Shown one piece after another: positions 1 through 64,000 of a stretch of 64,000 nt of DNA. The stretch comes from Candidatus Poribacteria bacterium (lineage in GTDB: Bacteria; Poribacteria; WGA-4E; WGA-3G), in assembly GCA_022828145.1 (NCBI GenBank), contig JAJEJA010000104.1, positions 1-64,000 of the forward strand, in the 5' to 3' direction. How positions within the stretch are numbered: the first letter of the stretch is position 1; every line of letters starts with the position of its first letter. The position numbers and the translations under genes were made by a program. The notes beneath the pieces are model-generated. The model made no database searches. It saw only the letters and a list, made by a program, of their open reading frames with translations, and was not told the origin of the DNA.

Positions 1-1
1 T

Positions 2-334
2 GTTGATTTCCTAATCAACCTATTGAAAACGATAACACCAAACCGGACTGCGCTGTTGCCAAACTATCCGAACCCCTTCAACCCTGAAACGTGGATACCC
101 TATCAGTTATCTCAACCTACAGATGTTACTATTCATATCTACGCTACAAATGGCGATGTGATACGCACATTAGACTTAGGACATCAGACAATAGGATTGT
201 ATCATCATCGTGGCAGTGCAGCCTATTGGGATGGCACAAATGAACTCGGTGAAGTCGTTGCCAGTGGAATCTATTTCTACACACTCACCGCAGGCACATT
301 CACCGCAACTCGTAAGATGGTAATAAGGAAGTAA
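2..334 (+). CDS. C-terminal sorting/FlgD-like module of a secreted protein (5' end outside window)
   Basis: The reading frame is open from the first complete codon at base 2, so the gene begins left of the window; the TTG at 23 is probably not a start. What remains is a C-terminal module of about 90 residues with the signature LPNYPNPFNPETWIPYQL, a beta-rich middle ending in DGTNELGEVVASGIYFYTL, and a basic end (TRKMVIRK). This is the type-IX-secretion-like or FlgD-like C-terminal module found at the end of many exported proteins in Bacteroidetes-like and Poribacteria-like genomes. It closely matches the end of the protein at 9164-10882. The body and function of the parent protein cannot be seen. 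Confidence 0.85.
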   Translation, partial: VDFLINLLKTITPNRTALLPNYPNPFNPETWIPYQLSQPTDVTIHIYATNGDVIRTLDLGHQTIGLYHHRGSAAYWDGTNELGEVVASGIYFYTLTAGTFTATRKMVIRK

Positions 335-342
335 TACCAGTA

Positions 343-1041
343 CTATAACAACGCGTCAGCCAATTCAGTGAAATCGTCCACTACCACATCGGCTTCATAC
401 TGTGTATCCTCATAAGGCATATTATAACGATTCACAAACGCGCCTTTATACCCACATGCCCGTGCCCCCATAATGTCAAACGAATTCGCAGATACCATCA
501 GACACCTATTAACTTCAATGCCGAGTTCACCCGCCGCGCCACGATAGACTGCTGGATGCGGTTTAAACGCACCAAAAGATGTAACCGAAATAACATCATC
601 AAAATCCCACTTGACGCGTTCCTTGACGAGATAATCTAAAAACTCAGGATCGCCATTAGATAACACTACTAACCTGTACTGTTCTTCTAATTGCTGTAAC
701 GCAGGCAGCACTTCAGGAAACGGAGACAAGTATTGCCACCCCTCCATAAATTCCTCTACTGTCTGAGGTGATGCTTCAATCCCGTTTCGTCTCAGTGTAT
801 AATGTAAGGCACGGCGCACGGTTTCCAGATACCCGCTATGTCCGAGCATCATAATCGTATCCTGATACTGTTCGATACGTTGTCTGTAACGCCACTGGTT
901 CCAGAAACCATCCGCTGAAATATCGGTAATACCTCTGGCATTCAACCCTTCATGAATGAAAGGCGTGAGACTACTGCCTAAATCTAAAATCGTACCGAAC
1001 AGATCGAATGTGAGTGCTTTGGTTTCAGCAAAATCTGGCAT
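343..1041 (-). CDS. Haloacid dehalogenase type II-like HAD hydrolase
   Basis: A 232-residue HAD-superfamily hydrolase, probably of the 2-haloacid dehalogenase (type II) branch, which would hydrolyse a halide or phosphate ester through a covalent Asp intermediate. Motif I is TFDLFGTILD close to the N-terminus, motif II is VVLSNGD, the lysine motif is FKPHPAVY, and motif III/IV is MVSANSFDIMGA. The frame is open 31 codons further upstream, but that extension runs into a dispersed repeat; the ATG at 1041 has an AAGGAAT ribosome binding site and puts motif I where the family has it. It is convergent with the preceding gene with only 8 bases between. Substrate unknown. Confidence 0.88.
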   Translation of the reverse strand: MPDFAETKALTFDLFGTILDLGSSLTPFIHEGLNARGITDISADGFWNQWRYRQRIEQYQDTIMMLGHSGYLETVRRALHYTLRRNGIEASPQTVEEFMEGWQYLSPFPEVLPALQQLEEQYRLVVLSNGDPEFLDYLVKERVKWDFDDVISVTSFGAFKPHPAVYRGAAGELGIEVNRCLMVSANSFDIMGARACGYKGAFVNRYNMPYEDTQYEADVVVDDFTELADALL

Positions 1042-1104
1042 TATATATTCCTTAAAAGACACGCAAGTTGAATCTTTATTTACATGTTTTGAATAGTTAC
1101 TCTT

Positions 1105-1191
1105 GTAGGTTGGGTTGAGGAACGAAACCAACATGCAACGATTTTACAAAACCAAAATGTTGGGTTTCACCTGCGGTTCAACCCAACCTAC
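1105..1191. repeat. Inverted pair of the GTAGGTTGGGTT dispersed repeat
   Basis: Two copies of a sequence of the form GTAGGTTGGGTTGA...GAAACCAACAT lie head to head (left copy from 1105, right copy 1157-1191), so the whole block can fold into a long stem. A single copy of the same family lies at 24657-24689 and a variant at 22080-22110. It sits between two minus-strand genes and explains the spurious 5' extension of the HAD gene. Confidence 0.75.
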
Positions 1192-1207
1192 GAGAATCTG
1201 TTAATCT

Positions 1208-2230
1208 TCATAAGGTAACAGTCGTACCTGTTGCCATTGCCTCAAATGCAGCATCAATCACACGCATCTGATTCACACAACTCTCAGGAGAAATACGGTG
1301 AGGTTTTCCTGTATCCAAACACTCACACATGTGTTCAAGTTGTTTCGCAAACTGATTAACAGGTTCAATATCAATCACCTGATGTCCTTCCCTATTCTGT
1401 AGTGCGATTTTAACTTGAGAACCGCTATTGTTCCAAGCAGCATCAATGCGAAGCATACCCCCCAGACCGGTCATTTCTGCATATTGACCACCAGCACAAT
1501 TAAAACCGGTAGAAATCTGTGCGGTTTTTTCATTTGGAAAAACTAACAACAGATAGGAAGCATCATCAACTTCTAATCCTGCCTGAGAAGCCCCCGAGAC
1601 TCTGATCGGTTCAGCCCCGAACATAAACCGCGCATGGTGTATATTGTAGCACGCCAGATCGTAGATACTCCCTCCCCCCTTGGCTTTGTTAAATCGCCAG
1701 TTTGCTTCCGGTTTGCGGGTTTCAGGGCCACCGCCACCACCACCTGTACAGAAGGTACTACGCAACGTCATAAATTCCCCAATCGCACCAGAGTCAACTA
1801 ACTCCTTCGCCTTGATATGCATTGGATGATGGCGAAACTTGAATGCTTCCGCGACGAGAATACCGTTCTCTTGAGCAGCACCGACAAACGCCTCCGCTTC
1901 CGCAGCAGTTGAAGTAAAGGGTTTTTCACACAATATTGCTTTCACGCGTTGAGATTTTGAAATGTGAATACCGACTTCCGCATGAAATGCACCCCATGTG
2001 CAAATAATCGCAATATCCAGATCCTCAGACTCCAACATTTCATCTAATGAAGTATAGCGATTAGCGGGATCAACGTTAAACTGTTCACCGAAATTGTTTA
2101 CAGCACCTTCATGCACATCACAGATTGCAGCCAATTCAGCACATGATATTTGCTGAAGTCCGTTGCCATGGGCGCGGGATATACCACCTGTCCCTACGAT
2201 TCCAACTTGGTAGATTCCATTTATAGGCAT
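1208..2230 (-). CDS. Gfo/Idh/MocA family NAD(P)-dependent oxidoreductase
   Basis: A 340-residue sugar or inositol-type dehydrogenase. The N-terminus has the Rossmann dinucleotide loop VGIVGTGGISRAH, followed by the acidic ICDVHE segment and the family hallmark CEKPFTST around residue 105, where the Lys is catalytic. The C-terminal half is the usual alpha/beta substrate domain, with the RFNKAKGGGSIYDLACYNIH segment that carries the active-site Asp and His. Length is normal for the family. The neighbours (haloacid dehalogenase, sulfotransferase) do not identify the substrate. Confidence 0.9.
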   Translation of the reverse strand: MPINGIYQVGIVGTGGISRAHGNGLQQISCAELAAICDVHEGAVNNFGEQFNVDPANRYTSLDEMLESEDLDIAIICTWGAFHAEVGIHISKSQRVKAILCEKPFTSTAAEAEAFVGAAQENGILVAEAFKFRHHPMHIKAKELVDSGAIGEFMTLRSTFCTGGGGGGPETRKPEANWRFNKAKGGGSIYDLACYNIHHARFMFGAEPIRVSGASQAGLEVDDASYLLLVFPNEKTAQISTGFNCAGGQYAEMTGLGGMLRIDAAWNNSGSQVKIALQNREGHQVIDIEPVNQFAKQLEHMCECLDTGKPHRISPESCVNQMRVIDAAFEAMATGTTVTL

Positions 2231-2251
2231 AATAGTTCCTCACTGGTGGAT

Positions 2252-2350
2252 AGTCCAAACTAAACTTGTGGATATATGTAATAGTCGGGAATCGGAGTTC
2301 CCTCCTACCAGAAGCAGCCCAATTGGTAGGAGCGATCTCCGAATCGCGAC
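2252..2350. repeat. Palindromic repeat family A (GTCGGGAATCGGAG), copy 1
   Basis: Two imperfectly inverted arms, GTCGGGAATCGGAGTTCC... and ...GATCTCCGAATCGCGAC, flank a short variable centre. Bases 2252-2264 match the left terminal repeat of the larger element at 24528-24642 (AGTCCAAACTAAA against AGTCCAGACTAAA), but no right terminal repeat is visible here, so this looks like a decayed copy. Other core copies are at 9069-9134, 17830-17892 and 24559-24622. Confidence 0.8.
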
Positions 2351-2397
2351 CTTTACCCGAACAATTAGAATGATCTATCTATTGGTTTTCTTCATAG

Positions 2398-3135
2398 TTA
2401 ATCTGCTGATAATGAATACCCGTTTTCAACGATCGCATCACGTAAAAACGCGAAAGGAAGAGCATCCGGTTCTTCAACCCTTTTCCATCGTTCAACCGCT
2501 TCTGGTCTTACGATGATTCGACCTAACGACATATCTAAAAATGCTTCCAGTCGTTTAAGCGTTTGTTCCTGATTTAGCACAAAATCTTCAAAACGTACCT
2601 GGATAACATGTTTCGGTTTAGGTGTCGCTTTCATCAATTGATACTGGTAGTACCACGAAATCGCGCGACGTTCGTAAATATCATCTGTCTGTGTATAATC
2701 AATACCGAAGTCGCGCAAGTTATCTGTTTTATGACTTCCCAAAATACAGTCTCTGGGATCGCGTATCCAATGAATAAAACGGGTTTCGGGAAACATCCGC
2801 GTTATCCAGGGATATACCAGTGTCGTCTCTGGAATCTTCCACCCTCTATACGTGTCTGATGCCCGCAGCACATCAGACAAGTATGTATTGATCAGCCGTT
2901 CAAAATCCGGATCAATCGGCATAGTAAAGATCGGTTCAAAATTCCATGATAATCCACCCTTCCATGTGACATATTTTGCCAACACTCTACATGCATCATA
3001 CATATCATGCGGTGGAATCTTATCGCCTGAAGGATTCAACTGACTCCCCATATATACACCGCTAGCATAGAGCGTATGCGATATAGCACGTGTCCCAGAG
3101 TGACCACGACCAATCACTGTAATTAAATTTTGCAT
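2398..3135 (-). CDS. Sulfotransferase family protein
   Basis: A 245-residue PAPS-dependent sulfotransferase, predicted to move a sulfuryl group onto a hydroxyl of a small molecule or glycan. The N-terminal VIGRGHSGTRAIS is the 5'-phosphosulfate-binding loop, and FIHWIRDPRDCILGSH around residue 125-140 is the 3'-phosphate-binding segment with the expected Arg-Asp-Pro-Arg. Length is at the short end of the family. The start at 3135 has only a weak ribosome binding site. A plus-strand reading frame inside it is a shadow. Acceptor unknown. Confidence 0.85.
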   Translation of the reverse strand: MQNLITVIGRGHSGTRAISHTLYASGVYMGSQLNPSGDKIPPHDMYDACRVLAKYVTWKGGLSWNFEPIFTMPIDPDFERLINTYLSDVLRASDTYRGWKIPETTLVYPWITRMFPETRFIHWIRDPRDCILGSHKTDNLRDFGIDYTQTDDIYERRAISWYYQYQLMKATPKPKHVIQVRFEDFVLNQEQTLKRLEAFLDMSLGRIIVRPEAVERWKRVEEPDALPFAFLRDAIVENGYSLSAD

Positions 3136-3374
3136 AGTATATCTTGCTATAGAATTGACTTGCTAATTTTAAAATAATAATTGATAATAGTTACGACAAT
3201 TCATCTTGTTGGACAGACGCTACCTTTGAATGTGTAGTGCAACCAAACGTGGAATTGTCCAGATTTCCCATTTTATCAGAAAACGTATAGAATAGAAAGT
3301 TTTTTTTGCAGAGGACACCAAATGTCATACTAAACGCTTAGGAGAATTGGTGTCACAAAAGAAAGGAAGTTTAC

Positions 3375-4529
3375 ATGTATAGATTGATTTCAACATTTTG
3401 TTTGAGTTTGTTAGTATTAACATCAATTGGATGTGATAATGTCAAGAGCGTATTAACCCCAAAACCCGAACCTACGATTAAAATTGGATTTGTCGTTGCG
3501 GGTGAGAGAGTGTCCTATCCGAACGGTGCTGAATTGGCTGTCACAGAGATAAATCAGCAAGGCGGACTTTTCGGTATGCAGGTTGAATTGATCGGTCACA
3601 TCAATTCAGAAGCAATTCAGGACGTATCTGTTCAGCTTGCTGAGGAATTGATCGTTGAGGATGGCGTTGTCGCGCTGATCGGACCGAACCGTTCATCACA
3701 CGCCGCTGTGGTCGGTCCAGTTGCACAAGAACACGGCATACCGATGGTCACAACAACAGCAACGAATCCAAATGTAACCCAGGCAGGCGATTTCGTCTTT
3801 ATGGCATCCTTTACGGATAGTTTCCAGGGTGCTGTGATGGCAAATTTCGCTAAAAACGAGCTCGGCATTACGACTGCTGCCGTCCTTACCCGAAAGGGCG
3901 ACCTTTACACTGAAGGCATATCCGAATTCTTCGCAACTAATATGGACAGTCTCGGAGCGGATGTGGTAGCACATGAATTTTTCGACGTAGGAACCGAGGA
4001 TTTCTCCGAGCAGCTAACAAAAATCGCTGAAATGAAGCCTGATGCCCTCTTCACAGCCGGATATGTCCAAGACATCGCCTATGTCACTGAACAGGCACGC
4101 GCTATGCCAATGACAAATGCCGCAGGCGAACCTACAATCTTTCTCGGGGCAGACACTTGGGATAGTACATTACTGTTCATGGATGAAAATGCTAAAATTG
4201 AAGGGAGTTACTTTAGCGGGCACTTTTCACCTGATACAGATGAACCGAACGCACGCGCTTTTGTAGATACTTACGAAACTACATATCAAGCAACACCTAC
4301 GGGTGGCGTTGCTGTCAGCTATGATGCTGTGAAATTAGTTATTGAGGCGATACAACGCGCAGGAAGTTTGGAACCTGAAGCAATACGGGACCAACTCGCT
4401 GCAACTAAAGATTATGTCGGCGCAACACGAATTTCTATGTTTAACGAGAATCGACAACCCACAAAAAGTGCAGTGATCTTTACTATCAAAGACGGTGAAA
4501 AACAGTTCTATCAACAGATAGACCCTTAA
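3375..4529 (+). CDS. ABC transporter solute-binding lipoprotein, Leu/Ile/Val-binding type
   Basis: A 384-residue periplasmic-binding-protein type 1 of the branched-chain amino acid receptor family. The N-terminus is a lipoprotein signal with a Cys at residue 20 (VLTSIGC), so it should be membrane-anchored outside the cytoplasm. The first lobe starts at KIGFVVAGERVSYPNGAELAV, and IGPNRSSHAAVVGPVAQEHGIPMVTTTATNP is the typical ligand-lobe segment. A GGAAG ribosome binding site precedes the ATG. No permease or ATPase gene lies nearby, so it is either an orphan receptor or its transporter is elsewhere. The Ldh gene follows after 23 bases and is probably co-transcribed. Confidence 0.9.
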   Translation: MYRLISTFCLSLLVLTSIGCDNVKSVLTPKPEPTIKIGFVVAGERVSYPNGAELAVTEINQQGGLFGMQVELIGHINSEAIQDVSVQLAEELIVEDGVVALIGPNRSSHAAVVGPVAQEHGIPMVTTTATNPNVTQAGDFVFMASFTDSFQGAVMANFAKNELGITTAAVLTRKGDLYTEGISEFFATNMDSLGADVVAHEFFDVGTEDFSEQLTKIAEMKPDALFTAGYVQDIAYVTEQARAMPMTNAAGEPTIFLGADTWDSTLLFMDENAKIEGSYFSGHFSPDTDEPNARAFVDTYETTYQATPTGGVAVSYDAVKLVIEAIQRAGSLEPEAIRDQLAATKDYVGATRISMFNENRQPTKSAVIFTIKDGEKQFYQQIDP

Positions 4530-4552
4530 TCCTTGTAGGGACGGAGAAAAAC

Positions 4553-5560
4553 ATGAACAAACCACCAGAAACGTTCATCAACGTTGACGAAGAACGACTT
4601 CTCAACTTCAGCACCATCTGTTTTGAAAAAGCAGGTATCACACACGAACACGCTGCACTCATCAGCAGATTACTTGTGAACTCTGATTTACGCGGTGTTC
4701 GAAGCCACGGCACACGAACACTCAGCGGATACTGCGGTGGATTCGAAAACGGCAGCCTTAATCCTGAGCCAAACATCCAAGTTATGCATGAAACACCGAC
4801 TGCTGTCGTGCTAAATGGAGACGGAACACTCGGATACCTGCCGATGGTACGTGCCACAGAACATGCAATCGCTAAAGCGAAAGAGGTCGGTATCGGTATG
4901 GGACTCGTCCGTTATATCGGACACTACGGTTCCGCAGGGCACTACGCACGCCTCTGTAACGAAGCGGGTTGTATCGGTTTTTCCGTACAAGGTTACCAGA
5001 ATCATGGCAATGCCAGTGGTCAGGATCCAAAACCGCAACTTGGCTACTACGGCAATCCTCCTATCTGTTTCGCGATACCGGCAGCCGATGAACCACCAGT
5101 CGTGCTTGATGCAGCAACATGCATAATGGCGGACTATCAACGCGGTCCTGAATATGATGAACTGCTCTCGTTTATCCCTGCAGCATTCTTCAAAAGTATC
5201 GGATATACCGCAGTCGCCTGTTTACTCGGCGGTGCTTTAACCGGTTTTACTGAACCAGCACCGGAAGAGACAGCAAACTGGAGTGGGGCAAAACGACACG
5301 GCGGCATGGTACTCGCTATACATATTGAATCCATCGTGCCACCCGAACTTTTCCACGCTGAAGTTGACCGAATGGTCCGTGACATCCGAGAGACATACCA
5401 ACCGATGCCAGGTACAGATAAAGCGCTGCTACCCGGTGCAATTGAAGAGGAGCGAACCGCACTACATCGTCGTGAAGGTATACGATACGGCGAAATGGAG
5501 CAAGCATCCGCACGCGCAGTAAGTGAACGGCTCAACGTGCCGCTGCCGTGGGATGAATAG
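4553..5560 (+). CDS. Ldh/MDH2 family oxidoreductase (malate/L-lactate dehydrogenase-like), copy 1
   Basis: A 335-residue member of the NAD(P)H-dependent malate/L-lactate/ureidoglycolate dehydrogenase family (PF02615). Recognisable elements are DLRGVRSHGTRTL with the conserved His near residue 48, a GHYGSAGHYARL segment near residue 124, and the PPVVLDAAT strand near residue 183. The stretch after this is short: the usual glycine-rich lid with a GGxKGxGL motif is replaced by a segment around IPAAFFKSIGYTAVACLLGG. The paralogue at 12346 shows the same shortening, so the two form a divergent subfamily. It follows the solute-binding protein closely with a GGAG site before the ATG. Confidence 0.85.
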   Translation: MNKPPETFINVDEERLLNFSTICFEKAGITHEHAALISRLLVNSDLRGVRSHGTRTLSGYCGGFENGSLNPEPNIQVMHETPTAVVLNGDGTLGYLPMVRATEHAIAKAKEVGIGMGLVRYIGHYGSAGHYARLCNEAGCIGFSVQGYQNHGNASGQDPKPQLGYYGNPPICFAIPAADEPPVVLDAATCIMADYQRGPEYDELLSFIPAAFFKSIGYTAVACLLGGALTGFTEPAPEETANWSGAKRHGGMVLAIHIESIVPPELFHAEVDRMVRDIRETYQPMPGTDKALLPGAIEEERTALHRREGIRYGEMEQASARAVSERLNVPLPWDE

Positions 5561-5607
5561 CCCTACAGAGCATTTACGGCAGTATTCAATCGTTAGAATG
5601 AAATGAC

Positions 5608-5636
5608 TTGACACAAACGCTAAAACTTCTTAGAAT
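5608..5636 (+). promoter_or_regulatory. Sigma-70-type promoter for the isomerase gene
   Basis: TTGACA at 5608-5613 and TAGAAT at 5631-5636 are separated by 17 bases. This lies 26 bases upstream of the ATG at 5663, in the only gap of the 3.4-8 kb gene run, so the isomerase and the gene after it probably have their own transcript. Confidence 0.65.
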
Positions 5637-5662
5637 CATTAAAAAATGGTTATGGAGATATT

Positions 5663-6472
5663 ATGAAACTTGCAATATGTAATGAAATGTTTGAAGATTG
5701 GAAGATAGAAGATGTGTTTAGTTATGCTGTAGAACTCGGATATGATGCGGTTGAAATCGCGCCGTTCACTTTGGCAGAATCGGTTTTAGATATCAGTGAA
5801 TCAGAGCGGACACGGATCCGAAATGCTGCTGCGGATGCCAAGATTGAAATCGCTGGGCTCCACTGGCTACTCGTCTCACCACCGGGACTCTATATCAACC
5901 ATCCAGATGCAGAAATCCGTGATGAAACACGCGACTACTTGTTGGCATTAATTGATCTATGTGGTGACTTGGATGGTAAAATACTGGTATTCGGTTCCCC
6001 GCAGCAGCGGAACGTTATGGATCCGCTCTCCTTTGAAGAGGCCTGGAATTATGCAGAAGAGACCTTCACTGCAGGTGCGGAACTTGCCGGTGAAAGAGGT
6101 GTAACGCTTTGTATGGAACCGTTGTCCAGCGATCAGACGAACTTCATTACACATCCAGATAATGCGGTAGAAATGGTGAATGCTGTAAACCATTCCAACT
6201 TCCAAATGATATTGGATGTCTGTAGTACGGCAAAAGAAGGTTTGGATATGCCGACTCAGATTCGCAACTGTGCTAAACACGTTGCACATTTCCACTCCAA
6301 TGACGATAACGGTTACCTCCCCGGTTCTGGTAACGTTGATTACCCGCCAATCATTGAAGCATTACAAGAGATTGATTATCAAGGCTATCTCTCGACGGAA
6401 GTATTCGATTTCAAACCTGATCCCAAGACGATCGCCAAACAGAGTATTGATTATTTGAATTCCTTATTATGA
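5663..6472 (+). CDS. Sugar phosphate isomerase/epimerase (xylose-isomerase-like TIM barrel)
   Basis: A 269-residue TIM-barrel protein of the AP_endonuc_2 family, which contains sugar isomerases and epimerases such as hydroxypyruvate isomerase, tagatose epimerase and inosose dehydratase. Metal-binding positions are suggested by Glu in VTLCMEPLSSDQTNF, Asp in MILDVCS, His in VAHFHSND and the late Glu in YLSTEVFDF. It has a GGAGAT site seven bases before the ATG. The next gene overlaps its stop codon as ATGA, so the two are translationally coupled. Confidence 0.85.
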   Translation: MKLAICNEMFEDWKIEDVFSYAVELGYDAVEIAPFTLAESVLDISESERTRIRNAAADAKIEIAGLHWLLVSPPGLYINHPDAEIRDETRDYLLALIDLCGDLDGKILVFGSPQQRNVMDPLSFEEAWNYAEETFTAGAELAGERGVTLCMEPLSSDQTNFITHPDNAVEMVNAVNHSNFQMILDVCSTAKEGLDMPTQIRNCAKHVAHFHSNDDNGYLPGSGNVDYPPIIEALQEIDYQGYLSTEVFDFKPDPKTIAKQSIDYLNSLL

Positions 6473-8064
6473 AATCTGAATTGCAAACGTGCTATAACGC
6501 ATATAATAAACTTAGATCAGAAATGGGTCGTTGGCTCAAACAGAGTATGATGCTTGATCCACCCGGACCAAACCGAGGTGGCGAAGATGAGGCAAACTAT
6601 GCTCTTGCCTGGTTTCCGCACTTTCTCATCACTGGTGATCCAAATGTTCTAAAACATTTTGACGCGCTCAAAGCGGCACTTATGGATTGGGTGGAACGGG
6701 ATTGTCTACATGGCTATGAAGCGAAAGCGGAAGCACACCACGGAACGGAACCGTTTCTACTTTTCCTGCCACGTTACATCGGATTAATGCCTGACGATAC
6801 CGAAGCGGTTTCTCTGTTAACTGATGCTGCTGAACATATCGGGAATTGGGTAGAGGACATTCCAGCTTGGTATGACTACGCTCGGGATACTTTTGTTGGA
6901 TATAATATAGGCACGAAATATGTTGAGAACGATGAGAACAGTACTTATGAACTTGCAGAGCATTTCCGGTTTATTCATATTGCCCTTGCTGCGTATCGGG
7001 TTACGGGTGAACAAAGATACGTTGAATGGGGGTTACGATACGGACGAAAACGTGCTGAACGGCTATTAGCTGCCCCAGATCCAATGCCGCTGCTGTGGGA
7101 TTTGAACGGAGATGGACTTAGCGAAGCAGATGTTGATGCGAAAAACCTCCATCATCTGGTTGCCAGTTCCCATCATATACGAGGTGATCCGCTCTCGGGT
7201 ATTGAGAACCTACTCGCTTCTGGTGCAATCTACGTCTTGGGTGATCTATATCATCTATCAGGAGAAGAAATCTATCAATCTGCTGCAAAACGTATCGTTG
7301 AACCGCTCCTTACATCGCTAACCGATCCGTACAACGATCCTGCTGCTGCAGCAATCAGTTATTATCGTTGGACTTTTAACGATACAGGTTATGACGATGT
7401 AATAACTGATGTTTTGCAGGAACTACCATCTACTTCACCCGATTTGTTGGCACTTGTTTTTCCTCAAGAAACTCGCCGCAGGGAGCCTGGGGTGGGGAAA
7501 AGGGCAGATATGGCATATTGGGGTGAATGGTCAGATGACGGTTCGGTGAAGCCGATACAAGAACCTTCAACGGCAACATTAACCTTGGCATATCAGGTGA
7601 CAGGGGACATCAGGTATGCTGTCAGAGCATTACGCAACGCATTCATTCGCTTGAATATGGCGAGGCGTGTCTTACGCGGGGGTAGGGAACACGCGGATAT
7701 GGGTGGAGCGGTATGTTCTGTCGCTGCAGGTCACGGACGGAATTGGGGTCAAGGGGCAGTAACTGCTTGTTACGGACCGCTTCTTCTTGGTACTCGTGAA
7801 ATCTTGGGTAAAGTCACGCCGCTTATAGCGTTCAGAAATGAAAACGGGAAAGGTTCAATACCTTCTACGTTGTTCTCTTTGGTGAGACCCCTTATTGCCA
7901 CAGATGTTACCGCTGAGGTGACCTTTTATAATAGCGGAGATTTACCCATCAAATTTGCTTGGAAGTTACATAGCGATGTTGATGTATTAGAGAAAAAGAG
8001 TAAAGAACCGGTATGGTATGAGGAAACACTCGCGCCGCAAGAAATCCGAAAGCGGATACTGTAA
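6469..8064 (+). CDS. Unknown 531-residue protein, possibly an (alpha/alpha) barrel
   Basis: I do not recognise a named family. The protein is soluble, without a signal peptide, rich in Trp/Tyr/His and built of helical segments with periodic aromatic motifs (ANYALAWFPHFLITGD, AWYDYARDTFVGYN, FRFIHIALAAYRVTGEQRYVEW). This pattern is typical of the (alpha/alpha)6 toroid seen in unsaturated-glucuronyl hydrolases, heparinase-like lyases and epimerases. The C-terminal 60 residues look like a separate beta domain. Start and stop overlap the isomerase gene by four bases (ATGA), so it probably acts on the same sugar pathway. A carbohydrate-active role is inference from fold pattern and context. Confidence 0.75.
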   Translation: MKSELQTCYNAYNKLRSEMGRWLKQSMMLDPPGPNRGGEDEANYALAWFPHFLITGDPNVLKHFDALKAALMDWVERDCLHGYEAKAEAHHGTEPFLLFLPRYIGLMPDDTEAVSLLTDAAEHIGNWVEDIPAWYDYARDTFVGYNIGTKYVENDENSTYELAEHFRFIHIALAAYRVTGEQRYVEWGLRYGRKRAERLLAAPDPMPLLWDLNGDGLSEADVDAKNLHHLVASSHHIRGDPLSGIENLLASGAIYVLGDLYHLSGEEIYQSAAKRIVEPLLTSLTDPYNDPAAAAISYYRWTFNDTGYDDVITDVLQELPSTSPDLLALVFPQETRRREPGVGKRADMAYWGEWSDDGSVKPIQEPSTATLTLAYQVTGDIRYAVRALRNAFIRLNMARRVLRGGREHADMGGAVCSVAAGHGRNWGQGAVTACYGPLLLGTREILGKVTPLIAFRNENGKGSIPSTLFSLVRPLIATDVTAEVTFYNSGDLPIKFAWKLHSDVDVLEKKSKEPVWYEETLAPQEIRKRIL

Positions 8065-8086
8065 GACATCGTTAAGGTAAAACTGA

Positions 8087-8890
8087 TTATTCATCAAAAT
8101 TCTGAGCGACCAGAACCAGATCCAGTATATTTACCTCTCCATCTCTGTTGACATCTGCCAGCGTATTTTCTTTACCGAAGTGAGTACCGACGAATACAAG
8201 ATCTAAAATATTGATGTTCCCATCCCTATTAACATCATAGAGTAGGTTTGAACTTATTAATTCATAAACAATATCTTGACTATTTTCAAATTTAACAGGT
8301 CCGAAATCCGGTGCGAGCCATTGGTATGAGGTAGCCGGGGTTATGCCGCCAGCTGAGATGCTCCGTGTGCGTAGTCTAATTTTCAGGCAGTCTTCGAATG
8401 TGCCTACTGGTGTCACTACATCTTCTACATCAATGACTTCATTAGTGCTAATAAATGTGAAAGGACCGACGATATTGAGTTCTGATTCAGCGGTAATTTG
8501 CCATGTGTCTCCGAGTGTTAATGACGTTGGATAAAACAGTTGTGGAGGATATAGCAATGCGGTTGCTACCCCAAAGATGTCATCAATTTCTACAACATAT
8601 TTATATACATAAATTCCTTCTTCGTTGATATCAACAAATATTTCTTGTGCCATTGCTACATCAGTTCCCAAGGTTTCTGTCACAGTTTTTATTACCAGAA
8701 GTTCAATATCGTTGATGGTTTCATCTGATGTTTCAATAGTGTATGTGATTCGTTCAGCTTTGTCCTGACTGTCCAGTACCCATGTGTTGCCAATCTCTGT
8801 TGGGAAATAGTTTTGTGCTATCGTCGTGCTATTGAAGTTAAAGATAAGCATGACAGCAAAAAGAAGCGCGAATGTGACATTCTTTACCAT
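8087..8890 (-). CDS. Secreted protein with N-terminal GNxWVL module and C-terminal dockerin
   Basis: A 267-residue exported protein. Residues 1-25 form a signal peptide ending at TIAQ. A module of about 180 residues begins with NYFPTEIGNTWVL and ends near YQWLAPDFGPVKFENSQ; the two proteins encoded upstream share it. The C-terminus is a type I dockerin: two calcium-loop repeats, DVNRDGNINILDLVFVG and DVNRDGEVNILDLVLVA, which normally dock onto a cohesin partner. The ATG at 8890 has an AAGGAA site. No cohesin gene is in the window. The function of the shared module is unknown. Confidence 0.85.
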   Translation of the reverse strand: MVKNVTFALLFAVMLIFNFNSTTIAQNYFPTEIGNTWVLDSQDKAERITYTIETSDETINDIELLVIKTVTETLGTDVAMAQEIFVDINEEGIYVYKYVVEIDDIFGVATALLYPPQLFYPTSLTLGDTWQITAESELNIVGPFTFISTNEVIDVEDVVTPVGTFEDCLKIRLRTRSISAGGITPATSYQWLAPDFGPVKFENSQDIVYELISSNLLYDVNRDGNINILDLVFVGTHFGKENTLADVNRDGEVNILDLVLVAQNFDE

Positions 8891-9068
8891 TTTCTGTTCC
8901 TTATGTATAATTAGGTATATGCTGCATCAAAAGGAAAACGTCTTGATTCCGGGATTGCAGGACAATCAAGTAGGTGATTGCTTCGTGCATCAAGACGTTT
9001 TCCAGAAATAGATTTCAGATCATTCTACTTTAGTGCTTCGTCAAGTGCTAATTGATGGACTTGATAGA

Positions 9069-9134
9069 GTCGGGAATCGGAGTTCCCTCCTACCATAAGC
9101 AACTCAACGGTAGAAGCGATCTCCGAATCGCGAC
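9069..9134. repeat. Palindromic repeat family A, copy 2
   Basis: Core copy with left arm GTCGGGAATCGGAG from 9069 and right arm ending CCGAATCGCGAC at 9134, between two paralogous secreted-protein genes. No terminal AGTCC repeats are visible here. The rest of the gap 8891-9163 holds no gene. Confidence 0.8.
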
Positions 9135-9163
9135 CTACAATAATATGTTAACAAAGCATTAGG

Positions 9164-10882
9164 CTACTTTAGGATGATCATTCTGCGCGTAGCAGAGAAA
9201 TCCTTAGTTTTAAGGGTATAGAAATAGATACCGCTTGAAACGGTTTCACCTATGCTGTTTTTGCCATCCCAATATGCTGCTGTTGATGCAGTCATATATG
9301 AACCGATCGACTTATGTCCTAAGTTGAGTGTCCGGACAGAATGTCCAGAAACATTATAGATTTGAATTGTGACATTAGCATCTTGACTTAGTTGATAAGG
9401 TATCCAGGTTTCTGGGTTGAACGGATTTGGGAAGTTCTGTGCAAGTATTGTCTTCTTTGGACGGACATCGCCAACCTGCATCTGTACACTCAGAAAAGCG
9501 TTATGAATATCTGTAGAGCCTACTGTGCGTTGGAACGGACCGGATACTACATTTCCACTTTCATCAAGCAGAACGACCTCAATGTCATCACCAATTTGGA
9601 CAACACTTTTGCGACTTGTGTCTGCCCAAGCGATAGAAACGGTTTTGTCTTCGGTGTTAATCTTTTTCGTTTTAACAGCACCTGTACGTAGGTTTTTTGC
9701 AGTCAAAGTGTAGGAGGTCCCATCTGCTAAATCCTGTAATTTGCTTGTAACGACAAACCCCCATGCGCTCTTAGGCATAGAAATTTTAGGTGCAGCCGCT
9801 GCATCCTCTGTATTGTTTTGCCATGCTGTTCCAGTAAATGTGAAATTACCTCCTGCTGGTGTATTGACAATATAACCGCTACTACCATCAATCTCAAACC
9901 CGTCACCTTCGTGGACGACAGAATATCCTACATATTCTTGTTTTTCTGCATCTAATTTGATAACGACTGTAGCAACAAGAAAGTCTGCAAGCGATTTTGC
10001 TGTGTAAGTTTCTGCTGGCATCAGTGGCACAGAAATAAGGTTCAATCCCAACCCCAGTTTAATATCAAAATGACTGATGGGTACTGTTGGTTCTTCAGGA
10101 GTTTCGGTTTCTTCAGGAGTTTCAGTTTCTTCAGGAGTTTCCACAATAGGTTCTTCCGGTGTTTCAGGTTCTCCAGTGTGTCCCACCTCTGCATCATCTG
10201 GTGTTTCAGTTTCTTCCGGTGTTTCCACATCTGGAATTAGACTATAACTTTGCAGTTCAAAGACAATACCTTGGTCATTTTCAAATTTGATAGGACCTAC
10301 ATCTGGTGCTAACCATTGATAAGAAGGTTCAAAAGGGGTTGTTATGAGTGCTGTTTTTATTAATCGCCTTATCTCGAGTTTGACACAATTTTCGAACGTT
10401 CCACCTGGGGTTTCAACTGTTTCCACGTCAACAACTGTTATAGTGCTTGTGGTTGTGGTGGTACCGATTAAATCAAGTTCTGTTACTGTGACTAAATCCC
10501 AAGTTCGTCCAAGCGGTAAGTCTGCAGGAAAGAAAAGTGCAGGCGGATCAAGGATTGCTGCTGCGATACCGAATGCCCCTTCCTCTAAATGTGTACGGTG
10601 AAGTAATAAGTCTCCATCAACATCAGAAATATAGTAAAGGTCGTTATCCTCAGCGTCGGTACCAAGAGTATGTGTCACAATAGCGAGACCGATCAAACCT
10701 TCATCTTCGACTTCTTGAATACCATATGTGCGTCTTTCAGCTCCATCGGTACTCAGTAAGACCCATTTGTTTCCTATTGTTGTTGGATAATAGTCTTGTG
10801 CCGTAGCCGTAAGTGCGAAACTACAGACGAGACCAGTTACAAATAAGAGTTTGAGCCAAGTTGCTTGTTTTGTTATTTTCAT
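9164..10882 (-). CDS. Secreted multidomain protein: GNxWVL module, acidic PEET linker, C-terminal sorting module
   Basis: A 572-residue exported protein with, in order, a signal peptide (cleavage near TATAQ), the module shared with its two neighbours (YYPTTIGNKWVL... to YQWLAPDVGPIKFEND), an acidic Pro-Glu-Thr repeat linker (units such as ETPEE and ETPEEP, about residues 215-265), a beta domain starting LGLGLNLISVPLMP, and a C-terminal sorting/FlgD-like module with FPNPFNPETWIPYQL. The last module is nearly identical in pattern to the partial protein at the left window edge. An AAGGAG site precedes the ATG. Expected location is the cell surface or outside. Role unknown. Confidence 0.87.
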   Translation of the reverse strand: MKITKQATWLKLLFVTGLVCSFALTATAQDYYPTTIGNKWVLLSTDGAERRTYGIQEVEDEGLIGLAIVTHTLGTDAEDNDLYYISDVDGDLLLHRTHLEEGAFGIAAAILDPPALFFPADLPLGRTWDLVTVTELDLIGTTTTTSTITVVDVETVETPGGTFENCVKLEIRRLIKTALITTPFEPSYQWLAPDVGPIKFENDQGIVFELQSYSLIPDVETPEETETPDDAEVGHTGEPETPEEPIVETPEETETPEETETPEEPTVPISHFDIKLGLGLNLISVPLMPAETYTAKSLADFLVATVVIKLDAEKQEYVGYSVVHEGDGFEIDGSSGYIVNTPAGGNFTFTGTAWQNNTEDAAAAPKISMPKSAWGFVVTSKLQDLADGTSYTLTAKNLRTGAVKTKKINTEDKTVSIAWADTSRKSVVQIGDDIEVVLLDESGNVVSGPFQRTVGSTDIHNAFLSVQMQVGDVRPKKTILAQNFPNPFNPETWIPYQLSQDANVTIQIYNVSGHSVRTLNLGHKSIGSYMTASTAAYWDGKNSIGETVSSGIYFYTLKTKDFSATRRMIILK

Positions 10883-10919
10883 AATTAGTTTCTCCTTTTC
10901 TAAGCATGATTATTAGCGT

Positions 10920-11123
10920 TTAGAAATAGTTGTATTCTTCAGCAGTCATGCTGGTTGTTTCAAAGACAGTTATTAATGCGTATCCCGTATTAGAAGATTC
11001 GATGTTTACGGTTGGTCGGATTTCATCCTGTTCCGAAATGTATCGATATCCGAACCAAGCTCCGAGTGCCATAAGAAAAATACCGATTGCTATGACGATT
11101 AGGACCAGTTTCCAAAATTGCAT
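10920..11123 (-). CDS. Small single-pass membrane protein
   Basis: A 67-residue protein with one N-terminal hydrophobic helix (VLIVIAIGIFLMALGAWFGYRY, about residues 7-28) followed by a short polar tail. It sits between two paralogous secreted-protein genes, 29 bases after one and 37 before the next, all on the same strand, which supports a real gene in an operon. The ribosome binding site is weak. No family recognised. Confidence 0.5.
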   Translation of the reverse strand: MQFWKLVLIVIAIGIFLMALGAWFGYRYISEQDEIRPTVNIESSNTGYALITVFETTSMTAEEYNYF

Positions 11124-11152
11124 GTTATCAGTACACTATGCTATTGACGATG

Positions 11153-12169
11153 TCAGTTAATATTGAGGGTTACAGTAATGATTTTACTTATGCGTCCCTT
11201 GCTGTTTTCTGCAAATAACGCTATTGATCCGGTGATAGGTGCATTCGCGAACCTTCCAGCAATCCATAGGTCATGTTTTCCTTGTGCATTTTTTGCGAAT
11301 CCTGTTCCATTTCCTGGTGGTAGAATTTCTCCGGACACCGAAATAATCCCTACATTTGCTACTTCCGTTACATAATCTTCAACATTGGTGAGTATCTTTG
11401 CATTTAGTATTCCACCGAGACGCGAACCGGTGGCTTGAAATGTATTTGCTGGCAAGTTCCACATTGGGAGATTTTGTGCTGTTGGATAAAGTGATCTTTT
11501 GAAACTAACTATCTCAAAGATATCCCCGTCTGCTGTTTCATATTTGACAGGACCAATATTGGGTGCTAACCATTGATAAGATGGTGTTGGGTCGATGGTC
11601 AAAAACTGACTTGTAAATGCCACTGTGAACTCTATTTTAGCACAAGCGTTGAAGGTTGCGACTGTGGTGTGGACAGGTTCAAAGTCAACTATCTTTAGAG
11701 TGGTCGTGCTTTTTCCAGAAATCTTAAGCCCTCCCAAATCGATTTCTGTATCTCCTTCAATTTCCCACATATTTCCTGATTCTAATTGTTTAGGAAAAAA
11801 GATGACAGGGGTAGGAAAAGTCGCTAACACATCAATTTTTGTTCTATTAAAAGTGGTTTGTAATGCGGTTTTATGTATTTTAATCCCGGCATTATCTGTC
11901 GTTACAAAGTACTCATCCGATCCAGTAACCTTACCCGTGTTAATTTCCTCTGTTGCAATTTTCAATAGGATTAAGTGTTGATCAGCGGCAGCTGTAGGTG
12001 TTTCAAGTGTATAAATGCGTCTATGCTCACCATCAGTTTTCTCTAAGACCCACTCATTACCAACATTTGCGGGATAATAATCTTGTGCAGATAAGGTAGA
12101 TGTAAAATTGCCCACAAGACTTAATACTGATATAAGTATTAGCAGGTTCCATTTTGTAGTTGTTTTCAA
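11153..12169 (-). CDS. Secreted protein with GNxWVL module and unique C-terminal domain (TTG start)
   Basis: The third of the tandem paralogues. I choose the TTG at 12169 because GGAG lies 8 bases upstream and it gives a clean signal peptide (LKTTTKWNLLILISVLSLV... to LSAQ); an earlier ATG at 12280 would add 37 polar residues before it. The product is 338 residues: signal peptide, the shared module (YYPANVGNEWVL to YQWLAPNIGPVKYETAD), then a C-terminal domain of about 110 residues beginning near ILNAKILTNVEDYVTEV that neither neighbour has. It carries neither dockerin nor sorting module. Function unknown. Confidence 0.82.
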   Translation of the reverse strand: MKTTTKWNLLILISVLSLVGNFTSTLSAQDYYPANVGNEWVLEKTDGEHRRIYTLETPTAAADQHLILLKIATEEINTGKVTGSDEYFVTTDNAGIKIHKTALQTTFNRTKIDVLATFPTPVIFFPKQLESGNMWEIEGDTEIDLGGLKISGKSTTTLKIVDFEPVHTTVATFNACAKIEFTVAFTSQFLTIDPTPSYQWLAPNIGPVKYETADGDIFEIVSFKRSLYPTAQNLPMWNLPANTFQATGSRLGGILNAKILTNVEDYVTEVANVGIISVSGEILPPGNGTGFAKNAQGKHDLWIAGRFANAPITGSIALFAENSKGRISKIITVTLNIN

Positions 12170-12345
12170 AGCGAAATCTCCAGAGTCTGTTTGTTTTTCG
12201 GTATGTTGACTCTTTTTAGGATACGTGTGATAATGTCTTAATGTTACAACAATAGACGTGAAATTACAAGTTAAAAGCATGCGTATAATCCATTAAAAGA
12301 AGTTTAATGAAATAATTCACTTTCAAACATAAGGATTCTCAAGAT

Positions 12346-13323
12346 ATGAATGTAGTTCCAAAAGATTTTATTCGCGTTATGCCTGATGCGATTCGCAGTT
12401 TTATCACTGAAGTTTTCCAGAAAGCAGGTGCATCTAAGGATGACGCGATGCACATTGCTAATTTGTTAGTTCTGACTGATCTACGTGGCGTTTTCAGTCA
12501 TGGCACGCGTCAAACACTCGGATATGTGGGAATGATGCTTGATGGTAAAGTCAATCCGATGCCGAATGTTCAATGCATTGATGAATCTCCTACAACTGCT
12601 GTGTATGATGGTGATGGTGGCATGGGACATTTTGCCTCCTATTATGCGGCAAGAGCAGCAGTTAAGAAAGCAAAAGAGATGGGATTAGGTGCTGCGACCA
12701 GTCGGAATCATTTTCATTTTGGAAGTGCGGGTAAGTATTCTCGTCTTGCTCTTGAAGAAGATTGTATTGGGTTTGCTGTCTCTTGTCACCGTTTCCGTCA
12801 TAGTCCAGATGGTATGATAGTTAACGCGACGGGTGCATCACCGATGAGTTTTGCTATACCTGCTGGTGACCAACCCCCGATAGTCGTTGATATGGCACTC
12901 GGTATTGATGCGAGGCTTCCATTGGAACAGTCTTTTGAACAGAGCCCTGCTGCCTATTTCAAGATGTTGGGTTTGAGTCATGTGAGTCATGCGCTTGGGG
13001 GTTTTATGGCGGGTATCTGGCTATTTGATCATCCACCGAATCCGCCGAGGATATGGGAGGGTGCGAATCAAGGTGCTTTCATTGCAGCGTTTGATATTTC
13101 CAAGTTCCGCCCTATTGACGAGTTTAAAGCTGAGGTTGACCGACACATCCACGATGCCCGACAGATGCGCCCTGCCCCAGGTTATGATCGAGCCGATCTA
13201 CCCGGTGGGTTAGAATGGGAACGCGAACAGGAATGGACTGAAATCGGTATTCCTCTTGGTGAAGTGCACCAAGAACAGTTTAAAGCACTTGCTGAACGGG
13301 TCGGTGTTCCTCTTCCATTTTAA
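12346..13323 (+). CDS. Ldh/MDH2 family oxidoreductase, copy 2
   Basis: A 325-residue paralogue of the protein at 4553. Shared landmarks are DLRGVFSHGTRQTLGY with the conserved His, DGDGGMGHFASYYA, a HFHFGSAGKYSRLA segment, and PPIVVDMALGID. Like the other copy it lacks the usual GGxKGxGL lid and has instead SPAAYFKMLGLSHVSHALGG. The enzymatic class (NAD(P)-dependent 2-hydroxyacid oxidation) is inferred from family; the altered segment makes the substrate uncertain. It is transcribed alone and has a poor ribosome binding site. Confidence 0.83.
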   Translation: MNVVPKDFIRVMPDAIRSFITEVFQKAGASKDDAMHIANLLVLTDLRGVFSHGTRQTLGYVGMMLDGKVNPMPNVQCIDESPTTAVYDGDGGMGHFASYYAARAAVKKAKEMGLGAATSRNHFHFGSAGKYSRLALEEDCIGFAVSCHRFRHSPDGMIVNATGASPMSFAIPAGDQPPIVVDMALGIDARLPLEQSFEQSPAAYFKMLGLSHVSHALGGFMAGIWLFDHPPNPPRIWEGANQGAFIAAFDISKFRPIDEFKAEVDRHIHDARQMRPAPGYDRADLPGGLEWEREQEWTEIGIPLGEVHQEQFKALAERVGVPLPF

Positions 13324-13339
13324 TTTTTGTAATTCTGTA

Positions 13340-13453
13340 GCACAATCAAGGATGAATGTGCTACGAAGAAATGCACAATCTAACAGAATGTGGCAGAATA
13401 CGCGTTTGGTATTCTGCATTAATAAAGTTACATTTTCAATTAGAAATGGTATA
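13340..13453. repeat. Cluster of GCACAATC...GTGC palindromes and CATTTTCAATTAGAAATGG repeat
   Basis: Two short imperfect palindromes (GCACAATCAAGGATGAATGTGC at 13340, and a GCACAATCTAACAGAATGTG form at 13373) are followed by ACATTTTCAATTAGAAATGG at 13430. The last sequence recurs at 16484-16508 and 40655-40679. These families are found only in gaps between genes. Confidence 0.7.
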
Positions 13454-13484
13454 AGTTCTTATCTACTTTATATGGAGAAGTAAA

Positions 13485-14291
13485 ATGAAAGGTAATTTTT
13501 TCTATGTTTATATAGTTACGATTCTGCTAATTCTGGCAGGTTTTCTGATGGCTCCAAGTTCAAATGCTATTGAACTTGAGAATTTTGTCGGTATGTGGAA
13601 ATTTGATGAAGGTGCAGGGGATACGGCAAAAGATACGTCAGAAAACGGAAATGATGGGTCCCTCATGAGTAGTCCGAAGTGGGTTGAAGGCAAATTTGGC
13701 GATGCGCTTGAGTTTGATGGTAACGCTTATATTGATATGGGTAATGATGAATCGCTCCAGTTTGATGGGAATGTGACGATTATTTTTTGGGCAAAACCTG
13801 AAAACGTCGCTGCAGGTAGACAGAACATTGTCTGTAAGTCATTCGGGGGTGAAGGCTGTTTGACTCAGGAACCTTCAGGAGTGATGAGTTTCTATTGGGG
13901 TGATTGTGGTGGTAACTGTCAACCTTATGTAGAGGTTAGAAGACCACCTGACGGAACTATTGTAAGCGGTGAATGGATACACATCGCTGAAGTGAGAGAT
14001 GTTGACGAACGTCAATATAGGATGTATAAGAATGGAGAGGTGGTTGCTGAAGATACTTGGGCAGAATGTGGCGGTCACCCGTGCGGAGATTCTAAGGCAA
14101 GTACGCTGAACCTTTATATCGGGCACGGTTATGCTGGCAAATTCAGAGGTATTCTTGATGAAGTTGCTATTTTAGATGTTGTGCTGAGTGAGGAGGAAAT
14201 TCAGAATATTATGGAGGTCGGTTTGGATGAGGCATTTGACGTTTCTCCTAATGGCAAAATCGCGACGACTTGGGCAAAATTGAAACGATAG
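13485..14291 (+). CDS. Secreted LamG/concanavalin-like lectin domain protein, copy 1
   Basis: A 268-residue exported protein. The N-terminus is a signal peptide ending near PSSNAIE. A single LamG-like jelly-roll domain fills the rest: GMWKFDEGAGDTAKDTSENGNDG at the front, LEFDGNAYIDMG and the closing GILDEVAILDVVLSEEEIQNIM. It ends in the motif VSPNGKIATTWAKLKR, which three other LamG proteins in the window also have. A GGAG site precedes the ATG. Such domains usually bind glycans; the ligand is unknown. Confidence 0.87.
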   Translation: MKGNFFYVYIVTILLILAGFLMAPSSNAIELENFVGMWKFDEGAGDTAKDTSENGNDGSLMSSPKWVEGKFGDALEFDGNAYIDMGNDESLQFDGNVTIIFWAKPENVAAGRQNIVCKSFGGEGCLTQEPSGVMSFYWGDCGGNCQPYVEVRRPPDGTIVSGEWIHIAEVRDVDERQYRMYKNGEVVAEDTWAECGGHPCGDSKASTLNLYIGHGYAGKFRGILDEVAILDVVLSEEEIQNIMEVGLDEAFDVSPNGKIATTWAKLKR

Positions 14292-14313
14292 TATTCACAG
14301 AATTAGATGTTTT

Positions 14314-14344
14314 AATAGGCAAGGACTCTCTGTTCTTGCCTATT
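14314..14344 (+). terminator. Stem-loop after the LamG gene
   Basis: AATAGGCAAG (14314-14323) and CTTGCCTATT (14335-14344) form a perfect 10-base stem with an 11-base loop, 22 bases after the stop codon. The following TCTTGTT is only mildly T-rich, so termination is likely rather than certain. Confidence 0.55.
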
Positions 14345-14444
14345 CTTGTTACGTGCATTCGGACGTAAAGCCCAATGCTTTAACTTTCGGATATAAATCC
14401 GCTAACACCTCTATTGCGTCGGGATTGCGTCACGTCAAAAAGAT

Positions 14445-14473
14445 TTGACTTTATTCAAGAAATGTGGTAATAC
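14445..14473 (+). promoter_or_regulatory. Possible sigma-70 promoter in the 14.3-14.7 kb gap
   Basis: TTGACT (14445-14450), 17 bases, then TAATAC (14468-14473). It lies about 250 bases before the next gene, which would give a long leader. The rest of the gap 14345-14725 shows no gene or known RNA. Confidence 0.35.
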
Positions 14474-14725
14474 ATTAGATTAGTCTGTTGGAAAGGGCAC
14501 TAACAATCTCATTAGTGACCTATTTTAATCAAATTGCTTAGATTAGAACGATTTGGGGCTTAATCCCTTAACTCCATTAGGTTGTATGAGACTGCAAGTT
14601 ATGTTCCTTGCCAGTCGATTGTGATGAAATCTAAAATCGCTTTATGAGAAGGCGTGAGAAGATGACCTAAAAGAACACCAATCCTTTAGGTTTTGGATCT
14701 GTCAGACAAACAAAGGAGATGTGAC

Positions 14726-15490
14726 ATGCCACAAATTTTCTTTACCAAAAAATGGATATTCGGCGGCATCGCTTTTTTAATACTGCTTTCAGTTGCATGT
14801 GTATGGTGGTATTATCACGATACTGCAGCCTATAGAAAAACACTAACAGAAGCAAAGGACTACCTACACAAATTGGAAAAAGCAAAAAATGTTTCTGAAA
14901 TTAAAATAGAAAATGATATTGAACAATCTGTTTCTGATGTGACTGAAGAAAGCATCAAGCAAACTGTAGAAAAGCAGGAACAAGTTACAAACAGCGTTAT
15001 AGTTGACACAAATGCATCAGGTACAGCACCAAAAAACAAACGTGTTCGTTTATCACCAAATGGATTTGGACCGCTTCCTAAAGTACCAAGCGATTATCCC
15101 GACAAGAACTTTCGGTGGCGTAATTACCTTGATGATCCAAACTTTGAATTAATTGCACGTGTTAGGTTGAAGATATGGAAGGAACAACGAATATACGCAA
15201 AAGGAGCGGGTTTTATAAATGGCAAGGTATACCTCACCCTTTCTGATACTGCGTATGTCAGGCGGGATACGAAGTATGGATATGATGGCGAAGTAATACG
15301 TACATATATATCAGAAATCTTATGGGATCCTGATCATCAACCTTCAAATGAACAACTGAGATCCGCTTTATTTGATTATGATGAATATATTGAAAATGTA
15401 TTTAAAACAAAAAATCTCAAAGTCGTTGATTTTGAGAATGGTGGCATTGACCCATACAAATTTTTGAATTTAGAAGGAGGCAGTAAATGA
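14726..15490 (+). CDS. Unknown membrane-anchored protein (254 residues)
   Basis: Start chosen at the ATG at 14726, which has AAAGGAG at the right distance; an in-frame TTG at 14693 is less likely. Residues 8-30 form one transmembrane helix (WIFGGIAFLILLSVACVWW), followed by a charged, probably coiled region to about residue 100, then a folded domain starting near RLSPNGFGPLPKVPSDYPDKN. No named family recognised. The stop overlaps the start of the next gene as ATGA, so the two are probably partners. The N-in, C-out orientation would place the folded domain outside the membrane. Confidence 0.8.
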   Translation: MPQIFFTKKWIFGGIAFLILLSVACVWWYYHDTAAYRKTLTEAKDYLHKLEKAKNVSEIKIENDIEQSVSDVTEESIKQTVEKQEQVTNSVIVDTNASGTAPKNKRVRLSPNGFGPLPKVPSDYPDKNFRWRNYLDDPNFELIARVRLKIWKEQRIYAKGAGFINGKVYLTLSDTAYVRRDTKYGYDGEVIRTYISEILWDPDHQPSNEQLRSALFDYDEYIENVFKTKNLKVVDFENGGIDPYKFLNLEGGSK

Positions 15491-16044
15491 AAATTCAAGC
15501 TTTAAGTTATGCTATAATGATTGTTTTGGTATTAATGTTAGTAGGAAGCGAGGCTCATGATCCCTTTAGTGCTAACAGTTCTTTTCATTATGAAGAACGA
15601 ACAACGAATGATAATGGTGATGATATCCTCGCAAGATATGCTGGTGATATTGACGACACACCTGTACAGGCAATGTGTCGTACAACTGCTATTCAACGGG
15701 CAAGGCGTCCACATATCCCCCACCAACACGAATGGGAATCCTTTGCTTATGTTTCAAATTCTGATGAAAATTACAAAGTTACAGATTGGTATACTTTCGG
15801 AGTAGCCAACGATAATACAGGATTACCCACAAGCGAAGAAGGTTTCCAGTATGACGGTGAGTTTAGTTATTCGGTTCGGCCATGGGATATGGATCGAGGG
15901 TTGAAAGATGTTAATGAAATGATAGACGATTGCAATGCAACCTGTAGGATTATTGCTGAGAAAAAGTGCAAAAATGATCCTAAAACGGCTGCCGCGGTAT
16001 CGTATATTCCCTATCATGATCCCAATTATCCTTCCGCAGAATAG
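15487..16044 (+). CDS. Unknown secreted protein with cysteines (185 residues)
   Basis: The N-terminus is a signal peptide (MKIQALSYAIMIVLVLMLVGSEA). The mature part is polar, with an early Cys (QAMCRTT) and a late cluster DDCNATCRIIAEKKCK that could form disulfides outside the cytoplasm. No family recognised. It overlaps the preceding membrane-anchored protein by four bases with AGGAGG just upstream of its ATG, so it is probably made together with it. Confidence 0.75.
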   Translation: MKIQALSYAIMIVLVLMLVGSEAHDPFSANSSFHYEERTTNDNGDDILARYAGDIDDTPVQAMCRTTAIQRARRPHIPHQHEWESFAYVSNSDENYKVTDWYTFGVANDNTGLPTSEEGFQYDGEFSYSVRPWDMDRGLKDVNEMIDDCNATCRIIAEKKCKNDPKTAAAVSYIPYHDPNYPSAE

Positions 16045-16127
16045 AAATTAGAAAAAATAGTATCTTGACTATAACCGTCTATTCTATTAATCAGTTCATT
16101 GCTTGTAATCCCTATTTAGAAGCTCCA

Positions 16128-16167
16128 GTTTTTTCAGAATCGTGTTTAGTCGCGATTCTGAAAAAAC
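16128..16167. terminator. Strong 15-base stem-loop, probable bidirectional terminator
   Basis: GTTTTTTCAGAATCG at 16128-16142 pairs perfectly with CGATTCTGAAAAAAC at 16153-16167 over a 10-base loop. The A/T-rich stem base gives a T-run on either strand. It lies 84 bases after the 15487-16044 gene. Confidence 0.6.
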
Positions 16168-16555
16168 CTTTCCGCGTTCTTTAGGCATTCCGCACTTCTG
16201 ATGGAAAATGTTACCTAGCAATCACAAATTCTGTGTTTATTCTTAACTTGCTTTCTCGGAGATAGAATTAAGCACAATATGCATATCAAGACAATTATTG
16301 AGTTGTTTTGATAAGTCTAACCTAAATTAGTTTTTATTTCACGTCAATTCTCCTGACAGTTCTTCTTGTATAATTCACTGGGATGTGTTATTATACCATT
16401 TCTATTAGTTTTCCTGCTATTACCATCTGTTAGAGATGAAACAGAGAACGGCATAATCTTGCAGAATGATGCTCAATAAAGCGACATTTTCAATTAGAGA
16501 TGGTATTAATTATCAACAAGAATAACTTACCTAATTTGGTGAAAGGAGGTATACA
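16168..16555. repeat. Non-coding gap with two dispersed repeats
   Basis: Bases 16343-16402 are a copy of a roughly 60-base repeat (CTTGTATAATTCACTGGG... TGTGTTATTAT) also present at 17710-17769. Bases 16484-16508 are a copy of the ACATTTTCAATTAGAAATGG family. Otherwise I see no gene. Confidence 0.6.
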
Positions 16556-16768
16556 ATGTATATAGGAACATTGAGACGTTGGCGTATCACTCGTTTTATA
16601 ACGCTATCATTTGCAGTCATGTTAACTATCGGTCTAATTTTCGTTGTACCAAACACACTTGTGGGACATGAAGCAGACGGAGAGCTTGTTTCACAGAAGA
16701 ATGTTGTGCTGAAAATATTGTGTGAGCTTCCTGATGATCAGAGAAAACACATCTCATGGGGTATGTAG
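16556..16768 (+). CDS. Small exported or membrane protein overlapping the next gene
   Basis: A 70-residue product with a very strong ribosome binding site (AAAGGAGG, spacing 7). It has a basic start (LRRWRITRF) and a hydrophobic stretch of about 20 residues (ITLSFAVMLTIGLIFVV), then a polar tail. Its last 13 bases overlap the next gene in another frame, which suggests translational coupling or a frameshifted longer gene. No family recognised. Confidence 0.55.
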   Translation: MYIGTLRRWRITRFITLSFAVMLTIGLIFVVPNTLVGHEADGELVSQKNVVLKILCELPDDQRKHISWGM

Positions 16769-17139
16769 GCGCATATCGCACCTCACCCGGTAAGACTAAC
16801 AGTCGCATCGCATTTTGGCAGGACGATTATGATCGTTTCTTATCCAAAGCACCGGATACCGCTATCGTAGATTTTGCGACTATCTTTACAAATGAGAACG
16901 TCGTCGCTGTTGTAAGGCAGTTGGTTGGGGGAAAGAAATCTATCGTGGACTTGTCAGAGGCAATCGGTATCTCAGAAGATGAGATAAGGGAAGCTGTCAA
17001 GTTGTTGATAGACTCACAATTGGCATCTTGGACAGAAGATAACCGCATTGAACCGAAAAACGATGTCGGTTCCTTTTTCCTAAACTTTGTCAGTATGACA
17101 ACCGTTCACCTTGGACATATCAAATCTGAAGAGAGATGA
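16756..17139 (+). CDS. Winged-helix (ArsR-like) regulator-like protein
   Basis: A 127-residue soluble protein. Residues about 40-95 look like an ArsR-type winged helix: FTNENVVAVVRQLVGGKKSIVDLSEAIGISEDEIREAVKLLIDSQLAS, followed by a wing-like turn and SFFLNFVSMTTVHLGH. A DNA-binding transcription factor is the likely role, though a bare winged helix can also mediate protein contact. Its start lies inside the previous gene, without its own good ribosome binding site, so it depends on translation of that gene or on a frameshift from it. Confidence 0.6.
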   Translation: MGYVGAYRTSPGKTNSRIAFWQDDYDRFLSKAPDTAIVDFATIFTNENVVAVVRQLVGGKKSIVDLSEAIGISEDEIREAVKLLIDSQLASWTEDNRIEPKNDVGSFFLNFVSMTTVHLGHIKSEER

Positions 17140-17392
17140 TGCGTTGATGACATGTTAAGTCTATCATGTCGCCAGTTAATATTTTATTGGCGCTTCGCTC
17201 TACCCGACCTACAAGGGTGTGTAAATATTTTGTCACTCTATCTGTCTGAATCACGGATTACGCGGATTACACTGAAGGGGTTTCTTGTGTATTCAAGTTT
17301 ACTTTCATATATTGGGGCTGATTTTAGCAAAACCCCATAGGCGTCAATTTAGTACAGGGAAGGGTAATGGAGACTGAATGGCGTATAAAGAA

Positions 17393-17597
17393 GCACAATC
17401 AAGGATGAATGTGCTACAGATATATCAAGATGGATGGTGCAGGGAGAAGGGAATGAGGGATGAAAGGGGTTGGAGGAAGATAGCACAATCAAGGATGAAT
17501 GTGCTACAGATATATCAAGATGGATGGGATAGGGAAAAGGGAATGAGGGATGAAAGGGGTTGGAGGAAGATAGCACAATCAAGGATGAATGTGCCAT
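17393..17597 (+). repeat. 90-base tandem repeat, two units and a partial third
   Basis: The palindrome GCACAATCAAGGATGAATGTGC starts at 17393, 17483 and 17573. The 90-base spacing also repeats the intervening AGATATATCAAGATGGATGG and purine-rich tail with only a few changes. It is not coding; the reading frames through it are repeat artefacts. Intergenic DNA on both sides (17140-17392, 17598-17709) shows a degenerate CGGATTACGCGGATTAC string near 17255 and nothing else. Confidence 0.8.
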
Positions 17598-17709
17598 GAT
17601 CGCGGAAAGCGCGGAGGAGATGGATATGTTCCTGAATCTTCTGTGCAAAAACTTTACACACCCACCTACAGAGTAGGCTTGACAAAACGCAAGATATGTC
17701 TTAAATTGG

Positions 17710-17769
17710 CGTTAATCCTCCTGTGAATTCTGCTTGTATATTTCACTGGGGTGTGTTATTATTTTGACA
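17710..17769. repeat. Second copy of the TTCACTGGG...TGTGTTATTAT repeat
   Basis: About 60 bases matching 16343-16402 at most positions (for example CTTGTATATTTCACTGGGG and TGTGTTATTAT). The two copies lie 1.37 kb apart and flank the small overlapping gene pair, so they could mark the ends of a duplicated or inserted segment. Confidence 0.55.
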
Positions 17770-17829
17770 TTGAAACGTTTTTCATAAGTCCTATATAGTA
17801 AATTATGTAAATAAGTTTACATATATTCT

Positions 17830-17892
17830 GTAGGAGCGATCTCCGAATCGCGACGCAACCCCTAATAGTCGGGAATCGGAGTTCCCTCCTAC
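17830..17892. repeat. Palindromic repeat family A, copy 3 (arms in reversed order)
   Basis: Here GTAGGAGCGATCTCCG comes first and GTCGGGAATCGGAG second, the opposite arm order of the other three copies, with a 13-base spacer. It ends about 60 bases before the zinc-ribbon gene. Confidence 0.75.
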
Positions 17893-17952
17893 ATCTCAAA
17901 ATGTCAAGTTAATTGTAAAATCCACTATAATATCGCAAACTAAGGTGTATTC

Positions 17953-18135
17953 ATGTGGTTGCTTTTAATATTGCCAATCATAATCTTGGCGGTTGTATTG
18001 TTGTATATTTCAGCTGCACAATCACGAAAAACTTACAGATGTCCGCAATGTGGTGAAAAAGTCCGAGTTGAATATATGGATACAAGCCGCTGTGGCATGT
18101 GTGGTGCACATTTGAAACGGGAGGAGACTCGATGA
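17953..18135 (+). CDS. Small membrane-anchored zinc-ribbon protein
   Basis: A 60-residue protein: an N-terminal transmembrane helix (LLLILPIIILAVVLLYI), then a zinc ribbon with two CxxC knuckles (CPQC at about 35-38 and CGMC at about 51-54). Its stop overlaps the start of the next gene (ATGA), and that gene overlaps the third by one base, so this is a tight three-gene operon. The role is unknown. Confidence 0.72.
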   Translation: MWLLLILPIIILAVVLLYISAAQSRKTYRCPQCGEKVRVEYMDTSRCGMCGAHLKREETR

Positions 18136-18578
18136 GGAGAGAAGACCTATTAGCAGGTACGCGTCCTGAAATTACTGAGGGTCAGATTATTATGACCGGT
18201 AGCGACGGTTTTGACGGTTATGAAATCCTGGATTATAAGGGACTGGTATGGGGAATATCTGTTCGTGCCAAAGATGTCGGACAAGATTGTGCGATGGGTT
18301 GTAAAAATGTCACCGGTGGTGAGTTGCAATCTTATACGGCGTTGGCTGATGAGTCTCGGCAACGTGCTATTGATTTAATGCTACAGATGGCTGGAAGGCA
18401 GAACGCAAACGGCATTATTAACATAGAATTTGAGCTGACAGGTGTATCTCAGGGTGCCTCTCAAGTTGTCGTGTATGGCACAGCTGTTGTTATTAAACCA
18501 ATTGTGAATTATGTTCCTGTTGGTGCTGTTGGTAATATCTTGGCAGATATGCAGGACACTTTTGAAAAAAACAGCTAA
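18132..18578 (+). CDS. UPF0145 (YbjQ-like) heavy-metal-binding domain protein
   Basis: A 148-residue protein. The start at 18132 follows a GGAGGAG site; a longer form from 18099 would begin inside the previous gene. The family pattern is clear: YEILDYKGLVWGISVRAKDVGQDC, TGGELQSYTALADESRQRAIDLMLQMAGRQNANGIINIEFE and QVVVYGTAVVI. YbjQ-type proteins form pentamers; their biochemical role is unsettled. It lies in the middle of the zinc-ribbon operon. Confidence 0.85.
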   Translation: MRREDLLAGTRPEITEGQIIMTGSDGFDGYEILDYKGLVWGISVRAKDVGQDCAMGCKNVTGGELQSYTALADESRQRAIDLMLQMAGRQNANGIINIEFELTGVSQGASQVVVYGTAVVIKPIVNYVPVGAVGNILADMQDTFEKNS

Positions 18579-19177
18579 TGCGTAACCTGTTCTCTAATTT
18601 CATCTTCAATATTCACCTGAAGTGGATGTGGCTGCGTCACACGCATACCTTCAATTGGGCACACAAACCGTTGTGTGAAAGGTACAAGTCCGGTGTATTA
18701 CGAATCGGTAGACTTTATGTTTGTCGTAGCTGCCTTTTTGCTTACAGTGGTATCCTTCTTGGCATCATTGCAGCTTTAGTTTATCCAACGCATATAGCTG
18801 AATTGGAACTGACTCGGCTCTTATTCGTTCTGGTTCCAGTGGTTGTTTCTTCTTATCCGCGTTTGTATAAAAAACTACCGAGATTTAGTCAGGATATTTT
18901 GCGTTTTGTCATGGGTGGTATTATAGGTATTATACCATTTCTCCTGATACACAGTAACTTCATATCTGGTATGACTTGTGTTTTCGTTATGGGGGTATTC
19001 TGGCGGATTTACTTCCATCAACGAAAAATACGTAAGCTGCATGCCTGTGATAGTTGTCCGGAATTGGAGCTACCCGAAATCTGTAGCGGTTTTCAGCATC
19101 AATCGGAAGCGGTGCGTCTTTACGAGATTGAGGCTACCGAGTTGTTGTATCGTACAGGGCGCGGTTTTCCACACTGA
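18578..19177 (+). CDS. DUF2085-like integral membrane protein
   Basis: A 199-residue protein that starts within the previous stop codon (TAATG). An N-terminal segment WAHKPLCERYKSGVLRIGRLYVCRSCLFAYSG, with Cys and CxxC-like spacing next to a first transmembrane helix, matches the DUF2085 pattern. Three to four hydrophobic helices follow. The C-terminus is cytoplasmic-looking with another CDSC. Role unknown; it closes the operon with the zinc ribbon and UPF0145 genes, and all three contain Cys pairs that could handle metal. Confidence 0.65.
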   Translation: MRNLFSNFIFNIHLKWMWLRHTHTFNWAHKPLCERYKSGVLRIGRLYVCRSCLFAYSGILLGIIAALVYPTHIAELELTRLLFVLVPVVVSSYPRLYKKLPRFSQDILRFVMGGIIGIIPFLLIHSNFISGMTCVFVMGVFWRIYFHQRKIRKLHACDSCPELELPEICSGFQHQSEAVRLYEIEATELLYRTGRGFPH

Positions 19178-19235
19178 ATGCAAACAAAAGATTACTGAAT
19201 GAATTATTTAATCTTCATATACATAAGGAATATGA

Positions 19236-20069
19236 ATGGCAATATTAACACAAGCACATCATGATCATTTTGATGAATACGGTTATATGGTGATTGAGAA
19301 TGCTGTGCCGATAGACCTGTGTGAAGCGGTGGTTGATGCGATTTTTGCTTTCTTGGAGATGGATCCATCTGACCCGAATGATTGGTATCGTGTGCCTCAC
19401 AAGCCCGGTGCTGGTATGGTGGAGATGTATTTTCATCAAGCGATGTGGAACGTGTACCAACATCCCCCGATTTATCAGATCTATAGTGAAGTGTATGGAA
19501 CTGAAAGGATTTGGGTTCATCAAGATAGAGTGAACATGAAGCCTCCACGACATCCTGACTATCCTGAATGGGATCATAAAGGGATGTATCATTGGGATGC
19601 TGATACGACGAAACTACCGGTAAGATTCAGCACGCAAGGTGTTCTGTTTTTAAGAGATACTGCTGACAATCAAGGTTCTTTCGTTTGTTGGCCTGGTGCA
19701 CATAAATCTTTAATTGATGAGAAGAATCCTTGGGTGCCGAAACTGACACCGGAAGTATATCGTGAGAAGTTCATACAAGTGCCGGCGCAGGCGGGTTCAT
19801 TGCTTATCTGGCATGTTGCGCTTCCCCACGGTAACGGACAAAATACATCTGATAAACCGAGACTTGCTCAATATATGAACTATTATGTTGCCCCTAATCC
19901 GGTGAATGAAGAACGACGACAAGAACGAATTACGTTGTGGCGTGAGCGAAGAGCTCTGGGGAGAGGACCTTATCCGGGGGATCCGCGGGGATGGGAAGCG
20001 AAAAACTATGGATCTCCAGAATTGACACCTTTAGGGAGAAAACTGCTGGGAATCGATCTTTGGGATTAG
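19236..20069 (+). CDS. Phytanoyl-CoA dioxygenase (PhyH) family protein, copy 1
   Basis: A 277-residue Fe(II)/2-oxoglutarate oxygenase. The iron facial triad is visible as H119-x-D121 in MYHWDAD, with a distal His in LLIWHVALPHG (residue 193 or 198). R209 in DKPRLAQ is positioned to bind 2-oxoglutarate. An AAGGAA site lies six bases before the ATG. It is transcribed alone and ends in a strong terminator. The substrate is unknown; many members hydroxylate secondary metabolites, not phytanate. Confidence 0.88.
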   Translation: MAILTQAHHDHFDEYGYMVIENAVPIDLCEAVVDAIFAFLEMDPSDPNDWYRVPHKPGAGMVEMYFHQAMWNVYQHPPIYQIYSEVYGTERIWVHQDRVNMKPPRHPDYPEWDHKGMYHWDADTTKLPVRFSTQGVLFLRDTADNQGSFVCWPGAHKSLIDEKNPWVPKLTPEVYREKFIQVPAQAGSLLIWHVALPHGNGQNTSDKPRLAQYMNYYVAPNPVNEERRQERITLWRERRALGRGPYPGDPRGWEAKNYGSPELTPLGRKLLGIDLWD

Positions 20070-20082
20070 TGTAATAGGAAAT

Positions 20083-20127
20083 ATGCGGGCGGGACATTGT
20101 ATCATGTGCCCGCCCGTATATTTTTTT
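20083..20127 (+). terminator. Rho-independent terminator after PhyH copy 1
   Basis: ATGCGGGCGGGACA (20083-20096) pairs with TGTGCCCGCCCGTAT (20105-20119) around an 8-base loop, followed by a run of T to 20127. It lies 14 bases after the PhyH stop, between convergent genes. Confidence 0.88.
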
Positions 20128-20165
20128 GGTTAGATTATAGTAGTAAATCGTTGGTGATAGATAGG

Positions 20166-20960
20166 TTAATAGGTTTTAATGTTCGCCCAACTTGTTGCTA
20201 ACTTACCTTCAGGGTCTACGCTGAGTGCCCCTTTCAATCCACTGTTGCGGATAGAATTGATTTGACTCTCCGTTAGATCGACATTAAAGATAGCGACTTC
20301 ATCCAACAATCCCAACAGGAATGAATGTCCGGTCAATCTTGATCCGATATTAATAGGAACTGTCGTGCCATCGGTGTTCATGTCTTTGTCACCGCCAGCT
20401 TTAGTTTGCTGTTTTCCATCAACATATAGGTCGTGGTCTTGGACAGAGTCTCCACTTTCTGGAAAGACGACAGCACAATGATGCCAATCACCATTGCATA
20501 CATCGTCTCCTCCGTAGTTTTGTCCACCATTCACTTCAACTCTTAAGAAGCATTGTGCTCCTGAAACGTGTGCGCGGATATAGTATTTTTCGCCACCAAC
20601 GTTCCTACCCCATTTTACCCATGAGTGGTCTCTTGTGCCATCGGCTTTGAACCAGAAGACCGTAGTTCTTGGTTCGAGTGCACCAACACCTGCAAAATCG
20701 GGAACAACTAAATGGTTATTTGCACCATCGAATTGCAACGCTTTACCAAAACGTCCATTAACGTATTCTGCCCCCATTATGTTTGCGTCCCGATTATTCC
20801 CCGATGAATCTTTAGCTATGGTTCCACTTCCTTCGTCAAAGAGATAGGCTAACTCAATAGTGTCCTGATCAATTATTGCGGAATGGCAGATGCTTGTAAT
20901 TGACATTGTAAAAAAGATAGCAACCATAACAGATAACATGATTGTGTTTGGACTTTTCAT
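20166..20960 (-). CDS. Secreted LamG domain protein, copy 2
   Basis: A 264-residue exported protein with a signal peptide (hydrophobic to about residue 27) and one LamG fold: AYLFDEGSGTIAKDSSGNNRD, LQFDGANNHLVVPD, GDWHHCAVVFPESGDSVQDHDLYVDGK and LLDEVAIFNVDLTESQIN. It ends VDPEGKLATSWANIKTY. An AAGGAG site precedes the ATG. It is a close tandem paralogue of the gene upstream at 21046-21849 (shared GGQNYGxxDVCxGDWHHCAVVFP), so the pair arose by duplication. Confidence 0.88.
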   Translation of the reverse strand: MKSPNTIMLSVMVAIFFTMSITSICHSAIIDQDTIELAYLFDEGSGTIAKDSSGNNRDANIMGAEYVNGRFGKALQFDGANNHLVVPDFAGVGALEPRTTVFWFKADGTRDHSWVKWGRNVGGEKYYIRAHVSGAQCFLRVEVNGGQNYGGDDVCNGDWHHCAVVFPESGDSVQDHDLYVDGKQQTKAGGDKDMNTDGTTVPINIGSRLTGHSFLLGLLDEVAIFNVDLTESQINSIRNSGLKGALSVDPEGKLATSWANIKTY

Positions 20961-21045
20961 TTTTTCTCCTTGTTGGTAACGGAAAGGACAGGTATAATGA
21001 CCTGTCCTACCAATGTAAAGAGATATGTTGATCCGTAAACAGATG

Positions 21046-21849
21046 TTAGTATCTCTTAATTTTTCCCCAACTTGTTGTTAACTTATCTTGCGGGTCAACG
21101 CTTACGGTTCCGTATAGACCGGTATCCATAATAGCATTGATCTGTTCAGCATCCAGTGCGGCACTGAAGATAGCGAGTTCATCTAACAGTCCGTGGAGAA
21201 AGGAATGTCCTGTTAGACGTGCACCAGCATTTACTTCAACATTTACACCGGTGTCCATTTCTCTATCTCCTCCGGTGTTTTCTTGAAGCACGCCATCTAC
21301 ATAGAGGTCGTGATCTTGAACGGAATCAGCACCGTCGGGAAAAACGACAGCACAATGATGCCAATCGCCATCACATACATCCGCTTGTCCGTAGTTTTGT
21401 CCGCCGTTAACCTCAATTCTGAGGAAGCACTGTTGACCGGACACATGTCCTCGGATGTAGTATTTTGCTCCGCCGGTATTTGGTCCCCACTTGACCCATG
21501 AATGGTCTCTTGTACTACTGGCTTTAAACCAGAATACCGTAGTTCTGGGTTCTTTTCCGCCGACACCCATATACCCGGAAATGAGTAGGTTATCGTCAAC
21601 GCCATCATACATTAACGCTGTTCCAAAGACACCTTCGGCGTATTGTGCCCCCATTATTGTGCCGTCCCGTCCATTCTGCGAAGAATCTGTGGCGACATCG
21701 CCTTCTCCTTCGTCAAAGAGATAAAGTGCTTCAACTGATTCCTCATCAACAATGCTTGCCTGGATGATACCTGTGATTGAGAAAGTAAACAGAATGATAC
21801 TAAACAAGGCAACAAAGTAACCACTGTTATTTCTAAATTTCATTTTCAT
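21046..21849 (-). CDS. Secreted LamG domain protein, copy 3
   Basis: A 267-residue protein with signal peptide and one LamG domain (ALYLFDEGEGDVATDSSQNGRDG, LMYDGVDDNLLISG, GDWHHCAVVFPDGADSVQDHDLYVDG, LLDELAIFSAALDAEQIN). It ends VDPQDKLTTSWGKIKRY. It is more like copy 2 than copies 1 and 4. Two Cys pairs (QCFLRIEV and DVCDGDWHHC) are conserved between copies 2 and 3. The 85 bases between the two genes contain no terminator that I can see. Confidence 0.88.
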   Translation of the reverse strand: MKMKFRNNSGYFVALFSIILFTFSITGIIQASIVDEESVEALYLFDEGEGDVATDSSQNGRDGTIMGAQYAEGVFGTALMYDGVDDNLLISGYMGVGGKEPRTTVFWFKASSTRDHSWVKWGPNTGGAKYYIRGHVSGQQCFLRIEVNGGQNYGQADVCDGDWHHCAVVFPDGADSVQDHDLYVDGVLQENTGGDREMDTGVNVEVNAGARLTGHSFLHGLLDELAIFSAALDAEQINAIMDTGLYGTVSVDPQDKLTTSWGKIKRY

Positions 21850-21968
21850 TTTCCTCCAATACCAAAAATTTATATGATCTTTGGCGTAAAACTATAATTG
21901 GTCAATAATCCTTATATTCTATTATAACAAGAACGAGAAAAATAGTCAATTAGTTAATTTGTTTCAGA

Positions 21969-22110
21969 AGAGACGGCACTCGGAGAGTGACTACTACTAT
22001 AAAAGAGACGGCACTCGGAGAGTGCCTGCTACTATAAAAGAGATGGCACTCGGAGAGTGCCTACTACTATTAAGATTTTGTAGGTTGGGCGGATCTGAAT
22101 ATCCGCCCAA
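21969..22110. repeat. Three 35-base tandem repeats (GGCACTCGGAGAGTGCC) and a GGATATCC-type hairpin
   Basis: Copies of AGACGGCACTCGGAGAGTGC begin at 21971, 22006 and 22041. Each contains the palindrome GGCACTC-GGA-GAGTGCC. The same family is present twice at 41604-41672 and twice at 44930-45009. Right after it, TTGGGCGGAT and ATCCGCCCAA (22085-22110) form a perfect 10-base stem just downstream of the DUF1549 gene's stop and may act as its terminator. Confidence 0.8.
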
Positions 22111-22130
22111 TAATTTGTTGGCAAATGCAT

Positions 22131-24392
22131 CTACCGATTGAATAGGAATGATCGGGACGATATAAGAGCCCAGAGTAGGTCTTCCGTGTCTTCCCGTCTC
22201 GTAGTTTCATCATTAAGATGTGTCTTTGCGGTTTCGAGTTCCGTTTTACTTGGCAAACGACTTAACGTCATTAGGTATAACTCTGTTGCCAATTCTTCAG
22301 GTTGCATCTTTTCCCCTGTTTTGGGTTCAAGAAGCTGTGTAATTGTACCGTTGCGATTTTTTAGCTTCCCGTTCACATAGGGTGAGTTGATGATGTGAAG
22401 TGCCTGGGTAAGAGTCGGTTCAAGTAATGGGTCTAAGTTCCCTAAGAACTCCCTATCAGAACGTCCGAACAGACTGAGAAAACGGGAACTGACCGGTAAC
22501 GGTAACTCAACAGCACGCATGCCTTGTGGATACCTACCATATTTCTCTGATGCGCCTGTAACGTCGTTAAGTACATCAAGCAACACTTGTGCCATTAGTG
22601 GACGCGGCATGAATCGAGAGAAGAACCTATCGTCTAATTCATTCGTTTCATTCGGTTCAGCGGAAAGCTGATAGGTGCGTGAGTTCATAATAAGTTTGAT
22701 AATATGTTTGGTATCATATCCGCTGCGTATCAACTCTTCAGCTAAAGCTTCTAAGAGACCTTCAACACTTGGCGGTGTAGTTGCTCGCATATCATCAACG
22801 GGGTCAACGATTCCTCTTCCAAAATAGTGGCTCCACAGTCGGTTTACGGTAGCTTTTGCAAAGTATGGATTTGAATCAGCGGTGATCCAATTTGCAAGGT
22901 GGTCTATGGCTTCCGCTCGGTATGCTTCTGGGAGTGTTTCTCCGCCGAGGAATGTCGGTTGTGCCACCTGTCCGCGATTTCCTTGAACAGATTGATTGAT
23001 TACCCGTCCGCCGGGATTGTGGTAGACGACCAATTCTTGATAGAGTTCTCCACCGCGTGTGTTGACTTTCCCTGTGAATGCGGCGAAGTTCCAATAATCA
23101 TCTGTCGTCCATTCGTCAAACGGGTGTTTATGACATCTTGCACAACTCAGGCGTATACCGAGGAACACTTGTGCGGTAGTTTCAGCTCTACCGGAAGGTT
23201 GCCGTTCAATCCGGTAGTAGTTTGTGGGTCCGCTCTGATATGTGCTGCCTGTGGATTGCAAGATGTCTCTGACGAATTCATCGTAAGGGGTGTTATCTGC
23301 GATAGCATCCTTTATGAATTGATGGAAAAGTGTTGCGCCTCGTTCTCCAAATTCTCCGTTTCCTAACCGTCGTGGATGCACCCGAAGCATATCCGCCATT
23401 TTTAATGTGCGTAGGTTCACCCATTCTGGTGTATCCATAAGTGTATCAATGAGGATAGTCCGTTTATCTGGGTTTTTATCCGAGAGAAATTGTTTTACTT
23501 CGTCTGAGGCGGGTAATTTCCCGATAGTATCCAGATATACTCTCCGAATGAATTCAGAATCTGAGGAGAGTTCAGATGGACGTACATTTAGTTTTCTAAG
23601 TTTTGCAGCGACGAATTCATCAATGAAATTGTTTGTGTGAATTTCTGGGAACGGTTTCCCATCATCTGCTCTTGGAACAGTGATGAAAGTAGAGGTAACT
23701 TCCCCTAAGAATCTTGCTAAGATAGCCGTGCCGCCCCAACGTGTGCTTGTGACTAACCCTTCTTCTGTTACTGTTGCGACCGGTTCATCTTTAGATTCGT
23801 ATACGGCTTGGTGTGTGACATCTTCGGTGGAACCGTCCGTAAAATGTGCAAGAACTTTCACTTGCTGGGTTTCGCCGACAGTAGTGAAAGCGACTTCTTT
23901 GGGTTCTATTTCAAGTTTTTCCAGACGTGGTTCGTCCGGTGAAAAATGAGCACCTGCTTCAATCCATCGAAGGATAGTTTCTGCTTCATCAGATCCGACT
24001 TCGAATCGGACACCGCCGGCGTGTGGTATCTGTCCTGTAGGTTTTAGATAGAGCAGACTCTGTTCAGGTTCAATCAAGTTAATACGTCTTCCACGGTTGT
24101 GGTGTACGATTGGTTCATAATCGCTTTCTGGATTGAGTGTGAGGAGGGAAAGGTTTAAACCTCCTTGTCCACCGAATTTGCCGTGGCAAAGTCCTGCGGA
24201 ACACCCCATCTTGTCCAGAATTGGTGCGATATTCTTTAGAAATAGAGGGTTGGTAGTTTCTGCTTTATTATCCGTTTCTGTTTCACTATCTATATTTCCC
24301 CAACTTGTTGAGGGAATAAGGGTGCATGTATATGCCATAATAGCACATACTATCAGGATAGGAACTGAAATGTTCCATCTACCGTTCTTCAT
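22131..24392 (-). CDS. DUF1549/DUF1553 cytochrome-type protein
   Basis: A 753-residue exported protein of the kind abundant in Planctomycetes and Poribacteria. In order: signal peptide; a PSCyt1-like region with GCSAGLCHGKFGG (a Cx4CH, not the canonical CxxCH); a bacterial Ig-like domain (VKVLAHFTDGSTEDVTHQAVYESKDEPVATV); DUF1549 (FIDEFVAAKLRKLNVRPS, LDTIGKLPASDEV) with a CxxCH haem motif CARCHKHPFDEWT; and DUF1553 (NRLWSHYFGRGIVDPVDDM, LPSKTELETAK). An AAGGAG site precedes the ATG. The family usually pairs with a DUF1501 sulfatase-like gene, but none is adjacent here. Confidence 0.9.
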   Translation of the reverse strand: MKNGRWNISVPILIVCAIMAYTCTLIPSTSWGNIDSETETDNKAETTNPLFLKNIAPILDKMGCSAGLCHGKFGGQGGLNLSLLTLNPESDYEPIVHHNRGRRINLIEPEQSLLYLKPTGQIPHAGGVRFEVGSDEAETILRWIEAGAHFSPDEPRLEKLEIEPKEVAFTTVGETQQVKVLAHFTDGSTEDVTHQAVYESKDEPVATVTEEGLVTSTRWGGTAILARFLGEVTSTFITVPRADDGKPFPEIHTNNFIDEFVAAKLRKLNVRPSELSSDSEFIRRVYLDTIGKLPASDEVKQFLSDKNPDKRTILIDTLMDTPEWVNLRTLKMADMLRVHPRRLGNGEFGERGATLFHQFIKDAIADNTPYDEFVRDILQSTGSTYQSGPTNYYRIERQPSGRAETTAQVFLGIRLSCARCHKHPFDEWTTDDYWNFAAFTGKVNTRGGELYQELVVYHNPGGRVINQSVQGNRGQVAQPTFLGGETLPEAYRAEAIDHLANWITADSNPYFAKATVNRLWSHYFGRGIVDPVDDMRATTPPSVEGLLEALAEELIRSGYDTKHIIKLIMNSRTYQLSAEPNETNELDDRFFSRFMPRPLMAQVLLDVLNDVTGASEKYGRYPQGMRAVELPLPVSSRFLSLFGRSDREFLGNLDPLLEPTLTQALHIINSPYVNGKLKNRNGTITQLLEPKTGEKMQPEELATELYLMTLSRLPSKTELETAKTHLNDETTRREDTEDLLWALISSRSFLFNR

Positions 24393-24527
24393 TTCATTTC
24401 TCCTTGTTAAGTAAGGAATTCTTGGTGATTGTCTTACCGATTTAGTGAGTCATACAGTTTTGTGTCGTGTTCAACGATTGCTATGTTTTCAATTTAGGTT
24501 TTGAGAATTTCTTTACTATTAGTAGAC

Positions 24528-24642
24528 AGTCCAGACTAAACTTGTGGTATTAGTAATAGTCGGGAATCGGAGTTCCCTCCTACAGAACAGACTATTGGTA
24601 GGAGCGATCTCCGAATCGCGACCTGCATATTTAGTCTGGACT
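24528..24642. mobile_element. 115-base MITE-like element with 13-base terminal inverted repeats
   Basis: AGTCCAGACTAAA at 24528-24540 is the exact reverse complement of TTTAGTCTGGACT at 24630-24642. Between them lies a full family A palindrome (24559-24622, GTCGGGAATCGGAG... CCGAATCGCGAC). There is no coding capacity. The copy at 2252-2350 keeps only the left terminal repeat. A target duplication is not obvious. No transposase with these ends is in the window. Confidence 0.65.
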
Positions 24643-24656
24643 ATTTATTAGACATC

Positions 24657-24689
24657 ATGTTGGGTTTCGCTTTGCTCAACCCAACCTAC
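24657..24689. repeat. Single copy of the ATGTTGGGTTTCGC...CAACCCAACCTAC repeat
   Basis: Imperfect palindrome with arms TTGGGTT and AACCCAA, same family as 1105-1191. It lies between the lon stop and the MITE-like element and could serve as a terminator for lon, though no T-run follows on that strand. Confidence 0.65.
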
Positions 24690-24714
24690 AAAAAAACTTT
24701 TTATGTAGCATGAG

Positions 24715-27144
24715 TTATACAAAAACTTTTGTAAAAACTTCTGACATATTTTCGACGAACAGGAATGCGAGTCCATCTTGGATGTCCTCTGGGATTTCGA
24801 CAAAATCTTTTTCATTTCCTTGTGGAATAATGATTGTTTTTATACCAGCCTGTTTTGCGGCAAGTATTTTTTCTTTAATTCCACCTATGGGTAACACTCT
24901 TCCTCTTAGGGTCAATTCACCAGTCATTGCTACTTCTGGGTTGACGCCTCGGTTTGTAACGATGGATGCGATTGCGGTTGCCATAGTAATACCTGCGGAG
25001 GGTCCGTCCTTTGGAATTGCGCCTGCGGGGACGTGTATATGTATATCGTCTTGTAAAATGTTTGCATCACCTTTGAGGGATTCTGTTTGTGATTTGACAT
25101 AAGTGAGTGCAGTTTGTGCTGATTCTTGCATGACATCTCCGACCTGTCCTGTAATGCGTAGGCTGCCTTGTCCATTTTGTTTTTGTGTTGCGGTTGCTTC
25201 TACAAATAGGATTTCACCGCCTGCGGGCGTAACAGAAAGTCCGGTTGCGACGCCTACATCTGGTGTTCGTCCTGCGATTTCAGATTCAAATTTTGGGGGT
25301 CCGAGGTAATTTGGTATTTCTTTATTACCTATAATAGTATGGTCGGTTTCACCTTCAGCGACTTTACGAGCGGATTTACGACAAAGTGTTCCGAGTTCGC
25401 GTTCTAAGTTTCGTACCCCTGCCTCGCGTGTATATCTTGTAATCACATCATGTATAGCGTCATCTGAAATCCCCAATTGCTGGTCTGTAATACCGTTTGC
25501 GGTCAATTGTCTCGGAATAAGGTATTGTTTTGCAATTTGCTTTTTCTCATTTGACGTGTATCCGGGTAAGTCAATTGTCTCCATTCTATCTCGTAGTGGC
25601 GGTGGTATAGTGTGAATTTGGTTTGCGGTTGTAATAAACATGATGTTTGATAGGTCAAATGGTACATCCAAGTAGTTATCAGTAAATGCGTGGTTTTGTT
25701 CTGGGTCAAGTACTTCGAGCAGTGCGGCGGCGGGGTCTCCTCTGAAATCGGAGCCGAGTTTATCGATTTCGTCAAGCATGAAGACAGGATTATTAGATTC
25801 AGCTTGTCTGAGTCCTTTAACGATTCGTCCTGGCATTGATCCTATGTAGGTGCGTCTATGTCCTCGTATTTCGGCTTCGTCGTGCATGCCGCCTAAAGAG
25901 ATTCGCACAAATTTTCTACCCGTTGCCCGTGCTATAGATTTACCGAGCGATGTTTTTCCTACGCCTGGCGGTCCGACGAAGCAGAAGATGGGTCCCTTCA
26001 TATCGTCTTTGAGGAGTCGGACAGCGAGATAATCTACAATTCGTTCTTTGACTTTTACCAGATTGTAGTGGTCTTCGTCGAGTATTTCTAATGCTTTTGT
26101 TAGGTCAATTGCGTCTTCCGTATTTACTGACCATGGTAGATTTAGTAACCAATCCAGATAGTTGCGTGAGACTGTAGATTCTGGAGAGAAGGATTGCATT
26201 TTTGTAAGTCGATTTAGTTCTTTTAGAACTGCTTTATGTGCTCTTTCTGGCAAATTTGCTTCTTTTAGTTGTTCACGCATTTCTTCCACATCAGAAGCTA
26301 AATCGTCTGCTTCTCCGAGTTCTGTTTGAATTGCCCTGAGTTGTTCTCGTAGATAGTATTCGCGTTGTCCTTTATTGATAACAGCTTGTGCATTAGATTG
26401 AATTTTACTTTCCAATTCATATAGGTCAACTTCTTTTGCGAGTATAACTGCGAGTTTGTTGAGTCTTTCCGGTATAGGAACGGCTTCAAGGATTTGCTGT
26501 TTTTCTTGCGGTTTCAGGTCTAAGACTGTAGCGATATAGTCAGCTAAGCGTCCAGGTTCTTCAATATTTTTTGCCATGAGTCCATGTTCCTCTTGGTATC
26601 GTGAGGAAAGATGTACTATGCGTTGTAGCATTTCGTCTGTACTTCGGACGAGAGCTTCTATTTCCATATTTTCTTCGTCATCATTTTCGGATTTTTCACT
26701 ATCTTCTATGAGTCTGACGCGTGCCTTCATGAAGGGTTCTGTATAGAGGATTTCCTGGACTTCCACCCGTGAGCGTCCGTTGGCGAGGAATATTACATCT
26801 TCATCGTCTTTTTTTGTTCGTATGATGTGAATTAGGCTTCCAATTGGACTTAATTCATCTATTGTCATGTCTTTTACGGCGCGCGGGTCTGTGTCTAAGC
26901 TTCGTCCTGAAGTTGTTTGGAAGATACAGAGTTCTCTATCACCGTTCAACATTGCATCATCAACAGTATCCATTGCTACTTTTCCTGACAGTGCGACGTG
27001 ATGCGGGTGGAATGGTGGAACCGGTGGCATATACGGAAAGATAACGAGGTCATCTACGGGTAGAATTGGTAGTTCTACCGTTTCTATGTGTTCGGCACTA
27101 TCTTCATTTTGTTCAATATTCTCTTGCTTCTTGTTTTTTTTCAC
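24715..27144 (-). CDS. lon: ATP-dependent protease Lon
   Basis: An 809-residue Lon protease, which degrades damaged and regulatory proteins in the cytoplasm. I prefer the GTG at 27144 as start because GGAAGGAG sits eight bases before it; an in-frame ATG six codons upstream lies on the other side of that site. Domains: N-terminal substrate-binding LAN (LPILPVDDLVIFPYMPP), central helices, AAA+ module with Walker A GPPGVGKTSLGKS and Walker B VFMLDEIDK, and the protease with Ser near residue 716 (KDGPSAGI) and Lys in GGIKEKILAAK 43 residues later, as in the family. It is last in a four-gene operon. Confidence 0.95.
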   Translation of the reverse strand: MKKNKKQENIEQNEDSAEHIETVELPILPVDDLVIFPYMPPVPPFHPHHVALSGKVAMDTVDDAMLNGDRELCIFQTTSGRSLDTDPRAVKDMTIDELSPIGSLIHIIRTKKDDEDVIFLANGRSRVEVQEILYTEPFMKARVRLIEDSEKSENDDEENMEIEALVRSTDEMLQRIVHLSSRYQEEHGLMAKNIEEPGRLADYIATVLDLKPQEKQQILEAVPIPERLNKLAVILAKEVDLYELESKIQSNAQAVINKGQREYYLREQLRAIQTELGEADDLASDVEEMREQLKEANLPERAHKAVLKELNRLTKMQSFSPESTVSRNYLDWLLNLPWSVNTEDAIDLTKALEILDEDHYNLVKVKERIVDYLAVRLLKDDMKGPIFCFVGPPGVGKTSLGKSIARATGRKFVRISLGGMHDEAEIRGHRRTYIGSMPGRIVKGLRQAESNNPVFMLDEIDKLGSDFRGDPAAALLEVLDPEQNHAFTDNYLDVPFDLSNIMFITTANQIHTIPPPLRDRMETIDLPGYTSNEKKQIAKQYLIPRQLTANGITDQQLGISDDAIHDVITRYTREAGVRNLERELGTLCRKSARKVAEGETDHTIIGNKEIPNYLGPPKFESEIAGRTPDVGVATGLSVTPAGGEILFVEATATQKQNGQGSLRITGQVGDVMQESAQTALTYVKSQTESLKGDANILQDDIHIHVPAGAIPKDGPSAGITMATAIASIVTNRGVNPEVAMTGELTLRGRVLPIGGIKEKILAAKQAGIKTIIIPQGNEKDFVEIPEDIQDGLAFLFVENMSEVFTKVFV

Positions 27145-27183
27145 TGCTATTTCTCCTTCCATCTATTTCAGGTGCATCAAGTG

Positions 27184-28308
27184 TTAATCTTCATTTACGA
27201 CAGTTGTGTTGTCATTATTAACACTGCGGATCCATCCGCGTTCACCTTCAATAATCACTTCTGTATCAAGTGCGGCGCATAGTTTCTTGTATTTCTGCAG
27301 TGTTTCAACAGCAGTTTGTTCCAGGACATCATGGGTACTTGATGCGTTAGTATCATTGGTTTTGAGAAGACTTGGTTGCGGTATTGATACACCTTTTTTA
27401 TTCGTTAAAATAGGTATTATTTCAATAGATTTGAGCACACCTTCTTTAAAGGTTGTTTTAGGTATAATTGTTCTGACGTGCTGTAGTTCATAAGTGTCGT
27501 ATATGAAGTCAGCTAAGCTATATATTATAGGTTTTCCTTTGTATATTTCAATACCTCCTAAGGTATGGAGTTGTTGACACAGCACTATATCCGTCCCAGC
27601 ATCAATGAGTGCTTTAGCGAAGAGGCGTTGTCTGCCAATACTTGCTTGTCGCGTTTCTTTTTTTGCTTCTCTTTTTCCCCAATGCAGCCAAACGATGATA
27701 AGTTCTGCTTCATTTTCTACTTGTTTAACTGCATGTATCATCTGACTATATGCTGCAGAAGCGACTACATTGAGAGAAGCCATATTGAATTCATTTCCTC
27801 TCAAATAGGCGAAAAGTGCTACCTTATGACCTTTGACATTGATCCATGCGGGTAAATTTGCCGCTGCCGGTGAAACACCTGCTCCCATTGATTTGACGTT
27901 ATACCACGCTAAATTGGTTACTGTATCTTCAAGTGCGACGATGCCAAAGTCCAAAATATTTGGAGATGCTAAAGAGACTGCGTCAAAACCTGCGTTAGCA
28001 AGCGCACGTGCTAATCCTGGTGCTGCTCGAAAATGGTGTTGTTGTATGATGCTTGGATCTCCTCTGTCAGAAATACTGGCGTTTAGCGATACAGTCGCCA
28101 CATCTGCTGATTGAATGATGGATGCTGTGCCTTCAAAAAACACACCTGCTCCTTGCCGTTCTATTATCGGTGTTAGACTACTGCCGATTGTGATATCTCC
28201 GACAGCAAGGACAGTTATTTCATCAGACTCTATCTCCAAGGCGTGTAGTGCATTACCACTGTGCAAAATCGAAACGATACATAAGATTATAATTATTATA
28301 CTTTTCAT
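27184..28308 (-). CDS. CapA-like (poly-gamma-glutamate capsule/metallophosphatase-like) protein with altered active site
   Basis: A 374-residue exported protein with a signal peptide (MKSIIIIILCIVSILHSG...). It has the CapA fold landmarks in the right order: VLAVGDITIGSSL, AGFDAVSLASPNILDFGI, IVWLHWGKR and a final EIYKGKPIIYSLADFIYD. Two metal-site motifs are degenerate: the usual ANNHxxD is LASPNILD and the usual GxHPH is CQQLHT. It may have lost catalysis and act by binding. It overlaps the preceding coiled-coil gene by ATGA and precedes lon by 39 bases. Confidence 0.8.
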   Translation of the reverse strand: MKSIIIIILCIVSILHSGNALHALEIESDEITVLAVGDITIGSSLTPIIERQGAGVFFEGTASIIQSADVATVSLNASISDRGDPSIIQQHHFRAAPGLARALANAGFDAVSLASPNILDFGIVALEDTVTNLAWYNVKSMGAGVSPAAANLPAWINVKGHKVALFAYLRGNEFNMASLNVVASAAYSQMIHAVKQVENEAELIIVWLHWGKREAKKETRQASIGRQRLFAKALIDAGTDIVLCQQLHTLGGIEIYKGKPIIYSLADFIYDTYELQHVRTIIPKTTFKEGVLKSIEIIPILTNKKGVSIPQPSLLKTNDTNASSTHDVLEQTAVETLQKYKKLCAALDTEVIIEGERGWIRSVNNDNTTVVNED

Positions 28309-28775
28309 TTTTCTTTTTTTAGTTGATTGCCGATTGCTATCAGAGCATCTGCGAGTGTCTGTTTTTCAGATTGACCGGTGTCTTGTAGTTTTTGTGTTTC
28401 TGTCTGAAGCCCCTCAATTTGTGCTTGGAAGTCAGTTGCAAACTCATTGATAAGCATGGATAGTTTTTCAAGGTCATTTTCAGTACGACTAATATGTTCG
28501 TCAATACGGTTATCTACATGAAGCATGATGTTGTCCGGTATATTTCCGTATTGTGCTTTGATATCCGATATTTCTTTTAGTAATCTTGCTTCGACTTCGG
28601 TGACAGTGTGTTGCACATTTTCGAGTTCAATTGTCAAGTTCTCAAGTTGATCGTTGTATTTACGAAAGTCTGCTCCAAATATAGCGTCTCTGAGATAGGC
28701 TTCTAAGTTGTTGGGTTCTGTTTGTTGTGTCTCTTGTGTATCATCTATCAGAGGTGGATGCTGTGTTTCTTTCAT
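28305..28775 (-). CDS. Coiled-coil protein of unknown function
   Basis: A 156-residue soluble protein. The ATG at 28775 has GGAG seven bases upstream; a TTG one codon earlier is less likely. After a short acidic start comes LEAYLRDAIFGADFRKYNDQLENLTIELENVQ, and from there to residue 150 the sequence is almost all heptad-repeat helix. Such LRDxIFG coiled-coil proteins occur in several phyla without known function. It is coupled to the CapA-like gene by an ATGA overlap and follows the aldolase-like gene by 28 bases. Confidence 0.72.
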   Translation of the reverse strand: MKETQHPPLIDDTQETQQTEPNNLEAYLRDAIFGADFRKYNDQLENLTIELENVQHTVTEVEARLLKEISDIKAQYGNIPDNIMLHVDNRIDEHISRTENDLEKLSMLINEFATDFQAQIEGLQTETQKLQDTGQSEKQTLADALIAIGNQLKKEK

Positions 28776-28803
28776 CAATTATCTCCTATGTAATCTGTAT
28801 ATA

Positions 28804-29865
28804 TCACGGATAATTATATAGATTATCAGGTTTCTGTTCTTCCCGTTCAACGTCTAATTGTATTGAAAGTTTATCTTCCTGTTCGGATTCATCGTCCATC
28901 TGTGTACGACTTGCGTTGAATTCTTGCAGGATACAGTTTACGATTTCTTCGCTGTATGCTTCAGCTGAAACCTGTCTCTGATTTGCTTCCCACGCCATTC
29001 TTGCGACCGCTTCGAAGTATTCTGCATGTTTATATGCCTCTAATAGGTCATTGCCTCTTGAAAATGTACCGTGTCCGATCCAGTAAAGTATATGCCGCAT
29101 GGGTTCAGTTTCGTTTTCAAAGAGTCTTAAACTTTCATAAGATAACTCAGGAATTCCTGGAACTCTTTCCTGAACGAACCCGATTCCGCCAGAAGCATCA
29201 TATATGATTGGTGTTTCCGGTTCATACCCTTTAAGGAATTGATAGAAACGGTCTGGTTGTCCGTGTTCTGTCCGTGATATTAGGTTCAAGAACTTTGGCT
29301 GTAAATGGACTAATGCATTGAATCCATTTTTTTCGAGTTGTTCAAAAATGAGTAGATAGTGGAACATCTCACTTGTCGGTACACAAGGCATTGACTCACT
29401 GTTTTGCTCGTGCTGTGTCTGTGTGCCAAAGCGCATACGATAGTGTGTGCCGTCTGGTTCTACCTCTATAACAGTCACATTAAGTGCTGGATGCTCAATT
29501 GCGATCATATCCAACCGGGAACCTGATTTTGTCAGAAGCACATGTCTACCTGCTAATCCTTTTACAATGATTGCTTTAGGTAGCGCGTATCGTGGTGCAT
29601 CGTCATAGTTGATGAGACAGTTCGTATCTACTGGTTCTGATAATATGACCCCCATATTTCCTGCGGATGCCCAGAGGTAATCGTGAGCATGTGCATGCAT
29701 GCCAACCCATCCCATTTGTCCGATACAGGTACCTAATTCCGTATCGGGTGAAATGGGGTTCAGATTGGGTTGAAATCCCCTTGCAACCCACTGCCGATAA
29801 CGGTAACTGTGCGGTGGTGGTATTTGCTGATGCGTCAAGTAAGGATTGACTAATGTATATTTCAC
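28804..29865 (-). CDS. Class II aldolase/adducin-like protein with altered metal site
   Basis: A 353-residue protein starting at a GTG (29865) after an AAAGG site. The class II aldolase pattern can be followed through LWASAGNMGVILSEP, the GLAGRHVLLTKSGSRLDM loop, VPTSEMFHYLLIFEQL, ALVHLQPKFLNLIS and IGHGTFSRGNDLLEAYKHAEYFEAVARMAWEA. In active members the fourth segment is VHTHP with two zinc-binding His; here it is VHLQP, so one is lost, though the later HG His is kept. The last 35 residues are acidic and probably disordered. First gene of the lon operon. An aldolase or decarboxylase reaction is uncertain. Confidence 0.68.
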   Translation of the reverse strand: MKYTLVNPYLTHQQIPPPHSYRYRQWVARGFQPNLNPISPDTELGTCIGQMGWVGMHAHAHDYLWASAGNMGVILSEPVDTNCLINYDDAPRYALPKAIIVKGLAGRHVLLTKSGSRLDMIAIEHPALNVTVIEVEPDGTHYRMRFGTQTQHEQNSESMPCVPTSEMFHYLLIFEQLEKNGFNALVHLQPKFLNLISRTEHGQPDRFYQFLKGYEPETPIIYDASGGIGFVQERVPGIPELSYESLRLFENETEPMRHILYWIGHGTFSRGNDLLEAYKHAEYFEAVARMAWEANQRQVSAEAYSEEIVNCILQEFNASRTQMDDESEQEDKLSIQLDVEREEQKPDNLYNYP

Positions 29866-29994
29866 TTGTGCCTTTGGTATATTTTTCCTATTTCATGTAT
29901 CTTACTTTAAAATATACCATACTTTCTGTGGCTTTTGCAACTAAAATTGTTCTGTGTTCCGCGAGCATGACTTGAGTGTGTAATTTGTATTCAA

Positions 29995-30096
29995 AGCAGG
30001 AAGGGTGGAAGAGAATAAGATGGAAGGATGGGAGAAGGGAAGGGTGGAAGAGGGTATGATGGAAAGGTGGAAGGGTGGAAGAGGCTCTACATAATT
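29995..30096. repeat. Purine-rich tract (GGAAGGGTGGAAGAGG)
   Basis: About 100 bases of almost pure G/A on the plus strand built of variants of GGAAGGGTGGAAGAG. Related tracts lie at 45640-46045 and 54405-54520. It lies just downstream of the prmC stop, between two minus-strand operons. Confidence 0.8.
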
Positions 30097-30104
30097 CCAT
30101 GCTA

Positions 30105-30980
30105 CTACATTTTATCCACGCTTGCTACTACGACCCGTTCAATTCCTGCATAGTCGTTTATAAATTCAGAGTGCGTATACATCGGTTGTTCATCAAGAAT
30201 TGCTTTTACAGATGCTGCTTGCTTTTCACCGATTTCAAATATCAACTTACCTTTAGGCAGTAGGAAGTTAGGTGCTTCTAAGATAAGTCTCCGAATAACA
30301 GACAGTCCGTCATCTCCTGCTATTAATGCAATATGGGGTTCATGGTCGTATATATCTTTGCTTAATTCCTTGCTTTCATCAATTGATATGTAGGGAGGAT
30401 TGGAGACGATCCAGTTGAATTTCTTAGGTTTCACTTGCTTTATTGGTTCAAAAAGGTCTCCTTGCATGAGTTCTATCCGTTCTGTACATTCATGTATATC
30501 TCTGTTTTTTTCTGCAACAGCCAAAGCATTCTCACAGATGTCAGTTGCAATAATATGACATTCTGGCATATTAACTGCGATTGAAATTGCAATCGCGCCG
30601 CTCCCTGTTCCTATTTCTAATATATTTTCTGGCTTACTATCATTGGATTTCAATACTGTCTCTACGATGAATTCTGTTTCAGGACGTGGTATCAACACGT
30701 TTTCGTCAACGTAGAAATCTAAAGACATGAACTCTTTATGATGGGTTAGATAACTTATAGGTGTTCGTGCAATGCGTTTCTTTATCAATGCTCGTAGTAT
30801 TGTTAAGTCTTCTTGAAAAACGGGCATGTCAAAATGTAGATAGAGTTGCAGTCTGCTTTTTTTAAGTAGGTGTCCGAGTAACACCTCTGCATCTAATCGG
30901 GGGTTTGGTATATTATGTTTTTCAAAATAACTTGTGGTCCACTCAAGGAGCTCAAGCACGTGCCAGATTTTGGAAGCCAT
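30105..30980 (-). CDS. prmC: Release factor glutamine methyltransferase PrmC (HemK)
   Basis: A 291-residue S-adenosylmethionine methyltransferase that methylates the Gln of the GGQ motif in release factors. The N-terminal helical domain (PNPRLDAEVLLGHLLKKSRL) is followed by the SAM loop LEIGTGSGAIAISIA and the catalytic NPPY in IVSNPPYISIDE. It lies right after prfA, its substrate gene, in the rho-rpmE-prfA-prmC operon. Confidence 0.95.
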   Translation of the reverse strand: MASKIWHVLELLEWTTSYFEKHNIPNPRLDAEVLLGHLLKKSRLQLYLHFDMPVFQEDLTILRALIKKRIARTPISYLTHHKEFMSLDFYVDENVLIPRPETEFIVETVLKSNDSKPENILEIGTGSGAIAISIAVNMPECHIIATDICENALAVAEKNRDIHECTERIELMQGDLFEPIKQVKPKKFNWIVSNPPYISIDESKELSKDIYDHEPHIALIAGDDGLSVIRRLILEAPNFLLPKGKLIFEIGEKQAASVKAILDEQPMYTHSEFINDYAGIERVVVASVDKM

Positions 30981-31093
30981 ATATTCTTATCTGCTTTTGC
31001 GGAACTCCGTTGTGAAAGTTTAGCTGAAATAATTGGGTAGGTATGTATATATCACTGGCTATCTCAGCATTAATGAAAGGTAAATCAATAGGT

Positions 31094-32167
31094 TTAACTT
31101 TCCACGTTTTTTAACATTTCAACTTGGTCGGCGGTTGTCAGTCGTTCAATGAAAGGGTCTAATTCTCCATCTAAAGTGCCATCTAACTGATAGCTGCTAA
31201 ACTGGATACGGTGGTCAGTTACTCGAGATTGTGGAAAATTATATGTACGGATTTTTTCACTTCTATCGCCACTGCCTACCATTGACCTACGGGTTTCAGC
31301 GCGTTCACTGTCCAATTCAGCTTGCTTTTTTTCTTGAAGTCGAGCGCGTAAGATTTTCATTGCCTTTGATCTGTTTTTGTGTTGTGATTTCTCATCTTGT
31401 TGCGTTACGACGAGGCCGGTAGGAATGTGTGTTATACGAATAGCAGAATCTGTCGTATTTACACTTTGTCCTCCTGGTCCAGAAGAGCGATATGTATCTA
31501 TGCGTAATTCTGTTGCCTCGTCAATTTGTATGTCTACCTCTTCTGCTTCAGGGAGAACTGCGACAGTAACTGCAGAGGTATGAATACGTCCACTGGTCTC
31601 CGTTGTAGGAATGCGTTGGACACGATGTATTCCCCCTTCATACTTTAGCAACCTATATGCAGATTTCCCTTCGACTGAAAAGACGACCTCTTTGAAACCT
31701 TTGAGTCCGGTAGCATTGGCACTGAGCATGTCTACTTTCCATCCTTTTCTTTCAGCATAACGTGTATACATTCGAAAAACTTCAGCGGCAAATAGACTTG
31801 CTTCTTCTCCGCCCGTGCCAGCACGGATTTCTATGATGACGTTTTTCTCATCGTTTGGGTCTTTTGGAATAAGAAGCAACTTAATGGATTCCACTAACGC
31901 ATCAATTTGTTGTTTAAGGTCTACCAGTTCTTCTTGTGCAAGTTCAACCATTTCAGGATCATTTTCTTCTACTAATAGAGATTCTGTCTCCTGAATTGCT
32001 GTTTCCAGTTGTTGGTAGTCCTTGTAGGCTGTCACAATTGGGGAAAGTTCAGCGTGTGTCTTTGACAGTTCCTGTAGACGTTGTGGGTTTGAAATTTGTG
32101 CTGGATCGCTTAATGATTTTTCGACATCTATGAATTTATTCTGGATGTCTCTTAGTTTATCAAACAT
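31094..32167 (-). CDS. prfA: Peptide chain release factor 1
   Basis: A 357-residue class I release factor that reads UAG and UAA. Visible: an N-terminal helical domain (MFDKLRDIQNKFIDVEKSL), the PCRF segment NVIIEIRAGTGGEEASLFAAE, the RF1-type codon-recognition motif PTT in RIPTTETSGRIHTSA, and the catalytic GPGGQSVNTTDSAIR. RF2 would have SPF in place of PxT. Because RF2 reads UGA and the window contains a likely recoded TGA, the RF2 gene (not here) would compete with selenocysteine insertion. Confidence 0.96.
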   Translation of the reverse strand: MFDKLRDIQNKFIDVEKSLSDPAQISNPQRLQELSKTHAELSPIVTAYKDYQQLETAIQETESLLVEENDPEMVELAQEELVDLKQQIDALVESIKLLLIPKDPNDEKNVIIEIRAGTGGEEASLFAAEVFRMYTRYAERKGWKVDMLSANATGLKGFKEVVFSVEGKSAYRLLKYEGGIHRVQRIPTTETSGRIHTSAVTVAVLPEAEEVDIQIDEATELRIDTYRSSGPGGQSVNTTDSAIRITHIPTGLVVTQQDEKSQHKNRSKAMKILRARLQEKKQAELDSERAETRRSMVGSGDRSEKIRTYNFPQSRVTDHRIQFSSYQLDGTLDGELDPFIERLTTADQVEMLKNVES

Positions 32168-32242
32168 ATCAACCGTTCGCTTTTAATCTCTTACAATCTA
32201 TTTGTGTTTTCCTGATGAACGTATTACATAGTCACAGTTGTG

Positions 32243-32461
32243 TTATTCTTCTGATTGATCGGTGAGTCCGTAGCGGCGGCGGAAACTTTCTACACGCCCT
32301 GCTGTGTCAATAAAACGTGTCTGTTGTCCTGTATAAAATGGGTGGCATTTTGCACAGACATCTACGCGCATCTCTGATTGGGTTGTGACGGTTTTATAAG
32401 TTGCGCCACAGACGCAATTAATAGTACATTCAGTTGTCTCGGGATGAATTTCGGGTTTCAT
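32243..32461 (-). CDS. rpmE: 50S ribosomal protein L31 (zinc-binding form)
   Basis: A 72-residue L31. Four cysteines form the zinc site of the C+ type: C16 and C18 (NCVCG) and C36 and C39 ([11 protein letters not shown]). The HPFYTGQQ and RVESFRRRY segments are hallmarks. It sits between rho and prfA, a common arrangement. Confidence 0.95.
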
Positions 32462-32501
32462 TGTTTATCTCCTAATTATCTTATTGTTGTCCTTCTTTGA
32501 G

Positions 32502-32593
32502 GCACAAACTGGAAAGTTTGTGCTACAAAAGATTATAAACTGGAAAGTTTGTGCTACAAAAGATTACAAACTGGAAAGTTTGTGCTACAAAAA
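32502..32593. repeat. Three tandem CACAAACTGGAAAGTTTGTG hairpins
   Basis: The palindrome GCACAAACTGGAAAGTTTGTGC and two close copies repeat about every 34 bases, each followed by TACAAAA. A single relative is at 40620. They lie within the rho-rpmE gap and could terminate or process the transcript. Confidence 0.8.
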
Positions 32594-32640
32594 ATATATC
32601 ATATATCAGAAATGGTATAAGATGGCATGAAGTGTAATTC

Positions 32641-33969
32641 CTACTTACTGTTTCTAACAGTTTGTATTCGCTTCTTGCCGGGTCGTCCTGTACCTTCAAG
32701 CATATTGTCAAGGAATTCCTCGTTGGTCTTTGTTTTTTCTAACTGTTGTATAAGCAATTCCATAGATTCAGCCATACTCATTTGACTTGTTAATTTTCGC
32801 AGTACCCATACTTTGTTGAGTACATCAGGTTCTAACAATAGTTCTTCACGTCGTGTTTTTGATTTTTCGATGTTGATAGCGGGAAAAATCCTGAGTTCTA
32901 GCAGTGTGCGATCCATGTGAATTTCCATGTTAGCAGTTCCCTTGAATTCTTCATATATGTATGTATCAGAACGGCTCTCTGTATCAACGAGTACAGAAGC
33001 GATGATTGTTAGACTGCCTCCCTCTTCAAATTTTCGTGCGGCACCACAGAATTTGCGTGGTTCTACGATTGCCATTGCATCTAATCCACCTGACAGTGTG
33101 CGTCCACTATGTGGCGCTGTCATATTGTATGCTCTTGCGAGTCGTGTCATGCTGTCAAGTAAGATCACGACATCCTCTCCACACTCCACCATCCGTTTTG
33201 CTTTTTCAATCGCCATTTCTGAAACTTGGATGTGACGTTCGGGTTGTTCATCAAAAGTAGAGCTTATGACTTCTCCATTTACAGTTCTGATGACATCGGT
33301 GACCTCTTCTGGTCGTTCATCTATCAGTAGGAATATGAGTGATACTTCTGGATGATTAGCCTCAATTCCACATGCGATGTTTTTCAGAAGTGTTGTCTTT
33401 CCACTGAATGGCGGTGCGACGATCAATCCTCGTTGTCCTTTACCGATAGGTGCTATGAGGTCAATAATTCGTGTTCCATATTCTGAAGGTGTATGTTCCA
33501 GTTTGAATTTCTCATACGGAAATACCGGTCTAGGTGTATCAAACGCCGTTCTCATCTTTACAGTTTCTGGGGGTTGTCCGTTTACCTTTTCTATTTGCAG
33601 CAGTGCAAAATAACGTTCAGTTTTGTTCTCCGATTTTTTTGGTGGACGAATTACACCTTCTACGACATGTCCTGTCTGTAAACCGAATAAACGGATCTGT
33701 GATGATGAGACGTATATATCCTCATCACTTTGCAGATAATTTGATCGGGGTGATCGGAGAAAACCGTAGTTCTGGTCTTTTTCGTCTAATATTTGTAGCA
33801 CGCCTTTACCATATAAGGGTATGCCTTTCTCCGATGCTTTTTGAAGTATTCGCGTAATGAGTTCATCCTTACGTAGCCCATTAGTATCATCGATACCATA
33901 GGATTGTGCAATAGTATTTAATCCAGAAATCTCCATTTCCTGGAGCTTGCCTATGTCCAAGCTCTCCAT
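32641..33969 (-). CDS. rho: Transcription termination factor Rho
   Basis: A 442-residue RNA-dependent ATPase helicase. The N-terminal SAP-like helix domain (ISGLNTIAQSYGIDDTNGLRKDELITRILQ) and the cold-shock RNA-binding domain (GVLQILDEKDQNYGFLRS... DIYVSSSQIRLFGLQTGHVVEG) precede the RecA-type motor with Walker A PPFSGKTTLLK, Walker B VVILLDSMTRLARAYN and the GGLDAMAI Q-loop region. First gene of the operon with rpmE, prfA and prmC. Confidence 0.96.
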   Translation of the reverse strand: MESLDIGKLQEMEISGLNTIAQSYGIDDTNGLRKDELITRILQKASEKGIPLYGKGVLQILDEKDQNYGFLRSPRSNYLQSDEDIYVSSSQIRLFGLQTGHVVEGVIRPPKKSENKTERYFALLQIEKVNGQPPETVKMRTAFDTPRPVFPYEKFKLEHTPSEYGTRIIDLIAPIGKGQRGLIVAPPFSGKTTLLKNIACGIEANHPEVSLIFLLIDERPEEVTDVIRTVNGEVISSTFDEQPERHIQVSEMAIEKAKRMVECGEDVVILLDSMTRLARAYNMTAPHSGRTLSGGLDAMAIVEPRKFCGAARKFEEGGSLTIIASVLVDTESRSDTYIYEEFKGTANMEIHMDRTLLELRIFPAINIEKSKTRREELLLEPDVLNKVWVLRKLTSQMSMAESMELLIQQLEKTKTNEEFLDNMLEGTGRPGKKRIQTVRNSK

Positions 33970-34486
33970 AGTAATATAACTCCTAAGTATTACCTGTATC
34001 CATTTTCATTTATTTTCTATAAGCACTCTATTAGGGAGCGATTTTATTGAAACTCATGTAAACGGAAGCAGGTCAATTATCTTGAATTGAACAGAAGCAC
34101 AGAATTATGCTCTCTGTTTTTATATTATAACGATAAATTTACCGGACGATGAGACCGGTCGAGAAAGATTATGATGCTTTTTTGGATCGTTATACACATT
34201 CTAACGCTTATACACATTGTGCCCGACGGACAACCAACAGACAGTATTCATTTTTGATATTTCTTGGATGGCATCTGTCTGAAAAAAGCGGTATTGTGTA
34301 TATTCTGGGGTCCGAGTGAAAATGTTGGCAGGGATTTAACATCCTTTGTGTGTGTTATGACAGAGAATTTACTCCGATATTTGAATCATATCACATTATA
34401 TTATACATGAATTTATAATAAACGTCAAGTCTTTTTTACATCGATTTGGAAAACTTTGTTAAGTGCGAATAGCAAATCTGCCAAAA
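33970..34486. other. Gap upstream of rho without a recognisable gene
   Basis: About 517 bases between the rho start and the TPR gene's stop. It is A/T-rich, contains a direct repeat TTATACACATT near 34190 and 34210, and holds no convincing open frame, RNA gene or terminator. The rho promoter probably lies here; I cannot place it. Confidence 0.4.
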
Positions 34487-36424
34487 TTACTCCGCAGTGC
34501 TTTCTTTAATTGACCGGAGGCGGCGTAGTACTTTTGCATTATTACTATTATGTTCTAAGAATTTTTCCCAGAGTGATGCTGCTTCATCGTTGTATCCTTT
34601 TGAAACATAGTAATCACCGAGTGCCAAAACAGGTATATCTGATTTTGGATTCATCTCTATCGCTTCTTTAAATGCTGCCACAGCAGCGTCTTCTTCACCT
34701 TTGCGTAGTGCGATTTCACCTTTCGCATAGGGAAGCAGCGTGTGATCTGGATATTTGTTTGATAAGCCTTCCAATAAAGTTTGTCCGTCCTCTTCTTTTC
34801 CAGACTTATGTAATGAGACAACAGCAAGTATAGTTCCTAAACCGTATTGGTATGTCAACGTTTTCTTTTCTTCGGCACTGTCAGCACTATTGAGGAGTCG
34901 TTCTGCTATTCTCGCAGCTGCTTTGTATTTTATCTGTGCTTTATTGAACTGATCATACTTGTAGCAGATATCCCCCAGCGTTTTCATTGTTATGAATGAA
35001 TCTCTTTTCTGTTCTACAAGGTCTTGAAAAATTATAGCTGTTTTTCTATTGTGTAGACGATAATGCAATACTTCAGCAAGACTTTGTAATGCGTCGGTGT
35101 CTTCCGGGTTCATAGCGACTGATCGTTCGAATGCATCTCGTTCTTTCTCAGGTTCACCGAGCATCTGATATATTTTACCAATATACCAATATACTTCTGC
35201 ATCTTTGTTACGATTTAAGCCGACAACTGAGTTAAAAGTCTCCAACGCTTTTTCGTATTCCTCATTTGTATATTGATTCCGTCCTGTGCTGATAACTGCG
35301 TCAATAACCTTACTATCTTTACTGGCTGCCTTTTTTAGAACGGCAGCTGCTTTCTGATGCATCCCGAGTTTTCTGTAGCAGATTGAGAGTCGTAGATAGG
35401 CGTGAGGATTTAGTTTTGCTTTCTCGGCTTCAGCTCTGGCGATTGCGTCAAAGTACAGTGCCCCTGCGTCGCGGTAATTCTCATCATCGTAGAAGAATTT
35501 TGCGATCATGAGTTCAGCATCGTAGTATGTGCCTTGGTCGTCTGTTGCGATAGTAGTGCCACCACCGAAACTACTCATTACTTGTTCGGCAGATACACCG
35601 AACCCCGAGTCTGCCATAACAGCGCTGCTTTTCATTGCTGGACTTCTTTCAACGTTGCGTGGACGGTCTCTTTCTCTTCTTTCTTGTTGTCTTATCATTG
35701 CCCGTCCGATCTGTGTATCTTCAGGGTTTTCTGGTTTGGGAATTTCAGCATTGAGTTCGGTAAGTTCGGCTTTTGCTTTCTCAATTTGTGACTGTGCATC
35801 ATCAAGTCTACCATATTTTTTTACCATGAATTGAAGTGTTCGCTTCGCTTCAGTTTCGTCCTGTAGATGCTGTCTTTGTATGCGTGCTTTATTCTCGAGT
35901 GCTTGTGCAGCACGTTTACTTTGTGGATTTCTATTTGCAAAATTGTCAAATACTTCTACAGCTTGTTCAAATTTCTGTCCTTCTTCATAACTTTTCGCTA
36001 ACATTAATTGGGCATCATGACTTGTTTCAAGATGGGGATACTGGTTAACGATGGTGTCAAAATGTGTTGCTGCTTCATCGTATTTTTCTTCTCTAAAATT
36101 GTGCATCCCGAGCCGGTAGTGTGCTTCTGCAGCTTCATCACTCTCTGGTGCATCTGCGATAATTGCTTGATATGATTGAACACCCTTTGCTGGTTGATTC
36201 ATGCGTTCGATATTTAGCTTTCCAATAGCAAGTTGTGCTTTCCGTGCATCTTCTGTACCAGGATTGGTATCAACGATGCTCTGGTATGCCTCTAAGGCTC
36301 CACGGTAATCTTTCGCTTCAACCATTTGGTCAGCACTGTTCAATGCGCTGCCGGACAAACACCCCATTTGCCCCAATGATACTAAGACTAATACTGCGAT
36401 TAGCATGCAGTTGACATATTTCAT
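34487..36424 (-). CDS. Tetratricopeptide-repeat lipoprotein
   Basis: A 645-residue protein with a lipoprotein-like signal (hydrophobic stretch then GQMGC, Cys 22). Most of the rest is TPR units of 34-36 residues: an N-terminal set resembling outer-membrane assembly BamD/YbgF-type repeats (AIIADAPESDEAAEAHYRLG, DTIVNQYPHLETSHDAQLML), a low-complexity charged link (RQQERRERDRPRN), and a C-terminal set (KAASKDSKVIDAVI onward). It likely scaffolds complexes at the cell envelope. It starts 22 bases after the oxidoreductase gene. Confidence 0.85.
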   Translation of the reverse strand: MKYVNCMLIAVLVLVSLGQMGCLSGSALNSADQMVEAKDYRGALEAYQSIVDTNPGTEDARKAQLAIGKLNIERMNQPAKGVQSYQAIIADAPESDEAAEAHYRLGMHNFREEKYDEAATHFDTIVNQYPHLETSHDAQLMLAKSYEEGQKFEQAVEVFDNFANRNPQSKRAAQALENKARIQRQHLQDETEAKRTLQFMVKKYGRLDDAQSQIEKAKAELTELNAEIPKPENPEDTQIGRAMIRQQERRERDRPRNVERSPAMKSSAVMADSGFGVSAEQVMSSFGGGTTIATDDQGTYYDAELMIAKFFYDDENYRDAGALYFDAIARAEAEKAKLNPHAYLRLSICYRKLGMHQKAAAVLKKAASKDSKVIDAVISTGRNQYTNEEYEKALETFNSVVGLNRNKDAEVYWYIGKIYQMLGEPEKERDAFERSVAMNPEDTDALQSLAEVLHYRLHNRKTAIIFQDLVEQKRDSFITMKTLGDICYKYDQFNKAQIKYKAAARIAERLLNSADSAEEKKTLTYQYGLGTILAVVSLHKSGKEEDGQTLLEGLSNKYPDHTLLPYAKGEIALRKGEEDAAVAAFKEAIEMNPKSDIPVLALGDYYVSKGYNDEAASLWEKFLEHNSNNAKVLRRLRSIKESTAE

Positions 36425-36446
36425 GGTCCTTCTCCTTATTTATACG

Positions 36447-37580
36447 CTAATACATCTGTCTGGATGAACATAAATCTACTAACCCAAGAATATCTTGATA
36501 TGTATAACCTTCCTTTTCAATCAGTTCATTGCAGTCTATTCTGTTTTTCTCATCTGGTCCTTTACCGGCTGCCAGTATAGAGTTTGTTAGCCAGCTGGTG
36601 CGGACTCCGTTGACGCCTGATGTATAGTTTGTATCATAATCACCTTTGACAAGTCCGCATAACTGGTCTACTTTACTTTTTGGATATCCTTCGGGACGTG
36701 GATATGAAATAGGCTCTGGTTCTCCATCTTTTGGTATGAAGTTTATCCCATTTTTAATTTCAATAGTACCTTCGTCTCCTTCAAGTATGACCCACTCCTC
36801 AAATCCAACCCGTGTATTACCCATGATTGTAATAGTTCCTTCAGCGCCGTTATCAAGTTTAACATCTGAATAGGAGTTTATTTCAACGAACTTCGGTACG
36901 AGATTTCCGTCGTTGTCCTCAAACTTCATGTCCGTTGTGCCGTAGACTTCAGCAGGTAATGCATTTGTCATCCAGAGGAAGATGTCCTGTAAGTGACTAC
37001 CCGAGTCGTTTGGTTGTCCGCCGCCGGAGAAACGGGGATCTCCACGCCATCCACCGGCACCCCAACGTTGCGCCATGTAGACTTCAAACTTCTTAAGGTT
37101 TCCGATTTTCCCTTCAGCGATTGCCTGTCTTCCTGTGATATAGGTATTATCGTAGTGGCGTTGGTATCCGCCGACGAGGTGTAGATCGCTACCGATAGCG
37201 ATTTTCGTTATTGTGATTGCGTCACCGACGATGTTTGCCATCGGTTTTTCAACAATGACATGACACCCGGCACGGAGGGCGTACTTTACATGAATATCAT
37301 GCAAAGAATGGGGTGAGAAGACTCCAACAATATCTAAGTCTTCGTGATTGAGCATCTCAATAAATTCATGTTCCCCCAGATAGCGTTTGAGGTTGTTGGG
37401 TTTGTAATCTTCGACGCGTTGTTGCAGTGCATTTTCTAATGCGTCTAAACTACCCTCATGTGCGTCAGCAGCAGCGACGACTTCGGCGTCCGGGCGCGTT
37501 GCAAATCCCATTGTGTTTCCGCGACCAGCACCCCCTGGTCCAATCACACCAACTCTTAATATGTCATTCTTGCTTGGCAT
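36447..37580 (-). CDS. Gfo/Idh/MocA family oxidoreductase, copy 2
   Basis: A 377-residue dehydrogenase. The ATG at 37580 (MPSKNDILRVGVIGPGGAGRG) is chosen over a TTG 9 codons earlier because the GGAG lies in between. The NAD loop is GPGGAGRG and the hallmark is VEKPMAN near residue 93; RWGAGGWRGDPRFSGGGQPNDSGSHLQDI holds the substrate-side His. Sugar-related oxidation is expected. It is only distantly related to copy 1 (1208-2230). Confidence 0.88.
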   Translation of the reverse strand: MPSKNDILRVGVIGPGGAGRGNTMGFATRPDAEVVAAADAHEGSLDALENALQQRVEDYKPNNLKRYLGEHEFIEMLNHEDLDIVGVFSPHSLHDIHVKYALRAGCHVIVEKPMANIVGDAITITKIAIGSDLHLVGGYQRHYDNTYITGRQAIAEGKIGNLKKFEVYMAQRWGAGGWRGDPRFSGGGQPNDSGSHLQDIFLWMTNALPAEVYGTTDMKFEDNDGNLVPKFVEINSYSDVKLDNGAEGTITIMGNTRVGFEEWVILEGDEGTIEIKNGINFIPKDGEPEPISYPRPEGYPKSKVDQLCGLVKGDYDTNYTSGVNGVRTSWLTNSILAAGKGPDEKNRIDCNELIEKEGYTYQDILGLVDLCSSRQMY

Positions 37581-37626
37581 TCTATTTATTTCTCCAAGGT
37601 ATGTCAAATTATTGACAGTCGTAGGT

Positions 37627-37857
37627 TCAATTTGTATACTCGTATACAGGCAATGTTATAGTTTGTATAGGTTTCTGTTTATTCCACACAATTTGTTGTA
37701 AACGATCAACAGTTTCGGGTGAGAAAAATTGTTCACCTGTTTCAAGGTTGACTCGGGCAGGTGTATTTTTAATAATGATCAACTTGCCATCTATTTCAAG
37801 CGTGTAAGTAACCTTCTGATCAATTAGGGTTTCATCCCAGACTACTTTGTCTTTCAT
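37627..37857 (-). CDS. YgiT/MqsA-like small protein without zinc ligands
   Basis: A 76-residue protein whose middle and end resemble the N-terminal domain of MqsA-type antitoxins: IIIKNTPARVNLETGEQFFSPETVDRLQQIV, where relatives have a CxxC around ARVCxxCGEEYF. Here the cysteines are replaced (NLETG). No toxin gene is next to it in either direction, so it is an orphan. It lacks a clear ribosome binding site, which lowers confidence. Its role as a DNA-binding antitoxin-like protein is inference. Confidence 0.6.
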   Translation of the reverse strand: MKDKVVWDETLIDQKVTYTLEIDGKLIIIKNTPARVNLETGEQFFSPETVDRLQQIVWNKQKPIQTITLPVYEYTN

Positions 37858-37940
37858 TTTTTTTCAACTAATTCAGTGTATCATAATAGTGCAATGAATA
37901 TCAATAAAATAATGATTCATTATTCAAAATACCAACTGTT

Positions 37941-38681
37941 TTACCCTGTAAATACTTTGAATAGTCTTCTAAGAGGATCATAAAACTCATCCACAACGCG
38001 TTCTTTCAGCGGAATAATTGCATTATCTGTAATCGTGATATGCTCAGGACAAACTTTCGTACAGCATTTGGTGATGTTGCAATACCCAATCCCGTCCTCA
38101 TTTTTCAATTCTTCCAGTCTATTCTCTGTATCTATGGGGTGCATTTCTAATGAAGCCGCATAGACTAAGTAGCGAGGACCTATAAACGCATCGTGAAGAT
38201 CATGTTCCCGTAGAACATGGCATACATCTTGGCACAAAAAGCACTCAATACATTTTTTAAACTCTTGGATATGATCAATATCGACCTGTTCCATTCGCCA
38301 GGTACCATCTTCAGCATCTGGGGGTCTCGGTGTGAAAGGTTTCATCTTTTCTTTGACTTTGTAATTCCACGAAACATCCGTAACAAGGTCTTTGATTAGC
38401 GGAAATGCCCGCATCGGTTCAACGGTGACAGGTTCGTCAAGCGGTAAGTCGCTAAGCCGTGTCATACACAGTAATTTAGGGTTTCCGTTAACTTCTGCCG
38501 AACAGGATCCACATTTTCCTGCTTTACAATTCCATCTGACAGCGAGGTCATTTGCTTGTTCTGCTTGGATTCTGTGGACTGCGTCTAAAACCACCATTCC
38601 TTCAGATACTTCTGTTTCGTAATCCACAAATTCTGCTGTATCCGCATCGCCACGCCAGATTTTAAATGTTGCTTTATCCAT
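37941..38681 (-). CDS. sdhB: Succinate dehydrogenase/fumarate reductase iron-sulfur subunit
   Basis: A 246-residue subunit carrying electrons between the flavin and quinone sites. The plant-type [2Fe-2S] ligands are C52, C57, C60 and C72 (NCKAGKCGSC... LLC). The bacterial ferredoxin part has CIECFLCQDVC (144-154) and CNITKCCTKVCP (201-211), which give the [4Fe-4S] and [3Fe-4S] clusters. It is third in the operon after the membrane anchor and flavoprotein. Confidence 0.93.
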   Translation of the reverse strand: MDKATFKIWRGDADTAEFVDYETEVSEGMVVLDAVHRIQAEQANDLAVRWNCKAGKCGSCSAEVNGNPKLLCMTRLSDLPLDEPVTVEPMRAFPLIKDLVTDVSWNYKVKEKMKPFTPRPPDAEDGTWRMEQVDIDHIQEFKKCIECFLCQDVCHVLREHDLHDAFIGPRYLVYAASLEMHPIDTENRLEELKNEDGIGYCNITKCCTKVCPEHITITDNAIIPLKERVVDEFYDPLRRLFKVFTG

Positions 38682-38717
38682 CCTTTATTCCTTCCAGTAT
38701 ATGCCAATATGTTTTGT

Positions 38718-40535
38718 TTATCCCATTTCTTCAATAATTTGCCGTTGTTCATCTGTCAATTCAGGAACGATCTCGCGTCGAATAGACATTGTATTGTCAT
38801 CAGTTTTATGGATAATCGTGTTGTATTTTCCAGCACCTGGCTCCTCCTTCTCAGGAAAGTCATCGCGGGAATGTGCGCCGATGCTTGCTTTTCGTTCGAG
38901 CGCAGCAAGCGCAATTGCCTCTGACACAGTAAGGAGACAGTCAAGATCAAGTGCAGTATGCCATCCTGCATTGTATTCCCGATTGCCGACTACGTGTGTG
39001 TTCTCAGCTTTTTCACATAACATCTTTATCTCTTCAATTGCTTGATTCAGACTTTCTTGACTTCGAGCAATGCCTACTAATTGTTGCATCTTTTCTTGTA
39101 GTTGTGATTGGATTTCATAAGGATTATCACCTTCTGGAGGATTATCAAAAGGTTTCAAGACGTGTTGTGCGATCTCCTCAATATGACTTTCCTCAATTGG
39201 AACAGCATCGTTTTCGGTTGCAAATTGTGCAGCGTACTCTCCGGCGCGTTTACCAAACACGAGCAGATCAGACAGTGAATTCCCGCCGAGTCTATTTGCT
39301 CCGTGTAATCCTGCTGCACATTCACCAGCTGCGAATAGTCCGGGAACACATGTCATCTGAGAATCTGCATCAACCCGAATACCGCCCATAATATAATGTG
39401 TTGTTGGACCTACTTCCATCGGTTCTTGTGTAATGTCAATGTCTGCGAGTTCTTTGAATTGGTGGTACATACTGGGTAGTTTTCTCCGGATATGTTCTTC
39501 AGCATTCGGTAGTTTTTCTTTAATCCAAGCGATATCCAAGAACACGCCGCCGTGTGGACTACCTCTTCCTTCCTGCACTTCCCGCACAATACATCGTGCA
39601 ACATGGTCTCGCGTCAACAGTTCTGGGGGTCTCCGCGCCTCTCGGTCTCCTTGTGTGTATAACCATCCCTCTTCAGGACTCTCAGCTGTTGTATTGGCAT
39701 ATAGTTCCGGTATATCGTTGAACATAAACCGCTGTCCTTCGCTATTTGTCAGGATACCGCCTTCACCTCTAACACCTTCAGTAACTAAAATACCTTTGAC
39801 ACTTGGGGGCCAAACCATTCCTGTGGGGTGAAATTGGACGAATTCCATATCAATCAGTTCAGCACCTGCGTGATATGCAAGCGAATGTCCGTCCCCTGTA
39901 TATTCCCAGCTGTTACTCGTGACCTGATATGCTTTTCCAACACCCCCTGTGGCTAAGACAACTGCTTTTGCAGCAAAGACCTTGAATCTCCCCTTTTCTC
40001 GTTCATAACCGATAGCACCTGAGACTCTATCACCAGTCTTAAGGAGGGATATGATTGTATTCTCCATATAGACGTCAATCCCTTGGTGAATTCCGTGGTC
40101 TTGTAATGCGCGGATCATCTCTAAACCGGTTCGGTCTCCCACATGAGCGAGTCTTGGGTACTGATGTCCTCCGAAGTTGCGTTGGAGGATACTCCCATCT
40201 TGTGTGCGGTCAAAGAGTGCTCCCCATTTTTCAAGTTCCCGCACACGTTCCGGTGATTCTTTTGCGTGTAATTCTGCCATCCGTGCATCAGATAGATATT
40301 GGCCGCCCCGCATCGTATCTGCAAAATGCACTCGCCAGCTATCTCTCTCGTCTACATTCGCTAAAGCTGCAGCGACTCCGCCTTCCGCCATGACAGTATG
40401 TGCTTTACCGAGTAAGGACTTGCATACCAAGCCGACCCTCAGATCGCCTGTAGATGCTTCAATCGCAGCGCGTAAACCAGCTCCTCCGGCTCCAACTATT
40501 AATACATCATAATCAAAAGTCTCATAAGATGCCAA
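38718..40535 (-). CDS. sdhA: Succinate dehydrogenase/fumarate reductase flavoprotein subunit
   Basis: A 605-residue FAD protein that oxidises succinate in the respiratory chain. The FAD loop is VGAGGAGLRAA, H46 in KAHTVMAEGG is the covalent flavin attachment, and the substrate segment includes EFVQFHPTGM, TEGVRGEGG and HYIMGGIRVD; the capping Arg lies in RLGGNSLSDLLVFG. It lies 36 bases before sdhB. Confidence 0.94.
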   Translation of the reverse strand: MASYETFDYDVLIVGAGGAGLRAAIEASTGDLRVGLVCKSLLGKAHTVMAEGGVAAALANVDERDSWRVHFADTMRGGQYLSDARMAELHAKESPERVRELEKWGALFDRTQDGSILQRNFGGHQYPRLAHVGDRTGLEMIRALQDHGIHQGIDVYMENTIISLLKTGDRVSGAIGYEREKGRFKVFAAKAVVLATGGVGKAYQVTSNSWEYTGDGHSLAYHAGAELIDMEFVQFHPTGMVWPPSVKGILVTEGVRGEGGILTNSEGQRFMFNDIPELYANTTAESPEEGWLYTQGDREARRPPELLTRDHVARCIVREVQEGRGSPHGGVFLDIAWIKEKLPNAEEHIRRKLPSMYHQFKELADIDITQEPMEVGPTTHYIMGGIRVDADSQMTCVPGLFAAGECAAGLHGANRLGGNSLSDLLVFGKRAGEYAAQFATENDAVPIEESHIEEIAQHVLKPFDNPPEGDNPYEIQSQLQEKMQQLVGIARSQESLNQAIEEIKMLCEKAENTHVVGNREYNAGWHTALDLDCLLTVSEAIALAALERKASIGAHSRDDFPEKEEPGAGKYNTIIHKTDDNTMSIRREIVPELTDEQRQIIEEMG

Positions 40536-40619
40536 GTTTAAATTTCCTCTCTTTCAAGATTATACCGTTTCTATTCGTATTTATCGCATTACCGGTTTTT
40601 GTGAGATGTTGTGTAGCAT

Positions 40620-40679
40620 GACACAAACTAAAAGTTTGTGCTACAAAAAAAGAGACATTTTCAATTAGAAATAGTGTAA
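40620..40679. repeat. CACAAACTAAAAGTTTGTG hairpin and CATTTTCAATTAGAAAT repeat
   Basis: The hairpin belongs to the 32502 family and the adjoining ACATTTTCAATTAGAAAT belongs to the 13430 and 16484 family. Both lie inside the succinate dehydrogenase operon between the membrane and flavoprotein genes. Confidence 0.7.
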
Positions 40680-40680
40680 C

Positions 40681-41493
40681 TTAAAATGTAATATAATCTT
40701 TCCAACCCGTTGTTGCAATTATGCGAACATAAAGATCGGAGAATCCAACCCAACACAAACTCATCCATGCCCACAACATGTGTCGGCGATTAAGGCAACT
40801 GATACAGTTATACATATTCCTTCGAATCGGTGCTTTTGATAGTAAATCCACTATACCGCCAACTAAATGCCGTAATGAATGACACCCGAAAGTATATCCA
40901 CCCAATAAAACCACATTGATCGCTAAAACAATTGTGCCGATACCGATTCCGAAGGTTTTGCCACCATTGCCATCACTAAACCACAACGCTTCCCAAGCAT
41001 CATAAGCAAGGAGACCAACTATCACTATCGCTACATAGAGAAAATAGCGGTGTATATTTTGAATAATCAAAGGGAAAGATTGTTCCCCACGATAACCTTT
41101 ACGCGGTTCCGATACAGTGCATGATGGCGGATCAGCCCAGAATGCTTTGTAATATGCTCCCCGATAATAATAACAGGTAAAACGAAAACCGAGTGGTGCC
41201 CAAAGGATGAGAACTGCTGGTGTGATCAGTGCTGGCATCCAGTCAGGCATTGCACCAAACCAACTGTGTGCTATAGTATGTTCATCAATACCGAACAGAA
41301 GCGGTGAATAGAAAGGTGTCAGATAAGGTGCCTTTTCTGGCAGAAAATGTGCACCTTCAAATACACGAAAGGTTGCATATATTATAAACGTACCTAACCC
41401 AAGAAATACGACTAAAGGTTGAACCCACCACACATCTTTACGTTGGGTGTGAAAAGGTTTGTGTTCAGTTAATGTTAGTTCCGATTGCGCCAT
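40681..41493 (-). CDS. sdhC: Succinate dehydrogenase membrane anchor, cytochrome b-like (actinobacterial Sdh1 type)
   Basis: A 270-residue integral membrane protein with five or six helices. Family landmarks are YLTPFYSPLLFG, the FRFTCYYYRGAYYKAFWADPPSC segment, RGEQSFPLIIQNIHRYFLY and GGYTFGCHSLRHLVGG. A single long anchor with these motifs is the type seen with one class of actinobacterial succinate dehydrogenase, not the E. coli SdhC/SdhD pair; haem-binding His candidates are in these loops. First gene of the operon, with its own promoter about 70 bases upstream. Confidence 0.82.
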   Translation of the reverse strand: MAQSELTLTEHKPFHTQRKDVWWVQPLVVFLGLGTFIIYATFRVFEGAHFLPEKAPYLTPFYSPLLFGIDEHTIAHSWFGAMPDWMPALITPAVLILWAPLGFRFTCYYYRGAYYKAFWADPPSCTVSEPRKGYRGEQSFPLIIQNIHRYFLYVAIVIVGLLAYDAWEALWFSDGNGGKTFGIGIGTIVLAINVVLLGGYTFGCHSLRHLVGGIVDLLSKAPIRRNMYNCISCLNRRHMLWAWMSLCWVGFSDLYVRIIATTGWKDYITF

Positions 41494-41562
41494 AGGGGTT
41501 TCTTCTTTCTGTTTGTTTTTCTGACTTGTGTAATAATTCTATAAATCAACCGTATTTAGCAT

Positions 41563-41592
41563 ATTGTAGCACAGAATTATATTTTTTGTCAA
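41563..41592 (-). promoter_or_regulatory. Sigma-70 promoter of the succinate dehydrogenase operon
   Basis: On the minus strand, TTGACA (41592-41587) and TACAAT (41568-41563) are 18 bases apart, 70 bases before the first gene's start. Confidence 0.7.
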
Positions 41593-41603
41593 ATTTGTCA
41601 TCT

Positions 41604-41672
41604 GAGACGGCACTCGGAGATTGCCTACTACTATTCAGAAGAGACGGCACTCGGAGAGTGCCTACTACTATT
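41604..41672. repeat. Two tandem AGACGGCACTCGGAGAGTGC repeats
   Basis: Copies at 41605 and 41642 (37-base period) of the family seen at 21969 and 44930. The first copy has a TTGCC change that breaks the hairpin. They separate the succinate dehydrogenase promoter from the downstream end of the epimerase gene. Confidence 0.8.
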
Positions 41673-41693
41673 AAAACTTTACGCACCCATCAT

Positions 41694-42434
41694 TTAGTCA
41701 TTTAGCGTATGTGTCAAAGGTTGCCAACCGAGAAGCCTTTTCGCTTTTGAGAGGTTAATTTCTTTCTGTTCATGGTCTCCTGCGATATAAACGGCGTCAA
41801 AACCTTCATGTTCAACCGAAATTGCTGCAAGATATGCGCGTGCTAAATCTTCTTCATCTGTCCACCATATATGAACGGATGCATCTTTCGGCTGATTTTG
41901 TCTTTCTAACCACTGTTCACGCGTTGAGGGTCCCGTAATTCGTAGTGCAATTAGGGACATACCGTGCTCTCTTGAAAAATACTCACAGACCTGCTCACCG
42001 AAACTCTTCGTCAGACCGTAGACACCAGGATTATCGCGCGGCACGATGTCTTCATAGGGGAAACTGTTTCTTGTGCGTTCATGAACGGTGAATGTGCTTG
42101 TATATACACCGTGCTTGATCCCTGCTTCCTTCGCAGCATGGAGTAGTATATGCAATCCTTTTGCATTGACATCATAGTTAGCAACAATATCTGGAAAATC
42201 AGCGACAGATGAGCGATCACTTGTTGGACGTAGCATGACCATATAGACAAATGTGTCCATTCCATTTAAGGCTTCTTGAACAATGTTTGGGTCTGTTACA
42301 GAACCTTGAATATATTCTACTGAATCATCTTTGGGTGGGTTTACATCAAGAATACGGAAATTGTGATGTTCCTTCATGTAAGGTATGGTCATCGTTCCAA
42401 CATGTCCCGATCCCCCAACGAGCAAAACATTCAT
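41694..42434 (-). CDS. NAD-dependent epimerase/dehydratase (extended SDR)
   Basis: A 246-residue extended short-chain dehydrogenase. The NAD loop is VLLVGGSGHVGTM, acidic residue ILDVN follows, and the catalytic pair is YGLTK near residue 146 with an upstream TSTF. An AGGTGAT site precedes the ATG. A nucleotide-sugar or uronate step is likely; the enzyme is shorter than typical (around 300 residues). It is transcribed alone. Confidence 0.85.
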   Translation of the reverse strand: MNVLLVGGSGHVGTMTIPYMKEHHNFRILDVNPPKDDSVEYIQGSVTDPNIVQEALNGMDTFVYMVMLRPTSDRSSVADFPDIVANYDVNAKGLHILLHAAKEAGIKHGVYTSTFTVHERTRNSFPYEDIVPRDNPGVYGLTKSFGEQVCEYFSREHGMSLIALRITGPSTREQWLERQNQPKDASVHIWWTDEEDLARAYLAAISVEHEGFDAVYIAGDHEQKEINLSKAKRLLGWQPLTHTLND

Positions 42435-42498
42435 AAATCACCTATTATTGCGTGAGTTCCGTATTAGTAGCGCAAAATGTTTGTTTGCGTTTTATATG

Positions 42499-42527
42499 GC
42501 ACAATCTAACAGAATGTGCTACAAAAA
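42499..42527. repeat. GCACAATCTAACAGAATGTGC palindrome
   Basis: One copy of the palindrome family with trailing TACAAAAA, in the 154-base gap between the epimerase and PhyH genes. It is the same form as those at 54565 and 54595. Confidence 0.7.
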
Positions 42528-42588
42528 CCTGCGTCCTTTGTAAAACATACTCTATGACTCTCGGACGATTTTATTTATGGAGCTAACG

Positions 42589-43449
42589 TTATTCTATGTA
42601 TTTGTAATCTCCATGTTTTATACGTAGATCAAATGCATCCTCTGGATTCCAAGTCGGCATATCTGATGGCACTTCATAAGCGAATTGCTCAGTATCAGAT
42701 TCATAACGATTGGTATTGCGTTCATGGAGGGCGCGCTGATACATTTTACAACGTTGTGTAAGGAAATCGTTTTGCCACCATTTGTACCGTTGATTCCATT
42801 GCGGTGTCCGCTGGTCAAAATAGATGACTCTTCGCAACGTATCACTTGTATTGATCTTACTCCCATGAAGTACCTTAGTATGATGCAGTAGAATATCACC
42901 TGGTTCAACTTCAGCAGGAACAGCATCGGAACGATTAAAATTATCTTCACCTTTATCTATTTCCTTTTGTGCCTTTTCAATACTCCACAGATGACTTTTC
43001 GGTATAACCCAGACACAACCGTTATCAACAGTGGATTTATCAATGTAGATATCGACGTTAAAAATCGGCAGGTTCTCACGAATGGCATTACCGTCACGGT
43101 GCCATCGCACAGAGGATCCGTGTTTAGGTAGTTTGAAAACGAGTGATTCATAACAGGGAACAAAATCTGGTCCGATGATTCTATTCAGTAGATCACCGAT
43201 AAAGGGATGACCGAGTAATCGCAGTGAAAATTCGTTGGGGTGTGAATGAAGATAGGTGAGATAGTAAGGAATTCCTTCGGGACCCCGCATACACCATTCA
43301 TCTGTGGGCCCCTCATCCAAGATTTCATCTATGAGTCGTTGACTTTCTCGCTGAATTACTGCGAGTTCATCAGGTTGTATCACATTTTTGAGGATAAGAT
43401 AACCGTTATCATTGAAGAATTGAATCTCATTGTTCGTGATTTTTTGCAT
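42589..43449 (-). CDS. Phytanoyl-CoA dioxygenase (PhyH) family protein, copy 2
   Basis: A 286-residue Fe(II)/2-oxoglutarate oxygenase. The iron site is H117-R-D119 in VRWHRDGNAI with distal H195 in TKVLHGSKIN, and the 2-oxoglutarate Arg lies in SDTLRR. CVWVIPKSHL marks the core strand. Its start lies 28 bases after the DarT-DarG-like gene, same strand, so co-transcription is possible. Substrate unknown. Confidence 0.88.
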   Translation of the reverse strand: MQKITNNEIQFFNDNGYLILKNVIQPDELAVIQRESQRLIDEILDEGPTDEWCMRGPEGIPYYLTYLHSHPNEFSLRLLGHPFIGDLLNRIIGPDFVPCYESLVFKLPKHGSSVRWHRDGNAIRENLPIFNVDIYIDKSTVDNGCVWVIPKSHLWSIEKAQKEIDKGEDNFNRSDAVPAEVEPGDILLHHTKVLHGSKINTSDTLRRVIYFDQRTPQWNQRYKWWQNDFLTQRCKMYQRALHERNTNRYESDTEQFAYEVPSDMPTWNPEDAFDLRIKHGDYKYIE

Positions 43450-43476
43450 AAAGTCGTTTCCTTTCTTACGTTTGCG

Positions 43477-44646
43477 CTACCGTGATAGGAGATGTGTTTC
43501 TGTTTTATATTGGTCTACTATTTGATGTTCCCTTGGTAGATAGATTGCAACCGAGATGTCAATACCGTGTAGATATTGACACATCAAGGGACCGATCTCT
43601 TTCCAGTGCAGTCCTCCCAATCCACAACCGAGTGCTGGCATTGCAAGTGATTGAATTCCTTCCTTTTGAAAATTGTCGCGAACCCATGCAAGACCGCCTT
43701 CAATATCATCTAAACGTGAGTTGTCTTTCCAATGCCGTTTCGTCGCGAAAAGCAGGAACCACTTCACAGCATTCGGCGTAACAAGCGGTGTCCCAAGATC
43801 AGCTAATTCCTCATCTAACGAACTTTCACGTTTGTATAGATAAGGTTTTGTTGCTGTAATTCGTTTTGCTCGGCAGACATCCTGATATGCCACATAGACA
43901 TCGGGAAATTGGTATTTAGCACGTGAAGCTAATCCTTTTCCCATCACGCCTTGTAGATTAACGCTAATTGTTAGTGTCTGTAGATTTGAAAAGAACATAT
44001 CTCCATCAATTAGTGAAATGTTTTCACCGATTCTTTTCCGACTATAAGGTTGGAAGAACATATCTGGTTCGGAGCTAACAGTAACATGAGAATTTCCTAT
44101 TTTTCCCTTTACCGCATCTTGCACTGAATTGTTGACTACATAAATTGATTGAATATACTCAGCTTTGACGTGTTCGGGAATTAAACATTCAGCCATAATT
44201 TTGCGTTTAGATCCGTCATCTCTGTTCCACCAATCGTTTTTGATTATTGACCACTGTTGTCTAAGCACTTCCAGACCTTTGGAGGGGTGGTGAAATTGGG
44301 TTGTTTCATGGGCTGCGTTTCCATCCGTAATAAATACCCCTTGTTCATTTAACACTTTCTTGTTAACGCCAACAACAGCCAGATTTTTTGCATCTTTTTC
44401 ATGGACAACGCGATACATCATAGCGTTACGGGGTTGGAAGTAGAGGTTCGCATAAGACCAGAGACTTCTTTTATCTGGTGCCGTTATTTGGTTACGTCTA
44501 TTGACGATATCCGCATCATAGATATGGGTAGAATGCACCCCTTCTGCTTCAATTTTTTCGTGGGAGTAAACCCCTCGCGTAAGGATAGAAGGTAGGTTGT
44601 CTATGTGCGTGATGTAGCAGAGTTCTCGTATGTCTAATTTTGGCAT
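43477..44646 (-). CDS. darTG: Fused DarT-like DNA ADP-ribosyltransferase and DarG-like macrodomain
   Basis: A 389-residue protein that joins both halves of a toxin/antitoxin pair. Residues 1-200 match DarT (DUF4433), which ADP-ribosylates thymidine in single-stranded DNA: YITHIDNLPSILTRG (H14), LYFQPRNAMMYRV (R73), and the catalytic-Glu segment KIMAECLIPEHV (E153). Residues 205-375 match the DarG macrodomain that reverses the modification: ISLIDGDMFF, LQGVMGKGLASRAK, LLFATKRHWKDNSR, and LAMPALGCGLGGLHWKEIGP. DarT and DarG are normally encoded by adjacent separate genes. The DarG C-terminal DarT-binding domain is absent, consistent with covalent linkage. Cytoplasmic; expected to act in phage defence. 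Confidence 0.87.
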   Translation of the reverse strand: MPKLDIRELCYITHIDNLPSILTRGVYSHEKIEAEGVHSTHIYDADIVNRRNQITAPDKRSLWSYANLYFQPRNAMMYRVVHEKDAKNLAVVGVNKKVLNEQGVFITDGNAAHETTQFHHPSKGLEVLRQQWSIIKNDWWNRDDGSKRKIMAECLIPEHVKAEYIQSIYVVNNSVQDAVKGKIGNSHVTVSSEPDMFFQPYSRKRIGENISLIDGDMFFSNLQTLTISVNLQGVMGKGLASRAKYQFPDVYVAYQDVCRAKRITATKPYLYKRESSLDEELADLGTPLVTPNAVKWFLLFATKRHWKDNSRLDDIEGGLAWVRDNFQKEGIQSLAMPALGCGLGGLHWKEIGPLMCQYLHGIDISVAIYLPREHQIVDQYKTETHLLSR

Positions 44647-44929
44647 AATTACTTCTAATCGGTAAGCAAATTCTGTAATTAGACTGTTTGATTGTTTTTG
44701 CCTAAAAAACTTCCTAAAGTTGAGTTAGATAAGATTATACCCTTTATCCTACCTTAATTCCATTTTGAAAACTCTCACGATCACAAAATAAGAGAACTTT
44801 GCTAAGTAATGATGTAGGAACTGATAAAAAACTCTCCTTACCGCGCAACTCACATACAATTGCAATTATGATAGCACATTTTGAGAAAACTTGCTATAAG
44901 AAAGGGTATGTAAGTATTTTGTCACCTTT

Positions 44930-45009
44930 TTTCATAAGAGACGGCACTCGGAGAGTGCCTACTACTATTTTTCATAAGAGACGGCACTCGGAGAGTGCCT
45001 ACTACTATT
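44930..45009. repeat. Two tandem AGACGGCACTCGGAGAGTGC repeats (40-base period)
   Basis: Copies start at 44939 and 44979, each preceded by TTTTCATAAG. Third array of the family. The gap 44647-44929 upstream of the fusion gene shows no gene. Confidence 0.8.
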
Positions 45010-45060
45010 AAGACGATATGAAAACTCAAAACTTCATAGTAAATCCTCTTCTTAAAAAAT

Positions 45061-45086
45061 GTTACGAATTTCGTACAATTCGTAAC
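45061..45086. repeat. GTTACGAATT...AATTCGTAAC hairpin
   Basis: Two perfect 10-base arms around TCGTAC. It is about 200 bases from the larger TACGA palindrome and shares its TCGTAC/AATT vocabulary, so the two may be sites for the same protein. Confidence 0.7.
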
Positions 45087-45289
45087 ATAGGTAAATTGAT
45101 ATTGCGAGCAGTGACTGTGTGGTTGCATAAGGGTTAAAATTGGATCTTCAAAAAATTTTTTTCTGTTGACACTGAAAGGTTTTCATTTCTGAAGGTTTAT
45201 CTTTCTGTGAAACGCCTTCTAAAGGTAATGCTGAGTTAATCGCATTTAGCGGGGAAATCCTGTAATTTCGTAATGTGTCTTCTTTCAAA

Positions 45290-45329
45290 ATCGTACCATA
45301 TGGTACGAAATTTCGTACCGTGGTACGAT
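45290..45329. promoter_or_regulatory. 40-base near-perfect nested palindrome (TCGTACC/GGTACGA)
   Basis: Three overlapping palindromes follow one another: CGTACCATATGGTACG (45292-45307, perfect), GGTACGAAATTTCGTACC (45302-45319, perfect) and CGTACCGTGGTACG (45314-45327). Together they make a 40-base palindrome centred on AAATTT with only the ATA/GTG centres of the outer parts differing. A fourth half-site GGTACGAAATT lies at 45412. This looks like a multi-site operator or a replication/partition site. It is in the gap between the DarT-DarG fusion and the type III mod gene. Confidence 0.6.
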
Positions 45330-45597
45330 TTGGTATAATGGCTTTGGCGTTAGTTACAGTAAGGTTTTGTAGCGTATTTTTTGAGAGAGTCAAAATTTTA
45401 AAATTCCTCATTGGTACGAAATTCTCGCCATGTTGAAATATGCAAGAAAATATTGGATTTTTTCTGATATTGTGATCATTTCTGGAAATTCTATAAAATA
45501 GCATTGTAAGCACCTTTTTATATAAACTAATAGTAATTCACTTAATAACTTGTATTTTATTGTAACATAAATAAAAACAGATGTCAAATTAAAATTG

Positions 45598-46048
45598 AAC
45601 CAGGATTTTCAGGATTATAGGATTTTCTCAGGATAAGAGGTATTTGGTGCTATGAGATGGGTAGGATGGGAAGGATGGAAGAGGGGAAGGATGGAAGGGG
45701 GACCAGGATTTTCAGGATTTTCAGGATTGGACCATGATAAGAGGGGAAGGGGGACCAGGATTTTCAAGATTTTCAGGATTTGACCAGGATAAGAGGGGAA
45801 GGGTGGAAGGATGGAAGAGGAGAAGATGGAAGGTTGGAAGGGGGACCAGGATTTTCAGGATTTTCAGGATTTGACCATGATAAGAGGGAAGAGGAGAAGA
45901 GGGGAGGGTGGAAGGTGGACCAGGATTTTCAGGATTGGACCAGGATAAGAGGGGAGGGGTGAGGGGTGGAAGGATGGAAGATGGATGGAAAAGGGAAGGT
46001 TGGAAGGGTGGAAGAGAGCAGGATTGAAGGGTGGAAGAGGGGATGGGT
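45598..46048. repeat. Purine-rich and CCAGGATTTTCAGGATTTTC repeat region
   Basis: About 450 bases of alternating units: ACCAGGATTTTCAGGATT (at least five partial copies) and GGAAGGGTGGAAGAGG variants with GATAAGAGGGGAAGG. There is no coding sense. A weaker trace of the same units lies at 54380-54520. These simple repeats are typical of inter-operon space in this genome. Confidence 0.8.
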
Positions 46049-46218
46049 GTGTAAAGTTTTTGGCATGTGTGTTGTCTGAAGCGCGGATTACGCGGAGGAC
46101 GCGGAAACAGGTTTTTGCTGAAATTCGCGCATTGTGTGAAAGGAATGCTGAATTGTTCAATAGCACTTTTAAGAGTCTTCGGTTTGATTGTTTATGCAAT
46201 TGAAACTACTCTGAGAAA

Positions 46219-46400
46219 CAGAGTCAAGGATGAATGTGTTGTAAAAAGAAGCACAATCAAGGATGAATGTGCTACAGCAATAAGCAAGATGAATGGAGTA
46301 AGGAGAGGGTAATGGGGGCTGAATGTGTTGTAGAAAGAAGCACAATCAAGGATGAATGATGCTCAAAGCAACGCACAATCTGGAAGTATGTTAATTATTG
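46219..46400. repeat. GCACAATCAAGGATGAATGTGC palindrome cluster
   Basis: Full palindrome at 46251, degenerate copies near 46220 and 46340, and a half site GCACAATCTGG near 46373. A CGGATTACGCGGAGGACGCGG string precedes the cluster at about 46084. Confidence 0.65.
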
Positions 46401-46480
46401 GTGAAGGTATTGATTTAAAGAAAGGAAGTAAGTGTGTATTTCAATAATATCTATTTTACACAATAATGTCCTTCATATTT

Positions 46481-48676
46481 TCACACTGTGACTTCTACGA
46501 TTGTCATTGTATCATTACCGAATATGTCTACAACTTTAACAGCGATTTTACGTGATCCGGGTTCGCATTCATGTGCAATGCTGGTTAACTCTAGAGAACG
46601 ATCTTTCTTGGTGCGGAAACTTTGCCACTCATTTTCAAAGATATAGTCACCTGACCACTGTTCTTCCCACTCCTCAGTGTCAGGATTCTGCACACGGATA
46701 ATCTCGCGTTTACTCTCAAAGTCAAAATCAACTGACCAATAGTCAATCCAGTCTGTCCATTCTTTCGTCAATACATCTTTGGTAACAATACCATCAGCAT
46801 CTTTGCTAACCTTAATAACCTTCCCTTCTTCCACCACAATTTTACTGCCCTTGTTCTTTAGTGTCTGTTCAGCATGTGAGATAGAATCCTGTGAGTAAAA
46901 GACAGAAAAATCAGTTAATTTTACTGCTACTGTGGCTGGTTTGTCTTTATCTTTTGCTGTTACATGAGGTTTAACTTCAATAAACGCCACATCATGAAAC
47001 ACAACCTGTTCTTGTTCTACTGCGCGCTTATCAAATACTTCGGCAGGAATGTATTTCGGTGCGAGGTCAATACCTTTGTTTTTCGCTTCTTCTAACAGGT
47101 TAGGGAACAATCCCATCTCAAACTCAAATCCGAGTACGTCAACACGGGTGATGTGATTCTTACGACATTCAAGGATTATTTCCTCTATGAATAGACGCGT
47201 CACAGGTAAATTAACGGGACCGATTGCGATAAGCCTCCCTGCTTTTCTGCCTTGAAAACTGGCAAAACCTTCTGCTTTTTCAGCGGAATAAGCACGCAGG
47301 ATTAGCTCCATAAATGCATTTTCCTTTTCTTCCAATTGTTTCTGCTGTTCAACTTCACGCAGATTCGGATTGATACCTACGTAGTGTTGACGTTCATATT
47401 TGCCAAGATTAAGGATTTCAAAGGCGCGATAGTCTTTACCGTCTGCTTTGCGTTGACGTTGAACGCCTATCATCCGTTTGCGTGTGGTGTGTATAGCAAA
47501 CTTGCCAAGGTCTGTGACAATCCATTTACGCCCAAGTTTTTCAGCAACGGCGGCGGTTGTGCCAGAACCGCAGAAGAAGTCAGCGACAAGATCATCTTCG
47601 TTGGAGGATGTTTTGATAATGCGTTCGAGTAAGGCTTCAGGTTTTTGGGTAGGATATCCAACCTTCTCTTTTGATGTATATGCATAAGTTCCTACAGGAT
47701 AATCATTGAATTCTTTTGCCAGTTTCTTTTTTCCAATCCAAACATCCCAAACAGGTTGAGGCCTTTTCTCATTAGCAAAATTTATAGCTTGTTCCTTTGT
47801 AAGTGTAGCGTCATCGCATATATAAGTCTTGAGCCAATTGCTGCCTCCACTGCTTTCTTGACCTCTTTCATAGTACCATCCTTCTTCATCTTTTTGCAAA
47901 GCTTTAGTAATTCTTGTAGATAGTCCGAGTCTCCCTTGTAGATTAAAAATTGATTTGTCTTTTCTATATAGATAAATGTTTTCGTGAGCTTTCGGAAAAA
48001 CTTTACCAGCTCCCATTAGACCACAGATCCAAATAATCTCACTATTCGAAAATCCTGAAAATACTTCATCCAAAACCAATCGGATATGACTATTTACCCT
48101 CCAATCACAATGGACATAAATACTACCATCTTTTGCCAGCAAATCCCGCATCAGAATCAACCTTTCATAGATCATAGCAATAAAGGAATCTTGCCCCTTA
48201 CCCCATGTGTCACGGTAGGCGATCTCTTCAAGGATGTTAGGGTTTTTGGTAAGCGTTTCACCGCCGATCTCTATGTCCATAGAAAAATCAGCACCTACGT
48301 CAAATGGTGGGTCAATATAGATAAGTTTGAGTCCGCCTTGTTTCTCTATTTCATCGCGCAGCGGTCCGTTCTTGAGTGATGATAAAATGAGTTTGTTGTC
48401 ACCCCAAATTAACTTGTTTGTCCACCCTTTTCGTTGCCGTCCGCGCGTGTCAAAAAGATCAAGCTGCTGGTTATTCTCAATGCGAGGTTCGTCTACGTTC
48501 TCAATTGTCTGAAAAGGTAGCACAATGTTGCAAACTTCGTTGGTCTTGCCGTTCCAAACGAGTTCTACTTCGCGCTTGTCTTCAAAAAGCAAAAAGCGGT
48601 ATTTTTCGGGTAGCGGTTTGTCTGCCTCAAGAAATCGGATGATTTCTTGTTGTTCTTGTTCTGTGAGTCGTGGCAT
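46481..48676 (-). CDS. mod: Type III restriction-modification DNA methyltransferase (Mod)
   Basis: A 731-residue adenine methyltransferase of the beta class: the catalytic motif IV is DPPF (122-125, [12 protein letters not shown]) and the SAM-binding motif I is later, [14 protein letters not shown] (about 364-377), followed by [17 protein letters not shown]. The central region between them holds the target-recognition domain. The C-terminal third (from about residue 470) is a long extra domain with [13 protein letters not shown]. It methylates the recognition sequence on one strand to protect host DNA and also directs the Res subunit. Confidence 0.93.
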
Positions 48677-48693
48677 TCTTAACTTGTCTTTCG

Positions 48694-49149
48694 TTATTTT
48701 TCGTTAGTGTTTTCCTTTTCTGGTTCGTCTACTTCAAAGACTTGCACTACGGGGTCACCTGTTTTGACCTTGCTATTTACTTCATCAGGATTATCCTTAG
48801 TCCACGGTGCCTCATATTTCTTTACCCAGCTGGGTGGCATCAGGGATCTGGCATAAGGTCCCAGGACATGAGTGCGTTCGTTTGGAATGGTACCAATGTT
48901 TACCTGTTTTCTTCGGTGTGTAACTGCCACAGAGAATCTTTCTTGAGCCTGCGTAATTTTTATTCTGATTTTCGGACATTCAATAGAACCTAACACTTCG
49001 TTTGTATCAGGGTCTTTTATATCTTGTCCGTTGACATCCAACACATCAAAGTACATACCAACATTTACACCGTGTGCAATTCCTATGTTAATTGCAAGTT
49101 CTTGTGCATTAAGTATACGTGCGACTTTTCCACGAATCGGTTCAGTCAT
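48694..49149 (-). CDS. Small beta-barrel protein between mod and res (FlgT-C-like)
   Basis: A 151-residue protein transcribed between res and mod, 17 bases before mod. The core [51 protein letters not shown] has the pattern of a small beta barrel like the C-terminal domain of FlgT and of a scattered family with the GVxxGMxFxVL and DPxTxExLG signatures. The C-terminus is acidic and Lys-rich. Its position suggests a role with the restriction enzyme, but no such function is established for the family as far as I know. Confidence 0.75.
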
Positions 49150-49249
49150 TGTTTATTTATCCTTGCGTTTAAGGATTTCCATAATTTATCAGTATATCAA
49201 AAGATATGGTGTTTGTCAAAAATAACTATTAAGATTAAGTGGCTTGACA

Positions 49250-51931
49250 CTATGATTTATATTCAGTAAACCCGTCAAGTAGTTGCTGAAATGTTGTCGG
49301 TGAATAAAAATGGAAACTTTCCTCATCAACAAATACAAAGTCGTAGCTTACACCTGATGAGATATTGTTTACATCCTCACACCATTGCGACAAACGTTGC
49401 ATCTTGAGTGGTACATCTAAATCCGCTAATCCCTTCGTTTCTACAACAACTATATTATCATCTGTCAACTTGACAATAAAATCGGGATAATAGTTAGAAA
49501 TATCACCATCAGCATTGACATAATCAAGTTTGAAATGTACGCCGTAGTAGTTTTTGGCGTAGGAGACAACATCTGGACATTCTTCCAGAAACTTGGCAAA
49601 TTCTAATTCTAAATGGCTATCGCCTGTGATAATGTTAAATACAGACTTCGTTGGAACTAAATGCTCTTGGTCTTTGACCATAAAAGGTCTTGTACTGCTA
49701 ATTTTAGTTGTTTCGTTTAACGCTGCATTTCCTTTGTCCTGGACTGTAAGTTCGTTGATTGCACGTTTGAATGTTTCAATGATAGTTTTTGTCGCGCGGA
49801 GTTCAGCGAGATTCTTTATAGTGACGGGATCGTCTAATGCCACCGTTTCACCAAAGAGATGGTGCTGTACAAATTCTTTTATCTTTGCATATAACACATC
49901 ATAACCGCTGACGAGTCGGAGTTCTTTCATGAGAGTCTGTGCAAAATAACCCAGAGCGTTTCGGTAGTCTTCAGTTCCAGGATTTTCTAAAATTGTTGTG
50001 TGTGCTACCTCACTTGTTGTCATATATCGGAATTCAATTTCACGTAATTCATCTACACTGTATGACAAATATACTATCGGCTTAAAGTCAAGACTACTAA
50101 CATCTAATTTTGCAAGATACTGATATTCACGATAGATGCGTCGTGTCAAAATCGGAATTTCAATATCAAGCGCACCAATGTTTTTGTCTACATTTTCATT
50201 GTCTATTTCAATCACAAGAGGAGCAATGGGTTTTGTGCCTTCACCCATCTCTTTACGTTCTAATTCAACCCCTTCTTCTTGTATCTGTTCAACAAAATCC
50301 ATAAAGGCATCGGTTCCGACGACACTCACAGACTCATCTACTGCGTTATTATACATGCGTCTGAGTCCACGCCCAAGCGTCTGTTCCGGTAGAATGTTGG
50401 CTTTTGCAGAATAGGCACGGAGACCTACAATGGTGGTGACGTTTTTAACATCCCACCCTTCCTTGAGCATTAACACGGAGACGATTGCTTTGTATGGACT
50501 GTCCCATGAATCAATCTGATTCGCTTGCGAACGTAGTTTTTCAAGCTCTTCCTTTTTCTTACCAGTTGCTGCCTCAGAGATTTCACCGTTTTTCTTGGTA
50601 TGAATTGTCAGCACAGCATCCTTCAGGTCAGGATAGAAATTTTCGAGGAATTCTGCCACTTCATCACAGTTTCGTGTGTCATCTGTCATCACAAAAAGAA
50701 TTGCTTTTTTACCCAATTTCTCATGTTCTGCATAAGCTTTACGCCACTCAATAACGCCAAGATTAAGATAGTCCGCATATTTCTCTGTGAACTTCACACT
50801 CTGTTGTTCTCTAAGTTTCGATCTGCTTTCATTATCTGGAAGGATTGGGTGTTTTACGACATTTTGAGATATTGCTTCTACAAGTGGATAATCTGAGACA
50901 GTTTGGACAAAGATTGCGCCGTTGTTATGCTTTGGGGTTGCGGTTACGTCAACCTGCAAAGTCAATTCGCTGTCTTTTTGCACAAGGCGGTTGTGAATAT
51001 CTTCAATTGACTTAAACCATGCCATCTTAGGATCATGGATATGATGTGCCTCATCATTGAGTACCATCAATTCGTCAATATCCCGGACGATGTCCCCGAG
51101 GTCTACTTTGGAATCTGTAGTTTCACCAGTCGGTTTTTTGCCTAAGTAGTATTCCATCGTATTGTCATCATCTGGTGAAGGGGGTGTTTGGTCACTGGAA
51201 TAGACACGATGGATATTGGTGAGAAAGATGTTACCAGTAGGTCGGATAGTGCGGACTTCATCCTGCACATGCAAGGTAAGTTGAAAATCGTTTCGCCAAT
51301 TCTGTCCTTCATATCCGTTATCTGGTAACACGGGGTCATCAAAGAAGATTTGCAATCCTTGGAAATCGTGATAGAGACGGTCAAGCACAATGATGTTAGG
51401 TGCGATGACAAGGAAATTCCGTGAGAGTTCAGAAGCGTGTTCATACAACTTGTGAAAGAAACTCCACGCTATAGCGAGACTCATTACCTTTGTTTTGCCA
51501 GTGCCTGTTGCCATTTTTATGACAAACCTTCGCCAGTTTTCATCAAACAATCCCGCTGAAACAAAACCGGAACTGTCAAACCGCATCAGGTCGTATTTAT
51601 CTTGGACCTTGACGACATCATAGAGATAGATGATAGTTTCGAGTGCTTCGCGTTGGGCAAAGTAATATTGAAACTGCTCCATTGTGCCATCAGACTTTTC
51701 TTGCAGGTGTGGTGTTTTGAACCACCAATTGAGTAGTGCTTTGCTTGTTTCTGATGCATCTTTGTAGTTGTTGTCACGCCAGGCTTTTACCGCATCACGG
51801 ATTTTTTGAACAAGCGGAGGAAGTAACATGCCGCTACCCATTAAGGACAATTGCGTTGCATCTGGTGTCCATCTAATTGATGGATCAATGATTACATGCG
51901 GTGATTCGGGGAAATCAGTGTGTAATGGCAT
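49250..51931 (-). CDS. res: Type III restriction enzyme helicase/nuclease subunit (Res-like)
   Basis: An 893-residue superfamily 2 helicase with nuclease. Walker A is MATGTGKTKV (residues 140-149), Walker B/DEAH box is LNDEAHHIHD (around 295), SATATION motif III is VDVTATPKHN, and motif VI is QTLGRGLRRMY. The C-terminus has a PD-(D/E)xK nuclease: YYPDFIVKL... VVVETKG. The N-terminal opening VIIDPSIRWTPD is shared with a branch of restriction helicases that work with a Mod-like enzyme. All motor and nuclease motifs are intact. First gene of the unit with the small gene and mod. Confidence 0.92.
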   Translation of the reverse strand: MPLHTDFPESPHVIIDPSIRWTPDATQLSLMGSGMLLPPLVQKIRDAVKAWRDNNYKDASETSKALLNWWFKTPHLQEKSDGTMEQFQYYFAQREALETIIYLYDVVKVQDKYDLMRFDSSGFVSAGLFDENWRRFVIKMATGTGKTKVMSLAIAWSFFHKLYEHASELSRNFLVIAPNIIVLDRLYHDFQGLQIFFDDPVLPDNGYEGQNWRNDFQLTLHVQDEVRTIRPTGNIFLTNIHRVYSSDQTPPSPDDDNTMEYYLGKKPTGETTDSKVDLGDIVRDIDELMVLNDEAHHIHDPKMAWFKSIEDIHNRLVQKDSELTLQVDVTATPKHNNGAIFVQTVSDYPLVEAISQNVVKHPILPDNESRSKLREQQSVKFTEKYADYLNLGVIEWRKAYAEHEKLGKKAILFVMTDDTRNCDEVAEFLENFYPDLKDAVLTIHTKKNGEISEAATGKKKEELEKLRSQANQIDSWDSPYKAIVSVLMLKEGWDVKNVTTIVGLRAYSAKANILPEQTLGRGLRRMYNNAVDESVSVVGTDAFMDFVEQIQEEGVELERKEMGEGTKPIAPLVIEIDNENVDKNIGALDIEIPILTRRIYREYQYLAKLDVSSLDFKPIVYLSYSVDELREIEFRYMTTSEVAHTTILENPGTEDYRNALGYFAQTLMKELRLVSGYDVLYAKIKEFVQHHLFGETVALDDPVTIKNLAELRATKTIIETFKRAINELTVQDKGNAALNETTKISSTRPFMVKDQEHLVPTKSVFNIITGDSHLELEFAKFLEECPDVVSYAKNYYGVHFKLDYVNADGDISNYYPDFIVKLTDDNIVVVETKGLADLDVPLKMQRLSQWCEDVNNISSGVSYDFVFVDEESFHFYSPTTFQQLLDGFTEYKS

Positions 51932-51967
51932 GAACTACATGAACTCCTTAAACTACTCATATTAAGC

Positions 51968-54175
51968 CTATATCGTTCCTGCCATTTTACGTGCAACCCA
52001 GAACAATCCTAATAATAAGATAATCAATCCACCCCAAAACGGGTGTGCCCAAATTCGTGTTCTCTTGACGATTGGTTCTGGTTCTGGTAATGCTGATAGA
52101 TGATCTAACAATGTTCCAACTTCAGCGATTGAGACTAACTTGCCATCTGTAATCTTAGCGATTTCTTCCAACACATCATAACGTGCCAAACGTCCTTGCT
52201 GCTCCCTGTTCAAACCTTGTACGGATAAATCTGTCTGAACAGATGCTCCTGTCTCACTACTGGTTGCCACAAGACGGTAGTTTCCAGATTCTTTCGGCAC
52301 AAACGTCCCAACAAATAATCCTAATGCGTCTTCTATCCCAGGTTGAAGGCGAATCGTATCCGTTTTACCTGATGGTGAAATTGCTTGCACGGTTACTGTA
52401 CCCCTATCCAACGGACCGCCAACATTGTCAATTACATTGGCATTTAGGGTTAACACATCGTCAACGTGGGGTCTGTCAGGTGAGTAGAACAGTCGTATGG
52501 ATTCTTCTTGTGCCATTTGTCGCCGATATGCCATCCAACGTGCTACTTGACTCCAGAAGCGATAATGGTGTTTATCTTCAACGCCATGTCGCCAACGCCA
52601 TGCGCTGTCAGTTCCCATAAATAGTACTTTGCCTGTACCATAAGTCTTTGTAACGATGAGGGGTACGCGTCCGGATACAGTTGCGATTTGATCGTGTACT
52701 GCGAGAATCTCCGTTCCTACTTTAGCCCGTTGGACACCTGCATACCAGAAGAATCCCGGCAATCCGCGCCATACATCGCTGTTATCAAGGTCAGAATCAC
52801 CAAGCCGGGTTAACAGGCTCCGTTGTCCGTGTTCGGTGAGTGCAAAATAGCTTTGATTACTTGTCCCAACACCTTTCGGCATCGCGGGGTCTAATACTAC
52901 CGGATATAAGTCAGCAAGTGGACCTGTGGTTAGCGACTCCTGTGCGCCTTTACGTCCTGGTATAAATACGATTCCAGCAGCTTGTGCGCTGACGAGTTTA
53001 CGTAAGTCTTGTGCTTGTTCAACTGTTAACTGTCCTGATGTAATGCCGACATCTCCAAGAAACACGACATCAAATTTGTTAAGTTCCCTTTCATCTGGCA
53101 TCTTTTTAATATAGGTTCTACCACCCCCCATCTCCGGCAACTCGGGATGGAAGAGTAGACATGTCACATCAACACCAGGGTCCCGTTCTAAGGCATTACG
53201 AAGGTATCGGTATTCCCAACGGGGGTAAGATTCAATTACGAGGACTTTCAACTGTTCTTTCCGTATAGATATAGGAGCGGAAAGTAGGTTATTTTCAGGG
53301 ATCAATTCCTCTATGTCTTTTTCAATACGCAAGTTGAGTTCGAAATCACCTGTCTCCTTCGGGGTCCAGGCGATACTGTCTTGTGCTTTTCCCATTGCGG
53401 GGACAGTGATAGTCTTTGAAATTGTCGCTTTATCATCAACACTCATGGTGAGGTTTACAATTTTATCCTGTCCAATTGTGTTGCTCACCACATACGGAAT
53501 GCGTAGTTGTTTTTTTGTTACGCCGTAAGTTGGTGCATCCATACTAACTAATTCAAGGTCTGGTAATGGTACTTCACTGCCAACGCCAACCGTAAATACG
53601 GGGATACCTTTCATGTGAAACCGAGTGGCTGTTTCAACAGGTGAGTTTCCGACATTCCAATCTCCATCAGAGACTAAAACTACGCCGCGAAGGTTTGTAT
53701 GGTTCTCAAAAATGTGGGATAGACCGGCATTTATATCTGTTGCTTCTTCTGCGGGTTCCAAGAGCGAAGAAAACGATTCAAAAACTACATTGAGTTCTGA
53801 ATCCTGTTCTGGCTTCCATACATTTTCGGATAACAGAGGTTTAATCGTCTCTGCGCGGCTTTTACGGGTTTCAGTGGTGTCCTGTTTATCTATGATATCC
53901 TTTGTTAGCATGCTATTAGATGTGTCCCAAAGCACCGCGAGTGTAGAACGGACTTCTGGGGGTTGCGATTCTAACCATTCGGGTTGATTTAGCGTGACGA
54001 CAACGAGACAAACAAGCACGAAGCGGAGTAGTTCAAGTAAACCGATACGTTTTCGGTAACTGCTACGGTGCCATGCTGCCCAGCACAACGCTCCGGTTAC
54101 GATGATGGCGATCAGTCCTAGCATTATGACTGATCCGTTTGAAAAGAATTCTAAGTGTCCTTGTTGGTCTTGCAC
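51968..54175 (-). CDS. VWA-domain/glutamine-amidotransferase-like membrane protein
   Basis: A 735-residue protein. I place the start at the GTG at 54175, preceded by AGGAGG 10 bases upstream; a TTG at 54271 would add 32 residues without a site. Two transmembrane helices near the start (VIMLGLIAIIVTGALCWAAW and LLRFVLVCLVVVTL), a VWA-like domain (AVLWDTSNSMLTKDI, VVLVSDGDWNVGNS), a class I GATase-like region (VLVIESYPRWEYRYLRNALERDPGVDVTCLLF) and a last helix (FWGGLIILLLGLFWVA). This layout is common in Planctomycetes, often with MoxR and DUF58 genes; those are missing here. Confidence 0.82.
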   Translation of the reverse strand: MQDQQGHLEFFSNGSVIMLGLIAIIVTGALCWAAWHRSSYRKRIGLLELLRFVLVCLVVVTLNQPEWLESQPPEVRSTLAVLWDTSNSMLTKDIIDKQDTTETRKSRAETIKPLLSENVWKPEQDSELNVVFESFSSLLEPAEEATDINAGLSHIFENHTNLRGVVLVSDGDWNVGNSPVETATRFHMKGIPVFTVGVGSEVPLPDLELVSMDAPTYGVTKKQLRIPYVVSNTIGQDKIVNLTMSVDDKATISKTITVPAMGKAQDSIAWTPKETGDFELNLRIEKDIEELIPENNLLSAPISIRKEQLKVLVIESYPRWEYRYLRNALERDPGVDVTCLLFHPELPEMGGGRTYIKKMPDERELNKFDVVFLGDVGITSGQLTVEQAQDLRKLVSAQAAGIVFIPGRKGAQESLTTGPLADLYPVVLDPAMPKGVGTSNQSYFALTEHGQRSLLTRLGDSDLDNSDVWRGLPGFFWYAGVQRAKVGTEILAVHDQIATVSGRVPLIVTKTYGTGKVLFMGTDSAWRWRHGVEDKHHYRFWSQVARWMAYRRQMAQEESIRLFYSPDRPHVDDVLTLNANVIDNVGGPLDRGTVTVQAISPSGKTDTIRLQPGIEDALGLFVGTFVPKESGNYRLVATSSETGASVQTDLSVQGLNREQQGRLARYDVLEEIAKITDGKLVSIAEVGTLLDHLSALPEPEPIVKRTRIWAHPFWGGLIILLLGLFWVARKMAGTI

Positions 54176-54404
54176 CCTTGTGATGCCTCCTATTTCTAAA
54201 ATTGTCTTAACTGCCGTGAGTTTGATAAATGTAGCGCCTCCCAGATACGAAAATGGCGTAAGTGAACGCAACCGAAATGATTAATCAAACTGACGTTAAA
54301 TAGTAAAGCATATTTAGGCTCGGGTGTCAACGTTAATAACTGCTGAGGGTGTGTAAAGTTTTTGTCATTCTGTTTGTCTGAACCAGGATTTTCAGGATAA
54401 GAGA

Positions 54405-54631
54405 GGTAGGATGGATGATTGGAAGAGGGATGGAAGATTGGAAGATTGGAAGATTGGAAGAGGGTGGAAGAGGGGAAGGGTGGAAGAGGGGAGGAGTGGA
54501 AGGATGGAAGAGTGGATGTGTTTGAATAAAGAAGCACAATCAAGGATGAATGTGCTACAAAGAAGCACAATCTAACAGAATGTGCTACAAAGAAGCACAA
54601 TCTAACAGAATGTGCTACAAAGAAGCACAAA
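54405..54631. repeat. Purine-rich tract and three tandem GCACAATC...GTGC palindromes
   Basis: GGAAGATTGGAAGAGGG variants to about 54520, then palindromes at 54534, 54565 and 54595 (about 30-base period), each ending GTGCTACAAAGAA. Copies 2 and 3 have the CTAACAGAATG centre, copy 1 the CAAGGATGAATG centre. Confidence 0.8.
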
Positions 54632-54685
54632 ATGGAGGCATTTTCATTGTGAAGTTTTTTTGGAATGGTTCGAATAATTACGAAT

Positions 54686-54714
54686 TTGACACGAACCTAA
54701 TAAAATGATATAAT
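54686..54714 (+). promoter_or_regulatory. Consensus sigma-70 promoter for PhyH copy 3
   Basis: TTGACA (54686-54691) and TATAAT (54709-54714) match the consensus exactly and are 17 bases apart. The gene starts 30 bases later with an AGGAG site. Confidence 0.82.
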
Positions 54715-54744
54715 GCTATGCACATATTCCCATAGGAGAATTAT

Positions 54745-55554
54745 ATGCTTACACAAAATCAGGTTGACACATTTCTTGAGAAAGGTTTTCTTCTCGGTAA
54801 TCGTGTGTTGACAGATGAACAAGTTGAAGAATTACGGTCAGAATTAGCACGGGTTATTGATGACTATGAAAAAGAAGATGTTGCACAACCTGTGCGAATT
54901 GCGAATCTCGGTGGACGGGAAGAAAGTCCTGTCTGGCAGATTGTGAATATCTGGGAGGCGAGTTCGGCTTACCAAGAACTGATATATAATCCTGTCATCG
55001 TAGAAGAAATTGGACAGTTGACATCCGCAACAGAGGTTCGCGTCTGGCACGACCAAATTCAATACAAACCGCCCCAAATTGGTGGTGTCAACTCATGGCA
55101 TCAGGATTCACCACTATGGGGTATCCTCATGCCAAAAACGAGTCAGGTAACCGCATGGGTGGCTTTGGATGACGTTGATGAAGGCAACGGTTGTATGAGA
55201 ATGGTGCCGGGTTCCTATAAATGGGGACCGCAGATGCCTTTTTTAGGTTCTGTCGGGGACATCCATAAAATGCATGACTACTTTGAAGATAACAAATTGT
55301 CTGTTGAACTTTGTCCTGTTCCGAAGGGACACGTCCATTTTCATCATGCATTAACTTGGCACGGGTCGCACGATAACGCAAGCGATGCAGCACGACGCGC
55401 TATTGCAGTACACTATATGACAAGCGAAACAGTCTATTATGAGACTGGTAATCACCTTATGAAGCAATATGTTACTGTAAAGGATGGCGATAAATTGGAA
55501 GGGGATCACTTTCCTGTTGTAATGGCGGAAGGGGTACCTACACAGAAAACATGA
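54745..55554 (+). CDS. Phytanoyl-CoA dioxygenase (PhyH) family protein, copy 3
   Basis: A 269-residue Fe(II)/2-oxoglutarate oxygenase with H119-Q-D121 (WHQDSPLWG), GCMRMVPGSYKWG as core strand, and the distal His in ALTWHGSHDN followed by the Arg in DAARRAI. Start from the AGGAG site, promoter directly upstream. It lies 65 bases before a TPP enzyme gene on the same strand and may act in the same pathway. Confidence 0.9.
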   Translation: MLTQNQVDTFLEKGFLLGNRVLTDEQVEELRSELARVIDDYEKEDVAQPVRIANLGGREESPVWQIVNIWEASSAYQELIYNPVIVEEIGQLTSATEVRVWHDQIQYKPPQIGGVNSWHQDSPLWGILMPKTSQVTAWVALDDVDEGNGCMRMVPGSYKWGPQMPFLGSVGDIHKMHDYFEDNKLSVELCPVPKGHVHFHHALTWHGSHDNASDAARRAIAVHYMTSETVYYETGNHLMKQYVTVKDGDKLEGDHFPVVMAEGVPTQKT

Positions 55555-55619
55555 GTGATCAAACAGTTCGTCACAGTTTAGTAAGGACAGACCAATAGGT
55601 TTTTAGATAGGAGAAATAT

Positions 55620-57254
55620 ATGAAAGTAGTTGATGCAGTGGCTAAGGTTCTTAAGACTGAAGGTGTGCAATATCTTTTTGCATATCCTGTTAATCCAATT
55701 ATTGAAGCTGCTGCAAAAGTAGATATCCGTCCTATTATTGTGCGACAGGAACGTATTGGACTTCACATGGCGGACGCTGTGAGTCGCCTGACTTCTGGGG
55801 AACAGATTGGTGTGTTCTGTATGCAGAGCGGTCCTGGTGCTGAAAACGCATTCGGGGGTGTTGCCCAAGCGTATGGTGATTCTGCTCCGATTGTTGTTCT
55901 GCCGATGGGGTATGCAAGACCGTTATCTCAAATTCAACCGAATTTCAACTCATCCTTGAATTTTCGGCATGTGACCAAGTCGTGTGAACAACTTACGGTA
56001 CCTGAAGCATTACCCGAAGTGATGCGACGCGCTTTTACACAGGTGCGCAACGGACGACCAAGACCAGCACTCGTGGAAATACCGGGGGACCTGATGCAAC
56101 AAGAAGTGCCTGAACCGTTTGAACCTACACCTGTCCCCACTGTGCGTTACGGTCCCGATCCGGCAGAAATTGAATCCGTTGCAGATGCGTTGATAAGTGC
56201 TGAATGTCCTGTTATCTATGCTGGACAAGGCGTTCACTACGCTAAAGCATGGGATGCATTGAAGGAGCTTGCGGAGCTGCTTGCTGCACCTGTAACAACG
56301 AGTTTAGGCGGAAAAAGTGCATTTCCTGAAAATCATGTTTTGGCGTTAGGTTCTGGTGGACGTTCTGTTCCGAAACCGCTCCATCACTTCCTTCAAAAAA
56401 CTGACCTGCTTTTCGGTATTGGTTGCAGTTTTAGTCGGACGAATTTCGGTGTTAAGATTCCGGATGGTAAACGTGTTATCCATGCAACGTTAGATCCTGC
56501 TGACATCAATAAAGATGTCCCCGTTGAAGGTGCCCTCGTTGGTGATGCACGTCTGATTTTAGAAGGATTAGTAGAGGCTATTCGGGATCGTTCCGAAGGT
56601 GCTACCGAAAGCAAGACTGCTGTGGTTGCAGAAGAGATTAGTAATGTGAAAGCAGAATGGCTTGATGAATGGATGCCAAAACTGACTTCTGACCATGTGC
56701 CAATGACTCCGTATCGCGTTATCTGGGATTTACTCCACACTGTGGATGTCAAGAACACGATAATTACACACGATGCAGGAAGTCCGCGTGATCAACTCTC
56801 CCCATTTTGGCATTGTGAAACCCCGCTATCCTACATCGGATGGGGAAAGACGACTCAACTCGGTTACGGACTCGGTTTAGCTATGGGGGCAAAACTGGCA
56901 AAACCTGATGCCCTCTGCATCAATGTCTGGGGTGATGCTGCTATCGGTTTTACGGGGATGGATTTTGAAACTGCAGTTCGCGAACGAATTCCGATACTAT
57001 CTGTCTTATTCAACAACTTTTCAATGGCGATTGAGATTCCGATTATGCCTGTTTCTACTGAAAAATATCGTTCTACAGATATTTCTGGTAATTATGCTGA
57101 TATGGCCAAGGCATTCGGAGGATACGGTGAACGCATTGAAACGCCTGACCAGATTATTCCGGCAATTAATCGCGGTATACAGAAAACAGAGGAAGGTGTG
57201 CCTGCACTATTGGAATTCATAACGGACAAGGAACTTCAGACTTCAAAGTTTTAG
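55620..57254 (+). CDS. Thiamine-pyrophosphate-dependent enzyme (acetolactate synthase-like)
   Basis: A 544-residue enzyme of the acetolactate synthase/benzoylformate decarboxylase/glyoxylate carboligase class, which makes or breaks C-C bonds next to a carbonyl. N-terminal PYR domain with the activating Glu44 in IVRQERIGLHMADAVSR and QSGPGAENAFGG; central domain with VIYAGQGVHYAKAWDALKELAELL; C-terminal PP domain with NVWGDAAIGFTGMDFETAVRERIPILSVLFNN, where the metal-binding GDG-type motif is GDAAIGF. An AGGAG site precedes the ATG. The exact reaction is unclear. Confidence 0.87.
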   Translation: MKVVDAVAKVLKTEGVQYLFAYPVNPIIEAAAKVDIRPIIVRQERIGLHMADAVSRLTSGEQIGVFCMQSGPGAENAFGGVAQAYGDSAPIVVLPMGYARPLSQIQPNFNSSLNFRHVTKSCEQLTVPEALPEVMRRAFTQVRNGRPRPALVEIPGDLMQQEVPEPFEPTPVPTVRYGPDPAEIESVADALISAECPVIYAGQGVHYAKAWDALKELAELLAAPVTTSLGGKSAFPENHVLALGSGGRSVPKPLHHFLQKTDLLFGIGCSFSRTNFGVKIPDGKRVIHATLDPADINKDVPVEGALVGDARLILEGLVEAIRDRSEGATESKTAVVAEEISNVKAEWLDEWMPKLTSDHVPMTPYRVIWDLLHTVDVKNTIITHDAGSPRDQLSPFWHCETPLSYIGWGKTTQLGYGLGLAMGAKLAKPDALCINVWGDAAIGFTGMDFETAVRERIPILSVLFNNFSMAIEIPIMPVSTEKYRSTDISGNYADMAKAFGGYGERIETPDQIIPAINRGIQKTEEGVPALLEFITDKELQTSKF

Positions 57255-57296
57255 ATGCAGAAGTATAACCATTACAACATAAAATGAGGTGTTGAG

Positions 57297-58064
57297 ATGA
57301 AACATATTGCTGTTAGTATAATTCTAATTGTCTTGTGCATTGGTATAAGTGCTTGGGCAATAAACGATGATGCATCACTGATGTTGTATCTCCCTTTTGA
57401 TAAAGATGACGGAGACAAATCTATAGACGTAAGCGGAAATGACCTTGAAGCTGTATTTCACGGTGCTACTTGGTCTAAAGATGGTAAAATTGGGGGATGC
57501 ATACATTTGGCGGATACAGAAAAATACGTTGAGATAGCGGCAGTTCCTGAACTTGATATTACCGATGAAATCACAATCCAAGCTTGGTTTTTACCTGAAC
57601 AGGATCAAGGTGATTCTAATTTGATGGGCCGCAGAACAGGAGGTAACGTTGGAGGGTATTGTCTACAATGGAGCTCAAATCCTACCGGATCACCGCAGAT
57701 TGAGACATGGATGTATGTTGGTAGTTGGCAAGGATCACGGAGTAAACAGACTATCAAACCGGAATTAAATGAATGGCACCACGTTGCATCTACCTACGAT
57801 GGTGATAAAGTTCGGCAATATATAGATGGAAAGTTAGATGTTGAATACGCAGCACCAGGCAAGCTAAACAGTGTTGATATTGTTTTCCGTATAGGAAAAG
57901 CGCAAACAGGTCTTGCTGGCACTGTGGGTTATGTTGATGAGGTAGCCATCTACAACCGCGCTTTATCTGAAGACGAAGTCAATGAAGATATGAACAAAGG
58001 TGTGTTCTTTGCGGTTGATCCAAGTGGTAAACTCGCTACAACTTGGGCAAATCTTAAAAAGTAA
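57297..58064 (+). CDS. Secreted LamG domain protein, copy 4
   Basis: A 255-residue exported protein: signal peptide (MKHIAVSIILIVLCIGISAW), one LamG domain (MLYLPFDKDDGDKSIDVSGN, EITIQAWFLPE, LNEWHHVASTYDGDKVRQYIDGKL, YVDEVAIYNRALSEDEVN) and the shared end VDPSGKLATTWANLKK. Less Cys-rich than copies 2 and 3. It lies 42 bases after the TPP enzyme and 21 before the HAD gene. Confidence 0.88.
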   Translation: MKHIAVSIILIVLCIGISAWAINDDASLMLYLPFDKDDGDKSIDVSGNDLEAVFHGATWSKDGKIGGCIHLADTEKYVEIAAVPELDITDEITIQAWFLPEQDQGDSNLMGRRTGGNVGGYCLQWSSNPTGSPQIETWMYVGSWQGSRSKQTIKPELNEWHHVASTYDGDKVRQYIDGKLDVEYAAPGKLNSVDIVFRIGKAQTGLAGTVGYVDEVAIYNRALSEDEVNEDMNKGVFFAVDPSGKLATTWANLKK

Positions 58065-58085
58065 GGTAGTACATAGAGTTATAAT

Positions 58086-58721
58086 ATGAAAAATACATGT
58101 GCAATTTTCGACCTTGATGGAACGCTTATCAGCAAATCTTCCGAAAAGGTTTTCCTAAAACACTTATTGAGTCATGGGGAAATACCTGTTTCTAATTTGC
58201 TTGCGTGGACATCGCATTTTTTGAAGGTCAGGTCATATCCAAAGGCAAAATCAAACAAAGTTCATTTACGCGGTTTGGACCAGAGTCATCTATGTAGTCT
58301 TGCCCAGGAGTGTTTTATCAATTCACTTCGGGCAAGTATTACGCCCCGTATATCGGCATTGATACAAACGCATCGTGATGAAGGCCGGACAGTCATTCTT
58401 ATGTCTGGTTCTTTGTCGTTTCTTGTTGAGCTGTTTCATGAACATCTTCAGACAGACATTATGATAGCAGATGAGTTAGAGGTCGTTGATGGAAGATTCA
58501 CAGGCAAGAGGGTTGGTATTCGTCCTTATGCGCAGAACAAGGCTGCCCTTGCTAAGGACCTTGCATCAAGGTATGGGTTTGACTTAGAATCCTCTTATGC
58601 TTATGGCAACCATCATTCAGACGTCTACAAGCTTGAATTGTTTGGAAATCCTGTAGCAGTAAATCCTAATCGCTTGCTTCGTAGAATTGCGACAGCGCGA
58701 AGATGGCAGATTGAATTGTAA
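58086..58721 (+). CDS. HAD-IB (SerB-like) phosphatase
   Basis: A 211-residue HAD phosphatase of subfamily IB, which includes phosphoserine phosphatase and its relatives. The nucleophile motif is IFDLDGTLI (D9, D11), motif II is VILMSGSLSF, and the metal motif GNHHSDVYKLEL takes the place of GDSxSD. The helical cap is in the middle. The start has no clear ribosome binding site; 21 bases follow the LamG stop. Confidence 0.83.
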   Translation: MKNTCAIFDLDGTLISKSSEKVFLKHLLSHGEIPVSNLLAWTSHFLKVRSYPKAKSNKVHLRGLDQSHLCSLAQECFINSLRASITPRISALIQTHRDEGRTVILMSGSLSFLVELFHEHLQTDIMIADELEVVDGRFTGKRVGIRPYAQNKAALAKDLASRYGFDLESSYAYGNHHSDVYKLELFGNPVAVNPNRLLRRIATARRWQIEL

Positions 58722-58741
58722 CAATAGATGTAGTCATAAAA

Positions 58742-59488
58742 GTGCGGCTTGAAAAATATATCGCTACTTCAGGTATCGCCTCCCGTAGAGCTGTGAAACG
58801 CGCAATCCGGGAGGGACGTGTTACCGTTAATGGTATTAAGGTTGTTATCCCTGGACACCCAATAGATGTAGAAAGAGATGCTATTGAATTTGATGGAGAA
58901 CTTGTTGAACCGTTAAATGAACGGCTCTATGTCATGTTGAACAAACCGTCAGGTTATGTAACAACCCGAAAGGATGAACGTGGTCGTCCCACTGTGATGG
59001 ATCTGTTAGGGGATCTACCCCGATCTATCTATCCAGTGGGACGTCTGGATTTGGAGACTGAAGGTCTGCTGCTTTTTACGGATGACGGTCATTTTGCCAA
59101 TAGGATGATGCACCCCAGCCATGAGATTGAAAAGACATACTATGCTTGGGTAAAAGGTGTTCCAACTGACCCTGCAATTAACCGTTTACGTAAAGGCGTT
59201 GCTATTCCCAGTGGAATGACATCTCCAGCGAAAATAAAACGACTAAAGACCGAGCATGTTTCTATACCAAGTGGTAGGAAAAAGAAGAAAAGAGTGGAGA
59301 TTGTATCAAAATTCCGGGTGATCATCCACGAAGGGAAGAAACGGCAGGTGCGTTTGATGTTTAAGGCGGTTGGACATAGGGTAATTCGTTTGAAAAGGAC
59401 CCGTGTTGGAAACTTAGAATTGGGCAATCTCCCGCAGGGGCAGTATCGTTTTCTGACCCCTACGGAAGTAGCCAATTTGCAAAGTTAA
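58742..59488 (+). CDS. rluB: Pseudouridine synthase, RsuA/RluB family (GTG start)
   Basis: A 248-residue rRNA pseudouridine synthase. The N-terminal S4 RNA-binding domain reads MRLEKYIATSGIASRRAVKRAI, and the catalytic Asp103 is in VGRLDLETEGLLLFTDDG. The C-terminal KKKKRVEIVSKFRVIIHEGKKRQVRLMF matches the family's RNA-binding end. The start codon is GTG at 58742. It overlaps the next, convergent gene by four bases. Assignment to RluB among RluB/E/F/RsuA is not certain. Confidence 0.85.
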   Translation: MRLEKYIATSGIASRRAVKRAIREGRVTVNGIKVVIPGHPIDVERDAIEFDGELVEPLNERLYVMLNKPSGYVTTRKDERGRPTVMDLLGDLPRSIYPVGRLDLETEGLLLFTDDGHFANRMMHPSHEIEKTYYAWVKGVPTDPAINRLRKGVAIPSGMTSPAKIKRLKTEHVSIPSGRKKKKRVEIVSKFRVIIHEGKKRQVRLMFKAVGHRVIRLKRTRVGNLELGNLPQGQYRFLTPTEVANLQS

Positions 59489-60624
59489 TTGTCGTCTTCA
59501 GTCGTGTCTGCTTCCGCAGCTAACTGTTTGACTCTTTGGATCGCACTTTGTGCGCTCTGCTTCATCCGTTCATTAGCGGTGTGCTTCATCAACTTTTCAA
59601 GTACTTCAATTGATTTGTCAAAATCACCTGTCAGTGAATACGTAACACCCAGATAATATTGTGCAGTTTCAAAGTCTTTGCTATCTGGGTATTTTTCAAT
59701 GACACTTTGGAAGTGCAGGACAGCATTTTTTCCATTTTTTACAGCGTCTTCTCCCGAACTATTTTGAATCATACCTGCGTAAGTGAGGCCGATTTTCAAG
59801 TGTAGAGCAGGAAGAAATCCCATCGTATTGTCGGGATCTTTATCTAAGACCTTCTGACTATATGGAAGTGCCTTCTCAATCTGTCCTCGGTTTAGGTGTG
59901 TCATTGCAAATTCGTTATTTAGTTTCACATCGTCAGGCATCATTTCGCTTATTTTAAGTGCCTTCTCGATTTCATTTTTGCTGAGATAGAAGATACCGAA
60001 TTCTCGGTTCAGATCCATATCATCAGGCATCATTTCACGAATCGGTTCAGCTTTCTCAATTTGGTGCCGTTGGATATAGAGAATTGCGATTTCACGGTTT
60101 AGTTTAACATCATCAGGCATCTTTTTCAGTTTTGCTAATTTCTCCTGAAATGTCTTCTCTTTTTTCAACGTTTCTTGCATCACGGGTAAGAATGTCTCAG
60201 GTGGCGCGTATCCACGATGATGTGTAATTAGACCCCCATCCGGACTTACAAAAAGGATTGCGGGATAGCCTCTAACGCCAAACTTCTTGCCTGTTTCCGC
60301 ATTGATGGGTTGTTCTTTGATTTCTGGATTAACTTTGACTGTAATGAATTTATCAGAAAGAGTGATAACATCTGCGTTGGTGAAGGTGTCGGCATCCAGC
60401 CGCTTACACCAGCCTCACCAATCTGTATAGAAGTCCATCATAACCGGTTTACCGGTTTCAGCAGATTGTTTCATTGCATCTTCAATAGACGTTCCCCATT
60501 TGACTTGTGCCTTTTCCGCTTCTGGTGTGTCTTGTGCGATTGCAGGCATAGCAAGGGCGATCATCAAGAGAATTGCAAGTCCAGTCAGATATGTGCCGTG
60601 TCGGTAGAAAACAGAATTAAACAT
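59485..60624 (-). CDS. Selenocysteine-containing thioredoxin-TPR exported protein (TGA read as Sec)
   Basis: A 379-residue protein if the in-frame TGA at 60417-60415 is read as selenocysteine. It has a good AAGGAG site, a signal peptide cleaved near AIAQ, then a thioredoxin-like domain whose motif is W-Sec70-G-W-Cys73-K-R-L, exactly where relatives have WCGWCKRLD; KFGVRGYPAILF carries the cis-Pro. From about residue 160 come TPR-like repeats of 28-35 residues (MPDDVKLNREIAILYIQRHQ). Without recoding, only 69 residues ending in DFYTDW would be made. A SECIS-like hairpin follows the TGA. Probably a periplasmic disulfide or reductase factor. Confidence 0.85.
60385..60417 (-). promoter_or_regulatory. 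Bacterial SECIS-like hairpin next to the TGA
   Basis: Just after the TGA, GGTGT (60410-60406) pairs with ACACC (60389-60385), then, past an AAG bulge, CGGC (60402-60399) pairs with GCCG (60393-60390), leaving the loop TGGAT. The loop starts 16 bases after the TGA and has G as its second and third base, which fits the bacterial SECIS rule of a guanosine at the start of the apical loop at 16-37 bases. Confidence 0.75.
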
Positions 60625-60781
60625 TAATTCTCTCCTTATTTAGGGACGATAAATGAGAGTGTCTAAACACCTTGATAAACGTTTTGAACAGAGACACAAT
60701 CAGTATCGTTTCTGTAATTATTTACCATAATACCATGTTTTTTGTAGATTGTCCAGAAAAAAGCAAGATTATATAATTTTC

Positions 60782-60803
60782 GGTGCGATAGGGTTATTGC
60801 ACC
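60782..60803 (-). terminator. Weak stem-loop after mnmE
   Basis: GGTGC (60782-60786) and GCACC (60799-60803) pair, with four more weak inner pairs around GGGT. On the minus strand a T-run (TTTTTT) follows only about 20 bases later, so termination is uncertain. The rest of the gap 60625-60823 shows nothing else. Confidence 0.4.
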
Positions 60804-60823
60804 TACCGGCCTGGGAATTAGGT

Positions 60824-62212
60824 TTACTTGCCAACACAGAACTGTGAGAAGATTCTGTCTAATATATCCTCTGTTGTGGTCTTACCGACGATGTCGCCAA
60901 GAGCATCCAGACTGATACGGATGTCAACTGAGACAAGGTCGGGAGGCATCTCATTTTCTAAACTGGTCATAACATCATTAAGTGCTTCATGTGATCTTCG
61001 TAAAGCGTCGTAATGTCGTGTGTTCGTTACTATTGGGGATTCACCCAGTGTAAATTCTCCACTGAGGAATTCATCGCGAATTGCAGTTTTCAACGTGTCA
61101 ATTCCCTTTCCTTCAGTAATTGCGGTCTGAATAATCCGCGTTTTGGGGGAATGTTCTGTTAAGACATGCTGTTGTAGTATAACAGGTAGATCTATTTTGT
61201 TTAGAATAAGAATTGTGTGATGGGAATTGGCAATTTGCAGCAATTCAATGTCGGCATCGTTCATAGTTTGCGAGGCATCAAACATGAGTAGAAGAAATTC
61301 TGCCTTTCTGAGAACATTACGACTTCTTTCTACACCTTGCTGTTCTACAATATCGTCCGTGTGTCGTATTCCTGCCGTATCAATAAGGTTTATCGGTAGA
61401 CCGTCTATGTTTATGGTCTCGTGGATTGTGTCTCGCGTCGTACCTGGTCTATCTGTGACAATGGCACGAGAAGTTTCAACGAGTGCGTTGAATAGGCTGG
61501 ATTTCCCGACATTCGGCTTACCCAAGATAGCAACATTGACACCATCTTTTATCAGACGTCCTTCCGAAGCAGTTTTGATTAAATGTTCAATATCTTTCTG
61601 AAGAGTTCGGACAGTCTGTAGTTGAATATCGGTATGCATAAAATCAAGGTCTTCATCGGGAAAATCGATAGAGGCTTCAACTTCTGCTAACAGATTGGCA
61701 AGTGTGTCACTGAGTTGGTTCACATGTTCTGAGAGTTTACCTGAAAGTGTATCAATTGCGATTTTTCTACTGAGTTCTGTTTTAGCACTAATCAGTTCAG
61801 TTACAGCCTCTGCTTGCGCGAGGTCAAGTCTGCCATTTAGAAAAGCACGTTTTGTAAATTCCCCTGGTGCGGCAAGTCTTGCGCCTGCCTTGACGACTAA
61901 GTCTAATACGTTGGCTAAAGTGACAATACCGCCATGGCAGTTAAATTCCACGATATCTTCAGTTGTATAGGATTTTGGTGCACGCATGATACCGAGTAGG
62001 ACTTCGTCAACAACTTCATCTGATGCAGTTGTATCTATAATATGTCCGTGTGTGAGTGTATGTGTTGGAAGTTTGTCTGTTGAGACTGTTTGTGAGGGAC
62101 GGAACAGTTGAGATGCGATCTGAATTGCCAGCGGACCACTGACACGAACTATTCCGATGCCACCTTCTCCGCGAGGTGTTGCTATGGCAGCGATGGTATC
62201 ATCAAGATGCAT
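60824..62212 (-). CDS. mnmE: tRNA uridine-5-carboxymethylaminomethyl modification GTPase MnmE
   Basis: A 462-residue GTPase that with MnmG modifies the wobble uridine of tRNAs. N-terminal formyl-THF-binding domain (DTIAAIATPRGEGGIGIVRVSG), helical domain with FTKRAFLNGRLDLAQAEAV, and the Ras-like G domain: G1 GKPNVGKSS, G2 TTRDTI, G3 DTAG, G4 NKID. The C-terminal CVGK carries the conserved Cys. It follows jag and yidC in the canonical order. Confidence 0.96.
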   Translation of the reverse strand: MHLDDTIAAIATPRGEGGIGIVRVSGPLAIQIASQLFRPSQTVSTDKLPTHTLTHGHIIDTTASDEVVDEVLLGIMRAPKSYTTEDIVEFNCHGGIVTLANVLDLVVKAGARLAAPGEFTKRAFLNGRLDLAQAEAVTELISAKTELSRKIAIDTLSGKLSEHVNQLSDTLANLLAEVEASIDFPDEDLDFMHTDIQLQTVRTLQKDIEHLIKTASEGRLIKDGVNVAILGKPNVGKSSLFNALVETSRAIVTDRPGTTRDTIHETINIDGLPINLIDTAGIRHTDDIVEQQGVERSRNVLRKAEFLLLMFDASQTMNDADIELLQIANSHHTILILNKIDLPVILQQHVLTEHSPKTRIIQTAITEGKGIDTLKTAIRDEFLSGEFTLGESPIVTNTRHYDALRRSHEALNDVMTSLENEMPPDLVSVDIRISLDALGDIVGKTTTEDILDRIFSQFCVGK

Positions 62213-62224
62213 TTCGCTAATCCG

Positions 62225-62848
62225 TTAGTACTTTTGTCTTGTAACAACTACTCGGCGCATATCCCCTTCACCTTGACTAAAGGTAGAGACATCATCGTCA
62301 TTTTGCAAAGTAAGATGTATGATGCGACGATCTTTTGCTGACATAGGTGAAAGTGTAGCATCTTGCCGCGTTCTTTTTACTTTCGCTGCAACCTGATGTG
62401 CGAGGTCTGTAAGCATCTGTTCTCTGCGTTCCCTATATCCTTCGGTATTGACGAAAATTTTCTTTTTTGCAAGAGCGTTCTTATTGACGATGCAATTGAG
62501 TATACGTTCAATAGCATCGAGTGTTTGTCCATGCTTTCCGATAAGCAGTGCGGGTGAATCGGTTTTCATATTCAGATGCAGACTACCGTCAATAAACTCA
62601 GATTCGACGGTTCCGTCTATACCGATACGCGTGAGCATTTCTCTCAGTACGGCATCTGGGGCGGCGGTAATATCTTCTTTGAGTGTTGCGCGAATCTTAG
62701 CGGGTTTCGCGCCAAAACTCAAGATACCTTTTGTGGGTTCATTAATTATGATGATATTAACATCTTCGCGCGTTGCCTTGAGCTGCAAAAGAGCGAGCTC
62801 CATAGCTTCTTCTACAGTATCGGCTTCAGTCTCAATATAGTTTTGCAA
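62225..62848 (-). CDS. khpB: RNA-binding protein Jag/KhpB
   Basis: A 207-residue RNA-binding protein of the SpoIIIJ-associated family. It has an N-terminal Jag_N domain (IETEADTVEEAMELALLQL... GILSFGAKPAKIRATL), a KH domain with the GKHGQTLDAIERIL loop, and an R3H end with MSAKDRRIIHLTL. It lies 12 bases upstream of mnmE and follows yidC. Confidence 0.93.
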   Translation of the reverse strand: MQNYIETEADTVEEAMELALLQLKATREDVNIIIINEPTKGILSFGAKPAKIRATLKEDITAAPDAVLREMLTRIGIDGTVESEFIDGSLHLNMKTDSPALLIGKHGQTLDAIERILNCIVNKNALAKKKIFVNTEGYRERREQMLTDLAHQVAAKVKRTRQDATLSPMSAKDRRIIHLTLQNDDDVSTFSQGEGDMRRVVVTRQKY

Positions 62849-62935
62849 GTGGGAGTACTCCTTATCTGTGTTGAAGAATTACGCTACCTACAGAATTAAA
62901 CAGGACAGACAGAATTAAACAGGACAGAACAATAC

Positions 62936-64000
62936 TCATTTTGGTTTGCGTTTTGGTGTGTTTTCTTTTATGTCAGGTTCACCGTCATGGAAGAATTTTG
63001 TTTGTATATATTGTTGCCCTACAGTGAAAATGTTATTACATAACCAGTATAAGACGAATCCGGAAGCCCAGTTATAGAAGATGAAGACGAAGATAAGTGG
63101 CATGAACTTCATAAGTTTTGCCTGCATACCTGTTGATGCTGGCGTTGGTGACATACCCCCTACAAATTTCTGCTGGAGCATGGTTGTTACACCATTTAAG
63201 ATCGGTAAGAATCTTATTGCATCAATAGTGCCAAACGCTGGTAGTATTATAGGTATTGAAAACGGCAGTTTATAGAGTGTATCTGGTGCTGACAGATCGT
63301 TTATCCATAGCAGAAATGGTGCCCCTCTGAATTCTACTGCGCTTCCCAATAGTGCAAAAAGCGCCCAAAAGATTGGCAATTGGGGTATCCATGGAATACA
63401 TCCGCTTAAAGGGTTTACACCGTTTTCTTTGTAAATTCGCATGGATGCTTTGTTGAATTTCTGCGGGTCATCCCTGTATTTCTCCCTTAATTCAGTCAAC
63501 TGTGGTTGCAGTTGCTGCATTTTCTTCATAGAAACGTGTGCTTTTCGTGTTAGTGGGAAAGATATGACTTTTACCAAGAATGTTAGCAGAATAATGGCTA
63601 TACCGTAGTTTTGAAAAACATGATATAATCCTTTGACAACCCATAACATTGCCCATGCCACTGGTGCAAAGAAACCGAAATCTATAATTTTAGGTAGTTT
63701 TATTTCTGTTTCTACTGCGTTTGGAGGTGTGACCTGCTTCAATATGGTATCGTCTTTTGGTCCGACATACAAACGAAATGTGTGTGTCTGTTTTTCCAGG
63801 GACGCGAGACTAAATTGAGGTATCCTTAGAACTGCGGTTTCTGTCGGTGCCGTAACGACGTCAGCTTTATCCTTGTTTGCTTCATCATTAACTAACAGAT
63901 ATGTAGACTTAAGTTCTGGATCGGGGATCATTATTGCGCTAAAGTACTGACTGCTTAGACCTGCCCAGAGGACTGTTATATCTACTATTTCCTGTTTGAG
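62936..64000 (-). CDS. yidC: Membrane protein insertase YidC (5' end outside window)
   Basis: The frame is open to the right window edge; the first ATG inside (63931) is not the real start because the preceding codons read WAGLSSQYFSAI, part of the YidC periplasmic domain. The C-terminal insertase core is complete: VVKGLYHVFQNYGIAIILLTFLVKVISFPLTRKAHVSMKKMQQLQPQLTELREKY, ISGCIPWIPQLPIFWALFALL-like segment and the last helices (FVFIFYNWASGFVLYWLCNNI). It ends in a basic tail (PKRKPK). rnpA and rpmH would be expected just beyond the edge. Confidence 0.94.
   Translation of the reverse strand, partial: LKQEIVDITVLWAGLSSQYFSAIMIPDPELKSTYLLVNDEANKDKADVVTAPTETAVLRIPQFSLASLEKQTHTFRLYVGPKDDTILKQVTPPNAVETEIKLPKIIDFGFFAPVAWAMLWVVKGLYHVFQNYGIAIILLTFLVKVISFPLTRKAHVSMKKMQQLQPQLTELREKYRDDPQKFNKASMRIYKENGVNPLSGCIPWIPQLPIFWALFALLGSAVEFRGAPFLLWINDLSAPDTLYKLPFSIPIILPAFGTIDAIRFLPILNGVTTMLQQKFVGGMSPTPASTGMQAKLMKFMPLIFVFIFYNWASGFVLYWLCNNIFTVGQQYIQTKFFHDGEPDIKENTPKRKPK

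Follow-up and report, generated by a model that had tools for sequence, protein, structure and literature searches.

In the 64,000 nucleotides of a Candidatus Poribacteria genome that were analysed (the window), one gene on the reverse strand very probably codes for an exported oxidoreductase with selenocysteine (Sec) at the catalytic N-terminal position of a U-G-W-C motif. Judged by sequence comparison, this thioredoxin-TPR (Trx-TPR) protein is well supported as a real selenoprotein, a new one of a known kind. It adds an order-wide conserved selenoprotein to a largely uncultured phylum. The points of interest are its order-wide conservation, the fusion to TPRs, the variable dipeptide in the active site, and a SECIS spacing held in common with one type of selD. 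The features of the gene are collected in Table 1.

Table 1. Features of the Trx-TPR gene in window positions; (-) is the reverse strand.
Feature	Position	Strand	Remarks
Thioredoxin-TPR selenoprotein gene	59485..60624	(-)	379 codons + TAA stop, single in-frame TGA
AAGGAG ribosome-binding site	60632..60637	(-)	7 bases 5' of ATG, read from the sequence
Probable signal peptide, residues 1-31	60532..60624	(-)	by eye; low-confidence helix 15-22 in the model
Thioredoxin-like domain, residues 43-151, DsbD-gamma/DsbH-like	60172..60498	(-)	Pfam PF13098, PF13899, PF03190; Foldseek
Sec codon TGA, residue 70	60415..60417	(-)	sequence and homologue alignment
Resolving Cys codon TGT, residue 73 of U-G-W-C	60406..60408	(-)	invariant in alignment A2
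Core SECIS hairpin CGGC-TGGAT-GCCG	60390..60402	(-)	starts 13 bases after TGA; 99.2% of cells paired
Extended imperfect hairpin GGTGT-AAG-CGGC-TGGAT-GCCG-ACACC	60385..60410	(-)	lower stem partly conserved, 74.8% of cells paired
cis-Pro codon, residue 121 of GYP	60262..60264	(-)	P121 invariant in alignment A2
TPR helices, residues about 170-374	59503..60117	(-)	Pfam TPR models; AlphaFold helices 173-374

The frame starts with ATG, has a TGA as codon 70 and then stays open for 309 codons up to a TAA. Around the TGA the product reads DW-U-GWCKRLD, with U at the first cysteine of the CGWC of homologues. The sequence-only reading, made before any database search, had proposed this frame with its AAGGAG start, a signal peptide, and a TGA at the first-Cys position of a thioredoxin motif. 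The frame was confirmed from the ATG through all 379 codons to the TAA, as were the open stretch past the TGA, the cis-Pro of GYP and the TPRs (model matches within residues 157-355). Homologues do carry CGWC at the site, and the N-terminus, by eye, reads like a signal peptide. Standard annotation would cut the gene at the UGA, and the product would then be taken for a fragment of 69 residues next to a TPR protein. The place of the UGA, 69 codons past the start and soon after the signal peptide, would also permit its use mainly as a selenium switch, giving a short exported stub without selenium and the full protein with it. However, any Sec gene could behave in this way and nothing specific here suggests regulation; we consider such a switch very unlikely.

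The UGA is followed by a hairpin, CGGC-UGGAU-GCCG, which spans bases 13-25 after the codon. A distance of 16 bases between TGA and hairpin had been claimed in the sequence-only reading; this is exact for the start of the TGGAT loop but does not hold for the core stem, which begins at base 13. The element lies directly after the UGA and has a small, G-containing apical loop, which is given as a feature of bacterial SECIS elements in the accessible part of PMC1088965. In 31 aligned sequences the four core pairs form 30, 31, 31 and 31 times; one sequence has 3 pairs and one has the loop UGGAC, and otherwise the loop is of the UGGAU type. In two of the sequences (L029 and L031) a G-C pair has become A-U, through a change of Arg CGG to Gln CAG together with a silent change of Ala GCC to GCT. 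As these two are sisters in the tree, the double change may be one event. When the nine-pair structure was compared with 500 shuffles, its covariation score was reached by 3 of them and its percentage paired by 6. At least as many pairs with changes in both partners were seen in 50 of the 500, so that covariation is suggestive, not strong.

Codon usage in the core is the stronger support for the hairpin. Where the consensus residue is present, Arg is encoded by CGG in 28 of 28 cases, Leu by CTG in 30 of 30, Asp by GAT in 29 of 30 and Ala by GCC in 28 of 30, the two Ala GCT exceptions being the compensating rows (30 rows were used; one of the 31 is incomplete and was not counted). For six neighbouring frames of the window the corresponding figures are 15 of 115 Arg codons for CGG, 27 of 187 Leu codons for CTG, 79 of 120 Asp codons for GAT, and 22 of 150 Ala codons for GCC. 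The Thr codons two and four places past the core Ala vary freely, with all four codons in use. These comparisons identify the hairpin as a conserved RNA element. In many relatives the lower stem is disrupted, and it was rejected as part of a universal SECIS, with 74.8% of cells paired versus 99.2% in the core, and RNAalifold keeps the core only.

Fold energy was computed for 54 bases from the codon, with means of -14.1 kcal/mol for 32 Sec rows versus -10.3 for 79 Cys rows; since the two overlap widely and composition was left uncorrected, we rely on the codon lock and the pairing. From this comparison onward, near-copies were removed (L048:4228, L049, L050, L051, L053); L048:2514 was counted in it and omitted from alignment A1. 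Pieces lacking the motif column, which were scored as a gap and include those of L011, were left out of the alignment. When the window was compared with Rfam, no model reached its gathering threshold.

The Trx-TPR protein was searched for in 84 genomes of the phylum at a threshold of 1e-20. It has a match in 72 of these, and for all 72 the matches include one with a single TGA that spans residue 70 (counted by hand). The order contributes 71 of its 72 genomes, and the remaining match is G048, from another family of the same class. In 41 of the 72, the TGA was read within the motif itself (29 from L009-L038, 11 from L190-L200, and G048). U is found in all 37 Poribacteria rows of the motif table, in the forms UGWC, UGYC, UGFC, UGAC, UYWC, USWC, UDFC and UPAC. 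TGC or TGT in other assemblies of the same species had been named beforehand as an observation that would speak against Sec; neither codon occurs at this position among the Poribacteria copies with a motif that was read (the 37 rows, L190-L200 and L202). The closest homologues in named records are likewise from Candidatus Poribacteria (L048-L053), with proteins that are 76-91% identical. In G048, the UGGAU loop is retained but the core is reduced to 2 of its 4 pairs. At 1e-20 the gene was not found in G009, a genome of the same genus that is 95% complete and has the Sec machinery, nor in 9 of the 10 class genomes outside the order, nor in either of the other two phylum genomes. One of the gene-less genomes outside the order, G037, has the Sec machinery.

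The gene was compared with five relatives, and in every case dN falls below dS on either side of the TGA. With the nearest of them, dN/dS comes to 0.064/0.147 over the 69 codons before it and 0.047/0.313 over the 309 codons after it. Purifying selection is thus indicated on both sides by these sequence comparisons, which is at odds with a pseudogene or a true stop. That the TGA is a real stop, leaving a pseudogene or a 69-residue exported peptide only, would accord with its role elsewhere in the window, where it ends other genes (beyond their TGA, the frames at 54745 and 62915 stay open for only 8 and 6 codons). Yet a one-TGA match is present in 72 of 72 matching genomes, selection preserves the protein past the TGA, and the adjoining hairpin codons are locked, and we see hardly any likelihood of a real stop. 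A sequencing or assembly error that hides a true TGC or TGT might be suspected in a draft of 123 contigs, but this is refuted by the TGA in independent genomes of many species, among them the single-contig genomes G010, G031, G079, G081, G082 and G083.

Several additional copies and relatives were observed. In one genome (G006:C130:19813-22567, L010 and L048) two Trx-TPR copies are adjacent, both with TGA and with the motifs UGWC and UDFC. In G003, G004, G007, G008 and G013, second matches are located on separate contigs. A second-copy fragment at a contig end (L201, G074:C55) has the sequence SRSPRYRLDA, in which the motif contains no Sec and no Cys, and is either an edge error or a decaying copy. 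A distant, 30%-identical relative within the order (L203, G034:C6:52500-56500) has Cys, in the motif CYWC. Its frame of 799 codons combines what we take to be an ECF sigma factor with the thioredoxin domain and TPR-like sequence, so that it is a Cys-containing relative of the protein described here, linked to what looks like a transcription factor.

In the homologues fetched from other phyla the TGA column holds Cys, a comparison that had been proposed together with the initial Sec assignment. All 79 aligned rows, from 74 loci among the best 80 of 192 relatives, have TGC or TGT. The peptide patterns with which genome contigs were scanned for homologues included FYTDWCGW and hence demanded Cys codons. 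Because the scan favoured Cys and the rows are from the best 80 of 192 relatives, the result shows the pairing of Sec with Cys and not an absence of Sec outside Poribacteria, and the strict WCGW of the rows from other phyla is partly due to selection by the scan pattern. In a tree of 111 rows, which has few columns and contains long rows (L202, L203 and L110 among them), 30 of the 31 Sec rows cluster together (support 94/99), surrounded by Cys homologues. The remaining one, from G048, does not join this cluster with support, so that the tree fits one or two origins of Sec alike. Most likely, Sec took the place of Cys no later than the base of the Poribacteria order and has been retained since.

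The complete machinery for Sec is present in the same genome, a draft of 5.06 Mb in 123 contigs with a completeness of 94.3%. The initial reading had named four genes to be looked for, and all were found above their cut-offs: selA (593 bits, cut-off 268), selB (354 bits, cut-off 242), selD (370 bits, cut-off 125) and tRNA-Sec (75.7 bits, cut-off 47, anticodon tca). Its interpretation as a selenocysteine-containing exported redox protein with TPRs is now supported by these genes, by the conserved UGA, by the Cys homologues and by the hairpin. On one contig, selB ends 95 bases 5' of the tRNA-Sec. The order at this locus (L158, G000:C64:66500-75290) is lepA-like, signal-peptidase-like, selB, tRNA-Sec, the first two being our presumed names. 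ARAGORN found no tRNA within the window; the Sec genes are located on other contigs. A genome-wide reassignment of UGA, for example to Trp or Gly, with no role for selenium (codes of this kind exist in some bacteria) is extremely improbable given frames of 544, 462 and 617 codons in or next to the window that have no internal TGA, other frames that end with TGA, and the complete Sec system.

The machinery was surveyed with curated cut-offs in 39 genomes, the present one and 38 relatives. Above cut-off were selA in 33 of the 39, tRNA-Sec in 35 and selD in 35, and each of the 35 selD genes (the one from the present genome included) has one in-frame TGA. Among the 39 genomes, selA did not exceed its cut-off in G004, G007, G011, G021, G036 and G038, tRNA-Sec in G004, G011, G017 and G029, and selD in G011, G014, G026 and G038. 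Among carriers of the Trx-TPR gene, one component is missing above cut-off from G007, G021 and G036 (selA), G017 and G029 (tRNA-Sec), and G014 and G026 (selD); two are missing from G004 (selA and tRNA-Sec) and three from G011 (selA, tRNA-Sec and selD). Completeness is 73% for G011, 81% for G004, and 92-96% for G007, G014, G017 and G026, and the selA of G036 is cut by a contig end. We assume that the missing components of gene carriers are draft gaps or missed matches. The search for selB covered G000, G009, G037, G038 and G048. G048 has selB and tRNA-Sec, and G009 has selA, selB, tRNA-Sec and a Sec-type selD. In G038 there is no selA, no selB or selD above cut-off and no Trx-TPR copy; its two tRNA-Sec matches are borderline (48.1 and 47.0 bits).

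The best Pfam match of the protein is PF13098 (56.5 bits, gathering cut-off 27), and PF13899 matches around the TGA with 53.8 bits (cut-off 27); PF03190 is also above its cut-off. AlphaFold2, run with an alignment of 22 rows, gave a model with a mean pLDDT of 89.9 and a pTM of 0.75. When the thioredoxin part was compared with the PDB by Foldseek, DsbH (2ju5) and the C-terminal domain of DsbD (1uc7, 2fwg and others) ranked first, while the remainder of the model matched TPR superhelices. A phmmer search of PDB sequences returned disulfide isomerases, DsbD and thioredoxins. The predicted structure combines a thioredoxin domain of the DsbD-gamma/DsbH-like kind with TPR helices. Because of the structure matches and the probable signal peptide, recognized by eye, an envelope thiol-disulfide oxidoreductase is the best reading, and this points to the use of selenium in what would be the cell envelope of Poribacteria.

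Both the conserved hairpin and the full Sec machinery support an insertion of Sec at this UGA: SelB with Sec-tRNA would bind the small hairpin just 3' of the UGA, and Sec would be inserted instead of a stop. The protein would then be exported, and the selenolate of Sec70 would attack disulfides of envelope proteins. By analogy with DsbD-gamma-like domains, Cys73 may resolve the mixed selenosulfide, and the TPRs may dock partners or clients. Export, the direction of the reaction, the electron donor and the clients are matters of inference.

None of the 15 NCBIfam models listed reaches its cut-off with the Trx-TPR protein. The likeness to the DsbD gamma domain lies in the thioredoxin fold (Foldseek TMt 0.67-0.77, 24-26% identity). 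That domain has Cys where the Trx-TPR protein has Sec. Unlike DsbD, the protein has no membrane domain and has TPRs following its thioredoxin domain, and with the DsbD model (NF001419) it scores 58.7 bits versus a cut-off of 330, the C-terminal domain alone matching. DsbH/DUF255 thioredoxins, which have a Cys active site, resemble it in the top Foldseek match (2ju5), in PF03190 and weakly in NF043050. However, the score with NF043050 is 39.5 bits versus a cut-off of 190, and 2ju5, with 144 residues, is too short for TPRs.

Closer in their use of Sec are the thioredoxin-like selenoproteins, of which a 2026 review of prokaryotic selenoproteins (PMC13188914) names many, TsoB and Trx7/PDZ among them, in its accessible part. 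The best NCBIfam match is TsoB (NF045694), a selenoprotein resembling a rhodanese/DsbD fusion (E 2.1e-21, profile positions 437-570 of 572). Its last domain alone matches, with 75.6 bits versus a cut-off of 805, and its motif, according to the same part of the review, is UxxxxU versus UGWC here. The Trx7/PDZ selenoprotein (NF041199) likewise belongs to a selenoprotein family with a thioredoxin-type domain, but the score is only 25.4 bits (cut-off 300), it has a PDZ domain where TPRs are found here, and its motif is given as CxxU in the accessible text of the review, here UxxC. UxxC thiol:disulfide interchange selenoproteins within PF13098 have already been published, as the available part of PMC13188914 reports, and the present protein resembles these in its best Pfam match and in its UxxC motif. 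Compared by description, the table row on this selenoprotein (representative WP_011366075.1) in that part of the review lists neither TPRs nor Poribacteria.

Poribacteria are known from marine sponges. According to the accessible part of PMC5649159, most bins of sponge symbionts, which belong to various phyla, contain SelA together with SelB. In the literature searched, in which subscription papers are thinly covered, we found no described selenoprotein of Poribacteria, and the accessible literature on TPR selenoproteins or on selenocysteine in sponge symbionts, with the same thin coverage, yielded no Trx-TPR selenoprotein. The word Poribacteria is absent from the main text of PMC13188914 as far as this is accessible, and in the accessible part of PMC9999580 selenocysteine occurs in the reference list only.

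The selD gene of this genome has its own in-frame TGA and reads KCAG-U-ASK. At 30 selD loci (L157, L161-L189) the hairpin was compared with that of the Trx-TPR gene, and the spacing is equal in 21. These 21 have the stem GCTC (18) or GATC (3) and the loop CGGGN, with all four pairs formed, one of them with a G-U pair. The other nine read AGTC-CAGTT or CGGTC-GGAC/GGGC and form only two of the four pairs in that register; by eye they fit a stem of five pairs and a loop of four bases, displaced by one position (AGTCC-AGTT/GGTC-GGACT-like). Like the Trx-TPR gene, selD codes for a selenoprotein, and its hairpins are of two types, the second fold being assigned by eye. Describing the Trx-TPR and selD hairpins by one common covariance model was given up because MAFFT placed gaps between the two sets. 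To a wider reading we give even chances: that the order depends on an exported Sec-containing Trx-TPR protein fixed before its divergence, and that a SelB code of UGA, 16 bases and a five-base GG loop, shared by at least two unrelated genes (Trx-TPR and one type of selD), fixes synonymous sites beside the active site and could predict the selenoproteome of the phylum. The sequence set offers numerous natural versions of a single SECIS, at a constant distance from the UGA, and is useful for studying target recognition by SelB.

A scan of the genome with the pattern TGA-N15-CYGGRTG gave 29 matches versus 6 for the reversed pattern. As the pattern was derived from the Trx-TPR gene and selD, the scan shows specificity and is not an independent discovery, and it would miss selenoproteins with other loops. 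All four stem pairs form in 5 of the 29: the Trx-TPR gene, selD, L220 and two sites whose open stretches are no longer than 12 codons ahead of the TGA and 8 behind it. L220 (G000:C61:98762-98786) has a perfect GTTC-TGGGT-GAAC, with 32 codons open before the UGA and 117 after. Neither part has a Pfam match and, by eye, it resembles a decayed oxidoreductase gene with a frame broken in several places; its hairpin is therefore taken as probably due to chance.

Within positions 58700-62212 of the window, the Trx-TPR gene lies between a convergent frame that we take to be rluB-like, the ends of the two overlapping by 4 bases, and a presumably mnmE-like gene. Tests with presumed motifs of the two genes on 41 loci with 1.5 kb flanks detected mnmE at 28 and rluB at 29 of them, and at least one of the two at 35 of the 41.
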